Assembly: GCF_007859945.1 (NCBI RefSeq)
Contig: NZ_SJPQ01000005.1
Location: forward strand, 1 to 64,000
Length of the DNA stretch: 64,000 nucleotides
Reading direction: 5' to 3'
Source: Pseudobythopirellula maris
GTDB lineage: Bacteria > Planctomycetota > Planctomycetia > Pirellulales > Lacipirellulaceae
Shown piece after piece: positions 1-64,000 of this stretch; position 1 is the stretch's first letter; every line of letters begins with the position of its first letter. Made by a program: the position numbers and the translations under genes. Below the pieces are notes generated by a model. That model searched no databases. It was not told where the DNA came from and worked only from the letters and a program-made list of their open reading frames with translations.

Positions 1-489
1 GTCCCTGAGCCAAGTTCGTTGCTGATGGGGGCTTTGGCAGCCGTTGGGCTGATGAAGCGGAGGTGAGGTTAGGCTGCGTTTCTTAGCGAAGGGCCCTTGG
101 TGCTCTAGCCCTCTTGCGCTTCACATTATCGCCACGTAGAGTCGCGTTGCGAAACCGATGAGGTGTCTCTGCGAAAAAGACTTGTCGTGCAATTAGGCAG
201 GTTTCTAATCCGCCGAGGGTGCCTCACCCGCGGCGCCCAAGCTTGAGGCATTTCAGACGGAGGTCCTCAAGACCTCCGTCGCGCACGGTGCTGCTCAGCG
301 CGTCGCAGGAGACAACCTCGCCGATACGCCCGTGGCTGTGGGTCGGCTGGCTAGCCCCCAGAAAGCGCAGGCCCCCTCTCCCCGCGGGGTCCTTCCGCAT
401 CGACCGCCGCAGGGGCTCTCATCCCGATCGGGGGGGGAGAGGCAGTCCGTCAGGCGGTGTTGTGCCCGCGCATTTTTGCCCACCGCCCC
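1..489. other. Left-edge spacer with no supported gene
   Basis: I see no convincing gene here. The open frames are arginine/proline-rich readings antisense to, or extending past, the primase gene, and none has a credible ribosome-binding site. The stretch at 1-200 is less G+C-rich than the primase. It belongs to the same accessory region as the genes up to 5120. Confidence 0.5.
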
Positions 490-2919
490 TCACGGCGCCC
501 ACACCGGGTGGCCGAGCGTGCGGCCGCACTGGGCGCAGTCGCGGCGCACGGAGCGGCCGTCGTGGATCGGCGTGTCGCGGTAGGACCGCGAGCCGCAGCG
601 CTCGCATTCTGTCGCGTCCGTGGGCGCCGCGCCGTTCGTCGCGCGCTCCGCCGGCGTGTCAGCGTCTGCGGATTCAGCCAGGTCGCGGGGTTCGTGCGAA
701 TCTGTTGACGCTGACGCCGCCGACAGCCGCAGCACACGCCGGGCGTTGGTCGCGGTGCGCTCGACGCGCCACTCGCCCAAGCCCTCCTCGGCCAGGGCCG
801 TCAGGGCGCCCTCGGCGGCGCCGGGCGTGCGGAGCCAGCGGCAGCCGGCTTGCACGTCGCGCGGCGCGGCCTCGCCGCCGCGGCGTTCGATCCACTCGAC
901 CAGCCGCCGCGTCTCGCGGTCGCCGGCGCTCTCGCCGCGGAGCGAGTAGACCCGCGACGCCTCGTGGGCGAACCACTCCACGAGCGTGATCGCGCGATCG
1001 ACGCTGTCGCCGTCGATCTCGGCCGGGCCGGCGCCCTCGTGCGTGTCGCTCTCGGCCGCGTCCCCCTCGGCCGCCCAGCGGGCCAGGCGCAGCACCAGCG
1101 CCAGCCGGCCGACATAAGCCGGCAGCTTCGACAGCGCCGCCCTGAGGGCGCCGTCGGCCCCCTCGACACGCGGGGCGTGTGTCTCGTCGTGCCACGCGCG
1201 GAAACGCCGCCGCGCTCCGCCCGTGAGCGGCAGGTCGACCGGCGCGGGGTCGCCCTCGGCGTCGACGCCCATCGGCAAGGCGTAGAGCCGATCGAACAGG
1301 CCGGCCACGCGCTCCGACAGCTCGTGCGGCGTCGACGCGTCGCTCCAGCGGCGCGAACGCTCCGGCGGGCGGGCGAACAGGAACCGCGCCGGCAGGCCGG
1401 CCGCCACGTCGTCGTCGCCCAGCGAGCGGAACAGCACGTCGGGCTGCACCCCGCCGTAGATCGACACGTGCGGCCGGCGCACGTAGCAGCTCGTGGCCTG
1501 CTTGCGGTCGTCGCTCAGGTGCTCGGCCGACCACACGCTCAGGTACTTGGCCCGCTCCGCCGCGCCCTTGCCGTCGCTGTAGCGGCCGAAGCCGCCGAAC
1601 AGGCCCGACAGCTCGTCGCGCACCACGAGCACGCCGCGCGGGTTGTCGACCAGCACGGCCAGCAGCTGCTCGGGCGTCACGTCTTGCAGGTGGTAGCGCA
1701 CCAGCGGCGGGCGCTCGGGCCTGGCGCCCCGATCGGTGGTCTTGTTGCGGCGACGCTCGGCGTCGTGCCGCTCGCAATCCTCCCGGTGCTCGGCCAGCAG
1801 GCGTTCGTTCTCACGCACGGCGCGGGCGTCGCGGTCGCGCACCACGCGGAGCACCGGCGCCGCGGCGGGCGTCTTGCCGCTGCCGCTCGGCGCGACGAGC
1901 GCGCACCACAAGATCGACGGCTCGCACCAGTCGGGTTTGATCGCCACGCGGCGCGACGCCCCGATCGCCCCCGCCAGCGCCGCCAAGAGCGGCAGCGCGA
2001 CCATCGACGGGTCGACCACCTGGCTGCGGGCGGTCGCGTCGACGAACTCGGCGAGCACGCCGCCGAGCGACTCGACCGGCAGCGGCCGCCAGGCGGGGGC
2101 GGACGGCTTGCGCGGGCCCTCGGCGTAGCGGGCCACGCTGCGGGCGATCGCCGCGACCTCCTGCTCATCGAGTGGCGGCCGGCAGCGCCGGGCGTTCTCC
2201 GCCACGAGCGCCGCCAGCAGCGCCGGCTCGCCGAGCCCCGCCCTGCGCAGCGAACCGGCCAGGCTGGCGAGCGCCGCGTTGCGCTGGCCCTCGGCCACGG
2301 GCGCGTTCGCGTCGCTGACACCGCCGGCCGATGGCTTGGCCGCAGCGTTGACGCCGGGCGTGGCCGTTGTCTTGGGGCGCGCCGTGAGCCGCTCCACCAG
2401 CCACCGCGGCGGCTCGGGCAACGCGCCGACGGCGACCGGCCCGCGTCCCTCGACCCAGCGGTACGGCTTGCCCGCCACGGCCGACGGCGCCGCCACCACG
2501 TAGCCGCCGGCCGCACGGGTGTCGACCATCTCGGCCAGCTTGCCCGCCGTGTTGCGCAGCCCCACGCCCGCGGGCGCCCGGAGCCACACGTGCCATCCGC
2601 CGCGCGGCGTGCGGACGGCCGGCGCGTCGCCCAGCAGCAGCTCGGCGCCCCCCTCGGTCGTCAGCCAGGGGTTGGTGGGTCCGTCGACGTCGACCACCAG
2701 CAGCCCCTCGGTCGCCACGCCGATGTTGTACGCCACCCCCTGCGACCACCACGCGGCGATCTGCTTCTCGTCGGTCGTCGCCTCGTGGAACCCACGCGCC
2801 ACGGCCGGCGCCTTGCCGCCCGGCTTGCACGGGAACACCCGGTAGCCGAGCGACGCGTAGCGCAGCGCCGACTCGCGCAGCGTCTCGACACTCAGCGCAG
2901 AAAGGGTCGTGGTGCTCAT
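490..2919 (-). CDS. Prim-Pol domain primase / DUF3987-type ATPase, mobile-element replication protein
   Basis: 809 aa. Residues about 10-175 look like the bifunctional DNA primase/polymerase (Prim-Pol, AEP) domain: an acidic metal-binding DVD at 77-79, the basic/aromatic GGWHVW at 107-112, and the DTRAAGGYVVAAPS segment at 133-146. A primase C-terminal helical section follows (about 205-270). Next comes a DUF3987-like P-loop domain with Walker A APSGSGKT at 343-350. The last 38 residues carry two CxxC pairs (CERC, CAQC), probably a zinc ribbon. Such proteins prime replication of plasmids, phages and integrative elements. The start overlaps the stop of the upstream 80-aa ORF by ATGA, so the two are translationally coupled. 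Function is inferred from domain architecture; replication activity is not shown. Confidence 0.8.
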   Translation of the reverse strand: MSTTTLSALSVETLRESALRYASLGYRVFPCKPGGKAPAVARGFHEATTDEKQIAAWWSQGVAYNIGVATEGLLVVDVDGPTNPWLTTEGGAELLLGDAPAVRTPRGGWHVWLRAPAGVGLRNTAGKLAEMVDTRAAGGYVVAAPSAVAGKPYRWVEGRGPVAVGALPEPPRWLVERLTARPKTTATPGVNAAAKPSAGGVSDANAPVAEGQRNAALASLAGSLRRAGLGEPALLAALVAENARRCRPPLDEQEVAAIARSVARYAEGPRKPSAPAWRPLPVESLGGVLAEFVDATARSQVVDPSMVALPLLAALAGAIGASRRVAIKPDWCEPSILWCALVAPSGSGKTPAAAPVLRVVRDRDARAVRENERLLAEHREDCERHDAERRRNKTTDRGARPERPPLVRYHLQDVTPEQLLAVLVDNPRGVLVVRDELSGLFGGFGRYSDGKGAAERAKYLSVWSAEHLSDDRKQATSCYVRRPHVSIYGGVQPDVLFRSLGDDDVAAGLPARFLFARPPERSRRWSDASTPHELSERVAGLFDRLYALPMGVDAEGDPAPVDLPLTGGARRRFRAWHDETHAPRVEGADGALRAALSKLPAYVGRLALVLRLARWAAEGDAAESDTHEGAGPAEIDGDSVDRAITLVEWFAHEASRVYSLRGESAGDRETRRLVEWIERRGGEAAPRDVQAGCRWLRTPGAAEGALTALAEEGLGEWRVERTATNARRVLRLSAASASTDSHEPRDLAESADADTPAERATNGAAPTDATECERCGSRSYRDTPIHDGRSVRRDCAQCGRTLGHPVWAP

Positions 2920-3158
2920 GACGCCACCCCCTCGCCCGCGGGCGACTCCGCAGGCGCCATCGAATCGAGCCGAACCCCGTGCCGCCTCCGCAGCTCCTCA
3001 AGAGCGCGGCCCTCGGCCTCGTGGTCGTGGCGTCGGCGGGCTCCGATCAGCTCGGCCACCAGCCGCCCGACGGGCGTCGTGGCGATGCGGGTAGATTCGT
3101 TGGCCCCGTCCGGCCAATTCTCCGCTTTGGCGCCCTCGGCGCCGCGTGGTACGATCAT
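2916..3158 (-). CDS. Small hypothetical protein coupled to the primase
   Basis: 80 aa, not recognised. It is rich in Arg, Glu and Ala, with a helical middle (VGRLVAELIGARRR, then an LEELRRRHG segment), and has no signal peptide or membrane span. Its TGA overlaps the primase ATG by four bases, which is the best evidence that it is translated. It is probably an element-encoded accessory or DNA-binding protein, but nothing in the sequence proves this. Confidence 0.5.
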   Translation of the reverse strand: MIVPRGAEGAKAENWPDGANESTRIATTPVGRLVAELIGARRRHDHEAEGRALEELRRRHGVRLDSMAPAESPAGEGVAS

Positions 3159-3186
3159 CTGTGACTAGCCTCGCTCGGCGAGAAAC

Positions 3187-3222
3187 GCGCCCGGCCCGCC
3201 ATTTGGCGGTCGGGCGTTTTTT
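3187..3222 (+). terminator. Hairpin followed by a T-run
   Basis: A G+C-rich inverted repeat (CGCCCGGCCCGCC, loop ATTT, GGCGGTCGGGCG, one bulged base) is followed by TTTTTTG on the plus strand. It has the form of an intrinsic terminator, but no plus-strand gene upstream is supported; both flanking genes are on the minus strand. It may insulate the element or be left from a lost gene. Confidence 0.4.
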
Positions 3223-3237
3223 GTTGGAAAGCCGAGT

Positions 3238-3263
3238 CTGGAACGCACGGGAGTTGAACCCGT
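3238..3263 (-). pseudogene. tRNA 3'-end fragment (T-arm plus acceptor strand)
   Basis: Read on the minus strand, ACGGG-TTCAACT-CCCGT forms a perfect 5-bp T-stem with a canonical seven-base T-loop. It is followed by GCGTTCC and a discriminator A. No matching 5' half (GGAACGC acceptor strand, D-arm, anticodon arm) lies upstream, so this is not a whole tRNA gene. A tRNA 3' fragment is what many tyrosine integrases leave as an attachment site. Its T-stem differs from that of tRNA-Pro at 5121-5194, so it came from another tRNA. Confidence 0.5.
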
Positions 3264-3348
3264 CGGGCATGGGTGACTAGCCTCGCCCGGCCACCGGGAC
3301 GCGCCCCGTATGACTCGGCACGGAGTCTCGGGTCAGAACGCGTCTCGG

Positions 3349-3669
3349 TCAGATGCCGTCGCGGGCCAGCTCATCCTCGGCCCGCCGGATGGCCGACTCA
3401 CGCCGCGGCGCCGTGGCCGTGGCGTCCGTCGCCCCGGGCGCGGCGGCCGCCGTGGTGGCGTCGCGGAAGTCGCGCAGCCAGCGGTGCGTCGTGAAACGCC
3501 GCCCGCCGACCACACAGGTTCGCAGCCGCACGCCCCGCACGCCGCGCAGCCGCCAGCGGTGCAGCGTGCTCAGGTGGGGCCGCCCCGGCAGCTCGGCCGC
3601 GGCCTGGGCCAGGGTGAGATAGCGGCAGCCATCGGGCTCGCCGCCGGCGGGAGAAAGGGTCGCGCTCAT
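3349..3669 (-). CDS. DUF1580-like excisionase/helix-turn-helix protein
   Basis: 106 aa. Residues about 14-60 (YLTLAQAAAELPG, then STLHRWRLRGVRG) read as a MerR/excisionase-like helix-turn-helix followed by a short beta wing (RTCVVGGRRFTTHRWL), the pattern of DUF1580 proteins of planctomycete mobile elements. The tail is Ala/Thr-rich and then charged. I place the start at the ATG at 3669 because it is preceded by GAGGA at suitable spacing; a longer reading would begin at 3732. It lies in a minus-strand series running toward the primase. A role as excisionase or element regulator is inference. Confidence 0.6.
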   Translation of the reverse strand: MSATLSPAGGEPDGCRYLTLAQAAAELPGRPHLSTLHRWRLRGVRGVRLRTCVVGGRRFTTHRWLRDFRDATTAAAAPGATDATATAPRRESAIRRAEDELARDGI

Positions 3670-3857
3670 CGGTTCCTCGCAGCTCGGTGTGAAACGGAGT
3701 GTTTCTTGCTGCGAGTGATTGAACCAGAACACCTGGCCCAGTTTCGCCGGCTAGCTATTGGCCGGCGGTGGTGCTAAGCGTCGGGACTTAGCGGCTCGCA
3801 GCTTCAATCACGAGTGATTGATTGGTGCGAGTTTAGGGCTCGGAAGAGGCGCGTGGC

Positions 3858-3903
3858 GCAAACGCTAAGCGTTTGCAATAAGTATTCAAACGCTAAGCGT
3901 TTG
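3858..3903. promoter_or_regulatory. Twin palindromes CAAACGC-TAA-GCGTTTG
   Basis: Near-perfect inverted repeats lie at 3858-3876 (8-bp arms) and 3887-3903 (7-bp arms), with cores repeating at 28-29 bp. The TAG stop of the frameshifted ORF at 3893 lies inside the second copy. Two identical dyads one to three helical turns apart suggest a dimeric regulator or replication-protein site; a terminator is less likely because there is no T-run. Confidence 0.45.
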
Positions 3904-4676
3904 CATCGGCGGCGGTCACCGTCTTGCGGGCGATCCATGACGCTGAGGGCAGATTGTCGATCTTGCGGGCGATTCCCGGAAACGTGCCCTCGACTAGCTG
4001 CCGAAGGATCAGCGTGGCGGCGTGCTTATCACCGCCGTGGGGATTCTCTTTGACGAGGCGTTTACGCTCAGCGACGACGAGGCGCCATTCGTCGTCAGAG
4101 AGCTTTGCGGTGTTCTTGCCGCCTTTTGGGCGGCCATTGATGAGAGCCCTGCCTGAAAAGCGCCGCTTCTCGATATAGGTCGAGCCGGAGCCGTTCAACT
4201 ATGCGTCCGAGCCAGATAGCTGCGCTTGTGAGAGCAGGGGCTTCACGAAGCCGGGCTATCAGTTGCAATGCATGCCACGCATCGTTCTGACGTTGTTGCT
4301 CGTGCAACTCATCAAGATCGATCTCTTCAATAGGATCGTCCGGTATGATTGGCCCAATGCTGGACCAGAAGTTGTGAACGTACCATGCCGGCCCATCACC
4401 AAAATCAATGAAGACCCCTTGTTGTAGATTGCCCGGCCTATCGCCAGCAGCGAGCCGCTTGGCTACAGGTTTAGCTATTGGGATTATCTCGGCTTGATAC
4501 CGATCAAGCTCTTCGCCGAATGTCTCATGGACCTCTTCGTGAATGATTTGCGAATCATCCCATGATTCGGGGAATAGCTCATGGCTACCAATTAAGTGCC
4601 GCCGCAAACCGGAATCGACCCATCCCTGGGTATCAATATCTTGATAGGTAATCCCACGGCGATTCTTGCTTGCCAC
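3893..4676 (-). pseudogene. Frameshifted accessory protein, function unknown
   Basis: Two overlapping minus-strand frames seem to be one gene split by a one-base shift. The upstream frame starts at GTG 4676, seven bases after GGAGG, and reads a natural-looking protein (DIDTQGWVDSG... through a GRIVERLRLDLYREAAL segment). After about 4170 it turns into a basic tail ending at 4095. The other frame has no in-frame ATG (its only possible start is a TTG directly after a TAG at 4199-4201), yet continues plausibly from about 4160: GRPKGGKNTAKLSDDEW, KENPHGGDKHAA, and LPSASWIARK as a likely HTH-like end. The shift would fall near the CTTTTC or AAAAGG runs at 4130-4170. A sequencing error, a real mutation or programmed frameshifting are all possible. 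G+C is lower than in neighbouring genes, which fits acquired DNA. Confidence 0.5.
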
Positions 4677-5120
4677 TGCAACCCTCCACACCAGGCGGCC
4701 AGCCGACCACCGCGGGGGTTGCGCACGACGGCCGGCCGACTCTTGCGGGGGATCAACCCGCGACCCGGCTCGAACAAATGATTCAGAAAAAGCGCGCCGC
4801 CCCGCGCGCCGCCACGCCACAATCTAACCGATCGCCCGCGCCACCTCGAACCCTTTGGCCGTGTCGCGCTGGCCGTGTGTCAACGCGTCAGCGGATTCGC
4901 CCCGATCGCGGGACGCACGGGAATCGGCTGACGCGGCAGGAGCCAACAGCCGAAAACGTAGCGGCGTGGCTCCAGCGGTAGCTGGGTAGAGAGGGGTAAG
5001 ACGCGGCACGGCAAGGTCTCCTCAGCGAGCCAAAACGGTAGACACCGTTTTGCGCTCCAGGGAAACGCCGCGCCGCCGACCGCCAACAAAAGCGATTGTT
5101 TCGGCGGGGTTTAGAGAAAG
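4677..5120. other. Spacer between tRNA-Pro and the accessory genes
   Basis: No credible gene is visible. This stretch directly follows the 3' end of tRNA-Pro (minus strand), where an integrative element would carry its attachment site. I found no second copy of the tRNA 3' end inside the window. Confidence 0.4.
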
Positions 5121-5194
5121 TCGGGCTGACAGGATTTGAACCTGCGACCTCTGCGTCCCGAACGCAGCGCTCTACCAAGCTGAGCCACAGCCCG
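5121..5194 (-). tRNA. tRNA-Pro (anticodon CGG)
   Basis: The minus strand folds as a full cloverleaf: acceptor CGGGCTG pairs with CAGCCCG, D-loop contains AGCTTGGTAGA, anticodon stem CTGCG/CGCAG encloses TTCGGGA (anticodon CGG, read for CCG proline codons), and T-arm GCAGG-TTCAAAT-CCTGT. The discriminator is A and CCA is not encoded. CCG is a frequent proline codon in this G+C-rich genome. The accessory region begins directly beyond its 3' end. Confidence 0.93.
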
Positions 5195-5447
5195 TTACTC
5201 GAAGCTCCCCAAGGTACCAAAGCACTCCGGCGCCAACAAGGCGGACTCGCCGCCGGGTGGAGGGGCTCGGGCGGCGGGCCGTTTTGCGGCCCGGGGAGCA
5301 TTCCGGGGTCTTGGAATGCGGTGTACATTGGGGGTTTGGAATACCGGCCGTGGCGGCGGCTGCTTCTCTTCCTCCCCCCAAACTCCCCCAGAAAAACGCT
5401 CCCGAGCGGCGGGCCCCACGGCGGCGCCACGCCGGGTTCGAATCATC

Positions 5448-7313
5448 TTGTACGCCTTTCTGACCATCCTGACCGGCCCGCGTGCGGGGGCCCACTTCTC
5501 GCTCGTGGGCGAGTCGGAAAACCTGCTGGGGCGCGGCAGCGATTGCCAGGTGACGGTCGCCGACCCGCTCTCGTCGCGTGTCCACGCCCGGTTGGTCCAC
5601 GAGGGGGGCCAGTGGCTGATCCGCGACAACGCCAGCCGCAACGGCACCTACGTCAACGGGCAGAAAGCGCTCGAGGCGGCGCTCGAGGACGGGCACAAGA
5701 TCCGCATCGGGTCGACCGAGTTCGAGTTCCACGAGTCGGAGGAGCCCCCCACGGCCGAGGGCGACGACCCGCAACTGACGCAGACGCTGGTGCAAGAGGC
5801 GGCGGTGCTCGAGGGGGGCATCCAAGAGTCGTCGCTCGACGGCATGCCGAACGCCGAGCAGGTCAAGGAGCTGATGCTGCTCTACCAGCTGAGCATCCGG
5901 CTGCTGGGTTGCCACGAGCCGGAGCGGGTGGTGCAGATCGCCCTGGAGCTGCTGCGCGACCGCACCGGGTCGGCGGTCGTCGGCTTCCTGTGGGTGACGG
6001 ACGACGGCAAGCTGCGGCTGAAACGCGTGCTGCCGCCCGACGCGGCCGGGCGGGTGGTGCTCAACGAGTCGCTCACCGAGCTGGTGAGCCGGCAGGGGCA
6101 CGCCGTGTGGGTGGCCAACCAAGAATCGCGTGAGGACGACAAGGACCCGTCGGCGAGCGACAGCGACATCGGCCGCTTCGCCGACGCCATCTGCGCGCCG
6201 CTGGTGGGCAAGACGGCCGACGGCGTGCGCGAGACGCACGGCGCGTTGCACGCCTATCTTGAGGACCGCCGGTTCCACCAGTCGGACTTCGATTTCGCGA
6301 TCTCCGTGGCCAACATCTTGGAGATCGCCCTGGCGCGGGCGCTGGAGCAGTCGAGCCTGCAAACCAGCTTCGAGCGGCTGGTGCAGTTCTCGCCCGGCTA
6401 CGACGACCTGATCGGCGAGAGCGAGCCGATGCTCGCGCTGAAGGCCAAGCTGCCGCGGGTGGCGAAGGCGTCGGGCTGCGTGCTGGTGCGTGGCGAGAGC
6501 GGCTCGGGCAAGGAGGTCGTGGCGCGGGCGATCCAGCGCGCGGGGCCACGCGCCGAGCGGCCGCTGGTGGCGGTCAACTGCGCGGCGATCCCGCCCGACC
6601 TGATGGACAGCCAGCTGTTTGGGCACAAAGCGGGTTCGTTCACCGGCGCCGACCGCGACCACACCGGCTACTTCCAGCAGGCCGACCTGGGGACGCTGTT
6701 CCTCGACGAGGTGGGCGAGCTCTCCCTGGAGGGCCAGGCCAAGCTGCTGCGCGTGTTGGAGGGGCACCCGTTCTTGCCCGTGGGGGCGACCGAGCCGGTG
6801 AGCGTGGACGTCCGGGTGATCGCCGCGACGAACCAAGACTTGCAGACCTACGTGCGCGAAAAGCGGTTCCGCGAGGATCTGTACTACCGCCTCAGCGTGT
6901 TCGAGCTGCAGCTGCCCCCGCTCAGGGAGCGCGGCGACGACATCGACCGATTGGTCGACTTCTTCTTCGAGCATTACCGGGCGCAGCACGGCCGGCCGGG
7001 CATCAAGCTCGGCAAGGCGGCTCGCACGCAGCTGCGCGCCTACCGCTGGCCGGGCAACGTGCGGCAGCTGCGCAACGTGATCGACAGCGCGGTGGTGATG
7101 GCCGACGGCGCCGAGATCCTGCCGGCCGACCTGGCGCTGCGCGACGCGGGCGCCGAGGATTTCGACACGCTCGAGATCGAGCAGTGGGAGCAGAAGCTCA
7201 TCCGCCGCGCGCTCGACCAGACCGGCGGCTCGGTGCCCGAGGCGGCCAAGCTGCTGGGCATCGGCCGGGCGACACTCTACCGTAAGATCGAGCAGCACAA
7301 GATCGAACGCTGA
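5448..7313 (+). CDS. FHA-GAF-AAA+ sigma54-dependent transcriptional activator
   Basis: About 621 aa from the chosen TTG. An N-terminal FHA domain (GRGSDCQVTV, SSRVHARL, RDNASRNGTYVNG) binds phosphothreonine peptides. A GAF-like sensor section follows (about 140-300). Then comes a sigma54-interacting AAA+ domain with Walker A GESGSGKE (about 348-355), GSFTGA (about 396-401; the usual motif is GAFTGA) and Walker B LFLDEVGE. It ends in a Fis-type HTH (VPEAAKLLGIGRATLYRKI). The sensory front in place of a receiver domain suggests control by Ser/Thr kinases rather than a histidine kinase; a Ser/Thr kinase gene lies at 29695. Starts upstream to 5316 are open but encode low-complexity sequence; homology to FHA starts (YAFLTILTGPRAG) favours TTG 5448. 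Confidence 0.88.
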   Translation: MYAFLTILTGPRAGAHFSLVGESENLLGRGSDCQVTVADPLSSRVHARLVHEGGQWLIRDNASRNGTYVNGQKALEAALEDGHKIRIGSTEFEFHESEEPPTAEGDDPQLTQTLVQEAAVLEGGIQESSLDGMPNAEQVKELMLLYQLSIRLLGCHEPERVVQIALELLRDRTGSAVVGFLWVTDDGKLRLKRVLPPDAAGRVVLNESLTELVSRQGHAVWVANQESREDDKDPSASDSDIGRFADAICAPLVGKTADGVRETHGALHAYLEDRRFHQSDFDFAISVANILEIALARALEQSSLQTSFERLVQFSPGYDDLIGESEPMLALKAKLPRVAKASGCVLVRGESGSGKEVVARAIQRAGPRAERPLVAVNCAAIPPDLMDSQLFGHKAGSFTGADRDHTGYFQQADLGTLFLDEVGELSLEGQAKLLRVLEGHPFLPVGATEPVSVDVRVIAATNQDLQTYVREKRFREDLYYRLSVFELQLPPLRERGDDIDRLVDFFFEHYRAQHGRPGIKLGKAARTQLRAYRWPGNVRQLRNVIDSAVVMADGAEILPADLALRDAGAEDFDTLEIEQWEQKLIRRALDQTGGSVPEAAKLLGIGRATLYRKIEQHKIER

Positions 7314-7397
7314 AGGCTGAGGTGAGAAGGCGGGGGTCAGAGGTCAGGGAAGAACAGCCGCCGCCGACCCGCGGTCGGCGGAGAGAGAACACGAGTT

Positions 7398-8672
7398 ATG
7401 CGAGCCACGGCCCACGACGAACGCCGCGCCCTGAGGGGCCTGGAGCGCGAAGCGCTCGAGGACCTGCAGCTGCGCAAGCTGAATCTGCTGCTCGACGCGG
7501 CGTTGCCGCTCAACGCGTTCTACCGGCAGAAGCTCGCCTCGTCGCCCCAGCGGCTCGGCAGCTTGGCCGCGCTCCGAGACCTGCCCACGACCAACAAGGA
7601 CGAGCTGCTCGACGCCGCGGCCGACGGCACGTTCTACACCTACGCGAAGAGCGAGTACGTTCGCTACCACCAAACCTCGGGCACCCGCGGGCGGCCGATG
7701 GCCGTGTGCGACACGGCCCAAGACTGGTTGTGGTGGACCGACGTGTGGCAGCACGTGCTGGACGCCGCCGCCGTGACGAGCCAAGACCGGGCGTTCCTGG
7801 CGTTCTCGTTCGGGCCGTTCGTCGGCTTCTGGAGCGCGTTCGACGCGCTGGTCCGCCGCGGCGTGCTGGCCGTGCCGGGCGGCGGCCTGAGCACCGCCGC
7901 GCGGGTCGAGATGATCGAGCGCAGCGGCGCCACGGTGCTGTTCTGCACGCCGACCTACGCCATGCACTTGGCCGAGTCGGCCGCGGCGATCGGCGCCGAC
8001 GTCGGCGAGCTGCCGATCGAGAAGGTGATCGTGGCCGGCGAACCGGGCGGCAGCCTGCCGGCGGTGCGCGGCCGGATCGAGGCGGCGTGGCGGGCGCGGG
8101 TGACCGACCACAGCGGCGCCACGGAGGTCGGCCCGTGGGGCTTCGGCGACGCCACCGGGCAGGGCCTTCACATCGTCGAGAGCGAGTTCATCGCCGAGTT
8201 CGTGTCGGTCGACACCGGCCGGCGGGCGAAGGAAGGCGAGCTCTCTCACCTGCTCCTCACCGGGCTCGGCCGCTACGGCTGCCCGGTGATCCGCTACCGC
8301 ACGGGCGACCTGGTGCGGCCGCAATGGGGCCACGACCGCGACTGCCGCTTCGTTTACCTCGACGGCGGCGTGCTCGGCCGGGCGGACGACATGGTTGTGG
8401 TCCGCGGCGTGAACGTCTACCCCACGTCGATCGAGCAGATCCTGCGGGCGTTCCCCGAGGTGGTCGAGTACCGCATCACCGCCCGCCGCCGCGGCGAGAT
8501 GGACGAGCTGGTCATCGAGGTCGAGGACCACCTGCAGCAACCGACGCGCATCGCCGAAGAGCTGCGGCTGCGGCTCGGGCTGAAGGTGGCGGTGCGGCTG
8601 GCGGCGGCGATGAGCTTGCCACGCAGCGAGGGGAAGGGGAAGCGGTTCGTCGACAAACGGGGCGAGACTTGA
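7398..8672 (+). CDS. Phenylacetate-CoA ligase-like AMP-forming enzyme (PaaK family)
   Basis: 424 aa, the usual size of PaaK-type ligases. Visible adenylation motifs are the Ser/Thr/Gly-rich loop YHQTSGTRGRP (about 92-102), HSGATEVGP (the A5-like TE motif), YRTGDLV near 300 and GRADDMVVVRGVNVYP near 330. A small C-terminal domain follows. The family activates aryl or acyl acids with ATP and transfers them to CoA; the substrate here cannot be read from sequence. The gene starts 84 bp after the sigma54 activator and may be co-transcribed. No pathway genes for aromatic degradation are adjacent, so a role in polyketide, lipid or unknown acid activation is open. Confidence 0.82.
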   Translation: MRATAHDERRALRGLEREALEDLQLRKLNLLLDAALPLNAFYRQKLASSPQRLGSLAALRDLPTTNKDELLDAAADGTFYTYAKSEYVRYHQTSGTRGRPMAVCDTAQDWLWWTDVWQHVLDAAAVTSQDRAFLAFSFGPFVGFWSAFDALVRRGVLAVPGGGLSTAARVEMIERSGATVLFCTPTYAMHLAESAAAIGADVGELPIEKVIVAGEPGGSLPAVRGRIEAAWRARVTDHSGATEVGPWGFGDATGQGLHIVESEFIAEFVSVDTGRRAKEGELSHLLLTGLGRYGCPVIRYRTGDLVRPQWGHDRDCRFVYLDGGVLGRADDMVVVRGVNVYPTSIEQILRAFPEVVEYRITARRRGEMDELVIEVEDHLQQPTRIAEELRLRLGLKVAVRLAAAMSLPRSEGKGKRFVDKRGET

Positions 8673-8740
8673 TCCACCCCAGCCTTCCCCCGAAGGGGGA
8701 GGGAGCACGGACGGGTGGGAGCACAATCGGGATGCTGTAC

Positions 8741-8787
8741 GATTGCAAATTGAAAAATTTCAAATTTGCAGTTTTCAATTTGCAATC
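8741..8787. repeat. 16-bp inverted repeat with A+T-rich arms
   Basis: GATTGCAAATTGAAAA (8741-8756) is matched exactly by its reverse complement at 8772-8787, with a 15-base loop. It lies in the spacer before the DUF971 gene and is strikingly A+T-rich for this genome. It resembles the short dispersed inverted repeats in other spacers here; terminator or mRNA-stability roles are possible. Confidence 0.75.
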
Positions 8788-8801
8788 AGATACGAAAGCC
8801 G

Positions 8802-9122
8802 ATGCTGCTTCCCACCACGATCGAACGCTTAGCCGAAAACCGCCTGCGGATCGAGTGGTCCGACGGCCAGTCGCGCGACTACACGGCGGCCGAGCTGCGT
8901 GCCGAGTGCCCCTGCGCCAGTTGCAAGGAGAAGCACGGCCCGAAGCCTGCTCCCGACCCGATGCAGCTCACGGTGCTCTCGGCGGACGAGGCGCGGCCGT
9001 TGACGATCGTCGGCATGCGGCCGGTCGGTTCGTACGCCTACCACGTCGACTTCAGCGACGGCCACAGCACGGGGCTCTACACGTTTGAGAAGTTGCACGA
9101 GCTGGGCGAAGCGGTTGGCTGA
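8802..9122 (+). CDS. DUF971 family protein
   Basis: 106 aa. It shows the DUF971 / gamma-butyrobetaine-hydroxylase N-terminal-like fold: LRIEWSDGQSRDY, a CPCASC cysteine cluster, a GSYAYHVDFSDGHSTGLY strand pair and YTFEKLHEL at the end. The cysteines may bind zinc. DUF971 proteins often neighbour or fuse to the Mrp/ApbC iron-sulfur carrier, so a part in Fe-S metabolism is possible, but no such gene is next to it here. The ATG at 8802 is chosen over an in-frame ATG at 8766 because the latter lies inside the inverted repeat. Confidence 0.78.
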   Translation: MLLPTTIERLAENRLRIEWSDGQSRDYTAAELRAECPCASCKEKHGPKPAPDPMQLTVLSADEARPLTIVGMRPVGSYAYHVDFSDGHSTGLYTFEKLHELGEAVG

Positions 9123-9131
9123 GCCGGCCGA

Positions 9132-10997
9132 TCACTCGGCGGGCGCTTCGTCCGTCGGAGCTTCGGTCGTCGGCTCCTGGGCCGCGTCCTGTTCGGCGGG
9201 GGCGCCTTGGCTGACTGCCGTGTCGGCCGGCTCGTCGGCAGGCTCGTCGGCTGGCTCGTCGGCCGCCTCATCCGCCGGGGCTTCTTCCTCGGCGGCGGGC
9301 GCCGCGCCATCGCCGAGGTTGGGCAGTCCCGGGATCGCCGCGCCGGGCATGGTGAACGACGCCTCGGCTTGTCCGGTCTCCGCGTCTTCGGGCGTCTTCT
9401 TCGTGATCACGTCGTCCAGGCCGAGGCGGATTTTCTGGAACACGTCGTTCGCGATCACGTAGTACCAGTCGCCGAACCGGTCGTTGAGCGCCTCGACGCG
9501 AGCGCGGCCGGCGGCCAGCTTGTTGTCGTACTCTTGCTGGCGGCGGGCGTTGCGCTTCTCGGCCTCGCGGCGGGCGACCAACGCGGGGTCTTCCTCCTGA
9601 GATGCTTCCTCTCCGGTCGCTTCTTCCGAAGCAGCTTCGTCGGCAGGGTCGTCGTCGGCAGAGTCGCCATCAGCAGAGTCGTCATCAGCAGAGTCGCCAT
9701 CAGCAGAGCCGTCTTCGTCCGAGGCCTCTTCGCCATTGCCCTCGGAGGTCTCATCGGATTCCCCGGCGGCGGGCGCCTCGGGCAGCTCCTCGAGTTCCGG
9801 CTTGGTGACCAAGTCTTCGTTGAAGCGGGCCATCACGAACAGGTAGCGGTTCACGCTATCCTCGGCCGCCTCGCCGTCGTCGCCCTCGGGGGCCGACTCG
9901 CCGCCGGAGGCCGAGAGTTGCAGGTTGCCGAACCGCAGCACGTACTCCACGCCGTCCTTGAGTGTGAGCACGGCCTGGCCCTCGCTCGAGAGGATCTCGG
10001 CCCCGCCGTCGTCACTCGGCACGGGGGCGTAGCCGTGCGTCATGAGATTGAGGACCGACTCCTGCTTTTCGAGGAAGTCGGCGCCCGCCTTGAGCGTGGC
10101 GCTGAGGCCCTCGGGCTTCTTCTCGACGTCGACGATCTTCAGGTCGTCCAGGGCGGTCTTGAGCTCGTCGAGCTTCTCGTCGTTGAGCCGCTCGTCGGCG
10201 GCCAGCTCGAAGGGCTCGTACTCGCGGCTCTCGGGGTTGAACCGCTCGAGGCTCACGGCGCTCCACGCGCTCTCGCCGTCGTCGTACGCCAGCACCGCCT
10301 TGCCGCGGCGGTCCCAGTCGATGCTCGGCTGCATGCCCTGCATGACCAGCTCGGCGGTGTAGTCGTCGAGCGCCACTTCGCCGAGGTCGAACGGGTTGAG
10401 CTTCAGCAGGTCGTCTTCGATCCAGTCCTCGAACGTCGTGGAGAGACGCTCCGGGTCGATCTCGACGATGTAAACCACGTCTTGGTTGGCGCTGCGCACG
10501 TAGCGCTGGCCGGGGGCGTCTTTCACTTCGGAGCCGATGATCAGGTCGACCAGCTCGTCGCCGTTGTCCTTGGCGAGCACCACCCGGGCGCCGACGCCCT
10601 GTTGGCCGATCTCGATGTTCGAGAGCGGGTCGACCACGCCCAGGCTGGCGTGGTCGGCGGCGCTGCTGCTGGCGACGCGCAAGATCTCGCGGTCCATCAC
10701 CTCGGAGGTCGCCTCGGCCATCTGCCGCTCGGCGTCGGACGGGTAACCCCCCTTGGACGGGATGACCCACACGCCGTCTTGTTGGGCGACCTCGAACTCG
10801 CGGAGCGTGGCGGTCTCGGCGTCGAAGCGGGTGATCGTGAGCGACTTGGCCTCCTCGGGCAGGAACGCCCGGGTGAGCGGCTTGCCGATCAGGGCGTCGA
10901 CGTTGTAGTCGGCCGACTGCGGCCTGGTGACGAAGGCGAGCAGCACCGCCGCCAACGCGGCGGCGACGAAGGTGAGCGTTTTGGTGGTCTCGGTCAT
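9132..10997 (-). CDS. DUF4340 domain protein, auxiliary component of the GldG-type ABC system
   Basis: About 621 aa from ATG 10997. An N-terminal membrane anchor (TLTFVAAALAAVLLAF, residues about 7-25) is followed by beta-rich DUF4340 repeats: DGVWVIPSKGGYPSD, LVDLIIGSEV, RYVRSANQDVVYIVEID. The second half is very acidic and low in complexity: Asp/Ala/Ser/Glu repeats near 430-480, and Ala/Asp/Glu/Pro repeats at the end (ADEPADEPADEPAD). It is third in a minus-strand operon after the ATPase (14006) and the permease-GldG fusion (11098), an order typical of gliding-motility-type ABC exporters. Most of the protein is probably periplasmic. Function in planctomycetes is unknown. Confidence 0.82.
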   Translation of the reverse strand: MTETTKTLTFVAAALAAVLLAFVTRPQSADYNVDALIGKPLTRAFLPEEAKSLTITRFDAETATLREFEVAQQDGVWVIPSKGGYPSDAERQMAEATSEVMDREILRVASSSAADHASLGVVDPLSNIEIGQQGVGARVVLAKDNGDELVDLIIGSEVKDAPGQRYVRSANQDVVYIVEIDPERLSTTFEDWIEDDLLKLNPFDLGEVALDDYTAELVMQGMQPSIDWDRRGKAVLAYDDGESAWSAVSLERFNPESREYEPFELAADERLNDEKLDELKTALDDLKIVDVEKKPEGLSATLKAGADFLEKQESVLNLMTHGYAPVPSDDGGAEILSSEGQAVLTLKDGVEYVLRFGNLQLSASGGESAPEGDDGEAAEDSVNRYLFVMARFNEDLVTKPELEELPEAPAAGESDETSEGNGEEASDEDGSADGDSADDDSADGDSADDDPADEAASEEATGEEASQEEDPALVARREAEKRNARRQQEYDNKLAAGRARVEALNDRFGDWYYVIANDVFQKIRLGLDDVITKKTPEDAETGQAEASFTMPGAAIPGLPNLGDGAAPAAEEEAPADEAADEPADEPADEPADTAVSQGAPAEQDAAQEPTTEAPTDEAPAE

Positions 10998-11097
10998 CTT
11001 TGGTCTTCGATCAGTTTGTCTGAATACGATTCGAAGCTGGTTGGCGAGCCGCAAGCCCTCCTGCGGCGGGCTTGCGGCTCGCCTTGTTGCGTTGGGT

Positions 11098-13881
11098 CTA
11101 GGTCGTTGTTTCTGCTTTGGCGAACCTCAGCCGGGTGTTCGCCACGCCCTCACGCTCGCTCTCGCGGCGGTGGAAGTAGACCAGCAGCGCGAGCAAGATC
11201 GGCAGGATCGGCGGGAGCACCACGGCGGCGAATTTGTAGAAGTCTTGCACGCCGCGGATCTGGGCCGACAAGGCGCGTTCGCTCTCGCGGACCTGGCGGT
11301 CGCGTTGCTTCTCGAGCTCGGCCACCTTCACGTCGCGCACGCGTCCCAGGCGGATGCGGGCTTGCTCGATCATCTGCCGCCGGGCCACGGGGTTCAGGTC
11401 GGTGCGGCTCTCGATCTGAGCGATCTTGTCGGTGAACTCCTTCTGGGCGGCGCTGATCTGCACGGTGGCCTGCTCGACAAACTTCTCGCGTTCCTTGAGG
11501 GCCTCGTCGCGGTACTCGAGCGTGGCGTCTTCGATCTTGGCGAGGATGCGGTGCGAGTGCTCGCGTTTGCGGACCTCGAGGAAGCGGTCGTCGCCCGCCA
11601 GCGAGTCGAGCGTGTTGAGCACGAGCGCCACGTTCTGGAAGTTCCACTCCACCAGCGCGTCGTCGTCCGTGCCGATCTCGCGGATCGCGAAGAAGGCGTC
11701 GGCCAGGCAGTCGATGTCGGTCACCACAACAACGTTCAGCTCGGCCACCTCCTCGGCGGGGGCGTCGGCGGCGTCCGCCTTGTCTTCTTCGCCTTCGGCC
11801 ACGTTGTCGAGCGTCTCGAGCGACAGCTCCTCGGCGCTCTTCGGCTTGCCCTCGATGCGGGCCGCGACGATGTAGTTCTGCCCCGTGCGAACCTGCCGCA
11901 GGATGGCGCCGCCCGATCGCGAGGCGAGCTGCAGGTCGTCGACCGTGATCGTGCCGGTCTGGTTGCCGGTCACGGCGAGCGGGGTGAACTCGGTCGGAGC
12001 CCCGTCCTTGTGGGTGATCGAGCCGGCGATCAGCAGCAGGGTCTCACGCAGCCCGGAGACGATCGGGTCGTCGGGGCTGAACGGGTTGATCGCGCCGTTG
12101 CCCTCGCCGATGAAGATCCACTGCGCGTCGACGAACGACCCGGCCCCCGGGTAGGGGTTGTACTGCTGCCAGATGAGCTCGTCGCCGCGCATCCGCACGC
12201 CGAGCAGGTTCCAGAGCTGCTGGATGTCGCCCTTCGGCTCGGGGGGCCCGCCGCCGCCGAACATGCCCATCATGCCGCCGCCGGCGGGCGGGTTCGGCTG
12301 GGCCGTGCCGACCACGTTGGGCCAGAAGTTGGGCAGCGGGAACGGGTCTTCGAACACCGCGGTCGGCTGGCCGTTGCGAACGGCCTCGACAAAGTGGTCC
12401 ATCTCCTCCGGACGCAGCGACGAGGGCTGCACGGCGAGCAACACGTCGAACTTCTCGGTGATCGGCGTCGAGGGGTCGACCTCGACCACGTCGTACTGCT
12501 TCTTGAGCTCGCGGATCAGCTGGGTCTCGGGCGTGGAGCCTTGCATCGAGAAGCCGCCGTTGAGGTTCACCTTCGTCTTCAGCACGCCCACACGCTTGCG
12601 CTCCTGCTGGGCCACGGTGGTGATCGACCTGACGAGCTCGTACTCGATCGGGATCCCCTTATCGAGGAACGGGATCACGACCTTGTCCAATCCGCTGGAG
12701 AAAGCGGCGCCGAGGAAGATCTCTTCCTGGCTGCGGCCGCCGCGGCTCTTGGTGCTCACCTCACGCGGCTCGATGCCGTAGGTCCGCTCGGCGAGCGAGG
12801 CCTCTTCGCTGAAGTTCTCGACCTCGTGCTTGGAGACCTGGATCTTGCCGCCCGAGATCGAGGAGAGCTCCGAGAGCGTGGCGAGCAGGTCGCGTTTCTG
12901 TGCGGCGTACTCGGCCGGCACGCTGGGGCTCACGTAAACGTCGACCCGGATCGGGCTGACGTCCTCGTCGTTCCCCAGGTCGCGGACAAGTTGCACGGTG
13001 CGGTCGGAGAGCGAGTTGAGCTGCTCAACGGTGAGGTCTTGGCGCCACAGGTCGTGGGTCGAGAGCACGGTGTTGAGCGCCGCCACGACAACCAGCATGC
13101 AGAGGGTGCGGGCCAGGAAGTGGCCCCCCTTCGCCTCGCCGTCCTCGCCGCCGGCCCAGTGCCGCTTGCCGATCAGCACCACGCTCACGTAGAGCATCAC
13201 CACGACGATGCTGAGGAAGTAGCTCACCGAGCTGAGGCTGATCACGCCGCGCTCGAAGTCGGCGAACTGCTCGACCACGCTCCACTGGCGGATGGTTTGG
13301 GCCACGGCCGGATTGCGGACCACCAGGTCGGCCACGCCGAACAACGCGAGCGGCGAGTTGAGCAGCACGCCGAGGATGAAGCCGACCGTGAGGTTGCTGG
13401 TGAGGAACGACGCGACCATGCCGATCGACAGCATCGCGAGGCCGACGAACCAGTAGCCGATGTAGGAGCCGACAAAGAGCCCCGCGTCGGGCGTGCCCAA
13501 TCCCCAACTGAAGACCAGGAAGATCGAGAACATCGAGAACAGCAGCGCCACGCTGTAGATCGCCACGCCGGCCAGGTACTTGCCGACCACCACGTCGAGG
13601 TCGTCGGCCGGCAGGGTGAGCAGCAGCTCGTCCGTCCCCTGGCGCCGCTCCTCGGCCCAGGTGCTCATCGTGATCGCCGGGATGTAGACCAGCAGGATGA
13701 ACGGCATCCAGCGGCTCAGCTGGTCGAGGTTCGCCAGGTTGTTGCCGAAGAACTCGGGCGGCCAGAACGCCGCCAGCGAGCTGAGCATGACGAACACGCA
13801 GATAAACACGTACCCGGTCGGGTTCGAGAAATAGCTGACGAAGTCGCGTTTGAAGATCGCTTTCAAAACCGTGAGGTTCAT
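11098..13881 (-). CDS. ABC-2 permease fused to GldG-like periplasmic domain
   Basis: 927 aa. Residues 1-250 form a GldF-like ABC-2 permease: FKRDFVSYFSNPTGYVF, then STWAEERRQGTDELLLTLP, with about six membrane spans. A GldG/DUF4350-like region (about 290-830) follows: RVDVYVSPSVPAEY, LDKVVIPFLDKGIPIEYEL, DVLLAVQPSSLRPEEMDHF and a Gly/Met/Pro-rich loop GGGMMGMFGGGGPPEP. Near the end is a charged coiled-coil-like stretch and a final span (FAAVVLPPILPILLALLVYF). In Bacteroidetes gliding genes gldF and gldG are separate; here they are one chain. It works with the ATPase encoded 124 bp upstream and the DUF4340 protein downstream. The substrate is unknown; motility or exopolymer export are guesses. 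Confidence 0.86.
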   Translation of the reverse strand: MNLTVLKAIFKRDFVSYFSNPTGYVFICVFVMLSSLAAFWPPEFFGNNLANLDQLSRWMPFILLVYIPAITMSTWAEERRQGTDELLLTLPADDLDVVVGKYLAGVAIYSVALLFSMFSIFLVFSWGLGTPDAGLFVGSYIGYWFVGLAMLSIGMVASFLTSNLTVGFILGVLLNSPLALFGVADLVVRNPAVAQTIRQWSVVEQFADFERGVISLSSVSYFLSIVVVMLYVSVVLIGKRHWAGGEDGEAKGGHFLARTLCMLVVVAALNTVLSTHDLWRQDLTVEQLNSLSDRTVQLVRDLGNDEDVSPIRVDVYVSPSVPAEYAAQKRDLLATLSELSSISGGKIQVSKHEVENFSEEASLAERTYGIEPREVSTKSRGGRSQEEIFLGAAFSSGLDKVVIPFLDKGIPIEYELVRSITTVAQQERKRVGVLKTKVNLNGGFSMQGSTPETQLIRELKKQYDVVEVDPSTPITEKFDVLLAVQPSSLRPEEMDHFVEAVRNGQPTAVFEDPFPLPNFWPNVVGTAQPNPPAGGGMMGMFGGGGPPEPKGDIQQLWNLLGVRMRGDELIWQQYNPYPGAGSFVDAQWIFIGEGNGAINPFSPDDPIVSGLRETLLLIAGSITHKDGAPTEFTPLAVTGNQTGTITVDDLQLASRSGGAILRQVRTGQNYIVAARIEGKPKSAEELSLETLDNVAEGEEDKADAADAPAEEVAELNVVVVTDIDCLADAFFAIREIGTDDDALVEWNFQNVALVLNTLDSLAGDDRFLEVRKREHSHRILAKIEDATLEYRDEALKEREKFVEQATVQISAAQKEFTDKIAQIESRTDLNPVARRQMIEQARIRLGRVRDVKVAELEKQRDRQVRESERALSAQIRGVQDFYKFAAVVLPPILPILLALLVYFHRRESEREGVANTRLRFAKAETTT

Positions 13882-14005
13882 GGGCGGGAACTTCCGTTTC
13901 TCGGTCGGGGGGGCTCGGCGGAGAGGGGGGGCGCCGCTCGCGGGGCGTCCGCCTGCCTCGGCCGGAGGGGAGGGGATAAGTGCTGTTAAGTCGCGAGCGG
14001 AGTCA

Positions 14006-14776
14006 TCAGCCCTTGCTCGCGCCGGTGAGTTCGTGGAAACGCTCGTCGAGCGAGTCGACCCCTTCGGCCAGTTGGGCCGGGGTCCCGTCGAACGCCACGC
14101 GTCCCTCGTTGATGAAGATCACGCGGTTGCACATCGCTTCGACCTCTTGAAGGATGTGGGTGCTCAGCAGCACGGTCTTCGTGGCGCCCAGCTCGCGGAT
14201 GAGTTTTCTCACCTCGCGGATCTGATTCGGGTCGAGGCCGGCCGTGGGCTCGTCGAGGATCAGCACGTCCGGCTCGTGCAGCAGCACCTGGGCCATGCCG
14301 ACCCGCTGGCGGTAACCCTTCGACAATTTGCCGATCGGCTTTCCGATGACGGATTCGAGGCGGCATTGGCTCACGACCGCGTCGATGCGGTCCCTGAGCT
14401 TCTGGCCGGTGATGCGCCGAGCCTCGCCAAAGAACTTCAGCAGCGAGCGGGGCGTCATGTCCGGGTAAAGCGGGCCGTTCTCGGGCAAGTAGCCGAGGCG
14501 TTTGGAGCCCTCGATGCGGTCGGTCGCCATGTTGAAGCCGGCCACACGAGACACCCCGGTCGAGGGCGCCAGGTAGCCGGTGAGCAGCTTCATCGTGGTG
14601 CTCTTGCCGGCCCCGTTCGGGCCGAGGAACGCCGCCACCTCGCCGCGCCGCACCTGGAAGGAGACGTCACGCGTGGCGGCGAAATCGCCGTAGAACTTCG
14701 ACAGGCCGTCCGCCTCGATCATCGACTCGGCTGGGTCGCTGAGGGGAACGAAATTGTCTTGGGCCGCGGTGGCCAT
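14006..14776 (-). CDS. ABC transporter ATP-binding protein (GldA-like)
   Basis: 256 aa from ATG 14776; the open frame continues upstream but only as low-complexity antisense of the spacer. Motifs in order: Walker A GPNGAGKS, Q-loop region YLPENGPLYPDMT, signature LSKGYRQRVG, Walker B VLILDEP with D-loop SAGLD-like TAGLDP, and H-switch STHIL. It is the nucleotide-binding subunit for the permease-GldG fusion that follows after 124 bp, then the DUF4340 protein: a complete three-gene ABC-2 operon. The N-terminal 20 residues before the ABC core are unremarkable. Confidence 0.92.
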   Translation of the reverse strand: MATAAQDNFVPLSDPAESMIEADGLSKFYGDFAATRDVSFQVRRGEVAAFLGPNGAGKSTTMKLLTGYLAPSTGVSRVAGFNMATDRIEGSKRLGYLPENGPLYPDMTPRSLLKFFGEARRITGQKLRDRIDAVVSQCRLESVIGKPIGKLSKGYRQRVGMAQVLLHEPDVLILDEPTAGLDPNQIREVRKLIRELGATKTVLLSTHILQEVEAMCNRVIFINEGRVAFDGTPAQLAEGVDSLDERFHELTGASKG

Positions 14777-15087
14777 CTGGACTGCTCCGAGCGAATCAGG
14801 GGGAAAACTTGGGGGGACGATTCGGGGTCTTATCTCGCCGCACCGCAACGACTTGCGGGCCTTCGGCCCAGGGAGTCGTTGCAACTGGGAAGGTAACCGC
14901 TTGGCCCGCCGCACGCCATCCCTGCCCGAGGGGCGGGGGGAATGCACGGGCGCGGGCCGTACGCCCGCACAACGCGCGTACGCGTGCGCGGAGCAAATAG
15001 TTCGCCCGGCTTTCAAAAAAGCCCCGCTGAAAAGCGACCATGCAGCCGGAGTGAGCTCTCCCTCGGTGCGCCCGAACTTCCCAGCAG

Positions 15088-15187
15088 GGTGGCGGGGGCG
15101 CACCGCGATAGCGGAAGCCCCCGGGCCTTCGAGACCGTGTTTCCATCGCACGGGGGCTTCCGCTGCGCGGTGCGCCCCCGCCACCCC
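15088..15187. repeat. Paired-hairpin inverted repeat (REP/BIME-like)
   Basis: In the 465-bp spacer 14777-15241, about 36-bp arms at 15088-15124 and 15151-15187 are inverted and nearly identical (GGGTGGCGGGGGCGCACCGC... against its complement), with a 26-base centre. Each arm is itself a bulged hairpin (GGGGGC-gca-CCGC-loop-GCGG-aa-GCCCCC). Paired small hairpins in inverse orientation are the form of REP doublets. The rest of the spacer holds no supported gene; it separates the starts of the ABC ATPase gene and the 3' end of nadB. Confidence 0.8.
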
Positions 15188-15241
15188 AGAGGCCCGCCAC
15201 AACAGCGGTTCCCACTCCCGTCAGTTCGGCGCACCGGCGGT

Positions 15242-16903
15242 TCAGTTGGCGAGCGGGTCGCTTACCAGCGGGCCGTCGCTGAGCTCGGGGCCCGCATCGC
15301 TGCGGACAATCTCGATCCGCCGACGCCACGCGGCGTTGTCGGACTCCGGGAAGTCGCTTCGCAGGTGGACGCCGCGCGACTCGGTGCGTCGGCGCGCCGC
15401 GGCGATCAGCAGCTCGGCGACCATCAGCATGTTCTGCAGCTCCCAGCCCTCGGGGTCGCCGAGTTGACGGGCGAGGGCGTACTGCTTCCAGCGGTCGATG
15501 TTCTCGGCCGCCTCGGCGAGCGATTCCTCCGACCGCCAGACCCCCGCCGCGCGCCACATCAGGCTCTTGAGCGAATTGCGCACGTCGGCCAGGTCGAGCC
15601 ACGCGTGCGACTCCTCGAGCGGAGGGTTCTCGAGCGCCGCCGCTTGGTAGCGGTCGGGCTCGGTGAGCGCGGCGGCCGAGGCGCCGGCGCCCGCGCGGGC
15701 GCCGTACACCAGGCCCTCTAGCAAGCTGTTCGAGGCGAGCCGGTTGGCGCCGTGCAAGCCGCTGCTGGTCGCCTCGCCGGCGGCCCACAGGCCGGGGAGC
15801 GAGGTCGCGCCCTGCTCGTCGACCTTCACGCCGCCGAGCATGTAATGGGCCCCGGGCCGGACCGGGATCAGCTCCTCGGTCACGTCGATGCCGAACTCGA
15901 GGCACGCCTTCGCGATGCCGGGGAAGCGGCCGCGGATGAACTCGGCGCCGAGCAGACGCATGTCGAGGTAAACGCAGGAGTGCTTAGTCTTTTCCATCTG
16001 GGCGACGATCGAGCGGCTCACCACGTCGCGCGGCGCCAGCTCGGCCCGCTCGTCGTAGTCCGGCATGAAGCGGTGGTCGTTGCAGTCGACCAGGTGGGCG
16101 CCCTCGCCGCGGATCGCCTCGGTGATCAGGCTGCGGCTCGATCCGGCGATGTAGAGCACGGTGGGGTGGAACTGCATGAACTCCATGTCGGCCAGCACGG
16201 CGCCCGCGCGGTAAGCGATGGCGTGGCCGTCGCCGGTCGCCACGCGCGGGTTGGTCGTCTCGCGGTAGAGCTGGCCCGCGCCGCCGGTGGCGAGGATCGT
16301 TTGTTTGGCCCACACGAAGGTCTTGCCGTGGTTGGGGTTCCAGACGAGGGCGCCGCGGCAAACCCCCTCGCTTGTCAGCAGATCGATCGTGAACGTGTCT
16401 TGCCAGATCTGGGCGCCGAGCGTCTCGCGGGCGTGGTGGATCATGGCGCGCATGATCTCCTGGCCGGTGGCGTCGCCGAGGGCGTGGGCGATGCGGCGGT
16501 GGCTGTGGCCCCCCTCGCGGCCGAGGAGCAACTCGCCCTCGGGGTTCTCGTCGAACTCGGCGCCCCAGGTGATCAGCTCATTGATGAGCCGCGGCGCCTC
16601 GCGCACCACGCTCTCGACAACCGCCGGGTCGCACAGCTCGGCTCCGGCGGCGAGGGTGTCGCTCGTGTGGCTGTCGAAATTGTCCTCGGGGTCGAGCACG
16701 CCGGCGATGCCGCCCTGGGCGTAGGAGCTGTTGGACTCGCGCATGCGGTCCTTGGTGACGATCAGCAGCGAGAGGCTCGGGTCGACCTCCGTCGCCGCCC
16801 GCAGGCCCGCGATGCCGCCGCCGATCACCAGCACGTCGACGAATTGGTGGGGGATCCGCTTCGGGTGGAATGCGGCCAGGTAGCGGGGGTCGGGAGTCGC
16901 CAT
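15242..16903 (-). CDS. nadB: L-aspartate oxidase
   Basis: 553 aa from ATG 16903, a normal length. NadB oxidises L-aspartate to iminoaspartate with FAD in the first step of de novo NAD synthesis. Motifs: dinucleotide-binding VIGGGIAGLRAA near residue 27, the NSSYAQGGIAGV substrate/FAD loop, EGGHSHRRIAHA, MEFMQFHPT, and the C-terminal RPGAHYMLGGVKVD plus GLHGANRLASNSLLEG that separate the succinate-dehydrogenase/NadB flavoprotein family. NadB rather than SdhA is favoured by length and by lack of an adjacent iron-sulfur subunit. nadA and nadC are not in the window. A perfect TATAAT (minus strand) lies 64 bp upstream. Confidence 0.93.
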   Translation of the reverse strand: MATPDPRYLAAFHPKRIPHQFVDVLVIGGGIAGLRAATEVDPSLSLLIVTKDRMRESNSSYAQGGIAGVLDPEDNFDSHTSDTLAAGAELCDPAVVESVVREAPRLINELITWGAEFDENPEGELLLGREGGHSHRRIAHALGDATGQEIMRAMIHHARETLGAQIWQDTFTIDLLTSEGVCRGALVWNPNHGKTFVWAKQTILATGGAGQLYRETTNPRVATGDGHAIAYRAGAVLADMEFMQFHPTVLYIAGSSRSLITEAIRGEGAHLVDCNDHRFMPDYDERAELAPRDVVSRSIVAQMEKTKHSCVYLDMRLLGAEFIRGRFPGIAKACLEFGIDVTEELIPVRPGAHYMLGGVKVDEQGATSLPGLWAAGEATSSGLHGANRLASNSLLEGLVYGARAGAGASAAALTEPDRYQAAALENPPLEESHAWLDLADVRNSLKSLMWRAAGVWRSEESLAEAAENIDRWKQYALARQLGDPEGWELQNMLMVAELLIAAARRRTESRGVHLRSDFPESDNAAWRRRIEIVRSDAGPELSDGPLVSDPLAN

Positions 16904-16966
16904 GTAGGGTCTCTGACGTTCGTGACGGCCGTCCGCTGGGGGCCGGAACGCCGTCGGGTTGCGAGA

Positions 16967-16972
16967 ATTATA
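16967..16972 (-). promoter_or_regulatory. Candidate -10 element for nadB
   Basis: The minus strand reads GCCCTATAATTC, a perfect TATAAT 64 bp before the nadB ATG. No good -35 is seen at 16-18 bp. The same CCCTATAAT string occurs before the gene at 18185-22072, supporting a shared promoter form. Confidence 0.45.
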
Positions 16973-16999
16973 GGGCAATCGCCCTTGCCGACGGGAGGC

Positions 17000-17027
17000 G
17001 TGACGGGTGGCCGGTTTAGAATACAAT
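17000..17027 (+). promoter_or_regulatory. Candidate promoter for the secreted esterase gene
   Basis: GTGACG (17000-17005) and TACAAT (17022-17027) are separated by 16 bp, a fair housekeeping-sigma match, 57 bp before the ATG at 17085. It is divergent from the nadB -10 element in the same 181-bp spacer. Confidence 0.35.
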
Positions 17028-17084
17028 GGTAGGTATTCACGCCCGCGGCGATAACCCGCCCGGCCCCTCTCTTCGGGATCCCCC

Positions 17085-18164
17085 ATGGCTACGAACAGGC
17101 CTATGCTCACTCGTATCGGAACCTCGGTCTTGCTGTTGATGATGGGAGCTTGCGCCCCCCGCGCCGGGGCGGCGCCTTTGCAAGTGTTCGTCATGGCCGG
17201 GCAGAGCAATATGAGCGGTTCGGGCCACGTCGACGACTTACCCACGGGTTACCCGACCGAGGTCCCCGAGGTCCTCTACCGGCATAGCACCGACGCGGAG
17301 TACGAGGACTGGTCGGGTTTGAAGCTCAAACTCACCAGCAACGGAGCGATCCGGCGGTGGTACGGCCCCGAGTTTTCGTTCGGCAAGACGCTCAACGACG
17401 AGGGGCTCGACCTGGCGATCATCAAGTACTCGCGTGGCGGCACGAGCCTCAATAGCAAATGGGCGCCCGACTCCGAGCTCCGCGACAACTTCTTCGATTT
17501 CGTCGACGAGTCGCTGGCGACGCTCCCCACAGAAGGCCAAGGCTATGAAGTCGCCGGGTTCGTTTGGGTGCAGGGCAGCGGCGACGCGGGCGTCGAAGAC
17601 AGCGCTCTCGAGTACGACGACAACCTGGCGAACCTGATCAACGAGTTCGAGGGCAACTACGGCGAGGTCCCCACGATCATCAATCGGTATCACGCCAACT
17701 CCAACCGTGTCTATACCGACATTCTCCGAGAGAGCCAGCACGGGGCGGCCGACGCCGACTCGGATCTCTACATGGTCAACACGGACGACCTCGAGCTCAA
17801 AAGTGACCGCATCCACTTCACGTCGGAGATGTACCTCGAAACGGGGGTGCGGCTGGCCAACAAGTACCTGCAAGCGATCGGGCAACCGGGCGACTACAAC
17901 GGCAACGGCGTCGTCGACGCCGCCGACTTCACCCTGTGGCGCGACACCCAGTTTTCGGACCAAAACTTGATCGCCGACGGCGACGGCGACGGCGTCGTTG
18001 AGATGGACGACTACGAGTTCTGGCGTGACCACTTCGGCGAGTCGATGGGCGGATCCGCCTTGAGGCTCGCCGTTCCCGAACCAGCGGCGATTGTCTTGCT
18101 CGGGGCCTGGGCGCCGTTCGCGGTAGCCGGCCGTGCGAGACCGAGACGCGCCGCCGCTTGCTGA
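17085..18164 (+). CDS. Secreted SGNH carbohydrate esterase (SASA family) with dockerin repeats and PEP-CTERM tail
   Basis: 359 aa. A signal peptide (about 1-30, with TSVLLLMMGACAPRAGA) leads to a sialate O-acetylesterase-like SGNH domain: nucleophile block FVMAGQSNMSG (Ser41), and a C-terminal DRIHFTS block giving the Asp/His pair. The middle WHQGESD block of the family appears as WVQGSGDA, so the usual Glu is replaced. After the catalytic domain come two dockerin-type Ca-binding repeats (DYNGNGVVDAADFTLWRD and DGDGVVEMDDYEFWRD) and a PEP-CTERM sorting signal (VPEP, hydrophobic stretch, Arg-rich end). It probably deacetylates polysaccharide at the cell surface or outside. The substrate is unknown. 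Confidence 0.82.
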   Translation: MATNRPMLTRIGTSVLLLMMGACAPRAGAAPLQVFVMAGQSNMSGSGHVDDLPTGYPTEVPEVLYRHSTDAEYEDWSGLKLKLTSNGAIRRWYGPEFSFGKTLNDEGLDLAIIKYSRGGTSLNSKWAPDSELRDNFFDFVDESLATLPTEGQGYEVAGFVWVQGSGDAGVEDSALEYDDNLANLINEFEGNYGEVPTIINRYHANSNRVYTDILRESQHGAADADSDLYMVNTDDLELKSDRIHFTSEMYLETGVRLANKYLQAIGQPGDYNGNGVVDAADFTLWRDTQFSDQNLIADGDGDGVVEMDDYEFWRDHFGESMGGSALRLAVPEPAAIVLLGAWAPFAVAGRARPRRAAAC

Positions 18165-18184
18165 GCCTGCTGAGCTGGCGGAGT

Positions 18185-21100
18185 TCAGTCTGGGGAGGAG
18201 GACTCAACGGGCTCCGCCCGATTCACGCCTTGCGTGTAGGCCCGCAGCCGCTCGCGGAGCGAAGCGGGCGGAGCCGTGCGCAGCCCCTGCTGCATGTCTC
18301 GCAACTGGTCTTCGGGCCGGTCGGCCGTTCCGGTGGGCCCAGTGGGCGAGAGGCCGAGGCTCTTGAGCGCGTCGTCGAGTCGCGACCGACCCTCGCCGTC
18401 TGATTGGGCCGCACGTTTGCGTTGGCGCCAGCGGTCGACAAAGCGTCGCAAGTCGTCCTCGGTCCAGCCGAGTTCGTCGAGCAACTCCTCGTCGACGCGG
18501 TCGCGGTCGAGCTGCTCGCCGAGTCGCTCGAGCACGAGGTCGGTCTGCCGGCGGGCGTAGTCGAGGTTCGCATCGTCGCCGCCAGGCTCGGCGCCATCGG
18601 CGTCAGGGGCGCCCGTCGAGTTCATGCCGCGCTGGCCGCCGGTCGACGTGGAACGCCCCCCCGGAGAGTCGCCCCTCGAATCGGGCCGGTTCCCCTCGGG
18701 ACGCTGCTGAGAAGCGTTGTCGCCGCCGTCGCTCTGATTGCCGGGACGCTCGCCCTGGGCGCCCGGTTGGCCGTCGTTCGATGGGTCGCCGGGGGAGTTG
18801 TCCGATTGGCCCTCTGAGGATGAGTCTCCTGCGGACGGCTCGGCGCCCGCTGGGTCTTCGCTGGACTGGCCTTCCTGCGATTGGCCTTCCTGCGACTGGC
18901 CTTCCTGCGATTGGTTGTCGGAAGCTTGTCCCTCGGGCGAGTCGCCTGCTTGGGGCTGGCCGCCTTGGGGCGATTGGCCTTGCTGCGATGAGCCCCCCTC
19001 GCCCTGGGCTTGGCCCTCGGCAGGTCGGGTTTGCGATCCCTGGCCAGGCTTGTCGCCGCTGGATTGGCCGGTGGGGCGGTCGGCGATCTGCTGGTCGCCC
19101 GCCTCGCCGGTCGACTCGCCCGGGCCTTCGTCGGCCGACTGGCCGGCGCCGTCGTCGGCCGCTTGGTTCTGGCCCTCGCCGCCGGTTCCTTCACGCGGGG
19201 TTTCGGTCGTGTTGCTTTGCTCGCCGCGGCCGGCGGGGTCGCCCGATTCGCTCGATTGCGAGTCGGCTTGCCGGCCTTGCTTGGGCCCTTCACTCCGCGG
19301 GTCGTTGTTGGGGGCGCCGTTGCGGTCGGGGCTTTCGCCGGTCGGCTCGCGCGGGTTGGCCGACGAGTCGCTGTCGCCCGGCTGGCCTTGCTGGCCCGCT
19401 TCGGGCGATCGCTGGCCCTCCTGCCCTTGGCTCTCGGGCCGGTTGGGGTTCTGGGCTGCCTCGGAGCCTGACGACTGGCCGCTCTCGCCTTGTTCGCCCG
19501 GTTGGCCGTTGCGTTGCTCGCCCGCTTGCGACTGGTCATCAGGGCGCTGGCCTTCAGGGCTCTGCTCATTGGGGCCACTGGGGCGTTGGCCTTCGGGACG
19601 CTGCTGGTCGGGACGCTGCTCGCCCGGTCGGGGCGAGCGGCCCTGGGAGTTATCGCCGTTGGGTTTTGGGTCGCTGCGCGGTCGCCATTGGGGCTGGCCG
19701 CCGCGTGTGTCGTTCTCGTCACGCTTTTCGAGCCGCTCGCTGATCCGCTCGAACGCCTCGCCGTCGTCGCTGCCATCGTTGGCGACGGGCCGTGAGTTGT
19801 TGTCTTGGCTTTGTTGGGGCTGGCGTTGGTCGCCGCGCTGTCGGCCGCCGCCCTGCGAATCGTCTTGGGGATCGCCGTTGCTCGATTGCTGGCCGTCGGA
19901 AGGACGGTCGCCGCCGCCACCGCCGCTCCCCTGCGAGCCTTCTTGGCCTGATTCGCCTTGCGAATCGGTGGGGCTGCCGCCGTTGAGTTGTTCCTGCGAT
20001 TGGCTGCCGGCGCCGCCCCCTTCGGATTCGCCTTGGATGCCGCCGGGGGGAGGGTCTTGGCCCTCGCCTTGGCCCTCTTGCTCGTCCTGCTGCTCGCCGT
20101 TGGGGCCGCGCTGGTTCTGCTCGCTGCCCGCGTTGGGATCGGCTTCTTGCGGCGCGTCGCCCGGCTGTTGGCCCTCCTGGTTCTTGGGGCGTTCGTCTCG
20201 CGAATCACCGTCGCGCGATTGGTTCTGGCCGCCGGACGGGTCCTCCTGCTGATTCTCATCGCTGTCGTCTTGGTTGCCCGATCGCAGCCGCTCGGACAGT
20301 CGCCCTTCGTCCTCGGGCGGGTTCTCGCGTGCGTCGCCGCGATCGGCCAGTTGGGAGTCTTGGCCGCCGGCGGCGTCGCGGCTCGGGCCGACGACACGCA
20401 GCCGCTGCCGCGGCGTGGCGAACGTGTTCGCCTCGGGCGTGCGGACGTCGGCCGCCTCGACCCAGTAGTCGACCAGGTCGCCCGGCTTGAGACCCAATCG
20501 CCCCGGCGCCAGTCGGTAGCGGCCGTCGAAGCGTCCCTGGCGCCGCTGCTTGAGCAGCTTGTGGTCGAGAACCGGCTCGCCCGCCAGCTCGGCGCGCAGC
20601 CGCACCGAGGCGAGGGCGAAGTCGGGGTCGCGGGCCTCGATGACGATCTCGACCGAATCGTTCAGCGCCACGTCGACGGTCGGCTCGGTCGGCTCGAGGA
20701 TCGAGGCCTCGGGCGCGAGGTCGGGCAGCACTTCGAGACGGTAGGCGGCCGGGTCGCGGTTCTCGCGGCCGTCGGTGGTCGTCATCCGCAACGCGTAGCT
20801 GGCGTGCTGCGGCGTGCGGCGATCTTTGCGCAGGGCGAGCGTGAACGCGCCCGTGGCGGTCGGCTCGGCGCCGGCTTGCTCGTCGGCGCTGTTCGCGTCC
20901 TCGCCGTTATCGACGCGCATCGTGCGGTCGGGTCGGCCGTCGGCGCTCAGGTCGATCTTGGCCGAGGCGATCGGCGCGTTGGCCGTGGCCACGACCGTGA
21001 CGCGCGTCCCTTCGATCGCCCGCACGTCGCCCTGGCCTTCGACCTCGCGCGGCAAGTAGCCGGTGTACTTGGGGAACTCGTACCGCAGCAGCCGCGGGGC

Positions 21101-22072
21101 GATCGTCGCCGCGGGCATCACCGCCACGCGGTAGTTTCGGCTGCGGGCGTCGCCCGCCTCGATGCGGTAGCTGAGCCCTTGCTGCAGGCCGAGCAGGCCC
21201 TCCGACAGGCCGCCCGCCGGCAGCGACGCGATGAACCGCCGACCGCTGCCGGTGTCGACCATCGGCGAGCGGACGTCGACGCGCCGTCGGTCGTCGGTCG
21301 TGAACACCAGCGCGGGCGCCTCGCCCTCACGCATGCCGGAGATCTCCGCCTCGACCTGGAGCGTGTCGCCCTGGGGGGCGGTGGCGGCGCCGGGCGTCAC
21401 GCGCTCGATCTTCACCCGGCTGGGAGCGGCGATGTCGGCCCACGGCATCGCGATGCGGGTCGCGGTAGTGAACAAGTCCTTGGGCGAGAGCACGGTGTAC
21501 AGGGCCGCAACGGCGGCGACCGCCACGAGGGCGTAGCCCCAACGCACCAGGGCGCCGCGGTCGATGGTCGCCTCGTGCGCGAGGGCGCCGAGCCGTTCGG
21601 CCGCCTGGCGTTCGAGCGTGTCGCTCACCGCCTTGGAGGCGCCGCGTCCGCTGCGTCGCACTTCCAGGAGCGTCACGAGGCTGTTCTTGAGCGTGGGGCT
21701 TGAGGTCTCGATCGAGCGGGCCGCGTACAGCGGGTTGATCCGCTTGGCGACAATCGGCCACAGCACCAGCACGGCGTGGGCCGTCAGCGCCACGGTGGCC
21801 GCTAAGAACAACAGCGCTCGCTCCCCCCCGCCGAAACCGCCCGGCACGAGCCAGTGTTCGACAGCGCCCACCACGAGCAAGAAGCCGAGCCCCACCACGC
21901 CGAGCTGCGCGGCGCCGAGCGACAGGTCGAGCAGCTTGATGTCGCGGCGGGTCGATTCGACACGCCGCTCGACAAACTCGCCGTAGGATGCGGCAGATTC
22001 CTCCACACGGGCCGGGGCGCGGTTGGCCCCCGTCGGGGCGGGGGGGGCGTCGCTGGCGGATTCGGTCGGCAT
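18185..22072 (-). CDS. Giant membrane protein with a long disordered Gln/Gly/Ser/Asp/Glu-rich region
   Basis: 1295 aa. Membrane spans at about 50-71, 86-107 and 177-197 are followed by a beta-rich, probably periplasmic part (200-555) with Ig-like or DUF4175-like character (APSRVKIERVTPG, LRYEFPKYTGYLP, EPTVDVALNDSVEIVIEARD, DYWVEAADVRTPE). Residues about 560-1145 are low-complexity and hydrophilic, made of variations on QGQSQEG, GEQGESGQ and RPEGQRP, without hydrophobic residues. A folded charged end (about 1165-1295) contains LDYARRQTDLVLERLGEQL and LGWTEDDLRRFVDRWRQR. Planctomycetes have related large membrane proteins of unknown function. A structural or envelope-tethering role is conjecture. 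The TATAAT at 22156 may drive it. Confidence 0.78.
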   Translation of the reverse strand: MPTESASDAPPAPTGANRAPARVEESAASYGEFVERRVESTRRDIKLLDLSLGAAQLGVVGLGFLLVVGAVEHWLVPGGFGGGERALLFLAATVALTAHAVLVLWPIVAKRINPLYAARSIETSSPTLKNSLVTLLEVRRSGRGASKAVSDTLERQAAERLGALAHEATIDRGALVRWGYALVAVAAVAALYTVLSPKDLFTTATRIAMPWADIAAPSRVKIERVTPGAATAPQGDTLQVEAEISGMREGEAPALVFTTDDRRRVDVRSPMVDTGSGRRFIASLPAGGLSEGLLGLQQGLSYRIEAGDARSRNYRVAVMPAATIAPRLLRYEFPKYTGYLPREVEGQGDVRAIEGTRVTVVATANAPIASAKIDLSADGRPDRTMRVDNGEDANSADEQAGAEPTATGAFTLALRKDRRTPQHASYALRMTTTDGRENRDPAAYRLEVLPDLAPEASILEPTEPTVDVALNDSVEIVIEARDPDFALASVRLRAELAGEPVLDHKLLKQRRQGRFDGRYRLAPGRLGLKPGDLVDYWVEAADVRTPEANTFATPRQRLRVVGPSRDAAGGQDSQLADRGDARENPPEDEGRLSERLRSGNQDDSDENQQEDPSGGQNQSRDGDSRDERPKNQEGQQPGDAPQEADPNAGSEQNQRGPNGEQQDEQEGQGEGQDPPPGGIQGESEGGGAGSQSQEQLNGGSPTDSQGESGQEGSQGSGGGGGDRPSDGQQSSNGDPQDDSQGGGRQRGDQRQPQQSQDNNSRPVANDGSDDGEAFERISERLEKRDENDTRGGQPQWRPRSDPKPNGDNSQGRSPRPGEQRPDQQRPEGQRPSGPNEQSPEGQRPDDQSQAGEQRNGQPGEQGESGQSSGSEAAQNPNRPESQGQEGQRSPEAGQQGQPGDSDSSANPREPTGESPDRNGAPNNDPRSEGPKQGRQADSQSSESGDPAGRGEQSNTTETPREGTGGEGQNQAADDGAGQSADEGPGESTGEAGDQQIADRPTGQSSGDKPGQGSQTRPAEGQAQGEGGSSQQGQSPQGGQPQAGDSPEGQASDNQSQEGQSQEGQSQEGQSSEDPAGAEPSAGDSSSEGQSDNSPGDPSNDGQPGAQGERPGNQSDGGDNASQQRPEGNRPDSRGDSPGGRSTSTGGQRGMNSTGAPDADGAEPGGDDANLDYARRQTDLVLERLGEQLDRDRVDEELLDELGWTEDDLRRFVDRWRQRKRAAQSDGEGRSRLDDALKSLGLSPTGPTGTADRPEDQLRDMQQGLRTAPPASLRERLRAYTQGVNRAEPVESSSPD

Positions 22073-22155
22073 GCGGCCTGAGGAGATGGTCGAGAGGAAC
22101 GGGCTTGATCGGGCGGGGCAGGGGGGCGGCGTGCGCAGCGCGGCCCACCACCTTG

Positions 22156-22161
22156 ATTATA
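22156..22161 (-). promoter_or_regulatory. Candidate -10 element for the giant membrane protein gene
   Basis: The minus strand reads GGCCCTATAATC, about 84 bp before the ATG at 22072. It shares CCCTATAAT with the nadB element and also lacks a recognisable -35. Confidence 0.4.
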
Positions 22162-22353
22162 GGGCCTCGGCGCCCAGGGCGAGACGCCAGTGCCGACTCG
22201 GTGCGGCGGCGGGGCCGCTTGGCGCGGTTGTAGCGTCTGTGGTCTTGTTGGCGTACGCCTGCCGGTCGCGGGGCACCCCTCGCCACGCAGCAGTCTTTTT
22301 CGATCCAACCCCGCTCCCTCCCCCACCCTATTCCGACAGGAGCAACGGGCGCC

Positions 22354-23427
22354 TTGCTCAGCCCCTCCGATTTCCACGACTTGGTGAGCGGCCGCCGACG
22401 GGGTGTGAGCGCCGCCGCGCTGCGGCTCGCCCTGCTTGCCGCCGAAGCGCCTTACACACTCGCCGTATCGCTGCGCAACCGGCGGTTCGACCGCGACCCG
22501 TCGCGGACCGTTCGCGTGGGGGCGCCGGTCGTGAGTGTCGGCAACCTGACACTCGGCGGCTCGGGCAAGACGCCGATGGTCAAATGGCTCGCCCGCCGGT
22601 TCCGCGCGGCCGGCGTGCGTGTGGCGATCGTCAGCCGCGGCTACGGGGCCGAACCGGGGGCGAAGAACGACGAGGCGCTGGAGCTCGAGGGCGCGTTGCC
22701 CGACGTGCCCCACCTGCAGAACCCCGACCGCGTGGCGGCGGCCAGCACGGCGATCGAGGAGCTCTCCTCGCAGGCGATTCTCGCCGACGACGCCTTCCAG
22801 CACCGCCGCCTGGGCCGCGACCTCGACATCGTGCTGTTAGACGCCACCGAGCCATTCGGCCACGGCCACGTCTTCCCCCGCGGGCTGCTGCGCGAGCCCG
22901 TGGCGGGCCTCAAAAGGGCCGACGTGGTCTGCCTCACCCGCGCCGACCGGGTCGACGACGCCACGCGCTCGGCCCTGCGCGGCAAGGCCGAGCGGCTCGC
23001 TCCCAGGGCCGTTTGGTGTGAGGCGGTTCACAGGCCGCAGCGGTTGCTCGACGCGGCCGGCGAGACGGCGCCGCTCGAGACGCTCCGGGGCAAGCGTGTG
23101 GCGGCGTTCTGCGGCATCGGCAACCCGGCCGCATTCCGGGCGACGCTCGAAGAGCTGGGGGCCGAAGTGGCGAGCTTCGCGGAACTGCCCGATCACCACG
23201 CCTACGCCGCCGAAGACATCGCGCGTTTCGAGCGTGAGGCCGAGGCGGCAGCCGCCGAGCTCGTGCTCTGCACGCACAAGGACCTAGTGAAGGTCGGCCT
23301 GGAAGAGATCGCCGGCCGGCCGCTGCGGGCGGTGGTGGTCGACATGGAGCTGACCGCGGGCGCCACGCGGCTGGAGGAGCTGGTCGATCGGCTTGCGGAG
23401 GAGGCTCTCAAGTCTGACCAGCCGTAG
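22354..23427 (+). CDS. lpxK: Tetraacyldisaccharide 4'-kinase (lipid A biosynthesis)
   Basis: 357 aa, normal for LpxK. It phosphorylates the 4' position of the lipid A disaccharide at the inner membrane. Seen are the N-terminal amphipathic/membrane-associated stretch, SVGNLTLGGSGKTPMV (Walker A GGSGKT at 68-73), VAIVSRGYGAE, ILADDAFQHRRLGRDLDIVLLDA (the Walker B/DDxxQH catalytic block) and FPRGLLREP. The start is TTG 22354, preceded by AGGAG at about 11 bp; no in-frame ATG lies nearby. Its presence shows that the organism makes lipid A, in line with a Gram-negative planctomycete envelope. No other lpx gene is in the window. Confidence 0.93.
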   Translation: MLSPSDFHDLVSGRRRGVSAAALRLALLAAEAPYTLAVSLRNRRFDRDPSRTVRVGAPVVSVGNLTLGGSGKTPMVKWLARRFRAAGVRVAIVSRGYGAEPGAKNDEALELEGALPDVPHLQNPDRVAAASTAIEELSSQAILADDAFQHRRLGRDLDIVLLDATEPFGHGHVFPRGLLREPVAGLKRADVVCLTRADRVDDATRSALRGKAERLAPRAVWCEAVHRPQRLLDAAGETAPLETLRGKRVAAFCGIGNPAAFRATLEELGAEVASFAELPDHHAYAAEDIARFEREAEAAAAELVLCTHKDLVKVGLEEIAGRPLRAVVVDMELTAGATRLEELVDRLAEEALKSDQP

Positions 23428-23445
23428 CGACAGGCCGAGCCGCGC

Positions 23446-23703
23446 TCAACGCGGATTGCGGATCGCGACTTCGAGGGCGTTGACCAGATTTTCATCGTCG
23501 ATGGCCCCGAGCGCCGCGTGCTGGGCAAGCTGCTTGGTGTAGTAGGTCGAGCACTCCCCCTCGATGCGCACCGACTTGCCGCGCTGCTTGACCACCAGCT
23601 GACGGATGCGGCAGCCCAAACGCTTAGCGATCCGTTGCTGGATCCGTTCGCTCAGCGTGAGGGGCGCGGTGACGCCGCCGTTGTGGTTGCGGTGGGGGGG
23701 CAT
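23446..23703 (-). CDS. BON-domain-like small protein
   Basis: 85 aa from ATG 23703, which follows GGAG at six bases. The fold pattern LSERIQQRIAKRLGCRIRQLVVKQRGKSVRIEGECSTYYTKQLAQHA (shown by parts) matches a BON domain: helix, two strands (residues about 34-50, with VRIEGE) and helix. BON domains bind phospholipid or other proteins. There is no signal peptide, so it is presumably cytoplasmic. It is convergent with lpxK, 18 bp from its stop. Confidence 0.6.
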   Translation of the reverse strand: MPPHRNHNGGVTAPLTLSERIQQRIAKRLGCRIRQLVVKQRGKSVRIEGECSTYYTKQLAQHAALGAIDDENLVNALEVAIRNPR

Positions 23704-23902
23704 CAAGAGCTCCGTTCGAGGGGCTTTATTGATTCGGTTGCCTGGGGGTGAGTCAATCTGTCTCCGCATGGCGGCGCCTTGGGGGCTACGCCGCCCGCCC
23801 TGAGTGCTCCGGACCAAAAGCGGGTCAAGGCACGGGACACTTCGGCCAGCTAGTCCGCACGCCCATCCGTGACCGCGAGCGGATGCTAGCGATAAAAACA
23901 GC

Positions 23903-23921
23903 AGCGTTGCAGCGCAACGCT
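23903..23921. repeat. 8-bp dyad in the 406-bp cysC / BON-gene spacer
   Basis: AGCGTTGC-AGC-GCAACGCT is a perfect short inverted repeat and the only structured element I see in 23704-24109. No gene is supported in this spacer. It may be a hairpin terminator (no T-run) or an operator. Confidence 0.4.
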
Positions 23922-24109
23922 AGAATCCCGCCGCGTCAATGCGACGGACCGCCGTCAAGGCGGCAAGAGTGGCTAGACTGGGGCGGCTGCGTTGTGGGCG
24001 GAGGTGGGGAATCAAGGTGGGAAACGCTCGCTCGCCTGGTGAGCGGTATCTTAGCGCAGTCCCCCACGAATCGTCAAATATTTCTCGCCTAAAAAGGTCG
24101 GATTCGACC

Positions 24110-24772
24110 TCAATCGCCAAGCTTGCCTGTCGAGCGCAAATGCTCGATCACACGGTCGGCCAGCACGCCCGGATCGGCGTCGCCACCGGCCAGTGTCAGC
24201 TCCGGAGAGAGCGGCGCTTCGTACGGGTCGTCGATGCCGGTGAACCCCTTGATCTCGCCCGCGCGGGCCTTCTTGTAGAGCCCCTTCGGGTCGCGCCGCT
24301 CGCACACCTCGAGCGGCGTGTCGACGAACACCTCGACGAAATCGCCCTCGCCCAGCGCGGCGCGGACCGCGTCGCGGTCCGCCCGGTAGGGGCTCACGAA
24401 CGCCGTGAGGGTGAGGAGCCCCGCGTCGCACAGCAGTTGGGCCACCGAGCCGATCCGGCGGATGTTCTCCGTGCGGTCCTCGGCCCCAAAGCCTAGGCCG
24501 AACCGCTTGCCGAACTCTTCGCCATGCCGCTCGGCGAGCATCTGCGGCGTGGCGCTGAGGCCGTGGCGGATGTTGTCGCCGTCGAGCACGTAGGTGTGGG
24601 CCCCGAGGGCGTGGAGCTTGGCGTCCACAGCGCCCGCCACGGTGCTCTTGCCCGACCCGCTCAGGCCGGTGAACCAAACGACCACGCCGCGGTGGCCGTT
24701 GAGCTTTTCACGCGCGGCGCGGGAGACGGCCTGTTCGTGCCACACGACTTGCGGCTGGGTGGGGTCGGGCAT
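24110..24772 (-). CDS. cysC: Adenylylsulfate kinase
   Basis: 220 aa. It phosphorylates APS to PAPS with ATP. Motifs: Walker A GLSGSGKS at 36-43, [36 protein letters not shown], and the PAPS-motif-like [14 protein letters not shown] (here Lys-Gly-Phe-Thr-Gly). No CysN/CysD ATP-sulfurylase gene is adjacent, so the role (sulfated-polysaccharide donor synthesis or assimilation) is not settled by context. Planctomycetes are known for many sulfatases. Downstream is the BON-like gene, with a 406-bp gap. Confidence 0.92.
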
Positions 24773-24778
24773 AGGGGA

Positions 24779-24820
24779 GGGGCTAGGGGCTAGGGGCTAG
24801 GGGCTAGGGGCTAGGGGCTA
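24779..24820. repeat. Tandem heptamer GGGGCTA, six perfect copies
   Basis: Six exact copies form 42 bp directly upstream of cysC, followed by decayed versions (GAGATCAGGGATCAGGGGCTAGGGATCAGGG) to 24850 and a partly complementary CCTCTAGCCCCTAACCCC at 24901-24918. CTAG is rare in most bacterial DNA. G-runs of four at 7-bp spacing could form a quadruplex. Confidence 0.9.
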
Positions 24821-24919
24821 GAGATCAGGGATCAGGGGCTAGGGATCAGGGCTTCAAGTTTAGCCGACGGGCCGTGCCCGCCGGAGTCCCTAGCTCCTTA
24901 CCTCTAGCCCCTAACCCCT

Positions 24920-26029
24920 TTACTCCAGCCCGGCGAGCTCGCACAGGTTCGCGTCGAGCACCGGCTGGGGGCAGCTCCAGACCAAGAAGAACAGCGCCTC
25001 GCGGCACCAGCGGCCCGCCGGGTGGCCGGCCACGAAGCCGGCGCCCTTGGCCGCCGCCAGCGAGGCCTGAGCGGCCCGCAGAACGAGGCTGTTCGACCGC
25101 GTTCGGAGCGATTCTTTGGTGCAGGAAGGCTCGTCGCGGGCGAGCGACAGCAGGTCGGCTTCGACGGCTCGGCGTTCGGTGTCCAGGCTTTCGGCGGCCG
25201 CCTTGAGGTCGTCGCGTTTGGCGGCTTCCTGCTGCAAAAAACGGATGGCGGCCGTGGCCAGGCCGATCGCCAGGGTCGACGTGTCGTGGCCGCCCGCCCC
25301 GCCGCCGGGGCCGACCGAGAGCACGCTCTCCACCGGCCCGGTCATCACCCGGTCTTCGCCGATCAGCACGCCGTCGAGCTTCACCGGGCCGGTCTTGCTG
25401 CCCGTGACCGCCACGAGCGGGAACGGCTCGGGAGTCGACACGCCCGGCGAGTCCATCGGCAGGGCGACGAGCATTTGGCGTTCGGTCGGCTCGCCCGACT
25501 CGACAAGCGTCGCGCCGACGACCACCGTCTCGGCCGCCTCGGCGCCGGTGACCCAGGGCGCCATGCCGTCGAGCTTGTAGCCGCCGTCCGCGGCCTCGGC
25601 CGTGAGCACGGGCCGGCCCAGGTGGCGGCGGCTGGTCGTTAGGTGCGAGATGCCGACCGTGGCGAACGAATCGCCCGCCACCAGCGCCGGCATCAGCCGC
25701 GGCTTGAGGTCGTCGTTGTCGCAGCCGGCGATGCGGCGGCAGGCGCCGGTCCGCTGCGTGATGACGAACGTCGTTGTCAGGCACGCCGCGCTCAGGGCGA
25801 GGTAGCCGCGGGTCACGTCCTCGGCCGACCAGCCTTGCCCGCCGTGCTCAACGGGCACGAACCACTCGAACACGCCCGCTTCGCCGCACCAGCGGAGCTG
25901 GTCGCCGGGCCAGGCGCCCGCCTTGTCCGTGGCGCCGGCGGCCGCGGCGAGCCGCTCGCAAAGCTCGGCTAGCAGCGGGTCGTCGGGCGAGGTGATCACG
26001 CCGGTTCGGTCTGCGAAGGGTCCGCTCAT
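24920..26029 (-). CDS. Acyl-CoA dehydrogenase family protein
   Basis: 369 aa. The N-terminal helical, middle beta and C-terminal helical layout of the family is visible: WFVPVEHGGQGWS, then FVITQRTGACRRI, FATVGISHLTTSRRHLG, and YKLDGMAPWVTGAEAAETVVVGA as the FAD/substrate beta-domain. The C-terminal helices lack a clear catalytic Glu that I could place. It may be an acyl-CoA dehydrogenase or a related flavin oxygenase-like paralogue; the substrate is unknown. It lies 4 bp downstream of the phosphorylase stop, on the same strand, so probably co-transcribed with it, though the functions are not obviously linked. Confidence 0.75.
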   Translation of the reverse strand: MSGPFADRTGVITSPDDPLLAELCERLAAAAGATDKAGAWPGDQLRWCGEAGVFEWFVPVEHGGQGWSAEDVTRGYLALSAACLTTTFVITQRTGACRRIAGCDNDDLKPRLMPALVAGDSFATVGISHLTTSRRHLGRPVLTAEAADGGYKLDGMAPWVTGAEAAETVVVGATLVESGEPTERQMLVALPMDSPGVSTPEPFPLVAVTGSKTGPVKLDGVLIGEDRVMTGPVESVLSVGPGGGAGGHDTSTLAIGLATAAIRFLQQEAAKRDDLKAAAESLDTERRAVEADLLSLARDEPSCTKESLRTRSNSLVLRAAQASLAAAKGAGFVAGHPAGRWCREALFFLVWSCPQPVLDANLCELAGLE

Positions 26030-26033
26030 CGCA

Positions 26034-28235
26034 TCAACGGACCGACATGTCGCTGCTGAGCCCGCCGGCGGCCGGCAGGTAGCAGTGCTTCACGTAGTCC
26101 TGCACCATGCGGTGGGCGCTGAAGCGAGCGGCCAGGGTGGCGATCGACTCGATCATCATCTCGATCCAGTGGTGCGGCAGGCCGTCGGCGTCGCGGTCGT
26201 AGAACGTCGGCACGACCTCGTCACGCAGCACGTTGAACAGGTTCTCGGCGTCGCGCTCGTCGGTCACCGCGTCGTCGGTGTGGTGGGCGCCGTGGCCGAT
26301 CGCGAAGCCGTTCTTGCCGTTGTAGGCCTCGGCCCACCAGCCGTCCAAGATGGAACAGTTCAGCCCGCCGTTCAGGACCACCTTCATGCCGCTCGTGCCG
26401 GAGGCCTCGAGCGGTCGGCGCGGGTTGTTGAGCCACACGTCGACGCCCTGGACCATGTGCCGGGCGACGTTGATGTCGTAGTCCTCGATGAACACGATCC
26501 GGCCGGCGAACCGCGGGTCGTGCCTGAGGTTGGCGATCCGCTTGATGAACTTCTTGCCCGGCTCGTCGGCCGGGTGGGCCTTGCCGGAGAACACGAACTG
26601 CACCGGGCGGTCGTGGTTGTTCACCAGGTCGGCGATCTCGTCGAGCTTGTTGAGGAACAAGTCGGCCCGCTTGTAGGTGGCGAACCGGCGGGCGAAACCG
26701 ATCGTCAGCGCGCTCGGGTCGAGCGACGCGCGGGCCGCCTCGACCGAGGCCTCGTCCTCGCTGCGGCGTCGGCACTGGCGGCTCAGACGGCGGCGGACGA
26801 AGTCGAGGCAGCGGCTCTTGAGCGCGTGGTGCGTCTCCCATAGCTCGCCCGGGTCGACGTCGTAAATGCTCTGCCAGATCTGCGAGTCGCCCATCTTGCC
26901 AGGCCAGTCGGTCCCCAGCAGCTTGTCGTAGACCTGCCGCATCGGGTAGGCGAGCCAGCTCGGCACGTGCACGCCGTTGGTGATGTGCCCGATCGGCACC
27001 TCCTCTTCCACACGCCACGGCCACAGGGTGGCCCACATGCGGCGCGACACGTAGCCGTGCAGCGAGCTCACGGCGTTGGCCCGCCGCGAGAGCTTCAGCC
27101 CGATGACGGTCATGCAGAAGGTCTCTTGGTCGTTCTGCGGCTCGACACGGCCGAGGCCCATCAGCTGCTCGTGCGAGATGCCGACCGCGTCGCGCAGCGG
27201 GCCGATGTGTTCTTCGATCAGCGCCGCGTCGAAGCGGTCGTGGCCGGCCGGCACGGGGGTGTGCGTGGTGAAAGCCGTGCACTGGGCCACCTCACGCAGG
27301 GCGTCGTCGAACGACAGCCCGTCGTTCGTCATCCGCTCGCGGATCACCTCGAGCGGGGCGAACGCGCTGTGGCCCTCGTTCAGGTGGTAGCAGCCCGGCT
27401 TGATGCCCAGAGCGCTGAGGGCCTTCACGCCGCCCACGCCCAAGACCAGCTCCTGGCGGATGCGGGTGCGGTGGTCGCCGCCGTACAGCCGGCTGGTCAG
27501 CTCGCGGTCTTCGGGGCGGTTGCCCTCGACGTCGCAGTCCATCAGGTAGAGCTTCACGCGGCCGACGCGCATCAGCCACACCTTGGCCATCAGCTTGCCT
27601 TCGCGGGTGTCGATCGACACGGTGATCGGTTCGCCCTCGGGCCCGGTGGCGGGCTCCATCGGCTGGGCCGCGACCTTCGTGTCGACGTATTCCTCTTGCT
27701 GGTAGCCGTCGCCGTCGAGCTGCTGACGGAAGTAGCCCTGGTCGTAGAACAGGCCGATCGCCACGAGCGGGATGCCCAGGCCGCTGGCGCTCTTGACGTG
27801 GTCGCCCGACAGCACGCCGAGGCCGCCCGAGTAGATCGGCACCGATTCGTGCATGCCGAACTCGGCCGAGAAATAAGCCACCGGCCGCGAGCCCAAGACG
27901 CCCGCCTCGCGGGCGCCCCACGTGTCGCGGGTGTCGGTCAGGTACTCGTTGAGCCGGCGGTGGGCCTGGTTGATGCGGGTGTACATCACCATCTCGCTCG
28001 CCCGTTCGGCCACCTGCTCGGGCGTCATCTCGGCCAGCAGCGAGATCGGGTTGTGGTCGAGCTGGCGCCAGCGGACCGGGTCGAGGTCGCGGAACAGGTT
28101 GCCGACCTCCGGGTGCCAGCTCCACCACAGGTTGCGGGCCAGCGTTTGCAGTTTGTCGTAGAGCGCCTGCGGCGTGACTTCGGTCCAGTTGGCCCGTCCC
28201 GAATGGGCCGGGGCGGGGATGTCGACAGAGCTCAT
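26034..28235 (-). CDS. glgP: Alpha-glucan (glycogen/maltodextrin) phosphorylase, short GT35 type
   Basis: 733 aa from ATG 28235. It cleaves alpha-1,4-glucan with phosphate to glucose-1-phosphate. Length and N-terminus (LQTLARNLWWSWHPE) mark the shorter Thermotoga-like subfamily (N-terminal DUF3417) rather than the ~820-aa GlgP. Conserved parts: GLGVLSGDHVKSASGLGIPLVAIGL, NEGHSAF, HTPVPAGHDRF, RRFATYKRADLF, and the pyridoxal-phosphate region EASGTSGMKVVLNGGLN with Lys at about 617. It feeds stored glucan into glycolysis. A TATACT that could be its -10 lies at 28336-28341 (minus strand). Confidence 0.93.
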   Translation of the reverse strand: MSSVDIPAPAHSGRANWTEVTPQALYDKLQTLARNLWWSWHPEVGNLFRDLDPVRWRQLDHNPISLLAEMTPEQVAERASEMVMYTRINQAHRRLNEYLTDTRDTWGAREAGVLGSRPVAYFSAEFGMHESVPIYSGGLGVLSGDHVKSASGLGIPLVAIGLFYDQGYFRQQLDGDGYQQEEYVDTKVAAQPMEPATGPEGEPITVSIDTREGKLMAKVWLMRVGRVKLYLMDCDVEGNRPEDRELTSRLYGGDHRTRIRQELVLGVGGVKALSALGIKPGCYHLNEGHSAFAPLEVIRERMTNDGLSFDDALREVAQCTAFTTHTPVPAGHDRFDAALIEEHIGPLRDAVGISHEQLMGLGRVEPQNDQETFCMTVIGLKLSRRANAVSSLHGYVSRRMWATLWPWRVEEEVPIGHITNGVHVPSWLAYPMRQVYDKLLGTDWPGKMGDSQIWQSIYDVDPGELWETHHALKSRCLDFVRRRLSRQCRRRSEDEASVEAARASLDPSALTIGFARRFATYKRADLFLNKLDEIADLVNNHDRPVQFVFSGKAHPADEPGKKFIKRIANLRHDPRFAGRIVFIEDYDINVARHMVQGVDVWLNNPRRPLEASGTSGMKVVLNGGLNCSILDGWWAEAYNGKNGFAIGHGAHHTDDAVTDERDAENLFNVLRDEVVPTFYDRDADGLPHHWIEMMIESIATLAARFSAHRMVQDYVKHCYLPAAGGLSSDMSVR

Positions 28236-28646
28236 GTTCGCGTTCCTGGTCACAACAAATGAATCGGCGCCTGATCGGGCCGCCAATCGCGGCGTCAACC
28301 AACACGTGGACGGGCGAGCGGGGCCTCAACCGGGGAGTATAGCGGAATCACGGCCGCTACAAGTCTTCGTTTCTAAAGAGGCGCCCTCCCAAGGGCCGTG
28401 GCGATGTACGACTGTACGAGTTGGATAATTGTGAGCAAGATCGTCCGGCTGCCACGCCGGTCTTGCCGGGGCTCCAGCGACTTTGCGCAATCCCCCTCCG
28501 CCCCGCGGGCTGTTATAGTTGCATGGTTCCCAACCAACTTGCGTCTGCGGCCCCCGACGGCGGGGCCGCCGCTATGTTCGAGGGAGGCGCCGCCAGCATG
28601 GAGCAGGCGCACTCATACAACAGCGAAGTGATCGACAGGTGCAGCT
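28236..28646. other. Divergent spacer glgP / metF
   Basis: No gene is supported. Candidate -10 elements are TATACT on the minus strand (28336-28341) for glgP and TATAGT on the plus strand (28514-28519) for metF; neither has a convincing -35. I looked for SAM, SAH and cobalamin riboswitch cores before metF and recognised none. Confidence 0.35.
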
Positions 28647-29531
28647 ATGCGGATTTCCGAGGCCTACGGAGCCGGCAAGTTCGGCGTTTCTTTCGAGTTG
28701 TTCCCGCCCAAGACCCCCGAGGGGGAGCGGGCCCTCTACGGCCACGTCGAGCGGCTGATGGCCTATCGGCCGAGCTACATCACCTGCACTTACGGCGCCG
28801 GCGGCTCGACCCAGGACAAAACGCTCGAGATCATCGCCCGTGTCCGCAAGGAGTTTGGCGTCAGCGTGGCCACGCACCTCACCTGCGTCGGTCGCACGGC
28901 CGACCAGCTGCGCGACTACCTCGCCCGGGCCGAGTCGATGGGCGTCGAGAACGTGGTGGCCCTCAGGGGCGACCCGCCGAAGGGGGACGACACGTTTCGC
29001 GCGATCGAGGGGGGGTATCGCTACGCCAACGAGCTCGTGACGATGATCCGCCAGGACTTTCCGGGCCTGGGCGTCGCGGTGGCCGGCTACCCCGAGGTGC
29101 ACCAAGAGGCGACCGACCCCAAGGTCGATCTGGAGAACCTTAAACGCAAGGTCGACTCGGGCGGCGAGGTGGTGATCACCCAGCTGTTCTACGACAACGC
29201 CGACTACCTGCGGTTCCGCGACCTCTGCCAGGCGGCGGGCCTGACGGCGCCGATCGTGCCGGGGTTGCTGCCCGTCACCAACTTGGCCCAGATCAAGCGG
29301 ATCACGTCGCTCTGCGGCGCCCGGCTGCCGGAGGAGATGACCGCGCCGCTCGAGGCGGCGGGCGACGACGCCGACGCGCAGTTCGCCGCCGGCGTGGAGT
29401 ACGCCGCTCGCCAGGCCCAGGAGCTGATCGACGCGGGCGCGCCGGGCGTTCACTTTTATGTGCTCAACAAGTCCCAGGCGACCAGCCGCGTGCTCGACTC
29501 GGTGTCGCTGCCCGCCACGACTATGGGTTGA
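28647..29531 (+). CDS. metF: Methylenetetrahydrofolate reductase
   Basis: 294 aa, a usual bacterial MetF length. It reduces 5,10-methylene-THF to 5-methyl-THF with FAD and NADH, supplying methionine synthase. Features: FGVSFELFPPKTPEGE at the N-terminus with catalytic Glu in FELFPPK, YITCTYGAGGSTQDKT, VATHLTCVGRT, VVALRGDPP, AVAGYPEVHQEA, and VITQLFYDN. ATG 28647 follows an AGGTGC-type site. It links functionally to the glycine cleavage genes at 43662-48733, which make methylene-THF, although they are far apart. Confidence 0.94.
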   Translation: MRISEAYGAGKFGVSFELFPPKTPEGERALYGHVERLMAYRPSYITCTYGAGGSTQDKTLEIIARVRKEFGVSVATHLTCVGRTADQLRDYLARAESMGVENVVALRGDPPKGDDTFRAIEGGYRYANELVTMIRQDFPGLGVAVAGYPEVHQEATDPKVDLENLKRKVDSGGEVVITQLFYDNADYLRFRDLCQAAGLTAPIVPGLLPVTNLAQIKRITSLCGARLPEEMTAPLEAAGDDADAQFAAGVEYAARQAQELIDAGAPGVHFYVLNKSQATSRVLDSVSLPATTMG

Positions 29532-29545
29532 GTCGATGCTTTGTG

Positions 29546-29649
29546 GTGGGAGGCGTCTCCGACGACGCCGTAAGACTGTGGGAGGCCGATAGCGCGGCGC
29601 CAGCCGAAGCGGCTGAATGAATCTTATCGGCGTCGGAGACGCCTCCCAC
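29546..29649. repeat. Paired-hairpin inverted repeat after metF
   Basis: GTGGGAGGCGTCTCCGACG (29546-29564) is repeated exactly in inverse orientation at 29631-29649. Each arm folds alone (GGCGTC-loop-GACGCC). It has the REP-doublet form seen at 15088 and 55806 but a different sequence. It fills most of the metF / kinase spacer. Confidence 0.75.
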
Positions 29650-29694
29650 AGTTCTGCCTCTGACAATCACTAGCTCTTCGGTCACGACAAATTC

Positions 29695-31167
29695 GTGGAA
29701 GAACTCACCGGCAAGACGATCGGCGACTACCGCCTGCTCCGCCCCCTGGGCCGCGGCGGCATGGCCCACGTCTACCTGGCCGAGCAGCGTTCGCTCGCCC
29801 GCAAGATCGCCGTGAAGGTGCTCAACCGCGAGCTCTCGGGCGATCGCGATTACGTCGATCGTTTCCAGCAAGAGGCCCGCGCCGCGGCGTCGTTGGTCCA
29901 CGCCAACATCGTGCAGATTTACGAGGTCGGCGCCGAAGACGGGCTGCATTACATCGCCCAAGAGTTCGTTCCCGGGCGCAACCTAGGCGAGTTGATCGCC
30001 GCCCACGGCCCGATGGCCCCCGGCGTGGTGCTCGACGTGATGCGGCAGGTCGCCGCCGCTTTAGCGCCCGCCTCGGAGCTCGGCCTGGTGCACCGCGACA
30101 TCAAGCCAGAGAACTTGATGCTCGGCCCCGCGGGCGAAGTGAAGGTGGCCGACTTCGGGCTGGCGCGCGTTTCGCAAGCCGAAGACACGCGGCTCACACG
30201 CGTCGGCGTGACGATGGGCACGCCGCTCTACATGAGCCCCGAACAGGTCGAGGGGCGCGAGGTCGACGTGCGCAGCGACCTCTACTCGTTGGGCGTCACG
30301 GCTTATCACCTCTTGTCGGGCGGCCCGCCGTTCTCGGGCGACACGGCCCTGGCGATCGCCGTGCAGCACCTGCAGAAGGAGCCCGAGCCGCTGTCGATCA
30401 GGATGAGCACGGCGCCGCGATCGCTCTCCGAGCTGATCCACCGCCTGCTGGCCAAGGACCCCGCCAAGCGTCCGCAAACGCCGCAAGCCTTGCTCGTCGA
30501 GCTGCGCGACCTGGCCCGCACGGCGAGCGTCGAGGGCTGGGGCGACGGACCCGAGGACTGGGGGTCGATCGCCCGGGCGAGCGCGGCGCTCAGCCCGGCG
30601 AGCGGCGCCGGACTCGACGAGCTGATGCTCCAGGCTCGCGATCTCGAACGCCAGGGCCGCGACACGGCCCGCGCGTTGCGCAAGCCGAGGCTCTGGCTCG
30701 CCATCGGCGGGCTGCTCGTGGGGGCGCTGCTCGGCTGGGGCCTCGCTCCGACGACTCTCGCCAACCGCGCGGCGAGCGGCGCCGAGGTGGAAGAGACGGT
30801 CCGCGCCCAACTCTTCCGCGCCAAGACGGCCGACACGCCCGAGGCGTGGCGGGCGGTCATCGAGCGGTTCCCGGACGAGGACCCGTTCTACCACCATCTG
30901 GCGATGCGCGGTTTGGTGGAGCGCATGTTCGCCGACGGCCATTTCGAAGAGGCGCGGCCTTATCTGATGAACCTCGCCGCGCTCGGTTCGGACCAAGAAG
31001 AGTTCCGCCTCTTCGGCCAAGCCGGCCTGGCGGTGCTCGGGTCGCGGGGGGGCAGGGGTCCCGGCGCTCGCGACGCCCTCAGCGCTTTCCCCGCCGAGAG
31101 CCTTGGCAAACTCGAGGCGTTCTCTCCCGTGATGGCTCAGGCGTTCTTAGACGCCCGCGCTAACTGA
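29695..31167 (+). CDS. Membrane-anchored Ser/Thr protein kinase (PknB type)
   Basis: 490 aa, GTG start. The kinase domain spans about 11-275: glycine loop LGRGGMAHVYLAE, Lys41, catalytic HRDIKPEN (Asp135), DFG (Asp153), and the activation segment ending GTPLYMSPEQ. The Arg before catalytic Asp makes it an RD kinase, usually activated by autophosphorylation. A single membrane span (WLAIGGLLVGALLGWGLA, about 334-352) leads to a 135-residue extracytoplasmic helical section resembling tetratricopeptide-type repeats (AWRAVIERFPDEDPFYHHLA). FHA proteins encoded at 5448 and 41775 are natural readers of its product phosphothreonines; that link is inference. Confidence 0.9.
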   Translation: MEELTGKTIGDYRLLRPLGRGGMAHVYLAEQRSLARKIAVKVLNRELSGDRDYVDRFQQEARAAASLVHANIVQIYEVGAEDGLHYIAQEFVPGRNLGELIAAHGPMAPGVVLDVMRQVAAALAPASELGLVHRDIKPENLMLGPAGEVKVADFGLARVSQAEDTRLTRVGVTMGTPLYMSPEQVEGREVDVRSDLYSLGVTAYHLLSGGPPFSGDTALAIAVQHLQKEPEPLSIRMSTAPRSLSELIHRLLAKDPAKRPQTPQALLVELRDLARTASVEGWGDGPEDWGSIARASAALSPASGAGLDELMLQARDLERQGRDTARALRKPRLWLAIGGLLVGALLGWGLAPTTLANRAASGAEVEETVRAQLFRAKTADTPEAWRAVIERFPDEDPFYHHLAMRGLVERMFADGHFEEARPYLMNLAALGSDQEEFRLFGQAGLAVLGSRGGRGPGARDALSAFPAESLGKLEAFSPVMAQAFLDARAN

Positions 31168-31204
31168 GCCGCACTCTCAGCCCTCTTGGGACTCGTCGCG
31201 ACCC

Positions 31205-31546
31205 TCAGACCCGCGTGCGCCGACGTCGGCGCGGGCGACGGCCCATGCTGCGACCGGCGTCGGGCGCGCCGCCCGGCACGCTGCGGGCGCGGCGTACCTC
31301 GAGCAGCGCGTCGCGCAGCAACGTCGCCCCGATGAAGACCCAGATGAGCGCGAACGTGAAGGCCAGAACGGACTGGATCAGGTGGAACGGCAAGGGTCGG
31401 GCTTCCTCGGAACGGGTCTCGACGGGCCCGCTCCTTGGGAAGGCGTGCGACGGCTCTCCTTGCCTCGCTGGATGACTAGATCGGCCCGATCGGCAGCGGG
31501 CGCCTAAGAATTGGCCCGGCGGCCGCGCATCGAGGGCGACCGTCAT
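31205..31546 (-). CDS. Small single-span membrane protein
   Basis: 113 aa from ATG 31546, preceded by AGGAAGG. One membrane span is clear (LIQSVLAFTFALIWVFIGATLL, about 60-82). The Arg-rich tail (RRPRRRRRTRV) would sit in the cytoplasm under the positive-inside rule. The N-terminal 50 residues look unstructured. A longer open frame reaching 32245 exists but overlaps two better-supported plus-strand genes, so I reject it. No family is recognised. Confidence 0.45.
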   Translation of the reverse strand: MTVALDARPPGQFLGARCRSGRSSHPARQGEPSHAFPRSGPVETRSEEARPLPFHLIQSVLAFTFALIWVFIGATLLRDALLEVRRARSVPGGAPDAGRSMGRRPRRRRRTRV

Positions 31547-31741
31547 GTCCGGCCCCTTCCTGCCTGCCCAGGTCTGGCTGCCCAGGTCTGGCTGCCCCAA
31601 TGTCTTGCCGAGCCCGGGTCGGGCCCTCGCCGTGCTGATCGCCCAGTGCCTGGAGGGGCCGCACGGGTGACAGTCGTTGACGCACAAATAGCGCACAAAC
31701 GCGCAATTCGAGTGCATGAAATGGCCACCGAATGTGATAGC

Positions 31742-31777
31742 TTGACGTCTACAGTAAGTGGTCTCATGTACACTATC
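31742..31777 (+). promoter_or_regulatory. TTGACG box and GTACACTATC motif before the acidic/HTH gene pair
   Basis: TTGACG (31742-31747) is a good -35; the best -10 candidates are imperfect. GTACACTATC (31768-31777) is the exact reverse complement of a motif between the -35 and -10 of the promoter at 56012-56040, suggesting a shared regulator. The ATG of the acidic ORF is 11 bp further on. Confidence 0.35.
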
Positions 31778-31788
31778 CGGAGCCCGCC

Positions 31789-31953
31789 ATGACGCTTGAA
31801 AAGCCGCGTATTTTCCCCGTTTCCGATGCCCCACGCTCCCTGGACGAGCCCGACTGGGAGTTCTTCCTGCCCGACGACGAAGAGCCCTTCCCCGAGCCGG
31901 GCGACTTTTGGTTCGACGACGACTTTGACGACGACCTCGACCGCGCCGCCTGA
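31789..31953 (+). CDS. Acidic 54-aa protein
   Basis: 54 aa, ATG start, net charge strongly negative: the second half is almost entirely Asp, Glu, Phe and Pro (EPFPEPGDFWFDDDFDDDL). There is no signal peptide or membrane segment. It may mimic DNA or bind a basic partner. It is followed after 65 bp by the HTH/zinc-knuckle gene on the same strand. The codon pattern (G+C at third positions) and the promoter-like box upstream support expression. Family unknown. Confidence 0.55.
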   Translation: MTLEKPRIFPVSDAPRSLDEPDWEFFLPDDEEPFPEPGDFWFDDDFDDDLDRAA

Positions 31954-32018
31954 CCCGGGGGCGGCCCCAGCAGACCCCGCGCGAACTAGCCAACCCCTCT
32001 GACCCATGGAGCGACAAG

Positions 32019-32312
32019 ATGCTCAGCCTGGCGCTGATCGAAGAAGTGAAGCGGCTGCTCGACGAGGGACGGCTCTCGCAGCGGGCGATCGCCGAAAAGC
32101 TTGCTGTGAGCCGCGGAACCGTGAGTGCTCTCGCCACGGGCAAACGCCACGTCTTCGGGCGTGAGCAGCAAGCGGGAGAGGACCCCTCCACGCTGCCGCT
32201 CGCCCCGCCCGAGCGATGCCCGGGCTGCGGCGGCATGGTGCACATGCCTTGCGTGCTGTGCGAGGCGCTCGCCTACCTGGGGCGACACGAGCCGCTGGAG
32301 CGGGCCGCCTGA
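32019..32312 (+). CDS. Small HTH protein with a Cys-rich zinc-knuckle-like end
   Basis: 97 aa. Residues 1-48 are a resolvase/Xre-like helix-turn-helix (ALIEEVKRLLDEG, then LSQRAIAEKLAVSRGTVSALATGKR). Residues about 66-80 hold CPGCGG and CVLC, two CxxC pairs 12 residues apart, likely a zinc site. A DNA-binding regulator is the straightforward reading. The acidic 54-aa protein next to it could be its partner or antagonist. An ATG at 32005 is out of frame; 32019 is the only sensible start. Confidence 0.65.
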   Translation: MLSLALIEEVKRLLDEGRLSQRAIAEKLAVSRGTVSALATGKRHVFGREQQAGEDPSTLPLAPPERCPGCGGMVHMPCVLCEALAYLGRHEPLERAA

Positions 32313-32712
32313 GGAGGCTCGCCAGAAGCAACGGGGGGCCCAAGAGCTCGGCGCCGCGCCGGCGCAACCGGCCCAACCGTTCTGCGCCGCGTTTTGCGGT
32401 CAAGAATCTTTCTCGCCATGCCGGCCTCCCGCCACACGGCGTCGCGGCGCGACGGATACTCACTCGGCTTGCCACTTGGCCACGGCACGGCGTCCCGCTC
32501 CCGTTGGGAGTGGGGCGCCGTTTGCTTTTGCCCCGTCGCTAAACGCGGGCCTGCAATCGAGGGGGAGATGGCCGATTGTGGCTCGGCGGCCCCCCGGCTA
32601 CACTTCTGAAAGCGTTGGCCAAGGGTTTTATTTGTCGTTGCACTCGCGACGGCCGCCCTTCGGCGCCGACATTTCTCGCAGGCGTATCGCAGCAAGTCCG
32701 GAGAAGAGAGCC
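32313..32712. other. Spacer upstream of citrate synthase
   Basis: No gene is supported in these 400 bp. The frame of citrate synthase stays open to 32125 but encodes low-complexity residues. It presumably holds the gltA promoter; I cannot single out a convincing -35/-10 pair. Confidence 0.4.
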
Positions 32713-34002
32713 ATGGGTAACGGGAGCGCCAAGCTTACGATCAACGACAACGAGATCGAGCTCCCGATCATGGTGGGAAGCGAGAACGAGGTCGGCCTCG
32801 ACATCTCGAAGCTCCGCGCCCAGACCAAGGCGGTCACGGTTGACGAGGGGTTCGTCAACACCGGCTCGACCACCAGCGACATCACCTTTCTCGACGGCGA
32901 GAAGGGCGTGCTCCGCTACCGCGGCTACGCCATCGAGGACCTGGCCGCGCACTGCGACTTTGTCGAGGTGGCCTACCTGCTGATCTACGGCGAGCTGCCC
33001 AAACTCGAGGATCTTGAGTCGTTCCGCCACAACCTCCGCCAGCACACGATGCTGCACGAGGACATCACCAAGTTCTACGACGGCTTCCAGCACGACGCCC
33101 ACCCGATGGCGATCCTCAGCTCGGTCGTCATGGCGCTCTCGACGTTTTACAACGACTCGCTCGGCTTCGACGACCCGAAGGACATCGACCGCTGCGTGAT
33201 GCGGCTGATGGCCAAGGTGCCCACGATCGCCTCGTACGCGCACAAGAAGTCGATCGGCCAGCCGATGGTCTACCCGAAGAACTCGCTCGGCTACTGCGAG
33301 AACTTCCTGCACATGATGTTCTCGGTGCCTGCCGAGGAGTACGAGATCGACCCCGTGCACGCCGAGGCGCTCAACCTGCTGCTCATCGTCCACGCCGACC
33401 ACGAGCAGAACTGCAGCACGAGCACCGTGCGGATGGTCGGCTCGAGCGACGCGAACCTGTTCGCCTCGATCTCGGCGGGCATCTGCGCGTTGTGGGGCCC
33501 GCTGCACGGCGGCGCCAACGAGGCGTGCGTGTCGATGCTCGAGCGGATCCGCGAGGACGGCGGCAACGTGGCCAAGTACGTTGAGATGGCCAAGAAAAAG
33601 GACAGCGGCTTCCGCCTGATGGGCTTCGGTCACCGCGTCTACAAGAATTACGACCCGCGGGCCAAGATCATCAAGGCCGCCTGCGATCGCCTGCTGCAGA
33701 GCCAGCAGATCCACGACCCGATCTTCCACATCGCCCAAGAGCTCGAGCAGGTCGCCCTCACCGACGACTACTTCATCGAGCGCAAGCTCTACCCGAACGT
33801 CGACTTCTACTCGGGCGTCATCTACCGGGCGCTCGGCATCCCGGTCGAGATGTTCACCGTGCTGTTCGCCATGGGGCGCCTGCCCGGCTGGATCGCCCAC
33901 TGGATCGAGATGCGCAACAGCCCCGGCAAGCGGATCAACCGCCCCCGCCAGGTCTACACCGGCCCGACGAAGCGTCCGCTGACGCCGATCGAGCAGCGCT
34001 GA
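32713..34002 (+). CDS. gltA: Citrate synthase (type II, hexameric)
   Basis: 429 aa from ATG 32713, preceded by GGAGAAGAG. It condenses acetyl-CoA and oxaloacetate in the first step of the citric acid cycle. Length and sequence match Gram-negative GltA: FLDGEKGVLRYRGYAIEDLA, HADHEQNCSTSTVRMVGSS with the first catalytic His, WGPLHGGANEACV with the second, GFGHRVYKNYDPRA, and NVDFYSGVIYRALGIP. The N-terminal domain of about 50 residues is of the NADH-inhibited type II form, but the allosteric sites cannot be judged by eye. mobA follows after 3 bp. Confidence 0.96.
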   Translation: MGNGSAKLTINDNEIELPIMVGSENEVGLDISKLRAQTKAVTVDEGFVNTGSTTSDITFLDGEKGVLRYRGYAIEDLAAHCDFVEVAYLLIYGELPKLEDLESFRHNLRQHTMLHEDITKFYDGFQHDAHPMAILSSVVMALSTFYNDSLGFDDPKDIDRCVMRLMAKVPTIASYAHKKSIGQPMVYPKNSLGYCENFLHMMFSVPAEEYEIDPVHAEALNLLLIVHADHEQNCSTSTVRMVGSSDANLFASISAGICALWGPLHGGANEACVSMLERIREDGGNVAKYVEMAKKKDSGFRLMGFGHRVYKNYDPRAKIIKAACDRLLQSQQIHDPIFHIAQELEQVALTDDYFIERKLYPNVDFYSGVIYRALGIPVEMFTVLFAMGRLPGWIAHWIEMRNSPGKRINRPRQVYTGPTKRPLTPIEQR

Positions 34003-34005
34003 GCC

Positions 34006-34623
34006 GTGGACGGTCTAGGCGCCATTGTTCTCTGCGGCGGCCGCAGCTCGCGGATGGGCGCCGACAAGGCGACGCTCCGCCTGCCCGATGGCCGCACGAT
34101 GCTCCAGGCGGTGCTCGGCTCGATCGGGCGGGTCGTCTCCTCGGGGCGGATGGTGTGCGTCGCCGCCGAGGGGCAGGAACTCGGCGCCTTGCCGCGTGAC
34201 GTGGCCGTCGCCCACGACCGCGAGCCCCAGCGCGGCCCGCTCGAGGGCTTCGCCGCGGGGTTGGCGGCGCTCCCCGCCGGGGTCGATCGCACGCTGCTTC
34301 TGGCGTGCGACACGCCGCTGCTCACGGCCCGCTTCTGCCGTTTGCTTGTGAAGCACCTGAGCGCCGAGCACGACGCCGTCGTGCCGGTGATCGAGGGCTG
34401 CGAGCACCCGCTCACCGCCGCCTACCGCACGGGCGTGCGCGAGCAAGTCGAGGCGATGCTCGCCGCCGACCGCTTGCGGGCGCGCGACCTGCTCGCCGAG
34501 CTGCGTGTGCGGGCGATCACGGCCGACGAGGCCCGCGCGGTCGACCCGTCGCTCGGCAGCCTGCGGAGCTGCAACACGCCGGAAGAGCTTTCTGCGCTGC
34601 TTGAGACTGCCGCCAAGAGCTAG
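34006..34623 (+). CDS. mobA: Molybdenum cofactor guanylyltransferase
   Basis: 205 aa, GTG start three bases after the gltA stop. MobA adds GMP to molybdopterin. It has the nucleotidyltransferase signature LCGGRSSRMGADK (residues 9-21, with Lys21 contacting phosphate) and the metal-binding ACDTPLL (Asp102). Later PVIEGCEHPLTAAYR matches the product-binding region. It may instead be a MobA-like NTP transferase for another cofactor, but the length and the GGxSxRMGxDK form fit MobA. Tight spacing to gltA implies co-transcription without a functional link I can name. Confidence 0.85.
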   Translation: MDGLGAIVLCGGRSSRMGADKATLRLPDGRTMLQAVLGSIGRVVSSGRMVCVAAEGQELGALPRDVAVAHDREPQRGPLEGFAAGLAALPAGVDRTLLLACDTPLLTARFCRLLVKHLSAEHDAVVPVIEGCEHPLTAAYRTGVREQVEAMLAADRLRARDLLAELRVRAITADEARAVDPSLGSLRSCNTPEELSALLETAAKS

Positions 34624-34636
34624 CCCTCGGCGGGCG

Positions 34637-34691
34637 ATGCGTCGCGGGAGCACGACGCATGGCTGGCGAACGGCGCCGCCGTTTGCGGCGC
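34637..34691. terminator. Two hairpins between convergent mobA and monooxygenase genes
   Basis: ATGCGTCG-loop-CGACGCAT (34637-34660) and GCGCCGC-CGTTT-GCGGCGC (34673-34691) lie between the two stop codons. The second is followed by GCGGGTTCTTT, a weak T-run. They may end transcription from one or both sides. Confidence 0.4.
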
Positions 34692-34700
34692 GCGGGTTCT

Positions 34701-35861
34701 TTACGCGGGGCCGATCGGCAGGCCGGCGCTCCAGCCGGTCGCCATGCCGATCGCCATCGCGTCGTAGTCGGTCCGTGCGGCGTCTCGGTCGCGTCGGGCG
34801 CACGCCTCGGCATCGCTGCAGAACAGAGACGAGGCGAAGCCGCGCGCCCCGAGGGTGATCCCCGCTGTTTTCTTCTGCCGACGAGGGATGAAGTTCGCGA
34901 ACGCCGCGGTCGGATCGTCCGGGCAAGCCTCCAGCTCGCGCGCGAGTAGCCAAGCGTCTTCGAGCGCCTGGGCGACGCCCTGGCCCGAGGTGGGCAGGGC
35001 CGCGTGCGCGGCGTCACCGATCATCAAGACCCGCCCCCGGTTCCAGGTGGTTGGAGGGTCGTGGTCGTAGAGCCCCAGGCATTGGGCCTGTCGAGACGCC
35101 GCGCTGCTGATGATTCTTTTGACGAGCGGGGGCCAGTCTGCGAAGACCGCGTTCAGCTCGTCGGGCCGAGCCGCGGGGCCCTCGGGCGCGGCGAAGCCGC
35201 CCGCCCAGTACGCCTTGTTCGACGAAACCGGGACCACCCCGAACCGGGCGCCGACGCCCCAATAGTCGTGGATCTCAGCCGCCTCGAACTCGCCGGGATC
35301 ACCGTCGTACACGCCGAGCCAATTGACGCAGCCTTGGTAGACGGGTCGGTTGTCGCCCAACACGTATGCGCGGGCGACCGAATTCATTCTCCCGTCGGCC
35401 CCGATGACGATGTCCGCTTCCGCTTCGCTTCCATCGCTATAACGGACGCGGCAGCCGTGGGGCGACTCGCCATCGACTCCTGTAGCGCAAGCGCCGAACT
35501 CCACACGCACGCCGAGCTCGTCGGCGCGGCGCAGGAGCAGTCGCATCAAGTCCTGGCGCAAGACCGCGAGGCTCGGAAAACCCATCTCCGAATCGAGGCG
35601 CCCGAGATCGAGGCCGCCGAGTTCCTCCCCGGCCTGGGAGAAACGGCGCATAGCTGAGACGCGCCCCGATACGCCTCGCAGTTCGCCTAGGAGCCCGAAT
35701 TCGGACAAGACGAACGACGCGTTCGGCCAGCAGACAACTCCCGCCCCGAGGCTGCGGGCGTCTTCCCGCCGCTCGAAGACGCGGACGTCCATGCCAAGCC
35801 GCGTGAGAGAGATCGCCGTCGCCAAGCCGGCTACTCCGGCGCCAAGGATCGCAACTCGCAA
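34701..35861 (-). CDS. FAD-dependent monooxygenase (aromatic hydroxylase class A)
   Basis: 386 aa from TTG 35861. A near-perfect Shine-Dalgarno (AAGGAGGT at 35866-35873) sits four bases before this TTG and decides the start against the ATG at 35885, which lies before it. Class A flavoprotein motifs: VAILGAGVAGLATAISL (dinucleotide binding), the DG-type motif DIVIGADGRMNSVAR and the second FAD motif MIGDAAHAALPTSGQGVAQALEDA. Relatives hydroxylate salicylate, 6-hydroxynicotinate and similar rings using NAD(P)H. The substrate is unknown. Confidence 0.85.
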   Translation of the reverse strand: MRVAILGAGVAGLATAISLTRLGMDVRVFERREDARSLGAGVVCWPNASFVLSEFGLLGELRGVSGRVSAMRRFSQAGEELGGLDLGRLDSEMGFPSLAVLRQDLMRLLLRRADELGVRVEFGACATGVDGESPHGCRVRYSDGSEAEADIVIGADGRMNSVARAYVLGDNRPVYQGCVNWLGVYDGDPGEFEAAEIHDYWGVGARFGVVPVSSNKAYWAGGFAAPEGPAARPDELNAVFADWPPLVKRIISSAASRQAQCLGLYDHDPPTTWNRGRVLMIGDAAHAALPTSGQGVAQALEDAWLLARELEACPDDPTAAFANFIPRRQKKTAGITLGARGFASSLFCSDAEACARRDRDAARTDYDAMAIGMATGWSAGLPIGPA

Positions 35862-35865
35862 GCAC

Positions 35866-35873
35866 ACCTCCTT
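35866..35873 (-). promoter_or_regulatory. Strong Shine-Dalgarno deciding a TTG start
   Basis: The minus strand reads AAGGAGGTGTGC-TTG. This full anti-16S match directly before a TTG sets the start of the monooxygenase, eight codons inside a longer ATG-initiated frame. Confidence 0.75.
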
Positions 35874-35928
35874 GTGAGATCGCATAGCTGTAGCTTTAGC
35901 CCCCGTAGCCTACGGAGACGTCGATTTC

Positions 35929-36690
35929 CTAGCCGTTCACCGCCCGCAGCCAAGCGTCGGCCATCAGCGCCGCGCCGTACGGCGACGGGTGCACGCCGTC
36001 GCGGAGCCACTGCTTGGCCTCGGCCACCTCGGCCGCTTTGTCGAACACGCTCTGGAAGGGGACCCAGACGTCGGCGTAATCGTCGGCGATCTCGCGCGCC
36101 GTCTCGCGGAAGCCGTCGAACGTGGGGAACCACTTGTCGGTCACGGCCCCCGTTTTCAGCACGAACGGCTCGCAGATCACCAGCTTCATGCCCGGCAGCT
36201 CCTCGCGCGTGCGGTCGAGCAGCTTGCGGTAGTCGTCGCGGTAGGTCTCGACCGTGCCGTCGTAGTGGCCGTTGAGCCAGTGCCAGATGTCGTTCACGCC
36301 AATCAGGATGCTGACGACATCGGGCTTCAGGTCGAGGCAGTCTTCTTGCCAGCGATCGGCGAGCTGGTGGACCTTGTTGCCGCTCACGCCGCGGTTGTGG
36401 AACTCGATCGCGGCTTCGGGGCGTGCGACGAGCGTTTGTGTGGCGGCGATCAGCGCGTAGCCGTCGCCGAGCGTGGCGTGCTGGTTCGGTTCTTTGTGGT
36501 CCCGTTTGCGGCCGGCGTCGGTGATCGAGTCGCCTTGAAAGAGCACCGTGGCGCCGTCGGCGATGAGGCCGCCGCTCGAGGTCGCTTCGGCGGCGGACGC
36601 CGCGCGGGGAGCTATGAGCCCCGTGGCCGCCGCGGCGGCGCCGAGTTGGAGTCCAGAGCGGATCAGGTCGCGGCGGTCGATCGAGGGCAT
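35929..36690 (-). CDS. Tat-exported SGNH/GDSL hydrolase
   Basis: 253 aa from ATG 36690. The N-terminus carries a twin-arginine signal (DRRDLIRSG, then a hydrophobic stretch and APRAASA cleavage-type site, residues 4-33). The SGNH blocks are clear: LFQGDSITDAG (nucleophile Ser, block I), FHNRGVSGNKV (Gly, block II), LIGVNDIWHW (Asn, block III) and DGVHPSPYG (Asp/His, block V). It is thus a periplasmic esterase or lipase, probably a carbohydrate or lipid acyl-esterase; the substrate is not known. Tat export suggests folding before translocation. Confidence 0.86.
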   Translation of the reverse strand: MPSIDRRDLIRSGLQLGAAAAATGLIAPRAASAAEATSSGGLIADGATVLFQGDSITDAGRKRDHKEPNQHATLGDGYALIAATQTLVARPEAAIEFHNRGVSGNKVHQLADRWQEDCLDLKPDVVSILIGVNDIWHWLNGHYDGTVETYRDDYRKLLDRTREELPGMKLVICEPFVLKTGAVTDKWFPTFDGFRETAREIADDYADVWVPFQSVFDKAAEVAEAKQWLRDGVHPSPYGAALMADAWLRAVNG

Positions 36691-36972
36691 GATTGGCCGT
36701 CTTGTGAGAGGGGGACGAGGGGGCGGATCGAGGAGGATTGTCCGCTCAGTATAACCAAACGAGACGGCGGCGGGATCTCGCCAATTGTGTTCAGAACACG
36801 CCGAACGCAAAGCCACGAAAACGCCCTCAGCGGCACGAGAACGGCATGATAGAAACGAGACCACAATAGGCCTTTCGTGTGCACTCTCGCGTCTCTTGGG
36901 CCATCCTCGCTGCTTGGCAGAGTGACCGCACCGCACTGAACAGCCAACCTGGCCGAGGGGGCTCGCGGCGGC

Positions 36973-37821
36973 TCAACCAAACAGCGCGGCGCCGATCGTC
37001 AGCAGCACGTAGATCACCAACGCGATCCACCAGGTGATGACAAACGGCTGGGGGACCTCGAAGTCGAGCGCGTAAGAGATGACGCCCGCCATCGCGACCA
37101 TGCCAACCAGCATCGACGTCACCGGCAGGCCAAAGAACAAGATCGCGGCGGCTGCTCCCGCGACCATCGTGATGGCCAGCAGCAGGTCGCGTATGCCGAA
37201 CCGCAGGCGGATAGGCTCGTCCGGTTCGGGCTCCTCTTCCTCGCTGTCGTACATGTCGGCCTGGTCTTCGCCGAAGGCGTGGCCCTTGGCCCGCAGGCGG
37301 GCGACGCGGCGGCGACGCTCCTGCTCTTGCTGCTCCTTCTTCTGCTTCTCGAGACGGTCCATGTAAAAGTGCGCCGTCGCCAGGCCGAGCATCGTCAGAG
37401 CGAACAGCATGGTCATGACAGACGCCGAGCCGAGCACCTTCGGAACGATCCGGATCAGCGTGATCAGGATCGCGACCCCCGCCGTGGCGGCCATGATGTG
37501 TTTTACGCCAAACCGCATCTGGAACGGTTCGTACTCGTAGTCGTGCTCGCGGCGGCTCTCGTCGGCGAAAATCTCGTCCAAGTCGACCGAGGATTCGGCG
37601 TCGTGCACTTCCTGATCGGCCATGCTGCGATGGTGATCGAGCACCCGCTGGTCGACCGGCTCGAGCTCGTACTCGTCCTCTTCGACCCCGCTTTCCGGGG
37701 GATACGTCGCCGAGGGCTCGACGTGGTGGGCCGGGCGGATGCCGCTGGCGCGGTCGCTGGGGTCGGTGTCGCCCAGGTCGCTTTCGTCGGGCTGCGGCTT
37801 ACCGGGGGGCGTTTCGGGCAT
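36973..37821 (-). CDS. Multi-span membrane protein with acidic N-terminus
   Basis: 282 aa from ATG 37821. The first 100 residues are acidic and Pro/Asp/Glu-rich with no hydrophobic stretch. Then come hydrophobic segments in two blocks: HIMAATAGVAILITLIRIV and VMTMLFALTMLGLATAHFY, an Arg/Lys/Glu coiled stretch (EKQKKEQQEQERRRRVARL), then RDLLLAITMVAGAAAAILFF, MLVGMVAMAGVISYAL and WWIALVIYVLLTIGAALF. The two halves each start with a RFG-x-[KR]-x-[IL] element (MRFGVKHIM, LRFGIRDLL), so an internal duplication is likely. This repeat resembles planctomycete membrane proteins of unknown role. No enzyme motif is seen. Confidence 0.7.
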   Translation of the reverse strand: MPETPPGKPQPDESDLGDTDPSDRASGIRPAHHVEPSATYPPESGVEEDEYELEPVDQRVLDHHRSMADQEVHDAESSVDLDEIFADESRREHDYEYEPFQMRFGVKHIMAATAGVAILITLIRIVPKVLGSASVMTMLFALTMLGLATAHFYMDRLEKQKKEQQEQERRRRVARLRAKGHAFGEDQADMYDSEEEEPEPDEPIRLRFGIRDLLLAITMVAGAAAAILFFGLPVTSMLVGMVAMAGVISYALDFEVPQPFVITWWIALVIYVLLTIGAALFG

Positions 37822-38052
37822 GGCAAAGCGGGGGAGGAGTAAGGCCGGGGCCCTCGAGAGCGGGTGTCCCGGGCAATCCTCCCATTTTTGGCTGTCAGGA
37901 ACCGTTCGACAAGCGGTTCTCGGCAGAGTAAACAGGAGTGCCAGCCTCTTGGCTTCTTGCCCACCGCCCGAACCGACGCGTTCGGCCCTATCCCCCCTCC
38001 CGGTCGCCCGCCCCGCCCCCTGCGACCCGCGTAAAGACCGAGGATTGTCGCC

Positions 38053-39360
38053 ATGCTTTGTTTGTTGACCGCACTGGGTAGCTACGGCGATGTCTACCCG
38101 GTCATCAAGCTCGGCGCCGCGTTGGCCGAACGGGGGCACCGTGTCAAGCTGCTCGCCAACCCGTACTTCGCCGAACCGATCGAGCGGGCCGGGCTCGAAC
38201 TCGTGCCGGTTTCGACGCCCGAGGCGTACGAGCGGCTGACGCACGACCGTCGGCTCTGGCATCCGCTGCTGGGGCTGCGTGTGATCTTCCGCTGGGCCGC
38301 CACCGAGGCGATGCCCGACATCTACCAAGCGCTCGAGCGACTGCACGAGCCGGGCGAGACGGTCATCGGCGCCCACCCGCTCGACTTCGCCAGCCGCGTG
38401 GCGGCCGAGGCGTTGGGGGCGAACGTCACGTCGATCGTCTACGCGCCGATGACCGTGTGGAGCGATGACTCGCCGCCGCGTCTGCCCGGTGGGCTGGCCG
38501 GCCTCGGCTGGCCGCGCTGGTGGAACCGCATGATGCTCACCGTTGGCGAGCTGCTCGTCGAGCGGCGGTCGATCACCGGGCGGATCAACGCCTTCCGCGC
38601 GCAGAAGGGGCTCGGGCGGATCGGTCGCGTTTACCCCGACTGGGCGTTCGGCACGGGGCACACGCTCTGCCTGTACCCGGAGTGGTTCGGCCCGACGCCG
38701 ATCGACTTGCCCGGCGAGTTCGACACGAGCGGTTTCCCCCTCGGCGGCGAGCCCGACGCGCCGCTCGACGCGGGGCTCGAGGCGTTCCTGCAAGCGGGCG
38801 ACGCGCCGATCGTGTTCACCCCCGGCACGGCGAACCGCGCGGGGCGGGCGTTCTTCGCCGCGGCGCTCGACGCTTGCCGCCGGCTCGGCGCCCGCGGCGT
38901 GCTCCTCACCAAGTACCCCGAGCAGCTGCCCGACCCGCTGCCCGACTACGCGCACTGGGCGTCGCTCGCGCCGCTCGGGCCGCTGCTGTCGCGCTCGGCG
39001 GCGTTCGTCCACCACGGCGGGATCGGCAGCAGCGCACAAGGGCTCGCGGCCGGGGCGCCGCAGCTGATCCAACCGATGGCGTTCGACCAACTCGACAACG
39101 CCCACCGCCTCATCGAGTTGGGCGTGGCGGAAGAGCTCCTGCCGAGGGCGTTCACCGGCGCCGCCGTGGCCGCGGCGCTCAGCCGGTTGCTTGGCTCGAC
39201 CGACACGGCCCGGCAATGCGAAGACCTGGCGGCGCGGTGCGACAGCAAGGCGGCTCTCGACGAGGCGTGCGAGTCGCTCGAGCGGCGTGTCGGAATCCCG
39301 ACCACGCCTGCGAAGCCGGTGACCAAGCACCTGGCCGCCACCTTCGCCAAGCTGGCCTGA
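38053..39360 (+). CDS. Glycosyltransferase, UGT/MurG-like (GT-B fold, family 1/28)
   Basis: 435 aa. N-terminal acceptor domain: LTALGSYGDVYPVIKLGAALAERGHRV, the GT1/GT28 start. The C-terminal donor domain contains FVHHGGIGSSAQGLAAGAPQLIQPMAFDQLDNAHRL, the nucleotide-sugar-binding signature. It resembles the UGT-type glycosyltransferases that glycosylate sterols, lipids, hopanoids or polyketides and uses probably UDP- or dTDP-sugars. Neighbours give no acceptor hint. ATG 38053 directly precedes the domain start. Confidence 0.88.
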   Translation: MLCLLTALGSYGDVYPVIKLGAALAERGHRVKLLANPYFAEPIERAGLELVPVSTPEAYERLTHDRRLWHPLLGLRVIFRWAATEAMPDIYQALERLHEPGETVIGAHPLDFASRVAAEALGANVTSIVYAPMTVWSDDSPPRLPGGLAGLGWPRWWNRMMLTVGELLVERRSITGRINAFRAQKGLGRIGRVYPDWAFGTGHTLCLYPEWFGPTPIDLPGEFDTSGFPLGGEPDAPLDAGLEAFLQAGDAPIVFTPGTANRAGRAFFAAALDACRRLGARGVLLTKYPEQLPDPLPDYAHWASLAPLGPLLSRSAAFVHHGGIGSSAQGLAAGAPQLIQPMAFDQLDNAHRLIELGVAEELLPRAFTGAAVAAALSRLLGSTDTARQCEDLAARCDSKAALDEACESLERRVGIPTTPAKPVTKHLAATFAKLA

Positions 39361-39422
39361 AGGGGAACGAGAACGCCGCGGCGTTCAAGCGTCGCGGTGG
39401 CAGGGCGTTCTAGCAGGGCGCG

Positions 39423-40208
39423 TCAGTAGGTGGCCGTGGGCCGCCATTGCTGCGAGAGGCGAGTCTGGTCGGCGCCGCCCGTCGCCACGCCGCTGAGGCC
39501 CGTGGCGGTTTGCAACGCCGCCACCCGGGCGGCCACCTGCGGCTGGAAGCGGTTGAGCGTCAGCGACCGCTGGTAGTTCTGCATCGCCTGTTGGTAGTCG
39601 CCCGCCTGATCGCGGAGCCGCCCGAGCGCCGTCAGCGCCCGCGCGTTGTTCGGGTCGGCGGTGAGCGCCGCCACGAGCTGGGCCTTGGCCTGCTCCGGCT
39701 GATTGGCCTCTTCCAGCAAACGGGCGAGTTCGATGTTCGGGGCCGGGTTGTTCGGGCTGGCGATCTTCCAGTTGTTCAGCAGCCGAAACGACGCGTCGGG
39801 ACGCTCCGTGTCTTTGAGCAGCACCGCCAAACCGCGGTAGCAGTCGACGTGGTTCGGGTCGCGCTCCAGGCACTGGTTGTAGAGCACCTCGGCCTGACGC
39901 AGGTCGTCGGGCCGGTTGTAGGCGAGCCCGCCCTTGTGCAGCGCGGCGGCGAGGTTGTAGTAGCCGTCGGCCGAGTCGGGTGTTTTGGCGATGGCGGTCT
40001 GGAACTTCGAGGCCGCCTGCTGGTAGGCGCCCTGCTGGTAGAGCGCCACGCCCTCGGAGTTGAGAGTCTGGCTCTGCACGGAGTTGCAGCCTAGCTGGCC
40101 CGCCAGACCGACGCACGCCACGGCGAGCGCAGCGGCTCTGGCGCCGCAGCGTAACCGGGCGGGGGCTTGGCGAGAGGGGCTCAATGGCCGCGGGGTCTTG
40201 GGAGTCAT
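39423..40208 (-). CDS. TPR-repeat lipoprotein
   Basis: 261 aa. The N-terminus ends in a lipobox-like LAGQLGC (Cys about 41), so it is probably a lipid-anchored envelope protein. About five tetratricopeptide repeats follow: [64 protein letters not shown], and [27 protein letters not shown]. The end ([18 protein letters not shown]) is unstructured. TPR lipoproteins serve as scaffolds in outer-membrane or secretion complexes; no partner is evident. Confidence 0.82.
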
Positions 40209-40624
40209 GGCGTGCGTTGCGGGTAAGTACGTGCCTGGCTCGGGGATCGCCGGCCGAGCGGCCGACGCGTTGCGGGGTGGGGGACGTTAGCAGTCGCCCC
40301 AGGGCGCCGCAAGCCGGATCGTCCGCCCCCCTCGGTGCGTGGGCAAGTGGGTGGGCAAGCCACACGGCGGCGTCCCCTGCGGCGACGACCGGCACAACCG
40401 GTGCGACCGGCGCCAACCACGCCACGGTTCGCCGTCCCCCGGGCCGCACGCAGCGCCCCATGCGGCATACTTGCACAATCCGGTCTTCTTCCCTGGTTGG
40501 TGTATTTTCGCGCCGGGGGGGACCGATCCCTTACTGCATCGCCGAAGCTAGCACGGAAGCTTGCGTCCTTGGGCCCGAACGCCCGCACGACCACCCCCTC
40601 ACCGACGCTAGTGGAGCCCCCGCC
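40209..40624. other. Divergent spacer TPR lipoprotein / histone-like gene
   Basis: No gene is supported. A GGAG at 40613-40616 serves the GTG at 40625. The tract CATACTTGCACAATCC (40467-40482) is the most A+T-rich part and may hold promoter elements, but I cannot define a pair. Confidence 0.35.
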
Positions 40625-41275
40625 GTGGCCAAAAGCACGACCGCCAGTAAGACCAGCCGCACGAAGAAAGCCGCCCCCAAGACGAAGCGGGCTCCCGCTA
40701 GCAAGCCGGCCGCCAAGGCCAAGGCGACCGCCAAGAGCAAGGCTTCCAAGCCGGCCGCTAAGCGGGCGAGCCGGTCGAAGACCAAGGCCGAGGCGAGCGA
40801 GGAAGAGGTGAAGATCGACCGCCGCCGCAGCTCGCGCCGCGAGGAGCAAGCCGCCGGCGCCAAGGCCAAGCCCGCGGCCAAGGCCGCCGCCAAGAAGGCC
40901 GAGACGGCCGCCGCCGAAGCCCCCGCCGCCGACGCGGCGCCGAAGCTCGAACGCCGCAAGAAGGTCAACCGCCGTCGCCAGATCGACCCGACCACCTGCG
41001 AGCGTGACTACTCGAACGAAGAGGTCGAGTTCATGAGCGCCCTGGACGACTACAAGCGGAAGAGCGGCCGGATGTTCCCCACCTGCAGCGAGGTGCTCGA
41101 GGTGATCCGCGCCATCGGCTACGTGAAGCTCACCGGCGCCGAACTGGCCGCCCACACCACCGCGGCCGGCGAAGAGCTCGAGTCGCAGCTCGAAAGCCAG
41201 GCCCGCGAGTCGCTCGAAGAATCGGCCCAGCTGCGTGCCGAGGAGCCGGTCGAAGAATTGGAAGAGTCGATCTGA
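40625..41275 (+). CDS. Lysine/alanine-rich histone H1-like protein with folded C-terminus
   Basis: 216 aa, GTG start with GGAG eight bases before it. Residues 1-110 consist of Lys/Ala/Pro/Ser repeats ([21 protein letters not shown] in parts), the composition of histone H1 and of bacterial Hc1-like nucleoid proteins. The second half is folded: [48 protein letters not shown], then an acidic Glu/Ser tail. The folded part with a Cys pair is shared by planctomycete proteins of this size. Probably nucleoid-associated: the basic arm binds DNA without sequence preference. A strong terminator follows. Confidence 0.75.
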
Positions 41276-41305
41276 TTGCGGGGAAAGAGACCTGACGAAA
41301 GCAAA

Positions 41306-41341
41306 ACGGCCCGGGATCCACAGCGGTGGGTCCCGGGCCGT
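41306..41341. terminator. Strong hairpin between convergent genes
   Basis: ACGGCCCGGGATCCA (41306-41320), loop CAGCGG, TGGGTCCCGGGCCGT (41327-41341) makes a 14-15-bp stem. It stands between the ends of the histone-like gene and the 83-aa gene. AAAA precedes and TTCG follows, so it may act in both directions. Confidence 0.7.
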
Positions 41342-41386
41342 TCGCTCTAGGTGAGGCTCGCTCCGGGCACGGAGCGGCGGTGATTC

Positions 41387-41638
41387 TTACTCAGGACGCG
41401 ACTCGGCGAACAGGTCGCGCAGCTCCTCGACGCTCGTCTCGCCGATCCGCTTGCCGCGGCCCTGGAGCTTCTCGTTCACCTTGATGACGGTTTCTTGCAT
41501 CACGGCGTGGGTCTCTTGCGAGCCGCCGGCGAGCACGAAGTCCTGACCCCGCGTGAGCCGCTTGTGGCCGTCGTCGTTGTCAAAGGCCAGGCCGAGCAGC
41601 GCCGTGCGGGCGCGTTTGTCGCCGGAGGGGACGTTCAT
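41387..41638 (-). CDS. Conserved-looking 83-aa hypothetical protein
   Basis: 83 aa from ATG 41638, with AGGA a few bases before. It reads as a small globular protein: MNVPSGDKRARTALLGLAFD, an NDDGHKRLTRGQDFVLAGGS loop, and two helices (HAVMQETVIKVNEKLQ and VEELRDLFAES). The 30 residues that could be added upstream are low-complexity. It looks like a planctomycete-specific protein of unknown function. The FHA gene lies 136 bp upstream on the same strand, so they may form one transcript. Confidence 0.6.
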   Translation of the reverse strand: MNVPSGDKRARTALLGLAFDNDDGHKRLTRGQDFVLAGGSQETHAVMQETVIKVNEKLQGRGKRIGETSVEELRDLFAESRPE

Positions 41639-41774
41639 CAAGGGATCCTCGTGAGGCTCGATCGCAACGGTTGAAAGAGCGGCCGCGGTGGTTAAACCAC
41701 GGGACACAGCCAGGCTGCCGGTGCGGCGAATCGGCAGCAGCCAGACGCATCGGGCGAAGCGCAGACAACTGGGC

Positions 41775-42449
41775 TCAGCGGCGGCGGGCCATGTCACGCA
41801 GCAAGTTGCTCGCCGCTTCGCGGCTGTCCTTGGACTGCGGGCCAGTCATCTTGGGCAGCTTGCCGGGTTTCTTCTTTTTGTCGCCCGCTTTAGAGTCGTC
41901 GGCGGCCTCGTCGCTTTCGGCGACGGTCTCTTCCGATTCGCTCTCCTCCGCTTCGATCGACTGTGTGTCGTCCATGCGGAAGGTCTGCGTCTCACGCAGC
42001 GAGGCGGGCTCGCGGTCGGCCTCGGCCGGGCCGAGCAGCCACTCGCTGATGCTGTCTTCGCCGACTTCGCCGCTCTTGTCGGCCTTGCCGTTGCCCGTGC
42101 CGCCGCTTGTCGCTGCCGCGGAATCGGCTTTCTGAGGCGTGCTCTCCGCGGCGGCCTTCGGCTGCCCGGAGTCGTAGCGGAACTCGAGCGGCCCGATGCG
42201 GATCTCGTCGCCGTGCGACAAGAGCGTGTCGCCCTCGATCTTATCGCCGTTCACGTGGGTGCCGTTGCGACTGCCGAGGTCGCGGACCGTCACCCCGTCC
42301 TCACCGCGAACGAATTCGCAGTGGCGGCGGCTGATGGCGTCGCTGCCGGTGCGGATGTCGGCCTCGCGCGAGCGTCCGACCAACAAACGCTCCTTTTTGA
42401 GGGCGACCGCTGCGCCCTTCTTCGCTCCTGCTAAGACCACAAGTTTCAT
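41775..42449 (-). CDS. FHA domain protein
   Basis: 224 aa. FHA domain at about 1-95: LLVGRSREADIRTG, ISRRHCEFVR, RDLGSRNGTHVNGD, with the conserved Gly-Arg, Ser-x-x-His and Asn-Gly that bind phosphothreonine. The rest is a disordered acidic linker (ESEETVAESDEAADDSK) and a basic end (KKKKPGKLPKMTGP), with a DSREAASNLLRDMARRR helix. The TQTF in SLRETQTFRMDD could itself be phosphorylated by a PknB kinase. It likely works as an adaptor in Ser/Thr-kinase signalling. Two matching dyads lie upstream at 42528-42570. Confidence 0.88.
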   Translation of the reverse strand: MKLVVLAGAKKGAAVALKKERLLVGRSREADIRTGSDAISRRHCEFVRGEDGVTVRDLGSRNGTHVNGDKIEGDTLLSHGDEIRIGPLEFRYDSGQPKAAAESTPQKADSAAATSGGTGNGKADKSGEVGEDSISEWLLGPAEADREPASLRETQTFRMDDTQSIEAEESESEETVAESDEAADDSKAGDKKKKPGKLPKMTGPQSKDSREAASNLLRDMARRR

Positions 42450-42527
42450 CGCCTACCTCAAATCCCTTGGTTTGGGTGCGCGGACCTGATGTGAGACCGC
42501 TGCGGCGCCGTCCCGACGTCGCTCATC

Positions 42528-42570
42528 TGCCAGATCTTGGCGGCCAATCGAGGCAAGCCAAATCTTGGCA
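42528..42570. promoter_or_regulatory. Two matching half-palindromic sites upstream of the FHA gene
   Basis: TGCCAGATCTTGGC (42528-42541) and AGCCAAATCTTGGC (42556-42569) share the form GCCA-N4/5-TTGGC and are 28 bp apart, about 80-120 bp before the FHA start. They may be an operator pair. The rest of 42450-42771 has no gene. Confidence 0.4.
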
Positions 42571-42771
42571 TACTGGAGGAGGAGTCGCCGCGGCGCCTGC
42601 TTTCTTACGATAGCTGTCTGAAAACGGGTCGCGACCCACCAACTCTAACGCATTTTGCCCGGTGGCCTAAACCCCCCCTTGGGGGAGGTCCAGTGTTCTA
42701 AAGTATGCTTGCTATAAGCCCCGACGTCAGCTTCCTACAAGTAACTTTTCGGCCGAAAGCCTGTCATGGCG

Positions 42772-43575
42772 TTAACGCCGTTCGATCCAGCCGCGGTCGC
42801 TAAACCGGCTGGTTTCGAGACGAATGGCTTCGGCGTGCTCCTCGGGAGTGAGCTCCGAAACGACACCTGCGCTTGGCAGTAATTGCCCAAGTCCCTTCTG
42901 CATAAGGCTTTGCAGCCGAGCCTTGTCGATCTCCGCAAGGCCCAATTCGCGCAAGCCCGGCAGTTGCGGGGCGTGCGGCGAAGCCGCGAGCAGCACGCCG
43001 CCATGCTGCAACACCGCCCCGCGACGTTTTCTCTGAGCACTGCCACAAATCTTCCACAAGACGTCGCTGCCAGGGCCCTCGGCGGGGGGGCTCAGCAGGT
43101 CACCCTCGGATCGCCGCAAAAAACAGAGAAACGGCTCGCTCGCCGGCGGCGGGGCCGGCGGGACCTTTGGGTCGTCGTGCAAACGCAAGGCGAGCGTGGC
43201 GCCACGCTCGCGTGCGTACTCGCTGATGGCGCCGATCAGCAGCCGGTGGGCCGCCAGGTTTAGCGGCTCGGCCGCCGCCGCCAGGGCCGGCGAGCCTTCG
43301 GGCAGGGCGAGGCTGTAGGTCAGCTCGTGGTGGTGCACCAGCGCGCCGCCGCCGCTCGACCGGCGCACCACGGTCAGCCCCTCGGCTTCCGGCAGCTGAC
43401 GGCGGTCGGCGTACGGCTGGAAGTAACCGAGCGACAGCGTCGGCTCGCTCCAACGGTAGAGCCGCAGCGCGGGGGCGCCGCCGTCGGCAACGCTGTCGAG
43501 CAGCGCCTCGTCGACCGCCATGTTCCACGCGCCCTTGAGCGGCGGGTCGATGATGAGGCGGCTTGTAGTCGGCAT
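42772..43575 (-). CDS. Lipoate/octanoate-protein ligase or transferase (LplA/LipM family)
   Basis: 267 aa. It has the BPL/LPL fold signatures: LRLYRWSEPTLSLGYFQ, VRRSSGGGALVHHHELTYSLALP, and KICGSAQRKRRGAVLQHGGVLL with the adenylate-binding Lys. The length fits LipM (octanoyl-transferase) or a short LplA lacking the C-terminal accessory domain; the two cannot be told apart by eye. A cysteine for LipM-type catalysis could be the Cys in KICGSA. It is adjacent to the glycine cleavage genes, whose GcvH is lipoylated, so lipoylation of GcvH is a natural role. Confidence 0.82.
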   Translation of the reverse strand: MPTTSRLIIDPPLKGAWNMAVDEALLDSVADGGAPALRLYRWSEPTLSLGYFQPYADRRQLPEAEGLTVVRRSSGGGALVHHHELTYSLALPEGSPALAAAAEPLNLAAHRLLIGAISEYARERGATLALRLHDDPKVPPAPPPASEPFLCFLRRSEGDLLSPPAEGPGSDVLWKICGSAQRKRRGAVLQHGGVLLAASPHAPQLPGLRELGLAEIDKARLQSLMQKGLGQLLPSAGVVSELTPEEHAEAIRLETSRFSDRGWIERR

Positions 43576-43586
43576 CGATTCCTAGC

Positions 43587-43656
43587 CTCACGCCAAGGCG
43601 CGAAGTGGCAAAGAAGATGGAAGAGCGTCCTTTGCGTCTTCGCGCCTTTGCGTGAG
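43587..43656. repeat. 27-bp imperfect inverted repeat between the ligase and gcvPB
   Basis: Left arm 43587-43613 (CTCACGCCAAGGCGCGAAG...) and right arm 43630-43656 pair at 24 of 27 positions. It resembles the CTCACGCAAAGGCGCGAAG type of dispersed repeat seen in many bacterial genomes. It fills the 86-bp spacer almost completely. Confidence 0.75.
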
Positions 43657-43661
43657 AACTC

Positions 43662-45209
43662 TTACCCGCAATAACACAGCACGGTCTTGCGCGCCGCGGC
43701 CACCTCGTCGGGGCGGCTGATCGGCGTCGTGTGCGGCGCGTCGTGCAGCAGTTCGGGGTCTTCTTCGGTGACACGGAACAGCGCCTCGGCGAACGCGTCG
43801 AGCGTTTCCTTGCTCTCCGACTCCGTGGGCTCGACCATGATCGACTCCTTCACGCTGAGCGGGAAGTACACCGTGGGGGCGTGGAAGCCGTGGTCCAAGA
43901 GTCGCTTGGCGAGGTCCATCGCCGACACGCCGCGCTCGCTCTTGAGCTTCGCGGCGGTGGCCACGAACTCGTGCATGCAGCGGTCGCCCTGCGGGACGGG
44001 CAAGAAGTGCTTCACGCGGCTCAAGAGGTAGTTGGCGTTCAAGACCGCCTGCTCGCTGACACGCTTCAGCCCGTCGGGGCCGTGGGTCCTCATGTAGCAG
44101 TAAGCCCGCACCAGCACGCCGGTGCTGGCGAAGAACGACCGCACGCGACCGATCGACTTGGGGCGATCGAAGTCGAGATAATAGTAATTCCCCTCCCCCA
44201 AGGGGGGCGCGCCGGGTACCAGGGTTCTACCCCCTCCCCCTGCCGGGGAGGGGGATGTTTGATCTGACCTCTCGTCTCCGGCCTCCGGCCTCTTGCCCAC
44301 CACCGGCGCCGGCAAGTAAGGCCCCAGCTTCTCGGTGACACAGATCGGCCCCGCGCCGGGCCCGCCGCCGCCGTGCGGGCCGCTGAACGTCTTGTGCGGG
44401 TTGAAGTGCTGCATGTCGGCGCCGAAGTCGCCCGGCCGCGACACGCCGAGGATCGCGTTCATGTTGGCGCCGTCCAAGTAGACCAAGCCGCCGCGCTCGT
44501 GCACGGCGTCGGCCAGCTCGCGCATCGCCGGCTCGAACACGCCCACGGTGTTCGGGTTGGTGATCATCAGCACGGCGATCTCGTCGTCGAGCTTCGCGTG
44601 GAAGTCGTCGAGGTCGACGGCGCCCGACTGGAGCGTTTTGACCGTCACCGAGTCGAAGCCGGCCATCGCCGCGCTCGCCGGGTTGGTGCCGTGGGCGTTG
44701 TCGGGCACGAGCACCTTGGTCCGCTTCTCATCGATGTCGCGGAAGTAGGAAGCCGCCACCAGCAGCGCGGCCAACTCGCCCTGAGCCCCGGCGGCCGCCT
44801 GCAGGCTGCAGCACGGCAGGCCGGAGATCTCGCTCAGGTACTCCTGCACCTCGTACAGCAGCCGCAGCATCCCCTGGATCGACTCCTCGGGCTGGTACGG
44901 GTGGACGTGGGCCATGCCCGGCAGCGCGGCGGCCCGCTCGTTCCGCTTCGGGTTGTGCTTCATCGTGCACGACCCGAGCGGATAGAAGTGCGTGTCGACG
45001 CTCATGTTCTCTTTGGAGAGATTCACGAAGTGCCGCACGACCTGCGGCTCGCTCAGCTCGGGCAGGGCCGGCGGCGCGTCGGCGAGCGCGGCGGCGGGCA
45101 GCAGCTCGGCCGCGTCGCGCGCGGGCACGTCGCACTCGGGCAACCGCGTGGCGCGGCGGCCGGGCTTGGAGAGGTCGAACAGGAGCTGCGTGTCGCGGGT
45201 GTTTCGCAT
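43662..45209 (-). CDS. gcvPB: Glycine dehydrogenase (decarboxylating) subunit 2
   Basis: 515 aa, longer than the usual 480-490. P-protein, half of the split type, with GcvPA. It decarboxylates glycine using pyridoxal phosphate and passes aminomethyl to lipoyl-GcvH. Motifs: SMKHNPK-type NLSKENMSVDTHFYPLGSCTMKHNPKRNE region, NPHKTFSGPHGGGGPG with the PLP-Lys at about 273, and LDFDRPKSIGRVRSFF. Between KRP and GNYYYLDFD lies an insertion of about 32 residues (SDQTSPSPAGGGGRTLVP in part) that is absent from the typical protein and looks like an intergenic repeat translated in frame. It may be a surface loop. The rest is intact, so the enzyme is probably active. Confidence 0.92.
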   Translation of the reverse strand: MRNTRDTQLLFDLSKPGRRATRLPECDVPARDAAELLPAAALADAPPALPELSEPQVVRHFVNLSKENMSVDTHFYPLGSCTMKHNPKRNERAAALPGMAHVHPYQPEESIQGMLRLLYEVQEYLSEISGLPCCSLQAAAGAQGELAALLVAASYFRDIDEKRTKVLVPDNAHGTNPASAAMAGFDSVTVKTLQSGAVDLDDFHAKLDDEIAVLMITNPNTVGVFEPAMRELADAVHERGGLVYLDGANMNAILGVSRPGDFGADMQHFNPHKTFSGPHGGGGPGAGPICVTEKLGPYLPAPVVGKRPEAGDERSDQTSPSPAGGGGRTLVPGAPPLGEGNYYYLDFDRPKSIGRVRSFFASTGVLVRAYCYMRTHGPDGLKRVSEQAVLNANYLLSRVKHFLPVPQGDRCMHEFVATAAKLKSERGVSAMDLAKRLLDHGFHAPTVYFPLSVKESIMVEPTESESKETLDAFAEALFRVTEEDPELLHDAPHTTPISRPDEVAAARKTVLCYCG

Positions 45210-45220
45210 CGGTTTATGGG

Positions 45221-45587
45221 TTCACCACAGAGGCACAGAGAGCACAGAGGAAGTGAGGAAGTAATGGAATCTGACAGCGCTATGTGGACGCAATCAACTG
45301 TTTGAGGGATTGGAATTCAGATTCAGGGAGTCGCATCCGCCTGCCCGTTTTTACGATTCGGTCGTATTGCGATTGCAGGATCTTTGTATCGTTCTCGTAG
45401 AGCTGGCAGCAGGCATGATCTAACGCTAAACCCCATTCACGGTGGTCGAGGAATTCGAAAGCGATATCGAAATCACGCTGACCAAGCAGAGGCATGAGAT
45501 CGGATAGCAACTCGCTCAATTCTGTTTCGATCGCAGGCTTGAACCACATTGCTATTTCCTCCGTGCTCTCTGTGCCTCTGTGGTGAA
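45221..45587. repeat. 32-bp inverted repeats flanking a small gene
   Basis: TTCACCACAGAGGCACAGAG... (45221-45252) and its inverse complement (45556-45587) agree at 31 of 32 positions and enclose 303 bp with one 89-aa gene. The unit sits between gcvPB and gcvPA, which are normally adjacent. A third, degenerate copy starts at 47503. It has the shape of a small mobile cassette without its own transposase, or two repeats that captured a gene. Confidence 0.85.
45280..45549 (-). CDS. MafI-like immunity protein
   Basis: 89 aa from ATG 45549. It is all-helical in appearance: SELLSDLMPLLGQRDFDIAFEFLDHREWGLALDHACCQLYEND, then SEFQSLKQLIAST. The pattern of acidic helix, LDHREWGLALDHACCQLYEND, and a short last helix is like MafI-family immunity proteins, which protect against polymorphic toxins. 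No toxin gene is near it. It would be expressed by read-through from gcvPA, because the right-hand repeat (45556-45587) begins six bases upstream of its ATG. The family assignment is by motif memory only, so moderate. Confidence 0.5.
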   Translation of the reverse strand: MWFKPAIETELSELLSDLMPLLGQRDFDIAFEFLDHREWGLALDHACCQLYENDTKILQSQYDRIVKTGRRMRLPESEFQSLKQLIAST

Positions 45588-45593
45588 TACTAT

Positions 45594-46988
45594 TCACCCA
45601 ATCCCCACCGCGACTTCTTGCTCCGTCGTGCTCGTCGTGCCGTCGGGGTTCCCCACCAAGACCTCGACGAGTCGGTCGATCTCCGCCTTCGTTCGCTTCT
45701 CCGTGACCGCGATCAGCAGGCAGTCGGCGAGTTCCGGGTACCAGCGACCCAACGGCACGCCCGTCAGGTAGCCCGCATCGAGGCCGTCCTGCACCAAGCC
45801 TTCGGTGTCGTTCTCGCAGTCGCGGATCACAAACTCTTTGAACGTGGGGGCGTCGAACGCCCGCTCGAAGCGGCCGCTCTCGCAGAGGCGCTCGGCCAGG
45901 TAGCGGCTCTTCTGCAGGCAGAGGTTCGCCGTTTCTTTGAGGCCCTCGGGGCCCAACAGAGCGAGGTAAACCGTCGCCCGCAGGGCGAACAGCGCCTGGT
46001 TCGTGCAGACGTTGCTGGTCGCCTTGTCGCGGCGGATGTGCTGCTCGCGTGTTTGCAGAGTCAGCACGTAGCAAGGCTTGCCGCGGCGGTCGGTTGTCTT
46101 GCCGACGATGCGGCCGGGCATGCGGCGCACCAGCTTCTCGCTGCAGGCGATCACGCCCAGATAGGGGCCGCCGTACTGCATCGCCGTGCCGAGCGACTGG
46201 CCCTCGCAGACGGCGATATCGGCGCCCCAGTCGCCGGGACGCTTGAGTAGACCCAGGCTGATTGGGTCGAACGCCGCCACGACCAACGCGCCGGCGTCGT
46301 GGGCCGCTTGGGCGAGCGTTTCGGCGTCTTCGACGCAGCCAAAAAAGTTGGGCTGCTGCACGACGACACACGCCGTGTTGTCGTCGAGCGCCTCGATCAG
46401 GTCGGCCGCCTCGGTCACGCCATTGGGCGTGGGGACCGTGACGAGCTCGACGCCAAGGTTCGCTACGTACGTGGCGATCGTCTCGCGGTACTCCGGGTGG
46501 AGGCCCGCCGACAGGACGACCCGCTTGCGCTGGCCGCCGGCGGCAAGGGACATCAGCACCCCTTCGGCCGCGGCGCTGGCGCCGTCGTAGAGGCTGCTGT
46601 TCGACACGTCGAGGCCCGTCAAACGGACGATCATCGACTGGTACTCGAACATCGCCTGCAGGTTGCCCTGCGCCACCTCGGCCTGGTACGGCGTGTAGCT
46701 GGTGTAGAACTCGCTCCGCGAGGCGACCACGTCCACCACGGCCGGCACGAAGTGGTCGTACGACCCGCCGCCGAGAAAGCAGACCGCTGTCGCGGCGTTA
46801 AGGTTCTGCTCGGCGAGCTTGTTGAGGTGCTGGTCGAGTTCCATCTCCCCCATCGCCGGCGGCAGGTCCAGGGGCCGGCCGAGGCGCAGGCTCTCGGGGA
46901 CCATCTCGAACAGCTCGTCGATCGAAGAGACGCCGATCGCGGCGAGCATCTCTTGTTCGTCTTCGGGGGTGTTGTAGGTGAAAGGCAT
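45594..46988 (-). CDS. gcvPA: Glycine dehydrogenase (decarboxylating) subunit 1
   Basis: 464 aa from ATG 46988; the frame stays open upstream through the repeat, but homology starts at MPFTYNTPEDEQEML. It forms with GcvPB the split P-protein. Motifs: NTPEDEQEMLAAIG, YDHFVPAVVDVVASRSEFYTSYTPYQAEVAQG, LYDGASAAAEGVLMS and NVCTNQALFALRATVYLALLG. The GcvPA/GcvPB order is interrupted by the 303-bp repeat cassette. gcvH is 108 bp upstream. Confidence 0.94.
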   Translation of the reverse strand: MPFTYNTPEDEQEMLAAIGVSSIDELFEMVPESLRLGRPLDLPPAMGEMELDQHLNKLAEQNLNAATAVCFLGGGSYDHFVPAVVDVVASRSEFYTSYTPYQAEVAQGNLQAMFEYQSMIVRLTGLDVSNSSLYDGASAAAEGVLMSLAAGGQRKRVVLSAGLHPEYRETIATYVANLGVELVTVPTPNGVTEAADLIEALDDNTACVVVQQPNFFGCVEDAETLAQAAHDAGALVVAAFDPISLGLLKRPGDWGADIAVCEGQSLGTAMQYGGPYLGVIACSEKLVRRMPGRIVGKTTDRRGKPCYVLTLQTREQHIRRDKATSNVCTNQALFALRATVYLALLGPEGLKETANLCLQKSRYLAERLCESGRFERAFDAPTFKEFVIRDCENDTEGLVQDGLDAGYLTGVPLGRWYPELADCLLIAVTEKRTKAEIDRLVEVLVGNPDGTTSTTEQEVAVGIG

Positions 46989-46993
46989 ACAAG

Positions 46994-47095
46994 GATTGCG
47001 GATTGCGGAATTCGGATTGCGGAATACTTGCCGACTGACTGATGCGGAAGGGCGGATCTGGCGAGCACGGAATCCGCATTCCCCAATCCGCAATC
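46994..47095. repeat. 23-bp inverted repeat between gcvPA and gcvH
   Basis: GATTGCGGATTGCGGAATTC... (46994-47016) and its complement at 47073-47095 match at 21 of 23 positions, and fill the spacer. The same word family (CGGATTGCGGAA, CCGCATTCCG) occurs at about 52991-53030. Confidence 0.8.
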
Positions 47096-47096
47096 G

Positions 47097-47492
47097 TCAG
47101 GCTTGCTCTGCGCAGAGCTTCTCGTAATCGGCGTGGCTCTTCAGGGCCTCGAGGCCCGCCTCGTCTTCGATGCGGATCTTGCAGATCCAGCCCTCGCCGT
47201 ACGGGTCTTCGGAGATTTTCTCCAAGTTGTCCTCCAGCGCCGAGTTGGCCTCGACCACCTCGCCGGAGACCGGGCTGTAGATGTCGCTCACGGCCTTGAC
47301 CGACTCGACCTCGCAGATCGGCTCCTTGGCCGTCACGGTGCGGCCCGGCTTGGGGAGCTCGATGAACACCAGGTCGGTGAGCGACTCGACGGCGAAGGCC
47401 GAGATGCCGAGCGTGGCGACCTTGGCGCCGTTCTCTTCGGCAACAGCGATCCACTCGTGTGTGTCGGCGTAAAGCAGTTCTTCAGGTTTCAT
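47097..47492 (-). CDS. gcvH: Glycine cleavage system H protein
   Basis: 131 aa from ATG 47492. Lipoyl carrier that shuttles the aminomethyl group from P to T and electrons to L protein. It has the lipoyl-domain fold: YADTHEWIAV, LTDLVFIELPKPG, VESVKAVSDIYSPVSGEV with lipoylated Lys66, and WICKIRI. The lipoate-ligase-like gene at 42772 is the expected modifier. The L protein (dihydrolipoamide dehydrogenase) is not in the window. Confidence 0.95.
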   Translation of the reverse strand: MKPEELLYADTHEWIAVAEENGAKVATLGISAFAVESLTDLVFIELPKPGRTVTAKEPICEVESVKAVSDIYSPVSGEVVEANSALEDNLEKISEDPYGEGWICKIRIEDEAGLEALKSHADYEKLCAEQA

Positions 47493-47502
47493 GTCGTCGG
47501 TA

Positions 47503-47536
47503 TTCACCACTGAGGGCACAGAGAACACATAGAAAC
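47503..47536. repeat. Single degenerate copy of the 32-bp repeat
   Basis: TTCACCACTGAGGGCACAGAGAACACATAGAAAC resembles the arms at 45221 and 45556 (TTCACCACAGAGGCACAGAGAGCACAGAGGAA) in the gcvH / gcvT spacer. Only one orientation is present. Confidence 0.65.
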
Positions 47537-47596
47537 GATAGGAGCGAAGTTGACTTTGAGTAGCCGACGACCCATGGTCGTGGCGCCGTGTCGCGA

Positions 47597-48733
47597 TCAA
47601 GCGTCGCGTTTGTAAAAGGGCAGGGGGGCCACGGTCACCGGCGCCGGGGCGCCGCGCAGGTCGACCTCCAGCTCGGTCCCAACGGGCGCCAGGTCGGACG
47701 AGACGTACGCCATGGCGATCGGCCGCTCGAGCGTGGGCGAGTAGCAGCCGCTCGTCACGCGGCCGACCACTTGGCCGTCGTTCAGCACGGGGTACCCTTC
47801 GCGCGGCGTCCGTTTGCCGTCGAGCACCAGCCCGACCCGCACCTTTCCGCCGGGGTCGGATTGGGCGTCGGCGATCGCCTTGGCGCCTTGGAAGTCGCGG
47901 TCTTTGAGGTTCACCGCGAAGCCGAGGCCGGCCTGCATCGGGTTGATCTCTTCGCTGAGCTCGTGGCCGTAGAGCGGCATGCCGGCCTCAAGACGCAGCG
48001 TGTCGCGGGCGCCGAGGCCGCAAGGTTGCAGCGTCACGCCGATCTCCTCGGCCGCCGCCATCAGCGCCAGCCACAGCTTGTCGGCCAGTTCCGCGGCGAC
48101 GACCAGCTCGAAGCCGTCCTCGCCGGTGTAGCCGGTGCGGCTGATCTCGATCGGCTCGCCGTCGAGGGCGTCGAGGGCGATCTCGTCGCGGGTGTAGTAC
48201 TTCATCGCCGCGGCGTCGAAGCCGGGCAAGACGCGGGCGACGATGTCGAGCGCCTTGGGCCCCTGCAGGGCGAGCATCGCGGTCCGCTCGGTGAGGTCGT
48301 CGAAGGCGACGTCGAGGCCGATCGCGCGGTCGGCGAGCAGCTTCACCACCGGCGCGTGGTTCGAGGCGTTCGCCACCACGCCGAACGACTCCTCGCCCGT
48401 GCGCGAGACGAGCACGTCGTCGACCACGCCGCCGTGCTTGTTGCAGAGCAGCGAGTAGCGGACCTTGCCGACCGGTGTGCCCGTGATCTTACGCGTGCAA
48501 GCGCGGTCGAGCATCGCCTCGGCGTCGGGGCCCGTAATCCGCAGCCGCGCCATGTGCGACACGTCGAACAGGCCGGCCTCGCGGCGCACGGCGTGGTGCT
48601 CGTCGATGATCGAGCCGAAGCGGAGCGGCATCGCCCAGCCGGCGAAGTCGACCATCTTCCCGCCCGCCGCTTGGCAACGGTCGTAGAGCGGCGTCTTCAA
48701 CAGAGTGGCGGCGGGAGCGGCGATGGCGGTCAT
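47597..48733 (-). CDS. gcvT: Aminomethyltransferase (glycine cleavage T protein)
   Basis: 378 aa from ATG 48733. It transfers the aminomethyl carbon to THF, making 5,10-methylene-THF. Motifs: LYDRCQAAGGKMVDFAGWAMPLRFGS, LFDVSHMARLRITGPDAEAMLD, NASNHAPV-like folate-binding section, SRTGYTGEDGFEL and LGARDTLRLEAGMPLYGHEL. Gene order gcvT-gcvH-gcvPA-gcvPB is standard. I did not recognise a glycine riboswitch in the bases before the start; the spacer to the rnr stop holds a different inverted repeat. Confidence 0.95.
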   Translation of the reverse strand: MTAIAAPAATLLKTPLYDRCQAAGGKMVDFAGWAMPLRFGSIIDEHHAVRREAGLFDVSHMARLRITGPDAEAMLDRACTRKITGTPVGKVRYSLLCNKHGGVVDDVLVSRTGEESFGVVANASNHAPVVKLLADRAIGLDVAFDDLTERTAMLALQGPKALDIVARVLPGFDAAAMKYYTRDEIALDALDGEPIEISRTGYTGEDGFELVVAAELADKLWLALMAAAEEIGVTLQPCGLGARDTLRLEAGMPLYGHELSEEINPMQAGLGFAVNLKDRDFQGAKAIADAQSDPGGKVRVGLVLDGKRTPREGYPVLNDGQVVGRVTSGCYSPTLERPIAMAYVSSDLAPVGTELEVDLRGAPAPVTVAPLPFYKRDA

Positions 48734-48816
48734 CCTTGGACCAGGCGGGGCGGGGGTTCCCCCATATGTTACTGACCTAGGCCCCGGTAAAAAGGCCTCG
48801 GCTTGGGAAAAGGGGG

Positions 48817-48972
48817 GAACCGCCAAGACGCCAAGAGCGCCAGGAAGGTAGCTGGACAGGATCAACACGATTCAGGGGATCCGCATGAAATGCTTTTCCT
48901 GTCGATCCTGTTGGATCCGGTCAAAACTTACTACCACGGCGCGTCATGGCGTCCTTGGCGACTTGGCGGTTC
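48817..48972. repeat. Imperfect 26-bp inverted repeat between rnr and gcvT
   Basis: GAACCGCCAAGACGCCAAGAGCGCCA (48817-48842) is the inverse of TGGCGTCCTTGGCGACTTGGCGGTTC (48947-48972) at about 22 of 26 positions. Inside are two related ATCCTGT/GGATCAACACG words (about 48858-48870 and 48904-48918). It fills the spacer. Confidence 0.65.
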
Positions 48973-48977
48973 ACGTC

Positions 48978-51596
48978 TCACCGCTTCTTGCGGCCTTTTT
49001 TCTTCTTGGGCGGGGGAGGATTGGTCCCCTTCTTGGCGCCCGATTTCTTTGGGCCCGGCCCCTTAGCGCCCGACCCCTTTGCGCCCGACGGCTTAGCGCC
49101 CGACGGCTTAGAGCCCTTGCCTTTGCCGCGGTGGGGCTTGCCCCCCTTCTTCTTGCCCCCGCTTCCGCCACGCGGCGACTTGCCGATCTTGCCCAGCAGG
49201 CGGAAGTCGAGCTCGCGGTCGTCCGGGTCGACCTTCGCCACCGCCACCCGCACCGTGTCGCCTAGGCGGAACGTTGAGCCGGCCCGCCGGCCGGTGATCG
49301 AGTGGCTCGCGCGGTCGTACTCGAAGTAGTCGTCGCCCAAGGCAGTGATGTGCACGAAGCCCTCGGCCGGCAACTCCTTGCCGGCGATGAACAGCCCGAA
49401 CCGCTCGACGCCGGTGATGACGCCTTCCATCTCCATGCCGATCTTGTCGGCGAGGTAATTCAGCAGCTTGACCTTCTTGAGCTCGCGCTCGGCCTGCGCA
49501 GCGCGGTGCTCGCGGTCGCTGCAGTGGTCGCCCTGGGTGAACACGGTGGCGAGGTCTTGGACCGGCTTCTTGCCCTCGCCCGACTCGAACCGGTTCAGCT
49601 CGTCCAGCAGGCGGTGCACCGTGAGGTCGGGATAGCGGCGGATCGGCGAGGTGAAATGGCAATACTCCTCGCTCGCCAGCGCGAAGTGGCCCACTTCCTC
49701 CGGGCTGTAAACGGCCTTCTGCATCGACCGCAGCACGGCGAAGTTCACGGCCGGGCCGCGGGGGTCGTCCTTCACCCGGTCGAGGAGTTCTTGCAGCTCG
49801 AAGCGGTCTTGCAGGTTGTCGGCCGGCAGCCCCAAGCCGCGGACGAACTCGGTGAGCGCCTTCATCTTGCGCTCGTCCGGATTGCCGTGCGTGCGGCGCA
49901 GGAAGATCATGCCGGCGTCCGAGAGCCGCCGGGCGACCGCCTCGTTGGCGGCCAGCATGAACTCCTCGATGATCTGGTGGCTCTCGGTGTTCTCGGCCCG
50001 GTGGGCGCCGGTCACGCGGCCGTCGTCGTCGAGGTCGATCACGATCTCGGGCATGTTCAGCTCAAGGGCGCCGCGTTCGAAGCGGCGGCGACGCAGGATC
50101 ATCGCCAGCTCGAACATGCGGCCGAGGAGTTCGTCGACCGCGGGGGTGAGCGTCTGCACGACCTCGCCCGGTTTTTTCTCGCCGTTCAGCCCCTTCTCCG
50201 CCAAGTACTCGTCCACCTCCTCGTAGGCGAACCGCCGGCAGCTCTTGATCGCGCTCTTCACCACGTCGCACGCCACCGGCGCCCCGTCCGGGGTGAACTC
50301 GATCTTGGCGGTCATCGCGTAGCGGACTTTGTCCGGCTGCAGGCTCGCCAAGTTGTTGGAGATGATCTCCGGCAGCATCGGGATCACCTCGTCTGGCAGG
50401 TAGACGCTCGTGGCGCGGTCGTACGCCTCGCTGTCGAGGGCCGACTTGGGCTGGACGAAGTGCGACACGTCCGCGATGTGGACGCCGAGGAGCCAATGGC
50501 CCCGCTCGATGCGTTCCAAGGAGATCGCGTCGTCGAAGTCGCGGGCCGTCACGGGGTCGATCGTGACGACCGTCTCGGCCGTGAGGTCGTGGCGGCCCTC
50601 TTCGATCGTATTGTGCTCGTCCACTTTGGCGAACAATGTCGCCTGGTGGCGGGAGTCGTCGAGCACGTCCTCGGGGAAATCGCCAGGCAGGCCGAACTCG
50701 TACTTGATCGACATCGTGTCGACGCCCGGCTCGCCGTGCTCGCCGAGGATTTTTGAGATGACCCCTTCGCCTTCGTGCGAGTGGCTCGGGAAGCGGACCA
50801 TCTCGACCACGACTTTGTCGTCGTCCTTGGCGCCCTTGGCGCCGGGGTCGCCCACGTAGATCGGCGCGCCGAACACCTTGCCGTCGATCTCGACGAGGCC
50901 CTGGCCGTCTTGCTCGAAGTACTTGCCGACGAACTGGTTCGTGGCCCGCTCGACGACGTCGACGATCTTGCCCTCCGGCTTGCCGCGGTAGCCGCTGCCG
51001 CCGATCGAGATGCGCACCTTGTCGCCGCTCGCCGCGTCGCCGGCGTTGCGCTGGTTGACGTAGATGTCGTCGTCCTTGCCGGCGCTCGCCGCGGTCCCCT
51101 CGGGCCTGAGGAAGCCGTCGCCCGAGCTGACGCGGCGGAACACGCCGACCACGTGCTTGCCACGTTTGACGGGCTGGCTGCGGGCGGCGGGACGCTCGAT
51201 CTTGTCCGTCTTCGGTTCGGCCTTGTCGGCCTTGTCGGTTTCGTCAGCGGCGCCGGCGGGGGCGTCGCCCGATTCTTGCTTCGCCTTGCGGCGACGCTGG
51301 GGGGGCTCGTCGCCGCCGATGATCGTGCGGCCGTCGCCCGGAGGCGGGGGCGGGTCGTGGCTCTCGACCGCCTCGATCCCCTCGCGCGACGGGTGCTCCT
51401 CGTCGATCGGCAGCACCAGGTGGTTCGGCCCGTAGTCGAGCTCGCCCGCGCGGACCATCTTCTTGATGGTCTTGCGGAGCTGCGCGGCGGCCTCCTCGCC
51501 GAGCCCCAGCTTCTCGGCGATGACACGCGGCTTCAACGGCCGGTAGGCCGGGTTGCTGGTGTAGGTGATGACCGCGGCGCGGAGTTCGTCGTGCAA
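48978..51596 (-). CDS. rnr: Ribonuclease R (RNB-family 3'-5' exoribonuclease)
   Basis: 872 aa. N-terminal winged-helix-like section (YTSNPAYRPLKPRVIAEKLGL), two cold-shock-like OB folds, the RNB catalytic domain with DPVTARDFDDAIS (the Asp cluster binding two metals), ADVSHFV and HADVSHFV-type block, ENTESHQIIEEFMLAANEAVA, FALASEEYCHFTSPIRRYPDLTVHRLL, then an S1 domain (MEGVITGVERFGLFI). The last 75 residues are almost entirely Lys, Gly, Ser and Pro, in GAKGSGAKGPGPKK-type repeats ending KKKKGRKKR, probably unstructured RNA- or ribosome-binding. Residues 75-150 form a charged linker. It degrades structured RNA and takes part in rRNA quality control. Confidence 0.94.
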   Translation of the reverse strand: MHDELRAAVITYTSNPAYRPLKPRVIAEKLGLGEEAAAQLRKTIKKMVRAGELDYGPNHLVLPIDEEHPSREGIEAVESHDPPPPPGDGRTIIGGDEPPQRRRKAKQESGDAPAGAADETDKADKAEPKTDKIERPAARSQPVKRGKHVVGVFRRVSSGDGFLRPEGTAASAGKDDDIYVNQRNAGDAASGDKVRISIGGSGYRGKPEGKIVDVVERATNQFVGKYFEQDGQGLVEIDGKVFGAPIYVGDPGAKGAKDDDKVVVEMVRFPSHSHEGEGVISKILGEHGEPGVDTMSIKYEFGLPGDFPEDVLDDSRHQATLFAKVDEHNTIEEGRHDLTAETVVTIDPVTARDFDDAISLERIERGHWLLGVHIADVSHFVQPKSALDSEAYDRATSVYLPDEVIPMLPEIISNNLASLQPDKVRYAMTAKIEFTPDGAPVACDVVKSAIKSCRRFAYEEVDEYLAEKGLNGEKKPGEVVQTLTPAVDELLGRMFELAMILRRRRFERGALELNMPEIVIDLDDDGRVTGAHRAENTESHQIIEEFMLAANEAVARRLSDAGMIFLRRTHGNPDERKMKALTEFVRGLGLPADNLQDRFELQELLDRVKDDPRGPAVNFAVLRSMQKAVYSPEEVGHFALASEEYCHFTSPIRRYPDLTVHRLLDELNRFESGEGKKPVQDLATVFTQGDHCSDREHRAAQAERELKKVKLLNYLADKIGMEMEGVITGVERFGLFIAGKELPAEGFVHITALGDDYFEYDRASHSITGRRAGSTFRLGDTVRVAVAKVDPDDRELDFRLLGKIGKSPRGGSGGKKKGGKPHRGKGKGSKPSGAKPSGAKGSGAKGPGPKKSGAKKGTNPPPPKKKKGRKKR

Positions 51597-51611
51597 AGGA
51601 GGGACCCGAGG

Positions 51612-52061
51612 TTAGGTTAATCGGTCGAGGTCGGCGAGGTCTTGGGGGCGACCGCTCGCCTTCTTATTCGTACGTAAATCGTCCAAAGAAATCACGCTGA
51701 TCGAGACCCCGTCGATCTCGGTCGCCAGTCGCCGGGAATAAGCGTCGGCGAATTCGAGGCCCGAAATCCCGGTGAGCAGATCGATCCGCATGGGGGGAAC
51801 TCCGATCTGAAAGACGCGATCCGGCTCAGCGAGCGCCGCCGCATCGACGGTCGCTCCCGAGAGGCCGAAACGCCGCAGCACGGAAGCGAGCCGGGCCGCG
51901 TTCTCTTCGCTCGGTTTGACCCAGGCGTCGATGTCGCCCGTGGCCCGCACGTGTCCGTGCAGGTTAACGGCGAAACCGCCCACGAGCAGGTACTCAACCC
52001 CCTCGGAGCGGAGCAACTCGAAGAACTCTTTGAAGTCGGGTGGTAAGTGGATCGTAGCCAT
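51612..52061 (-). CDS. Nucleotidyltransferase of the AbiEii/MenT-like type
   Basis: 149 aa from ATG 52061. Minimal nucleotidyltransferase: FFELLRSEGVEYLLVGGFAVNLHGHVRATGDIDAWVKP, with GG and the DID metal pair, and later RIDLLTGISGLEF plus ISVISLDDLRTNKK. It resembles the catalytic component of many small NTase pairs (toxin-antitoxin or antiviral). It overlaps the upstream 65-aa gene by 68 bp on another frame of the same strand. Target not known. Confidence 0.8.
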   Translation of the reverse strand: MATIHLPPDFKEFFELLRSEGVEYLLVGGFAVNLHGHVRATGDIDAWVKPSEENAARLASVLRRFGLSGATVDAAALAEPDRVFQIGVPPMRIDLLTGISGLEFADAYSRRLATEIDGVSISVISLDDLRTNKKASGRPQDLADLDRLT

Positions 52062-52191
52062 AGTGAATCCGTCGGAGCGTCTCCATGGCCTCGAAACGCT
52101 CCTGGGGCGTTTTCGACCGCCAGTAATCGAGGTCGTCGGGCGCCTCGTGGAGCCCGGCCGAACGGAACGCGGTTTTGTCGACGCCTTGCAT
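51994..52191 (-). CDS. Small partner of the nucleotidyltransferase
   Basis: 65 aa. AGLHEAPDDLDYWRSKTPQERFEAMETLRRIHYGYDP is a conserved-looking helical pattern that commonly stands immediately upstream of an NTase of this kind. It overlaps the NTase start, giving translational coupling. It is probably the regulator or binding partner; whether the pair is a toxin-antitoxin system is not established. Confidence 0.6.
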   Translation of the reverse strand: MQGVDKTAFRSAGLHEAPDDLDYWRSKTPQERFEAMETLRRIHYGYDPLTTRLQRVLRVAPLRGG

Positions 52192-52231
52192 AATTTCATT
52201 CTACCCTACAACCGGCCGGTAGAGTCCCCCC

Positions 52232-52990
52232 CTACGCCACCCACGCCGGCGACCAAACCACCACGTCGAGCCGCTCTGCAAAGTGTAGCAGAGCGGGCGG
52301 GCCTTCGATCCCCAGCCCGTGCGGGGCGAGCATCGTATTGGTCTCGATCTCGCATGCCGCTCGGCGCAGCGGCCAGGCGATGTGGTGCACTTCGGTGCAC
52401 GAGACGCGACCGCCGCCGGGCGTCGTCTTGCGGGCGAACAGGCAATAACGCTCCGTGAGCCAGTGCTCAAGCGAGCCTGGCTTCGAGGCGTACGGCGTCC
52501 CGATCGGCCGGTAGCGGCCCACAAAGCGGGCTTCGCCCTCGGCTCGCTGAGAGTCGTAGGCGAACCAATCATCGTGGCGAGACAGCCTCATCGCCGCGCG
52601 GTGATAAGGCAGATGAAAGAACTTGCGAGCGGCCCAGATCGCCAACCGGTTCGTCGCGTCGAGGCTGAGGAACCACACGCCCGGCTTGCCGCCAAGCGTG
52701 ACGTATGTCCGCACGTTCAGCTCCGGGAAGGCCGACACGCCCGGCATGTCGGGCAGCGGTCGCCGCATGACGCCCGCCATGCGGAACGGCACGAGGCCGA
52801 TCCAGGCTTGACCGTCAAACGTGTCGATCTCCAGCGGCTCGGGGATCAGCGGCCGGAGCTCATCGACGCCCAGCGGCCAGTGGGCGAACAGCAAGTCGAG
52901 CCAGCTTTGGCGCCAAGTCCACGCGCCCGGCGGCAGCGGCCACGGGCGGTGGTCGGTCTGCGCGAGGGTCGCGGCGTACTTACAAGACAT
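52232..52990 (-). CDS. DUF2071 family protein (YqjF-like)
   Basis: 252 aa from ATG 52990. Recognised by WLDLLFAHWPLGVDELRPLIPEPLEIDTFDGQAWIGLVPFRM, FPELNVRTYVTLGGKPGVWFLSLDA, FHLPYHRAAMRLSRHDDW, and TERYCLFARKTTPGGG. DUF2071 is structurally related to acetoacetate decarboxylase; it probably binds a small organic ligand, enzymatic role unknown. The open frame continues far upstream but only as antisense of the YhaM-like gene. Confidence 0.82.
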   Translation of the reverse strand: MSCKYAATLAQTDHRPWPLPPGAWTWRQSWLDLLFAHWPLGVDELRPLIPEPLEIDTFDGQAWIGLVPFRMAGVMRRPLPDMPGVSAFPELNVRTYVTLGGKPGVWFLSLDATNRLAIWAARKFFHLPYHRAAMRLSRHDDWFAYDSQRAEGEARFVGRYRPIGTPYASKPGSLEHWLTERYCLFARKTTPGGGRVSCTEVHHIAWPLRRAACEIETNTMLAPHGLGIEGPPALLHFAERLDVVVWSPAWVA

Positions 52991-53028
52991 ACCGCATTCC
53001 GAACTCCGCGTTCCGCATTTCGAATTCC

Positions 53029-53994
53029 TTACCGCTCGCCCTTCCAAACCTTCCGCTCGATGTTCGGGTAGTACTGCGTCCAGTTGCTGTCCGCGTTCGG
53101 GCAGTCGTTGATCAGGCCCGAGAAGCTGGCGAGCTTGGCGTCCAGGTTGTCGAGCTGGTTGAGCGCGACGGCTTCTAAAGTCATCGGCAGCTTCGAAGAG
53201 CCGAAGGCGTACTCGCCGTGGTGGCTGATGATCATGTGCTTGAGCTCCATGAGCAGCGTCGCCGGGATCGGCTGCCCCGAGATGCGTTCCGCCTCGCGGG
53301 CCTTCTCGTCGAGCGTGGTGATCGCCAGCACCATGTGGCCGAGCATCTGGCCCTCGTCGGTGTAGGCGATCTCCTTGTCGTAGCTCAGCTCGGTCACCTT
53401 GGCCGAGTCGTGCAGGAAGGCGCCGATCAGCAGCTTCTCGCCGTCGAGCTGCTTGTAGCGCGGCGCCACCAACAAGACCAGTTCGAGCAACGACAGGGTG
53501 TGCTCCAAGAGCCCGCCGTGGTAGCCGTGGTGGTTCTTCATGCCGGCCGGGGCGCGGCAGAACTTCTCGGTGAATTCCTCGTCGGCGAAGTAGGCTTTCA
53601 CCAGCGCGGCCAGCGGCGGCGACTTCACGGAGTTGAGGATCTCGGTGAGCCGCTCGGCCATCACGCGCACGTCGTCCGACTGCAGCGTGCGGAAGTCGGC
53701 CTCGTCCACTTCGTCGGGGCGCGCTTTGCGGATGCTCTGGGCGATCAACTGCATGGTGCCCTGGAACAGCTGCGTCGAGCCCTCCACCACCACGTAGTCG
53801 CCGTTCTCGAACGCCTTGTAGTCGTTCTCGCTGGCGTTCCACATGCGCGTGGAGATCGAGCCGCCGCGGTCGCTCAGGTCGAGCTGCAGGTAAAGGTTGC
53901 CCTGGCGGTTGGGACGCAGCTGCTTGGCGCTGGCTAGGAAGACCTCGCGGACCTGCTCATTGTGGGCGAGCTGATTGACAAAACGACGAGACAT
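53029..53994 (-). CDS. YhaM-like 3'-5' exoribonuclease (OB plus HD domain)
   Basis: 321 aa from ATG 53994. N-terminal OB-like domain (RQGNLYLQLDLSDRGGSISTRMWNA, VVVEGSTQLFQGTMQLI) and a C-terminal HD phosphohydrolase domain: GYHGGLLEHTLSLLELV, LIGAFLHDSAKVTEL (the metal-binding His-Asp), LMELKHMIISHHGEYAFGS. This is the pattern of YhaM/CbfI nuclease, which trims mRNA 3' ends in Gram-positives; planctomycetes have homologues. With RNase R encoded 1.4 kb away, two 3' exonucleases lie near each other, though not in one operon. Confidence 0.85.
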   Translation of the reverse strand: MSRRFVNQLAHNEQVREVFLASAKQLRPNRQGNLYLQLDLSDRGGSISTRMWNASENDYKAFENGDYVVVEGSTQLFQGTMQLIAQSIRKARPDEVDEADFRTLQSDDVRVMAERLTEILNSVKSPPLAALVKAYFADEEFTEKFCRAPAGMKNHHGYHGGLLEHTLSLLELVLLVAPRYKQLDGEKLLIGAFLHDSAKVTELSYDKEIAYTDEGQMLGHMVLAITTLDEKAREAERISGQPIPATLLMELKHMIISHHGEYAFGSSKLPMTLEAVALNQLDNLDAKLASFSGLINDCPNADSNWTQYYPNIERKVWKGER

Positions 53995-54211
53995 GCTGAT
54001 GCGGCCAGTGTTTGCTAGAGACGGGAAATGCGGTGTGCGGCAAGGTGTGAGCCTAGCAGATTGCCGTCCTTTACGCGGGGGGGCGGCGGGTGCGGCATTC
54101 CAGCGGGGGCCGGCTTTGCCGTAGAATGCCCGCCCCCGAAGCGATTCCGCTTTCGGCGTCCCGATCACCTCACTTTTAGAACACCGCCCCGCGCTGTCCC
54201 TCGCCGCCGCC

Positions 54212-55738
54212 ATGCCCAAAAACGCCATTTCCCCCACCCGCTCCGAAAACTACCCGGAGTGGTACCAGCAGGTCGTCAAGGCGGCCGACCTGGCCGAGAA
54301 CTCCGACGTCCGCGGCTGCATGGTCATCAAGCCGTGGGGCTACGCCATCTGGGAGAACATCCAGCGGCGGCTCGACGCGATGTTCAAGGCCACGGGGCAC
54401 GAGAACGCTTACTTCCCTTTGTTCATCCCGATGAGCTTCCTGGAAAAGGAGGCCGAGCACGTCGAGGGGTTCGCCAAGGAGTGCGCCGTGGTGACGCACC
54501 ACCGGCTCGAGCCGGACGGCGAGGGGGGCCTCAGGCCCGCGCCTAGCGCCAAGCTCGACGAGCCGCTCATCGTGCGGCCCACGAGCGAGACGATCATCGG
54601 CGCCACGTTCGCCCGCTGGGTGCAGAGCTACCGCGACCTGCCGATCCTGATCAACCAGTGGGCCAACGTCGTGCGGTGGGAGCTGCGCACGCGGATGTTC
54701 CTCCGCACCGCCGAGTTCCTCTGGCAGGAGGGCCACACCGTGCACGCCACGAGCGAGGAGGCCGAGCAGGAGACGCGCATGATGCTCGACGTGTACGCCA
54801 CCTTTGCCGAAGAGGCGATGGCGATGCCGGTCATCAAGGGCGAGAAGACCGCCGGCGAGCGGTTCCCCGGCGCCGTGGCGACCTACTCGATCGAAGCGCT
54901 CATGCAGGACAACAAGGCGCTGCAGGCCGGCACGAGCCACAACCTCGGCCAGAACTTCTCCAAGGCCCAAGAGATCAAGTTCCAGAGCCAGGCGGGCGAG
55001 CTGGAGTTCGCCTGGACCACGAGCTGGGGCGTTTCGACCCGGCTGGTCGGCGGGCTGATCATGACCCACTCGGACGACGACGGCCTCGTGCTGCCGCCGC
55101 GCCTTGCGCCGGCTCATGCGGTGATCTTGCCGATCTACAAGAACGACGCCGAGCGCGACATCGTCTTGCCTTACGCCCAGTCGCTCAAGGCCGAGCTCGA
55201 GGCGCAGCAGTACGACGGCGAGCCGGTCCGCATCCGCATCGACGACCGCGACCTGCGCGGCGGCGAGAAGAAGTGGCAGTGGGTCAAACGCGGCGTGCCG
55301 CTGCGGCTGGAGGTTGGCCCGCGCGACGTGGCGGGCGAGGGCGTTTTCGTCTCCCGTCGCGACACGAACGCCAAAGGGCAGGGGACCCCGCGGGCCGAGC
55401 TGGTGGCGACGATCGCCGACACGCTCGTCGAGATCCAGCAGGGATTGTTCGACCGCGCCCTGGCCGCCCGCCAGGAGGCCACGGTCGAGATCGACTCGCT
55501 CGAGAAGTTCGAGAAGTTCTTCGCCGAGGGCAAGCCGGGCGGCTTGGTCTGGGCGCCGTTCGTCGACGGGCCCGAGATGGAGGCCAAGCTCAAGGAGCTG
55601 AAGGTGACGGCCCGCTGCGTGCCGCTCGACGAGCAAAGCGGTGGCACGCCCGGCCTGCCCACCGGCTCGGGGAGCGGCAAGTGCCTGTTCACCGGCGCGG
55701 CGACCGACAAACGGGCCGTCTTCGCTCGGGCGTACTGA
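54212..55738 (+). CDS. proS: Prolyl-tRNA synthetase, archaeal/eukaryotic type (ProS type 3)
   Basis: 508 aa. Class II aminoacyl-tRNA synthetase that charges tRNA-Pro. The layout is the ~480-510-aa type without the INS editing domain, as in archaea, eukaryotes and some bacteria: IWENIQRRLDAMFKATGHENAYFPLFIP (motif 1), RPTSETIIGATFARWVQSYRDLPILINQWANVVRWELRTRMFLRTAEFLWQEGHT (motif 2), and TSWGVSTRLVGGLIMTHSDDDGLVLPPRLAP (motif 3). The C-terminal anticodon-binding domain and zinc-like C-terminal domain (CVPLDEQSGG..., KCLFTGA) follow. tRNA-Pro(CGG) at 5121 is a substrate. Confidence 0.95.
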   Translation: MPKNAISPTRSENYPEWYQQVVKAADLAENSDVRGCMVIKPWGYAIWENIQRRLDAMFKATGHENAYFPLFIPMSFLEKEAEHVEGFAKECAVVTHHRLEPDGEGGLRPAPSAKLDEPLIVRPTSETIIGATFARWVQSYRDLPILINQWANVVRWELRTRMFLRTAEFLWQEGHTVHATSEEAEQETRMMLDVYATFAEEAMAMPVIKGEKTAGERFPGAVATYSIEALMQDNKALQAGTSHNLGQNFSKAQEIKFQSQAGELEFAWTTSWGVSTRLVGGLIMTHSDDDGLVLPPRLAPAHAVILPIYKNDAERDIVLPYAQSLKAELEAQQYDGEPVRIRIDDRDLRGGEKKWQWVKRGVPLRLEVGPRDVAGEGVFVSRRDTNAKGQGTPRAELVATIADTLVEIQQGLFDRALAARQEATVEIDSLEKFEKFFAEGKPGGLVWAPFVDGPEMEAKLKELKVTARCVPLDEQSGGTPGLPTGSGSGKCLFTGAATDKRAVFARAY

Positions 55739-55760
55739 CGCCCTCTTCGGCGTGGTTCGC

Positions 55761-55799
55761 CGACGCCATTTGTCGACGCCATTTGTCGACGCCATTTGC
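55761..55799. repeat. 13-bp tandem repeat CGACGCCATTTGT, three copies
   Basis: Two exact copies and a third ending GCG are contiguous at 55761-55799, directly after proS. A related 15-bp pair (GCGGGCTGAAATCTG / GCGGGTCGAAATCTG) is at 55956-55985. Confidence 0.85.
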
Positions 55800-55805
55800 G
55801 GTCGC

Positions 55806-55945
55806 CTGTAGGGACCGCCCTCTGTGGCGGTCCGAACCCCGGCGGGCGAGCGTGTCCCCCCCTTTGCTCCGGGTGTGAGAGCAGCGAAAGCCCTTGGTTC
55901 GCGTGTACCCGGGGCTGGAACGCCACAGAGGGCGTTCCCTACAGA
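55806..55945. repeat. REP/BIME-like hairpin pair with compensatory changes
   Basis: Left arm 55806-55833 and right arm 55918-55945 are inverted copies matching at 26 of 28 bases. Each is a hairpin: GGACCGCC-CTCTGT-GGCGGTCC on the left, GGAACGCC-ACAGAG-GGCGTTCC on the right. The only differences between arms fall at two paired positions and keep both hairpins paired, i.e. compensatory. It stands between proS and the transposase-derived ORF. Confidence 0.85.
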
Positions 55946-56011
55946 TTGGAATCCAGCGGGCTGAAATCTGGCGGGTCGAAATCTGGCGGAAAAACAGCAG
56001 CCGCGGGCCGC

Positions 56012-56040
56012 TTGACACCGATAGTGTACGGGTGTATACA
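56012..56040 (+). promoter_or_regulatory. Consensus sigma70-type promoter with internal motif
   Basis: TTGACA (56012-56017), 17-bp spacer, TATACA (56035-56040). The spacer includes GATAGTGTAC (56020-56029), whose reverse complement occurs at 31768-31777. It is the best promoter match in the window and stands 46 bp before the ATG at 56087. Confidence 0.65.
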
Positions 56041-56086
56041 TTCGGTCGTCTTGCCCGTTTTCTCCTTTGCCCGAGGAGCCCCGCCG

Positions 56087-56560
56087 ATGCCCGGTTGCCT
56101 GTTCACGTTCTACGCCCATTCCCAGCGGGAAGAGGGCTTTTCGCCCGACCACCAGCGGCGGCTGATCGACGCCGCCTACGACGCGCAGAGCCGGGGCCGC
56201 CTGGCGTTGTGTGCGGCGGCGGCCACCCGGGACCAGCTCGAGTTGCTGGTGCTGTGGGCCGACGACCGTCCCCAAGGCCGGGTGGGCGATCACCTGCAGG
56301 GCGTGTTGGAGCGCGGCATGCGGAGCGAGTTTAGTCCCGACTTGTCGGCCTCCTGGAGCCGCAGCGGTTGGCTCGACGGCCGCCGCTGCGACCGCCGGCT
56401 GAGGAATCGCACCCACTACGATTGGCTCGTCGGCCGCCTGGCGGGCGAACGCGACGGCTGTTCCTGGAGCCGCGAAAACTCGTGGACCCGTGAAAAAGGG
56501 TTCCTGACACCCGACTCCAAGCGTCTGGGGGGCTTGGGGCGTCGTCCGACGGCCGCATGA
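56087..56560 (+). CDS. Possible degenerate REP-associated tyrosine transposase (RAYT/Y1-Tnp-like)
   Basis: 157 aa from ATG 56087. The layout resembles the IS200/RAYT fold: helix (HQRRLIDAAYDAQSRGRLAL), a strand where HVHLLV is expected (here LELLVLW, so both catalytic His are lost), a helix VGDHLQGVLERGMRSEF, then WSRSGWLDGRRCDRRLRNRTHYDWLVGRL in place of FWQ-x-x-xYDRLVR...ERIRRYI. The catalytic Tyr is not identifiable. So it cannot be an active HUH transposase; it may be a domesticated DNA-binding derivative. Support is contextual: it follows a hairpin doublet (55806-55945) and has a full promoter. My family assignment is by visual alignment and moderate at best. Confidence 0.45.
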   Translation: MPGCLFTFYAHSQREEGFSPDHQRRLIDAAYDAQSRGRLALCAAAATRDQLELLVLWADDRPQGRVGDHLQGVLERGMRSEFSPDLSASWSRSGWLDGRRCDRRLRNRTHYDWLVGRLAGERDGCSWSRENSWTREKGFLTPDSKRLGGLGRRPTAA

Positions 56561-56717
56561 GATCGTCCCCCCTAGGGGCGTAAGCCTCTGCCGGCCTACG
56601 ACGCCCAGTCGACCCATGTGCCAACCCAACAGACGCTCCGGCATATCGGCCGTTGGGGCTTGGAGGTATTCCCCGCCGCTGGTTTGACCAGGACGGGCCG
56701 TGTTCTAAAATCGGGGG

Positions 56718-57893
56718 ATGAAAGTCTTCCCCCTGTTTATCGTCTCGGCACTGGCCGGGGTTGTTGCTGGCGCCGCGCTGGGATATTCCCGCGCCGCTCC
56801 GCAGGCCCACGAAGCGGCCGACTCGTCGGCGCACGTCTCTTCATCGAGCCCGGCGGCGGCAAGCCTGCCGCCCGACGAGACCCCGCGCGTCGAGGTCGAC
56901 CAGGCGAACTACAACTTCGGCAAGATGCAGCGCGGCTCGACCGAATCGCACGAGTTCGTGTTCACCAACAGCGGCACGGCGCCGCTGTACCTGGAGGTCG
57001 GCCGCACGAGTTGCAAGTGCACGCTGGGCAACGTATCGAACGAGCCGCTCGCGCCGGGCGACTCGACCCCGGTGCGGCTCGAGTGGACCGCCCTGACCCA
57101 AGGGGGCGATTTCCGCCAGACCGCCGCGGTGCGCACGAACGACCCCAAACGCCCGCGCGTCGATCTGGCGGTGGAGGGATCGGTGATCGAAACGGTCGGC
57201 CTCACGCCGCGCGATTTCATGCTCAACACCCTCGCGGCGGGCGAGGAGAAGTCGGCCTCGGTGCGGTTCGTGTCGTTCGAAGAGGACGAGTTCGAACTCA
57301 CGGCCACGATGGCCCCCACCTCGCGCAACCCCGATCGGTTCGAGCTCGATGTCGTTGCGCTCGGCGACGACGAGCTCTCCGACGAGGGCGCCAAATCCGG
57401 CTACCGCATCGACCTGCGCGCGCTCGAGGGCCTGCCGCTCGGCAGGATCAACGACCTGGTCGAGCTCAAGACCTCGCTCCCGACGAAACCGAATCTGTTC
57501 GTGCCCGTGATGGGCGTGGTCGAGGGCGACATCTCGGTCCACGGCCGCGGCTGGGTCGAGTCGCTCGGCGTGCTGCGTCTCGGGGCCGTCGAGAGCGACG
57601 AGGGCGCCACCGCCAAACTGCTGCTGAGCGTTAAAGGCGTCTTTTCCGACGAGACCGAGTTCACCCTGCTCGAAGTCGATCCCGAGGATGGCTTGCGGAT
57701 CGAGTTGGGCGAGCCCTCCTCGCCCCGCGACGGGGTGCGGCACGTGCCGCTCACCATCACGCTGCCGCCGGGGCTGCCGATCATGATCCGCAACGACACG
57801 GCGCAGGGCCAAGGCATCGGCTTGATCCGTCTCGGCACTACCCATCCCAAGGTGCCGACGATCGACATCGGCTTGCAGTTCAGCGTTTACTGA
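56718..57893 (+). CDS. DUF1573 domain envelope protein
   Basis: 391 aa. N-terminal membrane anchor or signal (FPLFIVSALAGVVAGAALGY) followed by a Ser/Ala/Pro-rich linker. DUF1573 at about 55-165: VEVDQANYNFGKMQRGSTESHEFVFTNSGTAPLYLEVGRTSCKCTLG, the typical 'NFG-x-x-x-xG-x-x-x-x-x-F-x-F-x-N-G' and the CKC motif, an immunoglobulin-like fold. Two more Ig-like beta sections follow (to 391). Such domains are common in planctomycete surface proteins. The cytochrome gene begins 157 bp downstream on the same strand, so a shared envelope or redox role is possible. Confidence 0.82.
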   Translation: MKVFPLFIVSALAGVVAGAALGYSRAAPQAHEAADSSAHVSSSSPAAASLPPDETPRVEVDQANYNFGKMQRGSTESHEFVFTNSGTAPLYLEVGRTSCKCTLGNVSNEPLAPGDSTPVRLEWTALTQGGDFRQTAAVRTNDPKRPRVDLAVEGSVIETVGLTPRDFMLNTLAAGEEKSASVRFVSFEEDEFELTATMAPTSRNPDRFELDVVALGDDELSDEGAKSGYRIDLRALEGLPLGRINDLVELKTSLPTKPNLFVPVMGVVEGDISVHGRGWVESLGVLRLGAVESDEGATAKLLLSVKGVFSDETEFTLLEVDPEDGLRIELGEPSSPRDGVRHVPLTITLPPGLPIMIRNDTAQGQGIGLIRLGTTHPKVPTIDIGLQFSVY

Positions 57894-58050
57894 TCCGCGG
57901 GTGGCGGCACTGCTAGCGGCTGCGGGAGTGGATTCCTCGCGGCGAGCGGCCGAAAAGACATGGGGGCTCTGCGCGCGTAGCGCCGCGCCTTTTTGTCATT
58001 TTGATCCGTTGATCCGCCACACGCCTCTCCGCACTTATCACAGGCGAGCC

Positions 58051-59892
58051 ATGCCCTCGACGCCGAGTCACGCCACGTCCCGCACCCGCCGCCGAGCCGC
58101 GCTCGGGGCCGTGATGGTTCTCGTGCTCTTTGGCGCCGGCGCCGGCCGGCCCGGCGCCGAGCCGCAAGCGGCGCCTGCTGCGCCCCAGCGCATCGTGCTC
58201 GACGCGGCCCTTCCCGCGGCCCAGTCTCCGCCGAAGGTGACGCTCCGCCTGGCGGCCTTGCCGAGCGACGCGAAGACGCCGCAGCCGTCGGGGCCCAGCT
58301 TTCAGCGCGCCGAGTTCGATCCCGACGCGTACCGCCTGGAGGACTACGACCTGGGTCGCTTCGATCTCGACGAGGAGGCGGTCGAGCGGTTCCGGCATGC
58401 CGCCGAGCACCTCGCCGCGCACGCCCGCAAGCCGAAGCCCGATCCGATCGCGACCAACGGCGAGCTGTTCGTCGGTTGGACCAAGCCCGAGGCGGTGCTC
58501 TTGTTCACCGGCGAGCAGATGGGCTACCTCGAGCCGTGCGGTTGCGCGGGGCTCGAGAACCAAAAGGGGGGCCTGAAGCGGCGCCACACGCTGCTCAAGT
58601 CGCTCGCCGACGCCGGCTGGCCGATCGCGGCGATGGACGCCGGCGGCCAGATCCGCCGCTTCGGTCACCAGTCGCAGATCAAGTTCCGCCAGTCGGTCGA
58701 GGCGCTCGCCGAGATCGGCTACGGCGCCGTCGGGCTCGGCACGCACGACCTGCGGCTCGGCGCCGACGACCTGCTGGGAGTGGTGATCAACCTCGACGAG
58801 TCGAAGAACCCGCTCACCTCGGCCAACGTGGGACTCACCGCGCTCGGCGACGGCTTCACCGCGCGGCTGCGTGTGCTCGAGGCGGGCGGCATGAAGTTTG
58901 GCGTCACCACGGTGCTGGGCGCCAAGGCGGTGGAGGAGCTCGCCGCCGGCAGCGAGCTCGCGCTGATGGACCCCAGCGAGGCGCTCGCCGAGGTGGTCCC
59001 GCTGCTCGAGGCCGAGGGTTGCGACCAGCACGTGCTGCTCGTTTACGGCGACGCCGCCGAGGCGAGCGAGCTGGCTCGTGCCCACGACAAGTTCGACTGG
59101 GTCGTGGCGGCGCTCGGCGCCGACGAGCCGCCCCACCGCACGCAAGCGATCGAGGGAACGTCGCACCACGGCCGCGGCGCCCACCTCATCGAGACCGGTC
59201 ACAAAGGGATGTACGGCATCGTCGTTGGCCTCTACGACGGCGGCGCCGAATTCCGCTACCAAAAGACGCCGCTCGACCACCGCTTCGCCGATTCGGAGGA
59301 GATGCAAAGCCGCTTCGCCGAGTACCAGGAGGAGCTTCGCACGATGGGCCTGGAGGGCCTCGGTCTCTCGCCGTCGCCGCACCCCACCGGCCGCCCGGTG
59401 GGCGACAAGCTGTTCGCCGGCTCGGCCGTCTGTGGCGACTGCCACACGGCGGCCGCCGAGGCCTTCGCCGCCACGCCGCACGCCCACGCCACCGAGACGC
59501 TCGTCGCGCTGCACCCGGCGCGGCACTTCGACCCGGAGTGCCTGTCGTGCCACGTCGTCGGCTGGCAGCCGCAGAAGTACTTCCCGTACGTGAGCGGTTG
59601 GCTCAGCTACTCGGAAACGCCGCACTTGGCGGGGCAGGGCTGCGAGAACTGCCACGGCCCGGCCGCGCGGCACGTGGCGGTGGAGTACGGCGAGATCGAC
59701 GCCGAGGACGAGGAGATCGAAGAGCTCCGCGCCGCGTTGCGTATGGAGATCGTCCCCAACGAGGGGAACAAGGAGGGCCAGGTCTTTGGCGCGGTGGTGA
59801 AGAACTGCGTCGAGTGCCACGACCTCGACAACTCGCCCGACTTCGACTTCCAGGAGTACTGGCCCGCGGTGGCGCACGAGGGCAAGGACTGA
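58051..59892 (+). CDS. Tetraheme cytochrome c with metallophosphoesterase-like N-terminal domain
   Basis: 613 aa from ATG 58051. A signal/anchor (ALGAVMVLVLFGAGA) leads to a region of about residues 150-440 like 5'-nucleotidase/calcineurin-type phosphoesterases: LLFTGEQMGYLEPCGCAG, AAMDAGGQI, IGYGAVGLGTHDLRLG, and VVAALGADEPPH. The end has four CxxCH heme sites: CGDCH (about 461), CLSCH (about 497), CENCH (about 531) and CVECH (about 586). The EPCGC-N-QKGG-x-x-RR string is characteristic of this planctomycete family. Function unknown; periplasmic electron transfer or a heme-linked hydrolase are both compatible. Confidence 0.82.
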   Translation: MPSTPSHATSRTRRRAALGAVMVLVLFGAGAGRPGAEPQAAPAAPQRIVLDAALPAAQSPPKVTLRLAALPSDAKTPQPSGPSFQRAEFDPDAYRLEDYDLGRFDLDEEAVERFRHAAEHLAAHARKPKPDPIATNGELFVGWTKPEAVLLFTGEQMGYLEPCGCAGLENQKGGLKRRHTLLKSLADAGWPIAAMDAGGQIRRFGHQSQIKFRQSVEALAEIGYGAVGLGTHDLRLGADDLLGVVINLDESKNPLTSANVGLTALGDGFTARLRVLEAGGMKFGVTTVLGAKAVEELAAGSELALMDPSEALAEVVPLLEAEGCDQHVLLVYGDAAEASELARAHDKFDWVVAALGADEPPHRTQAIEGTSHHGRGAHLIETGHKGMYGIVVGLYDGGAEFRYQKTPLDHRFADSEEMQSRFAEYQEELRTMGLEGLGLSPSPHPTGRPVGDKLFAGSAVCGDCHTAAAEAFAATPHAHATETLVALHPARHFDPECLSCHVVGWQPQKYFPYVSGWLSYSETPHLAGQGCENCHGPAARHVAVEYGEIDAEDEEIEELRAALRMEIVPNEGNKEGQVFGAVVKNCVECHDLDNSPDFDFQEYWPAVAHEGKD

Positions 59893-60227
59893 CCCAGCCC
59901 GCGTCGTGCTCTGTTTGCTAGCGCGACGCCATCTTCATCTTCTTCCGAATCAGCCGTCGCGCTCCACTGAACCCTCGAGCCCGAGGGCCCAGCGGCTCCT
60001 ACCGAGGCGGTGACTCGCACGCGGCCTTCACGCGGCTTCTGCCTGCGCTGAGTTCTCGATTGCGGCGCCATCTCTTCTCTTTGGCGCGCTAGTTGCCCTT
60101 TGAACGCAACCAACCGCAATGGCGCCACGGGGCGCCGGCCGCGGCTGTTCGTCGCGGCGGCAAACTGGCCGCCGCGCGTACGAACGGGAACACACCCATT
60201 CAACGCACTTGTCTCAAGGAGCTACAG
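59893..60227. other. Spacer upstream of the Asn/Arg/Asp-rich gene
   Basis: 335 bp with no supported gene. The frame of the next gene stays open to 60093 but a strong AAGGAG just before ATG 60228 sets its start. No clear promoter pair was found. Confidence 0.4.
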
Positions 60228-61562
60228 ATGAAGATTTACTCATGGGCCGCAGCCCTCAGCATGGCGGGCTTGCTGGCGCCGATGCCGGCGTTCGCTCAAC
60301 CCGAAACCCCCGCCCCCGCCGCCGCCAAGCAAGCTGTCGGCGAGTCGGGCGACGCCCAGCAGAACCAATGGACCAGCAGCCCGACCGAGATGTCGGGCGA
60401 GTCGAGCATCGACAATGGCGGCTCCGCCGCGGGTGAGGCGAGCAACGCCAACGTGAGCGACGAACAGTCGCCCCGCGTGTTGCAGCCGCAGGACCAGACC
60501 CAGGCCTCCGACTCGCAGGACGCCAATTCGCAGGAGCAAAACGCCAACCGTTCGGCTCAACAGCGTGCCGAAGACCGCCAGCAGCGCGCCAACGACCGCA
60601 ATGCGGATCGGAATCGCGAACAAGATCGCAACCGCGACCGCAACGCCGATCGCAATCGCGACCGGGCCGATGATCGTGACCGCAACGCCGATCGTAACCG
60701 TGATCGCAATCGCGACCGCGCCGAGAATCGTGACCGCAACCGCGACAACCGCGACAACCGCGACCGCAGGTTCTCCGACCGCGAGCGCAACGCCAACTGG
60801 CGCTTCGTCGAGCGCAACGGTCAGTGGTGGTACCGCACGCCGATGAACACCTGGATGATCCGCCAGAACGGCCAGTGGAACCCCCACCGTCAAACCAGCA
60901 ACTGGCAAGACCGAAGCCGTCAGAACCAGGGGTGGCAAGACCAGAGCCGCTCGCTGAGCCAGTCGGACTCCAGGCAGCGGAACGCCAACGGCGAGTACAC
61001 CGCCGCTTACCGTGGTGAGGGCCAGGCCAGCCGCAACGCGCAGCAGTCACAGCGCTCGCAGAATGGCCAGCACCCCGACGTCGGCAGCACCGAGTGGATG
61101 TGCATCGACGGCCGCATGCGCAAGGTGACCGTCGTTTCGGTCAGCTCGCAGAGCTCGTCGAACCAGAACGGTTACGAGCCCGCCCCGCAGGCCCCCACCC
61201 CCGCGGACCAGCGTGATCGGCAAGGGCAACGCGGCGACCAGGCGATGAGCCCCCCTCCCGTGCCGCAGCCCGGCGATCGCGCTGAGCAGCAGTCGAGCGG
61301 CCAACTCCCCCCGGCCCCGAGCCGCGACCGGCTCAACCAGTCGGCTGACAACCAGCGTCAGGGCGGCCAGGCCTATCAGGCCAACAAGCCGGCGGGCGAA
61401 CCGGACAGCGCTGATCGGTCGTACGACGCACAGCCCCAGGGCGTGCCGTCGACTAACTCCTCGCAGGACTACGACGTGAACGAGGACCAGTTCGGCGGTC
61501 CGAGCAAGGGCCTCGACGACCGAGACTCCTTGGGTGGCGACGCCGCGCCCGAGCGGTTCTGA
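60228..61562 (+). CDS. Secreted Asn/Arg/Asp-rich low-complexity protein
   Basis: 444 aa. ATG 60228 follows AAGGAGCTACAG, a strong ribosome-binding site. A signal peptide ends at AFAQ (about 23). Residues about 100-185 are NRDR/NADR repeats (NRDRNADRNRD, DRDRNADRNRD), strongly charged but near neutral, followed by a short folded segment: WRFVERNGQWWYRTPMNTWMIRQNGQWN (Trp-rich, about 187-215). A Gln/Ser/Asn/Pro-rich end follows. The WW-rich segment looks like a small beta domain that may bind glycan; the repeat may be a flexible spacer. No family recognised. A strong terminator follows. Confidence 0.75.
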   Translation: MKIYSWAAALSMAGLLAPMPAFAQPETPAPAAAKQAVGESGDAQQNQWTSSPTEMSGESSIDNGGSAAGEASNANVSDEQSPRVLQPQDQTQASDSQDANSQEQNANRSAQQRAEDRQQRANDRNADRNREQDRNRDRNADRNRDRADDRDRNADRNRDRNRDRAENRDRNRDNRDNRDRRFSDRERNANWRFVERNGQWWYRTPMNTWMIRQNGQWNPHRQTSNWQDRSRQNQGWQDQSRSLSQSDSRQRNANGEYTAAYRGEGQASRNAQQSQRSQNGQHPDVGSTEWMCIDGRMRKVTVVSVSSQSSSNQNGYEPAPQAPTPADQRDRQGQRGDQAMSPPPVPQPGDRAEQQSSGQLPPAPSRDRLNQSADNQRQGGQAYQANKPAGEPDSADRSYDAQPQGVPSTNSSQDYDVNEDQFGGPSKGLDDRDSLGGDAAPERF

Positions 61563-61594
61563 TCGGCAACTCTGATTGACTACTGAAAGACCGC

Positions 61595-61636
61595 AACCCC
61601 CGCGGCGTGCCCACACACGCCGCGGGGTTCTTTTTT
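61595..61636 (+). terminator. Intrinsic terminator
   Basis: AACCCCCGCGGCGTG, loop CCCACA, CACGCCGCGGGGTT, then CTTTTTTG: a 13-14-bp stem with a six-T run. It ends the Asn/Arg/Asp-rich gene. The flanking gene on the minus strand ends 22 bp further on. Confidence 0.9.
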
Positions 61637-61657
61637 GCGCCTTCCGAAGCACTCGAC

Positions 61658-63247
61658 TTAATGAGTGCGGCGCCCGGCCCAAGCCATCGCGGCCAGCAGG
61701 GCCATCAACGCGGCGGCCGGCTCCGGCACGCTCGTCGCAAACGACGGTTCGCCCATCGGCCCGCTCAGCGGCCCCCCCATTGGGCCGTCGAGCAGGAAGG
61801 GGTGGAACTCGCCGAAGTTCTCAACCCACGCCGTGTAGTCGTCGGTCGCTACCGGGCCCTCGAGTCCTGGGGCGCGGTTCGGCAGGAAGGCCGATTCCTC
61901 TTCAACCGCGTCGCGCCACACCGTGAAGTCGGCCGCGTCGACCCGGCCGTCCTCGTTGTAGTCGCCCGTGATCGGGTAGGTCACGTCCGGGTAGGTGTAA
62001 ACCAGCAGCTCGTAGTCGCCGGGAGGCCCCCCCTCGGGGAAGACCTCCAGCACGTAGTCGCCCGCCGGCAGGTCGACGTCGAACAAGATCGCGTCGGTCG
62101 ACTCGAACTGGTCGCCGGCGAACGCCTCGCCCATCTCGTACGGCACGGGCAGGGCCGTCACGCCGTCGAGCATCACGAGGTTCGGGTTCACCACCGTAGT
62201 GGTGTTGACGTTCTGCTCGGAGATCACCTCCACGGTAACGCGCGTCGGCTCGTCGAGCGTCAGGCCGAAGTAATCCGTGTCGGGGCCGCCGCCCGGCAGT
62301 GGCGCGAACTCGGCGGTCACCACTCCCACCTTGGCCGGCAGCACGCCAGGGCCGCCGTGGATCTCCGCCCAGGGGTGCGGCGACTCGAGCGTGTTCGGCA
62401 CGCCCATCGGCATCAGCGGCACGGGCGTCGTGTCGGCGAAGCCGAACTCGTTCGCCGCGTCGCCATCGAGGTACTCGCTCTCGTCGACCACGTACGGGTT
62501 GGGGCCGATCTCGTTCTCGATCGACGCGAGCATCAGCTTGAGCGCCGACCGTTCGCTGAAGTGCGACGGCGACAACAGCGTGTTGGCGTTCAGCGCCACC
62601 GCCGAGTTGAGGCCCATCACGTGCTGCGAGGTCAGCGTCATGCCGCTCGGCCCCGGGTAGGCGGGCGTGTACTTCGAGAGCGACACGCCGATGCCGGCGC
62701 CGATCGGGCCGAACGCGTCGTGGTGCCTCAGCCCGAGGGCGTGGCCCAGCTCGTGGGCGGCGATCTGCGCCGACGCGACCACCATCGCCTCGGGCGAGCC
62801 GAGTTCCTCGGCCGACCAAACGCCGCCACCGAACTCGGGCGCCTTCTCCGTGCCGACAAACAGCCCGAGCGTCGCGACGGCGTTGACCATCGCGTCGTCG
62901 GCGTCGTCGAGGTTGCGGAAGTCGATCCCCTCGGCGGAGCCAAACGCACCGGCATTAAATTTAATCACGCTCGTGGTGAACGGCGCCGGCGGCGCCGCGG
63001 GATCGAGGATGTCGAACTTCACCTGGAACGGCCCCCCCATCGGGTCGCCGGGGTCGCTGCGGTAGATGCCCTCCAGGATCCCCTTGATCGCCACCCGCTC
63101 TTCGGGCGAGTACTCGTAATCGTCGGGTTCGGTCTCGGGGGTCGTGAACGTGTCGAAGTCGAGCGTGACCAACTGAATGGCCGCAGCCGGCCGAGCGGCC
63201 AGCAGCGAGCAAGCAACCACAAGCAGAACGCAAACCGTGCGGAACAT
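61658..63247 (-). CDS. Secreted matrixin-like metalloprotease with dockerin repeat and PEP-CTERM tail
   Basis: 529 aa from ATG 63247, which follows GGAG. Signal peptide (VCVLLVVACSLLAARPAAA), then a metzincin domain with AAHELGHALGLRHHD (about 163-177; three His ligands and catalytic Glu, final Asp) and Met-turn-like HVMGLNS. A beta-rich part follows (FGLTLDEPTRVTVEVI, a pre-peptidase C-terminal-like domain). A dockerin-type repeat GDYNEDGRVDAADFTVWRD, and a PEP-CTERM sorting signal (VPEPAAALMALLAAMAWAGRR) end the chain. Probably a secreted or surface protease. Layout and dockerin/PEP-CTERM tail are the same as in the esterase at 17085. Confidence 0.88.
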   Translation of the reverse strand: MFRTVCVLLVVACSLLAARPAAAIQLVTLDFDTFTTPETEPDDYEYSPEERVAIKGILEGIYRSDPGDPMGGPFQVKFDILDPAAPPAPFTTSVIKFNAGAFGSAEGIDFRNLDDADDAMVNAVATLGLFVGTEKAPEFGGGVWSAEELGSPEAMVVASAQIAAHELGHALGLRHHDAFGPIGAGIGVSLSKYTPAYPGPSGMTLTSQHVMGLNSAVALNANTLLSPSHFSERSALKLMLASIENEIGPNPYVVDESEYLDGDAANEFGFADTTPVPLMPMGVPNTLESPHPWAEIHGGPGVLPAKVGVVTAEFAPLPGGGPDTDYFGLTLDEPTRVTVEVISEQNVNTTTVVNPNLVMLDGVTALPVPYEMGEAFAGDQFESTDAILFDVDLPAGDYVLEVFPEGGPPGDYELLVYTYPDVTYPITGDYNEDGRVDAADFTVWRDAVEEESAFLPNRAPGLEGPVATDDYTAWVENFGEFHPFLLDGPMGGPLSGPMGEPSFATSVPEPAAALMALLAAMAWAGRRTH

Positions 63248-63510
63248 GGGACTGGACTCCAAAGATTCGAGGCGGGATGACGAAGCTACGAGAGGCCGCG
63301 TCGATCCATCGGCGACCCCCTCACCATGCGGGGATCAGCACCCGGCGGCTTGGCCCGACAAACAGCCCACGATCCGTTCCCCACGAGGCAGCAGGACCAC
63401 GGTTTGCCCCTCGCGCCGCAGGGGTTTTCGGGTAGTCTGCGGCTTTCCGCTCGGCCGTCGTTAGCGCCGGTCGCTACTCCACTCGTCTCACTCCCACCCC
63501 TCAGGCCGCC

Positions 63511-64000
63511 ATGTCGTTCTTCACGCTCGATGAGTACGTCGAAAAAACCCGCCAGGTCGACCGCGGCCAAGGCCTCTTCGAGCTCGAGACGCCGCGCATG
63601 CTCGAGCTGAACCTTGGCGGCCCCGGTCTGGCGAGCCAGGCGTGGATCAAGATGGGGACGATGGTCGGCTACACCGGCCAAGTCAAATTCACCCGCGAGG
63701 GGATCATGGAGCAGGGCGTCGGCAACCTGCTCAAGAAGGCCGTCAGCGGCGAGGGCGCCCGGCTCACCCGCGCCGAGGGCGTCGGCCGCGTCTACTTGGC
63801 CGACAACGCCAAGAAGGTGACCGTCTTAAAACTCAACGGCGAGGCGCTGTTCGTCAACGGCAACGACGTGCTGGCGTTCGAGAGCAACATCCGCAACGAG
63901 ATCCGCATGATGAAGAAGCTCACCGGCGTCTTGGCCGGCGGGCTGTTCAACGTCCGCCTGGAGGGCGACGGCCTCTTGGCGATCACCTCGCACTACGACC
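63511..64000 (+). CDS. AIM24 family protein, partial at the right edge
   Basis: First 163 codons, no stop before the window ends. ATG 63511 leads to FFTLDEYVEKTRQ, QGLFELETPRMLELNL, WIKMGTMVGYTGQVKFTREGI, then a LTRAEGVGRVYLAD segment and FVNGNDVLAFESNIRNEIRMMKKLTGVLAGGLFNVRLEG. The single-stranded beta-roll pattern matches AIM24/DUF124 proteins (TIGR00266-like). Function in bacteria is unknown; the yeast namesake is a mitochondrial inner-membrane protein. The reading is by family resemblance. Confidence 0.8.
   Translation, partial: MSFFTLDEYVEKTRQVDRGQGLFELETPRMLELNLGGPGLASQAWIKMGTMVGYTGQVKFTREGIMEQGVGNLLKKAVSGEGARLTRAEGVGRVYLADNAKKVTVLKLNGEALFVNGNDVLAFESNIRNEIRMMKKLTGVLAGGLFNVRLEGDGLLAITSHYD

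Follow-up and report, generated by a model that had tools for sequence, protein, structure and literature searches.

A predicted catalytically dead RAYT-like gene beside a GTAG REP doublet in a planctomycete genome

The window, a 64,000-nucleotide stretch of the 5.07-Mb genome of the planctomycete Pseudobythopirellula maris (G000), contains a pair of hairpins next to a 157-aa ORF that resembles a RAYT transposase. Does the ORF product work on the neighbouring hairpins, and is such a gene maintained or decaying? The gene order is proS, the hairpin pair, the 157-aa ORF, and a DUF1573-like gene. The two outer genes mark the slot in which the ORF lies.

A GTAG REP doublet downstream of proS

The features of the slot and of the hairpin pair are as follows.
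54212-55738, + strand: proS, upstream neighbour marking the slot; 70-81% identity in relatives
55806-55833, + strand: GTAG-tagged REP arm 1, CC/GG variant, with stem GGACCGCC/GGCGGTCC and loop CTCTGT (sequence; fold z -4.1)
55917-55944, - strand: GTAG-tagged REP arm 2, AC/GT variant, the commonest form in the genome (sequence; fold z -5.5)
55806-55944, no strand: whole inverted REP doublet, or REPIN (comparison of 21 pairs)
56718-57893, + strand: downstream neighbour gene, DUF1573-like by eye; the other slot border

Both arms read 5'->3' as CTGTAGGGA[C/A]CGCCCTCTGTGGCG[G/T]TCC, and each forms a hairpin on its own (stem of 8 bp, loop of 6 nt; z = -4.1 and -5.5; equalled by 0 of 200 shuffles). 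The only differences between the arms are at two positions that form a pair within each hairpin, as the sequence-only reading had described. Its coordinates for arm 1 on the + strand also hold, but arm 2 lies on the - strand and one base to the left of where it had been placed. The hairpins had further been taken for REP-like; the genome contains not one but 110 copies of the unit (53 on the + strand and 57 on the - strand; none for a reversed control pattern). In 100 copies that were listed, the variable pair was A-T in 64, C-G in 24, and T-A in 6, that is, Watson-Crick in 94, which none of 10,000 shuffles reached. Stem pairing is maintained across the copies by compensatory change.

The majority of the copies were arranged as inverted doublets. 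The 21 doublets that were inspected spanned 86-174 bp and had ~20 bp of common inner sequence beyond each hairpin; the window doublet has the same inner ends, plus ~50 bp extra in the middle of the unit. Doublets with a common inner sequence identify the window hairpin pair as a REPIN-type unit. It resembles the published GTAG REPs and REPINs in its GTAG foot, short palindromic stem, inverted doublets, compensatory variants, and high copy number, and differs from them in that neither the window genome nor the 80 loci sampled from other planctomycetes yielded a linked RAYT (PMC3733652, PMC3116915). The published class includes Planctomycetes among its hosts (PMC3733652), and the hairpin pair, taken alone, is an ordinary member of it.

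The GTAG REP was present in 15 of the 43 family genomes, and it was widespread in planctomycete genomes (L094-L173, from Pirellulales, a Gemmataceae MAG, and Planctomicrobium) without a linked transposase. One exact copy outside the planctomycetes was found on a contig of Candidatus Thiosymbion oneisti (L146), a gammaproteobacterium by name, and is due to either transfer or contamination. A 13-bp tandem repeat (CGACGCCATTTGT) occupies positions 55747-55798, immediately 3' of proS.

The 157-aa ORF and its family

The ORF and the sites of its losses are located as follows.
56073-56078, + strand: GAGGAG, likely ribosome-binding site (sequence)
56087-56560, + strand: 157-aa ORF, predicted catalytically dead RAYT/IS200-like derivative (family profile match, alignments)
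56120-56138, + strand: site of an in-frame loss of ~38 N-terminal residues (family ...GSWMPDRxQGYV...YR...; alignments)
56234-56242, + strand: former HUH site, His-x-His replaced by Gln-Leu-Glu, residues 50-52 (alignment)
56438-56440, + strand: former conserved Tyr (family YLPKH) replaced by Leu, residue 118 (alignment)

Direct searches of the ORF against Pfam, NCBIfam, and PHROG returned no match, nor was one obtained against Y1_Tnp (PF01797), for which the curated cut-off was not reached. In a PDB profile search, the IS608 and ISDra2 transposases appeared at E 0.35 over the HUH region and ranked below plant complex I chains, which is no evidence by itself. A single-sequence AlphaFold model of the ORF had a pLDDT of 37, too low for use. 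A scan of the genome contigs for close relatives of the protein found none.

The resemblance to a RAYT was recovered through a planctomycete family. Searches of relatives yielded family proteins 24-30% identical to the ORF with the pattern MPCYLFTYHAYGSWMPDRPQGYV...HAVATESTHVHVLISW...SRKRVRDRxHFDYLMxxYLPKHxGWKW, and the intact members have an HxH and, ~60 residues later, a conserved Tyr, named catalytic from its position. The intact members are bordered on one or both sides by TAGCC-footed palindromes (REPs). Their match to Y1_Tnp was weak (five of 11 members at E<0.01, the strongest at 6.8e-5; in another search, a top score of 22.8 bits against a cut-off of 23), and the link to Y1_Tnp thus exists for intact relatives with HUH, Tyr, and flanking REPs and not for the ORF itself. 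With these features, the family is RAYT-like by anatomy. The ORF, in the proS slot, matched the family profile at E 1e-32 (7.5e-31 in another search; residues 47-160) and keeps the family start motif MPxxLFTF and the family promoter. Judged by its sequence, the ORF is a diverged member of this planctomycete IS200-like/RAYT family.

The HUH histidines are lost from the ORF (replaced by Gln and Glu), as had been noted, and so is the conserved Tyr (replaced by Leu). Relative to the family, the ORF has also gained 8 residues by insertion and 22 at its C-terminus. With both HUH histidines, the Tyr, and the greater part of one N-terminal segment gone, the ORF product would not cut DNA in the known way and is predicted to be catalytically dead. 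The profile places it in the same fold family as RAYT/TnpA-REP (IS200/IS605 superfamily, Y1 HUH transposases); the intact relatives resemble that group in their HUH, the Tyr ~60 residues on, and the flanking REPs, whereas the window ORF lacks both His, the Tyr, the N-terminal segment, and an adjacent cognate REP. The Class 3 TnpA-Y1 of Planctomycetes are likewise planctomycete Y1 proteins with flanking atypical hairpins, but they have NHVH, a YV..EQ motif, and a CnGA foot, whereas the family of the ORF has (S/T)HxH, YLPKH, and a TAGCC foot (PMC6006769).

Five relatives (G021, G027, G028, G059, and G011) have a family member in this slot, flanked by proS and the DUF1573-like gene; it is intact in four of them and stop-bearing in G027; in most relatives, the slot holds no RAYT. 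An extra gene (DUF4416-like by eye) inside the slot of relatives is missing from the window. In their own genomes, the slot genes have dispersed REPs of the form TAGCCGGACCGCCACGCGGTCCGG or a variant of it. Where the slot RAYT is intact, the cognate TAGCC-GGANNGCC REPs numbered 87, 37, 22, 17, 8, and 3 copies, a list that takes in G034, whose related gene (L041) sits outside the slot. These REPs are absent from the window genome (1 match vs 2 in the control) and from G004 and G005, and no TAGCC REP was found within 350 bp of the window ORF.

A candidate SOS box and other dead family members

Two overlapping elements were identified upstream of the ORF.
56012-56040, + strand: sigma-70-like promoter TTGACA-17-TATACA (same layout upstream of several family members)
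56023-56040, + strand: dyad AGTGTAC-GGGT-GTATACA, candidate SOS (LexA) box overlapping the -10 (2 mismatches to AGTGWACNNNNGTWCACT)

The promoter, earlier called the best in the window, scores 10/12 and shares this top score with a site at 56684; it is unique in having a perfect -35. A strong promoter was considered as a mark of domestication and dropped, because intact relatives have the same promoter.

In many RAYT genes of planctomycetes, the -10 is overlapped by a dyad with the consensus AGTGwAC-N4-GTwCACT. With at most 2 mismatches and within 130 bp of the start, AGTGWACNNNNGTWCACT was found upstream of 11 of 38 family genes, whereas three permuted versions of it gave 0, 1, and 0. Loci bearing the dyad include the window (56023-56040), L034, L055, L078, L083, L284, and L274. 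In the genomes of the family, the dyad was also found upstream of genes assigned by Pfam to RecQ-looking DEAD-box helicases, an impB/mucB/samB-type (Y-family) polymerase, and class II ribonucleotide reductases, and upstream of proteins that resemble ImuA and ImmA/IrrE by eye and had no Pfam match. Some sites precede genes without a repair link (L255 and L262), and the genome-wide counts exceeded the reversed control only modestly. The dyad core, GAAC-N4-GTTC, is similar to the Gram-positive LexA box. Planctomycete LexA does not use the E. coli motif (PMC3108266). The positions before recQ, Y-family polymerase, and class II ribonucleotide reductase genes make a local SOS box probable, and we regard the dyad as a candidate planctomycete SOS box that would control RAYTs. 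A recombinase-type gene behind a LexA-type operator, here a candidate one, is also seen in the SOS-controlled integron integrases, from which the present case differs in that the candidate operator precedes RAYTs, dead ones included (PMC3108266).

Among the full-length family members with readable motifs, 33 have HxH/Y and five intact-frame members do not. These are the window ORF (QxE/L) and four further members without catalytic residues from two other genera (GxH/I in G019, SxH/L in G006, HxQ/K in G004, and HxH/T in G017). The dead and intact groups, which were set after looking at the data, differed in TAGCC REPs within 350 bp (0/5 vs 29/33; Fisher p 0.0003), a contrast perhaps understated because the REP test was a simple script that misses some hairpins of intact members. 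They also differed in the dyad at 3 mismatches or fewer (5/5, with 1-3 mismatches, vs 8/33; Fisher p 0.003). When the dead members were counted as three lineages, the p values were 0.005 for the REPs and 0.02 for the dyad.

The dead members of G004 and G017 (L281, G004:C5:1122169; L280, G017:C1:2406293-2407446) are syntenic, with flanking ORFs 81-86% identical, and their proteins are 75% identical. With a dN of 0.17, a saturated dS, and differences of 31/19/96 by codon position, this Tyr-less protein is clearly under strong purifying selection. The purifying signal was weaker for G006/G019 (58/56/88), and no flanking gene was seen to be shared by this pair. Dead relatives with the same promoter in four other planctomycetes suggest that dead transposases are kept for another job. 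The G006 (L267/L274) and G019 (L284) proteins, from one genus, lack HUH and Tyr, are 47% identical, and have the dyad at one mismatch each. The dead gene of G017 lies directly upstream of a stop-broken normal member.

Retention, decay, and the neighbouring REPs

Of the residues conserved in the family, the ORF has kept 15 of 21 hydrophobic or structural ones and 5 of 19 polar ones, the classes being assigned after the alignment was seen, and a bias of this size toward loss at polar sites was reached in 0.25-2% of neutral-decay runs. In these simulations, started from four relatives, decay to the observed loss took ~100-120 substitutions with 1.7-3.2 expected stops; a stop was gained in 81-96% of the runs, and the frame remained open in 4-19%, frameshifts not counted in. 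Several frameshifts would also be expected (an estimate, not simulated), and the ORF has none; all of its indels are multiples of three. The GC content by codon position is 0.68/0.57/0.85, compared with 0.64-0.65 in the flanking intergenic DNA, and the third-position value is at the level of host genes. The stop-free frame, the polar-biased losses, and the third-position GC favour a period of selection after the loss of catalysis, and the ORF may now be decaying.

No ortholog above ~30% identity was found among the 43 family genomes and 396 sampled genomes of the order, and the branch of the ORF is very long (3.7-4.8 changes per column). A first tree grouped the ORF with the same-slot RAYTs (99/99), and a fuller tree, with a second dead relative added, placed it next to the dead pair of G006/G019 (82/81). 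The slot grouping was not rejected in the fuller analysis (AU p 0.43), so that neither placement is rejected.

The reading that we prefer, at about even probability, is that the hairpin pair and the ORF are unrelated neighbours and that the ORF belongs to a set of dead RAYTs that have arisen repeatedly and been kept as damage-inducible proteins. The hairpin pair would be a REPIN of the dispersed GTAG REP family, placed, as were the ~50 other clusters, by some past RAYT activity. The ORF would be a RAYT derivative without the HUH pair, without the Tyr, and with little left of one N-terminal segment; hydrophobic core residues, the open frame, the RBS, and an SOS-type promoter persist. Its product, made upon damage, may bind nucleic acids or act as a regulator; it could, for example, be a non-cutting subunit that attaches to hairpin ssDNA or a poison of active RAYTs. 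We infer the use of the dyad by LexA, the translation and selection of the ORF, and the binding target of its product. The description of the window ORF as catalytically dead and possibly domesticated is plausible, given four more dead members that lack cognate REPs and have the box, including one syntenic pair under purifying selection. Several points count against retention. The absence of an ortholog is one, and the very long branch, the 22 residues past the C-terminus of the HUH family, and the high second-position GC are as expected of relaxed constraint. Others are the broken family copies in the same genome (a frameshift at C3:510k and stops at C1:248k) and the two mismatches of the dyad.

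A somewhat lesser but considerable probability goes to the ORF being a RAYT pseudogene whose frame has yet to break, in a system that died with the loss of its cognate TAGCC REPs, the promoter and frame being leftovers. Half of the conserved residues are gone on the long branch, the TAGCC REPs are missing here and many where the slot RAYT is intact, further family copies in the window genome are disrupted, and the slot is without a RAYT in most relatives. Against this, ~110 neutral substitutions would have been needed without any of the expected stops and frameshifts, the third-position GC is at the host level, and the losses are clustered at catalytic and polar sites.

That a dead RAYT binds the neighbouring GTAG REPs, as the sequence-only reading had proposed, is improbable. 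Among all loci seen, no Y1-family gene other than the window ORF lies within ~1.2 kb of a GTAG REP, and the arm 1 stem GGACCGC is also found in the REPs of intact slot relatives, but foot and loop are unlike (TGTAG-GGA..CTCTGT vs TAGCC-GGA..CAC), and it is TAGCC-footed REPs that flank the intact relatives. Genomes with an intact relative in the same slot have few or no GTAG REPs, whereas these are abundant in genomes without the slot gene. None of the other family loci carries a GTAG REP; across 80 loci around GTAG REPs in other planctomycete genomes, the nearest Y1 gene was at 1267 bp, and in five GTAG-REP-rich genomes, no Y1 match was adjacent to a listed GTAG REP. With roughly 50-60 clusters in all, it is no surprise that one adjoins such a gene, and the REP pair is most likely a bystander beside the ORF. 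A chance frame in GC-rich DNA, to which the failed direct searches and a frame open far upstream by chance might point, is already refuted by the family profile match, start motif, family promoter, and shared slot.

The point of interest is the recurrent loss of catalysis together with the loss of REPs and the retention of an SOS-type promoter. We tentatively suggest that Planctomycetes repeatedly turn SOS-controlled RAYTs into non-cutting, REP-independent DNA-damage-response proteins under selection, with the window ORF as the most diverged example. This bears on what host benefit keeps RAYTs over millions of years: if such derivatives are under selection, the protein would have a value beyond the movement of REPs, and its time of use would be indicated by an SOS-type operator. 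Such dead sequences have been removed from surveys as non-functional, as in the Class 3 survey, which left out those without HUH/Y (PMC6006769).

A second REP family, TAGCCGACGA..TCGTCGG, was observed in the window genome, with 93 matches at 3 mismatches or fewer, some of them counted on both strands, vs 4 in the control. REPs of this family flank a frameshifted, HUH-bearing family member at G000:C3:509820-510301 (L086 and L286), and a stop-bearing fragment of another member lies at G000:C1:248315-248578 (L282).
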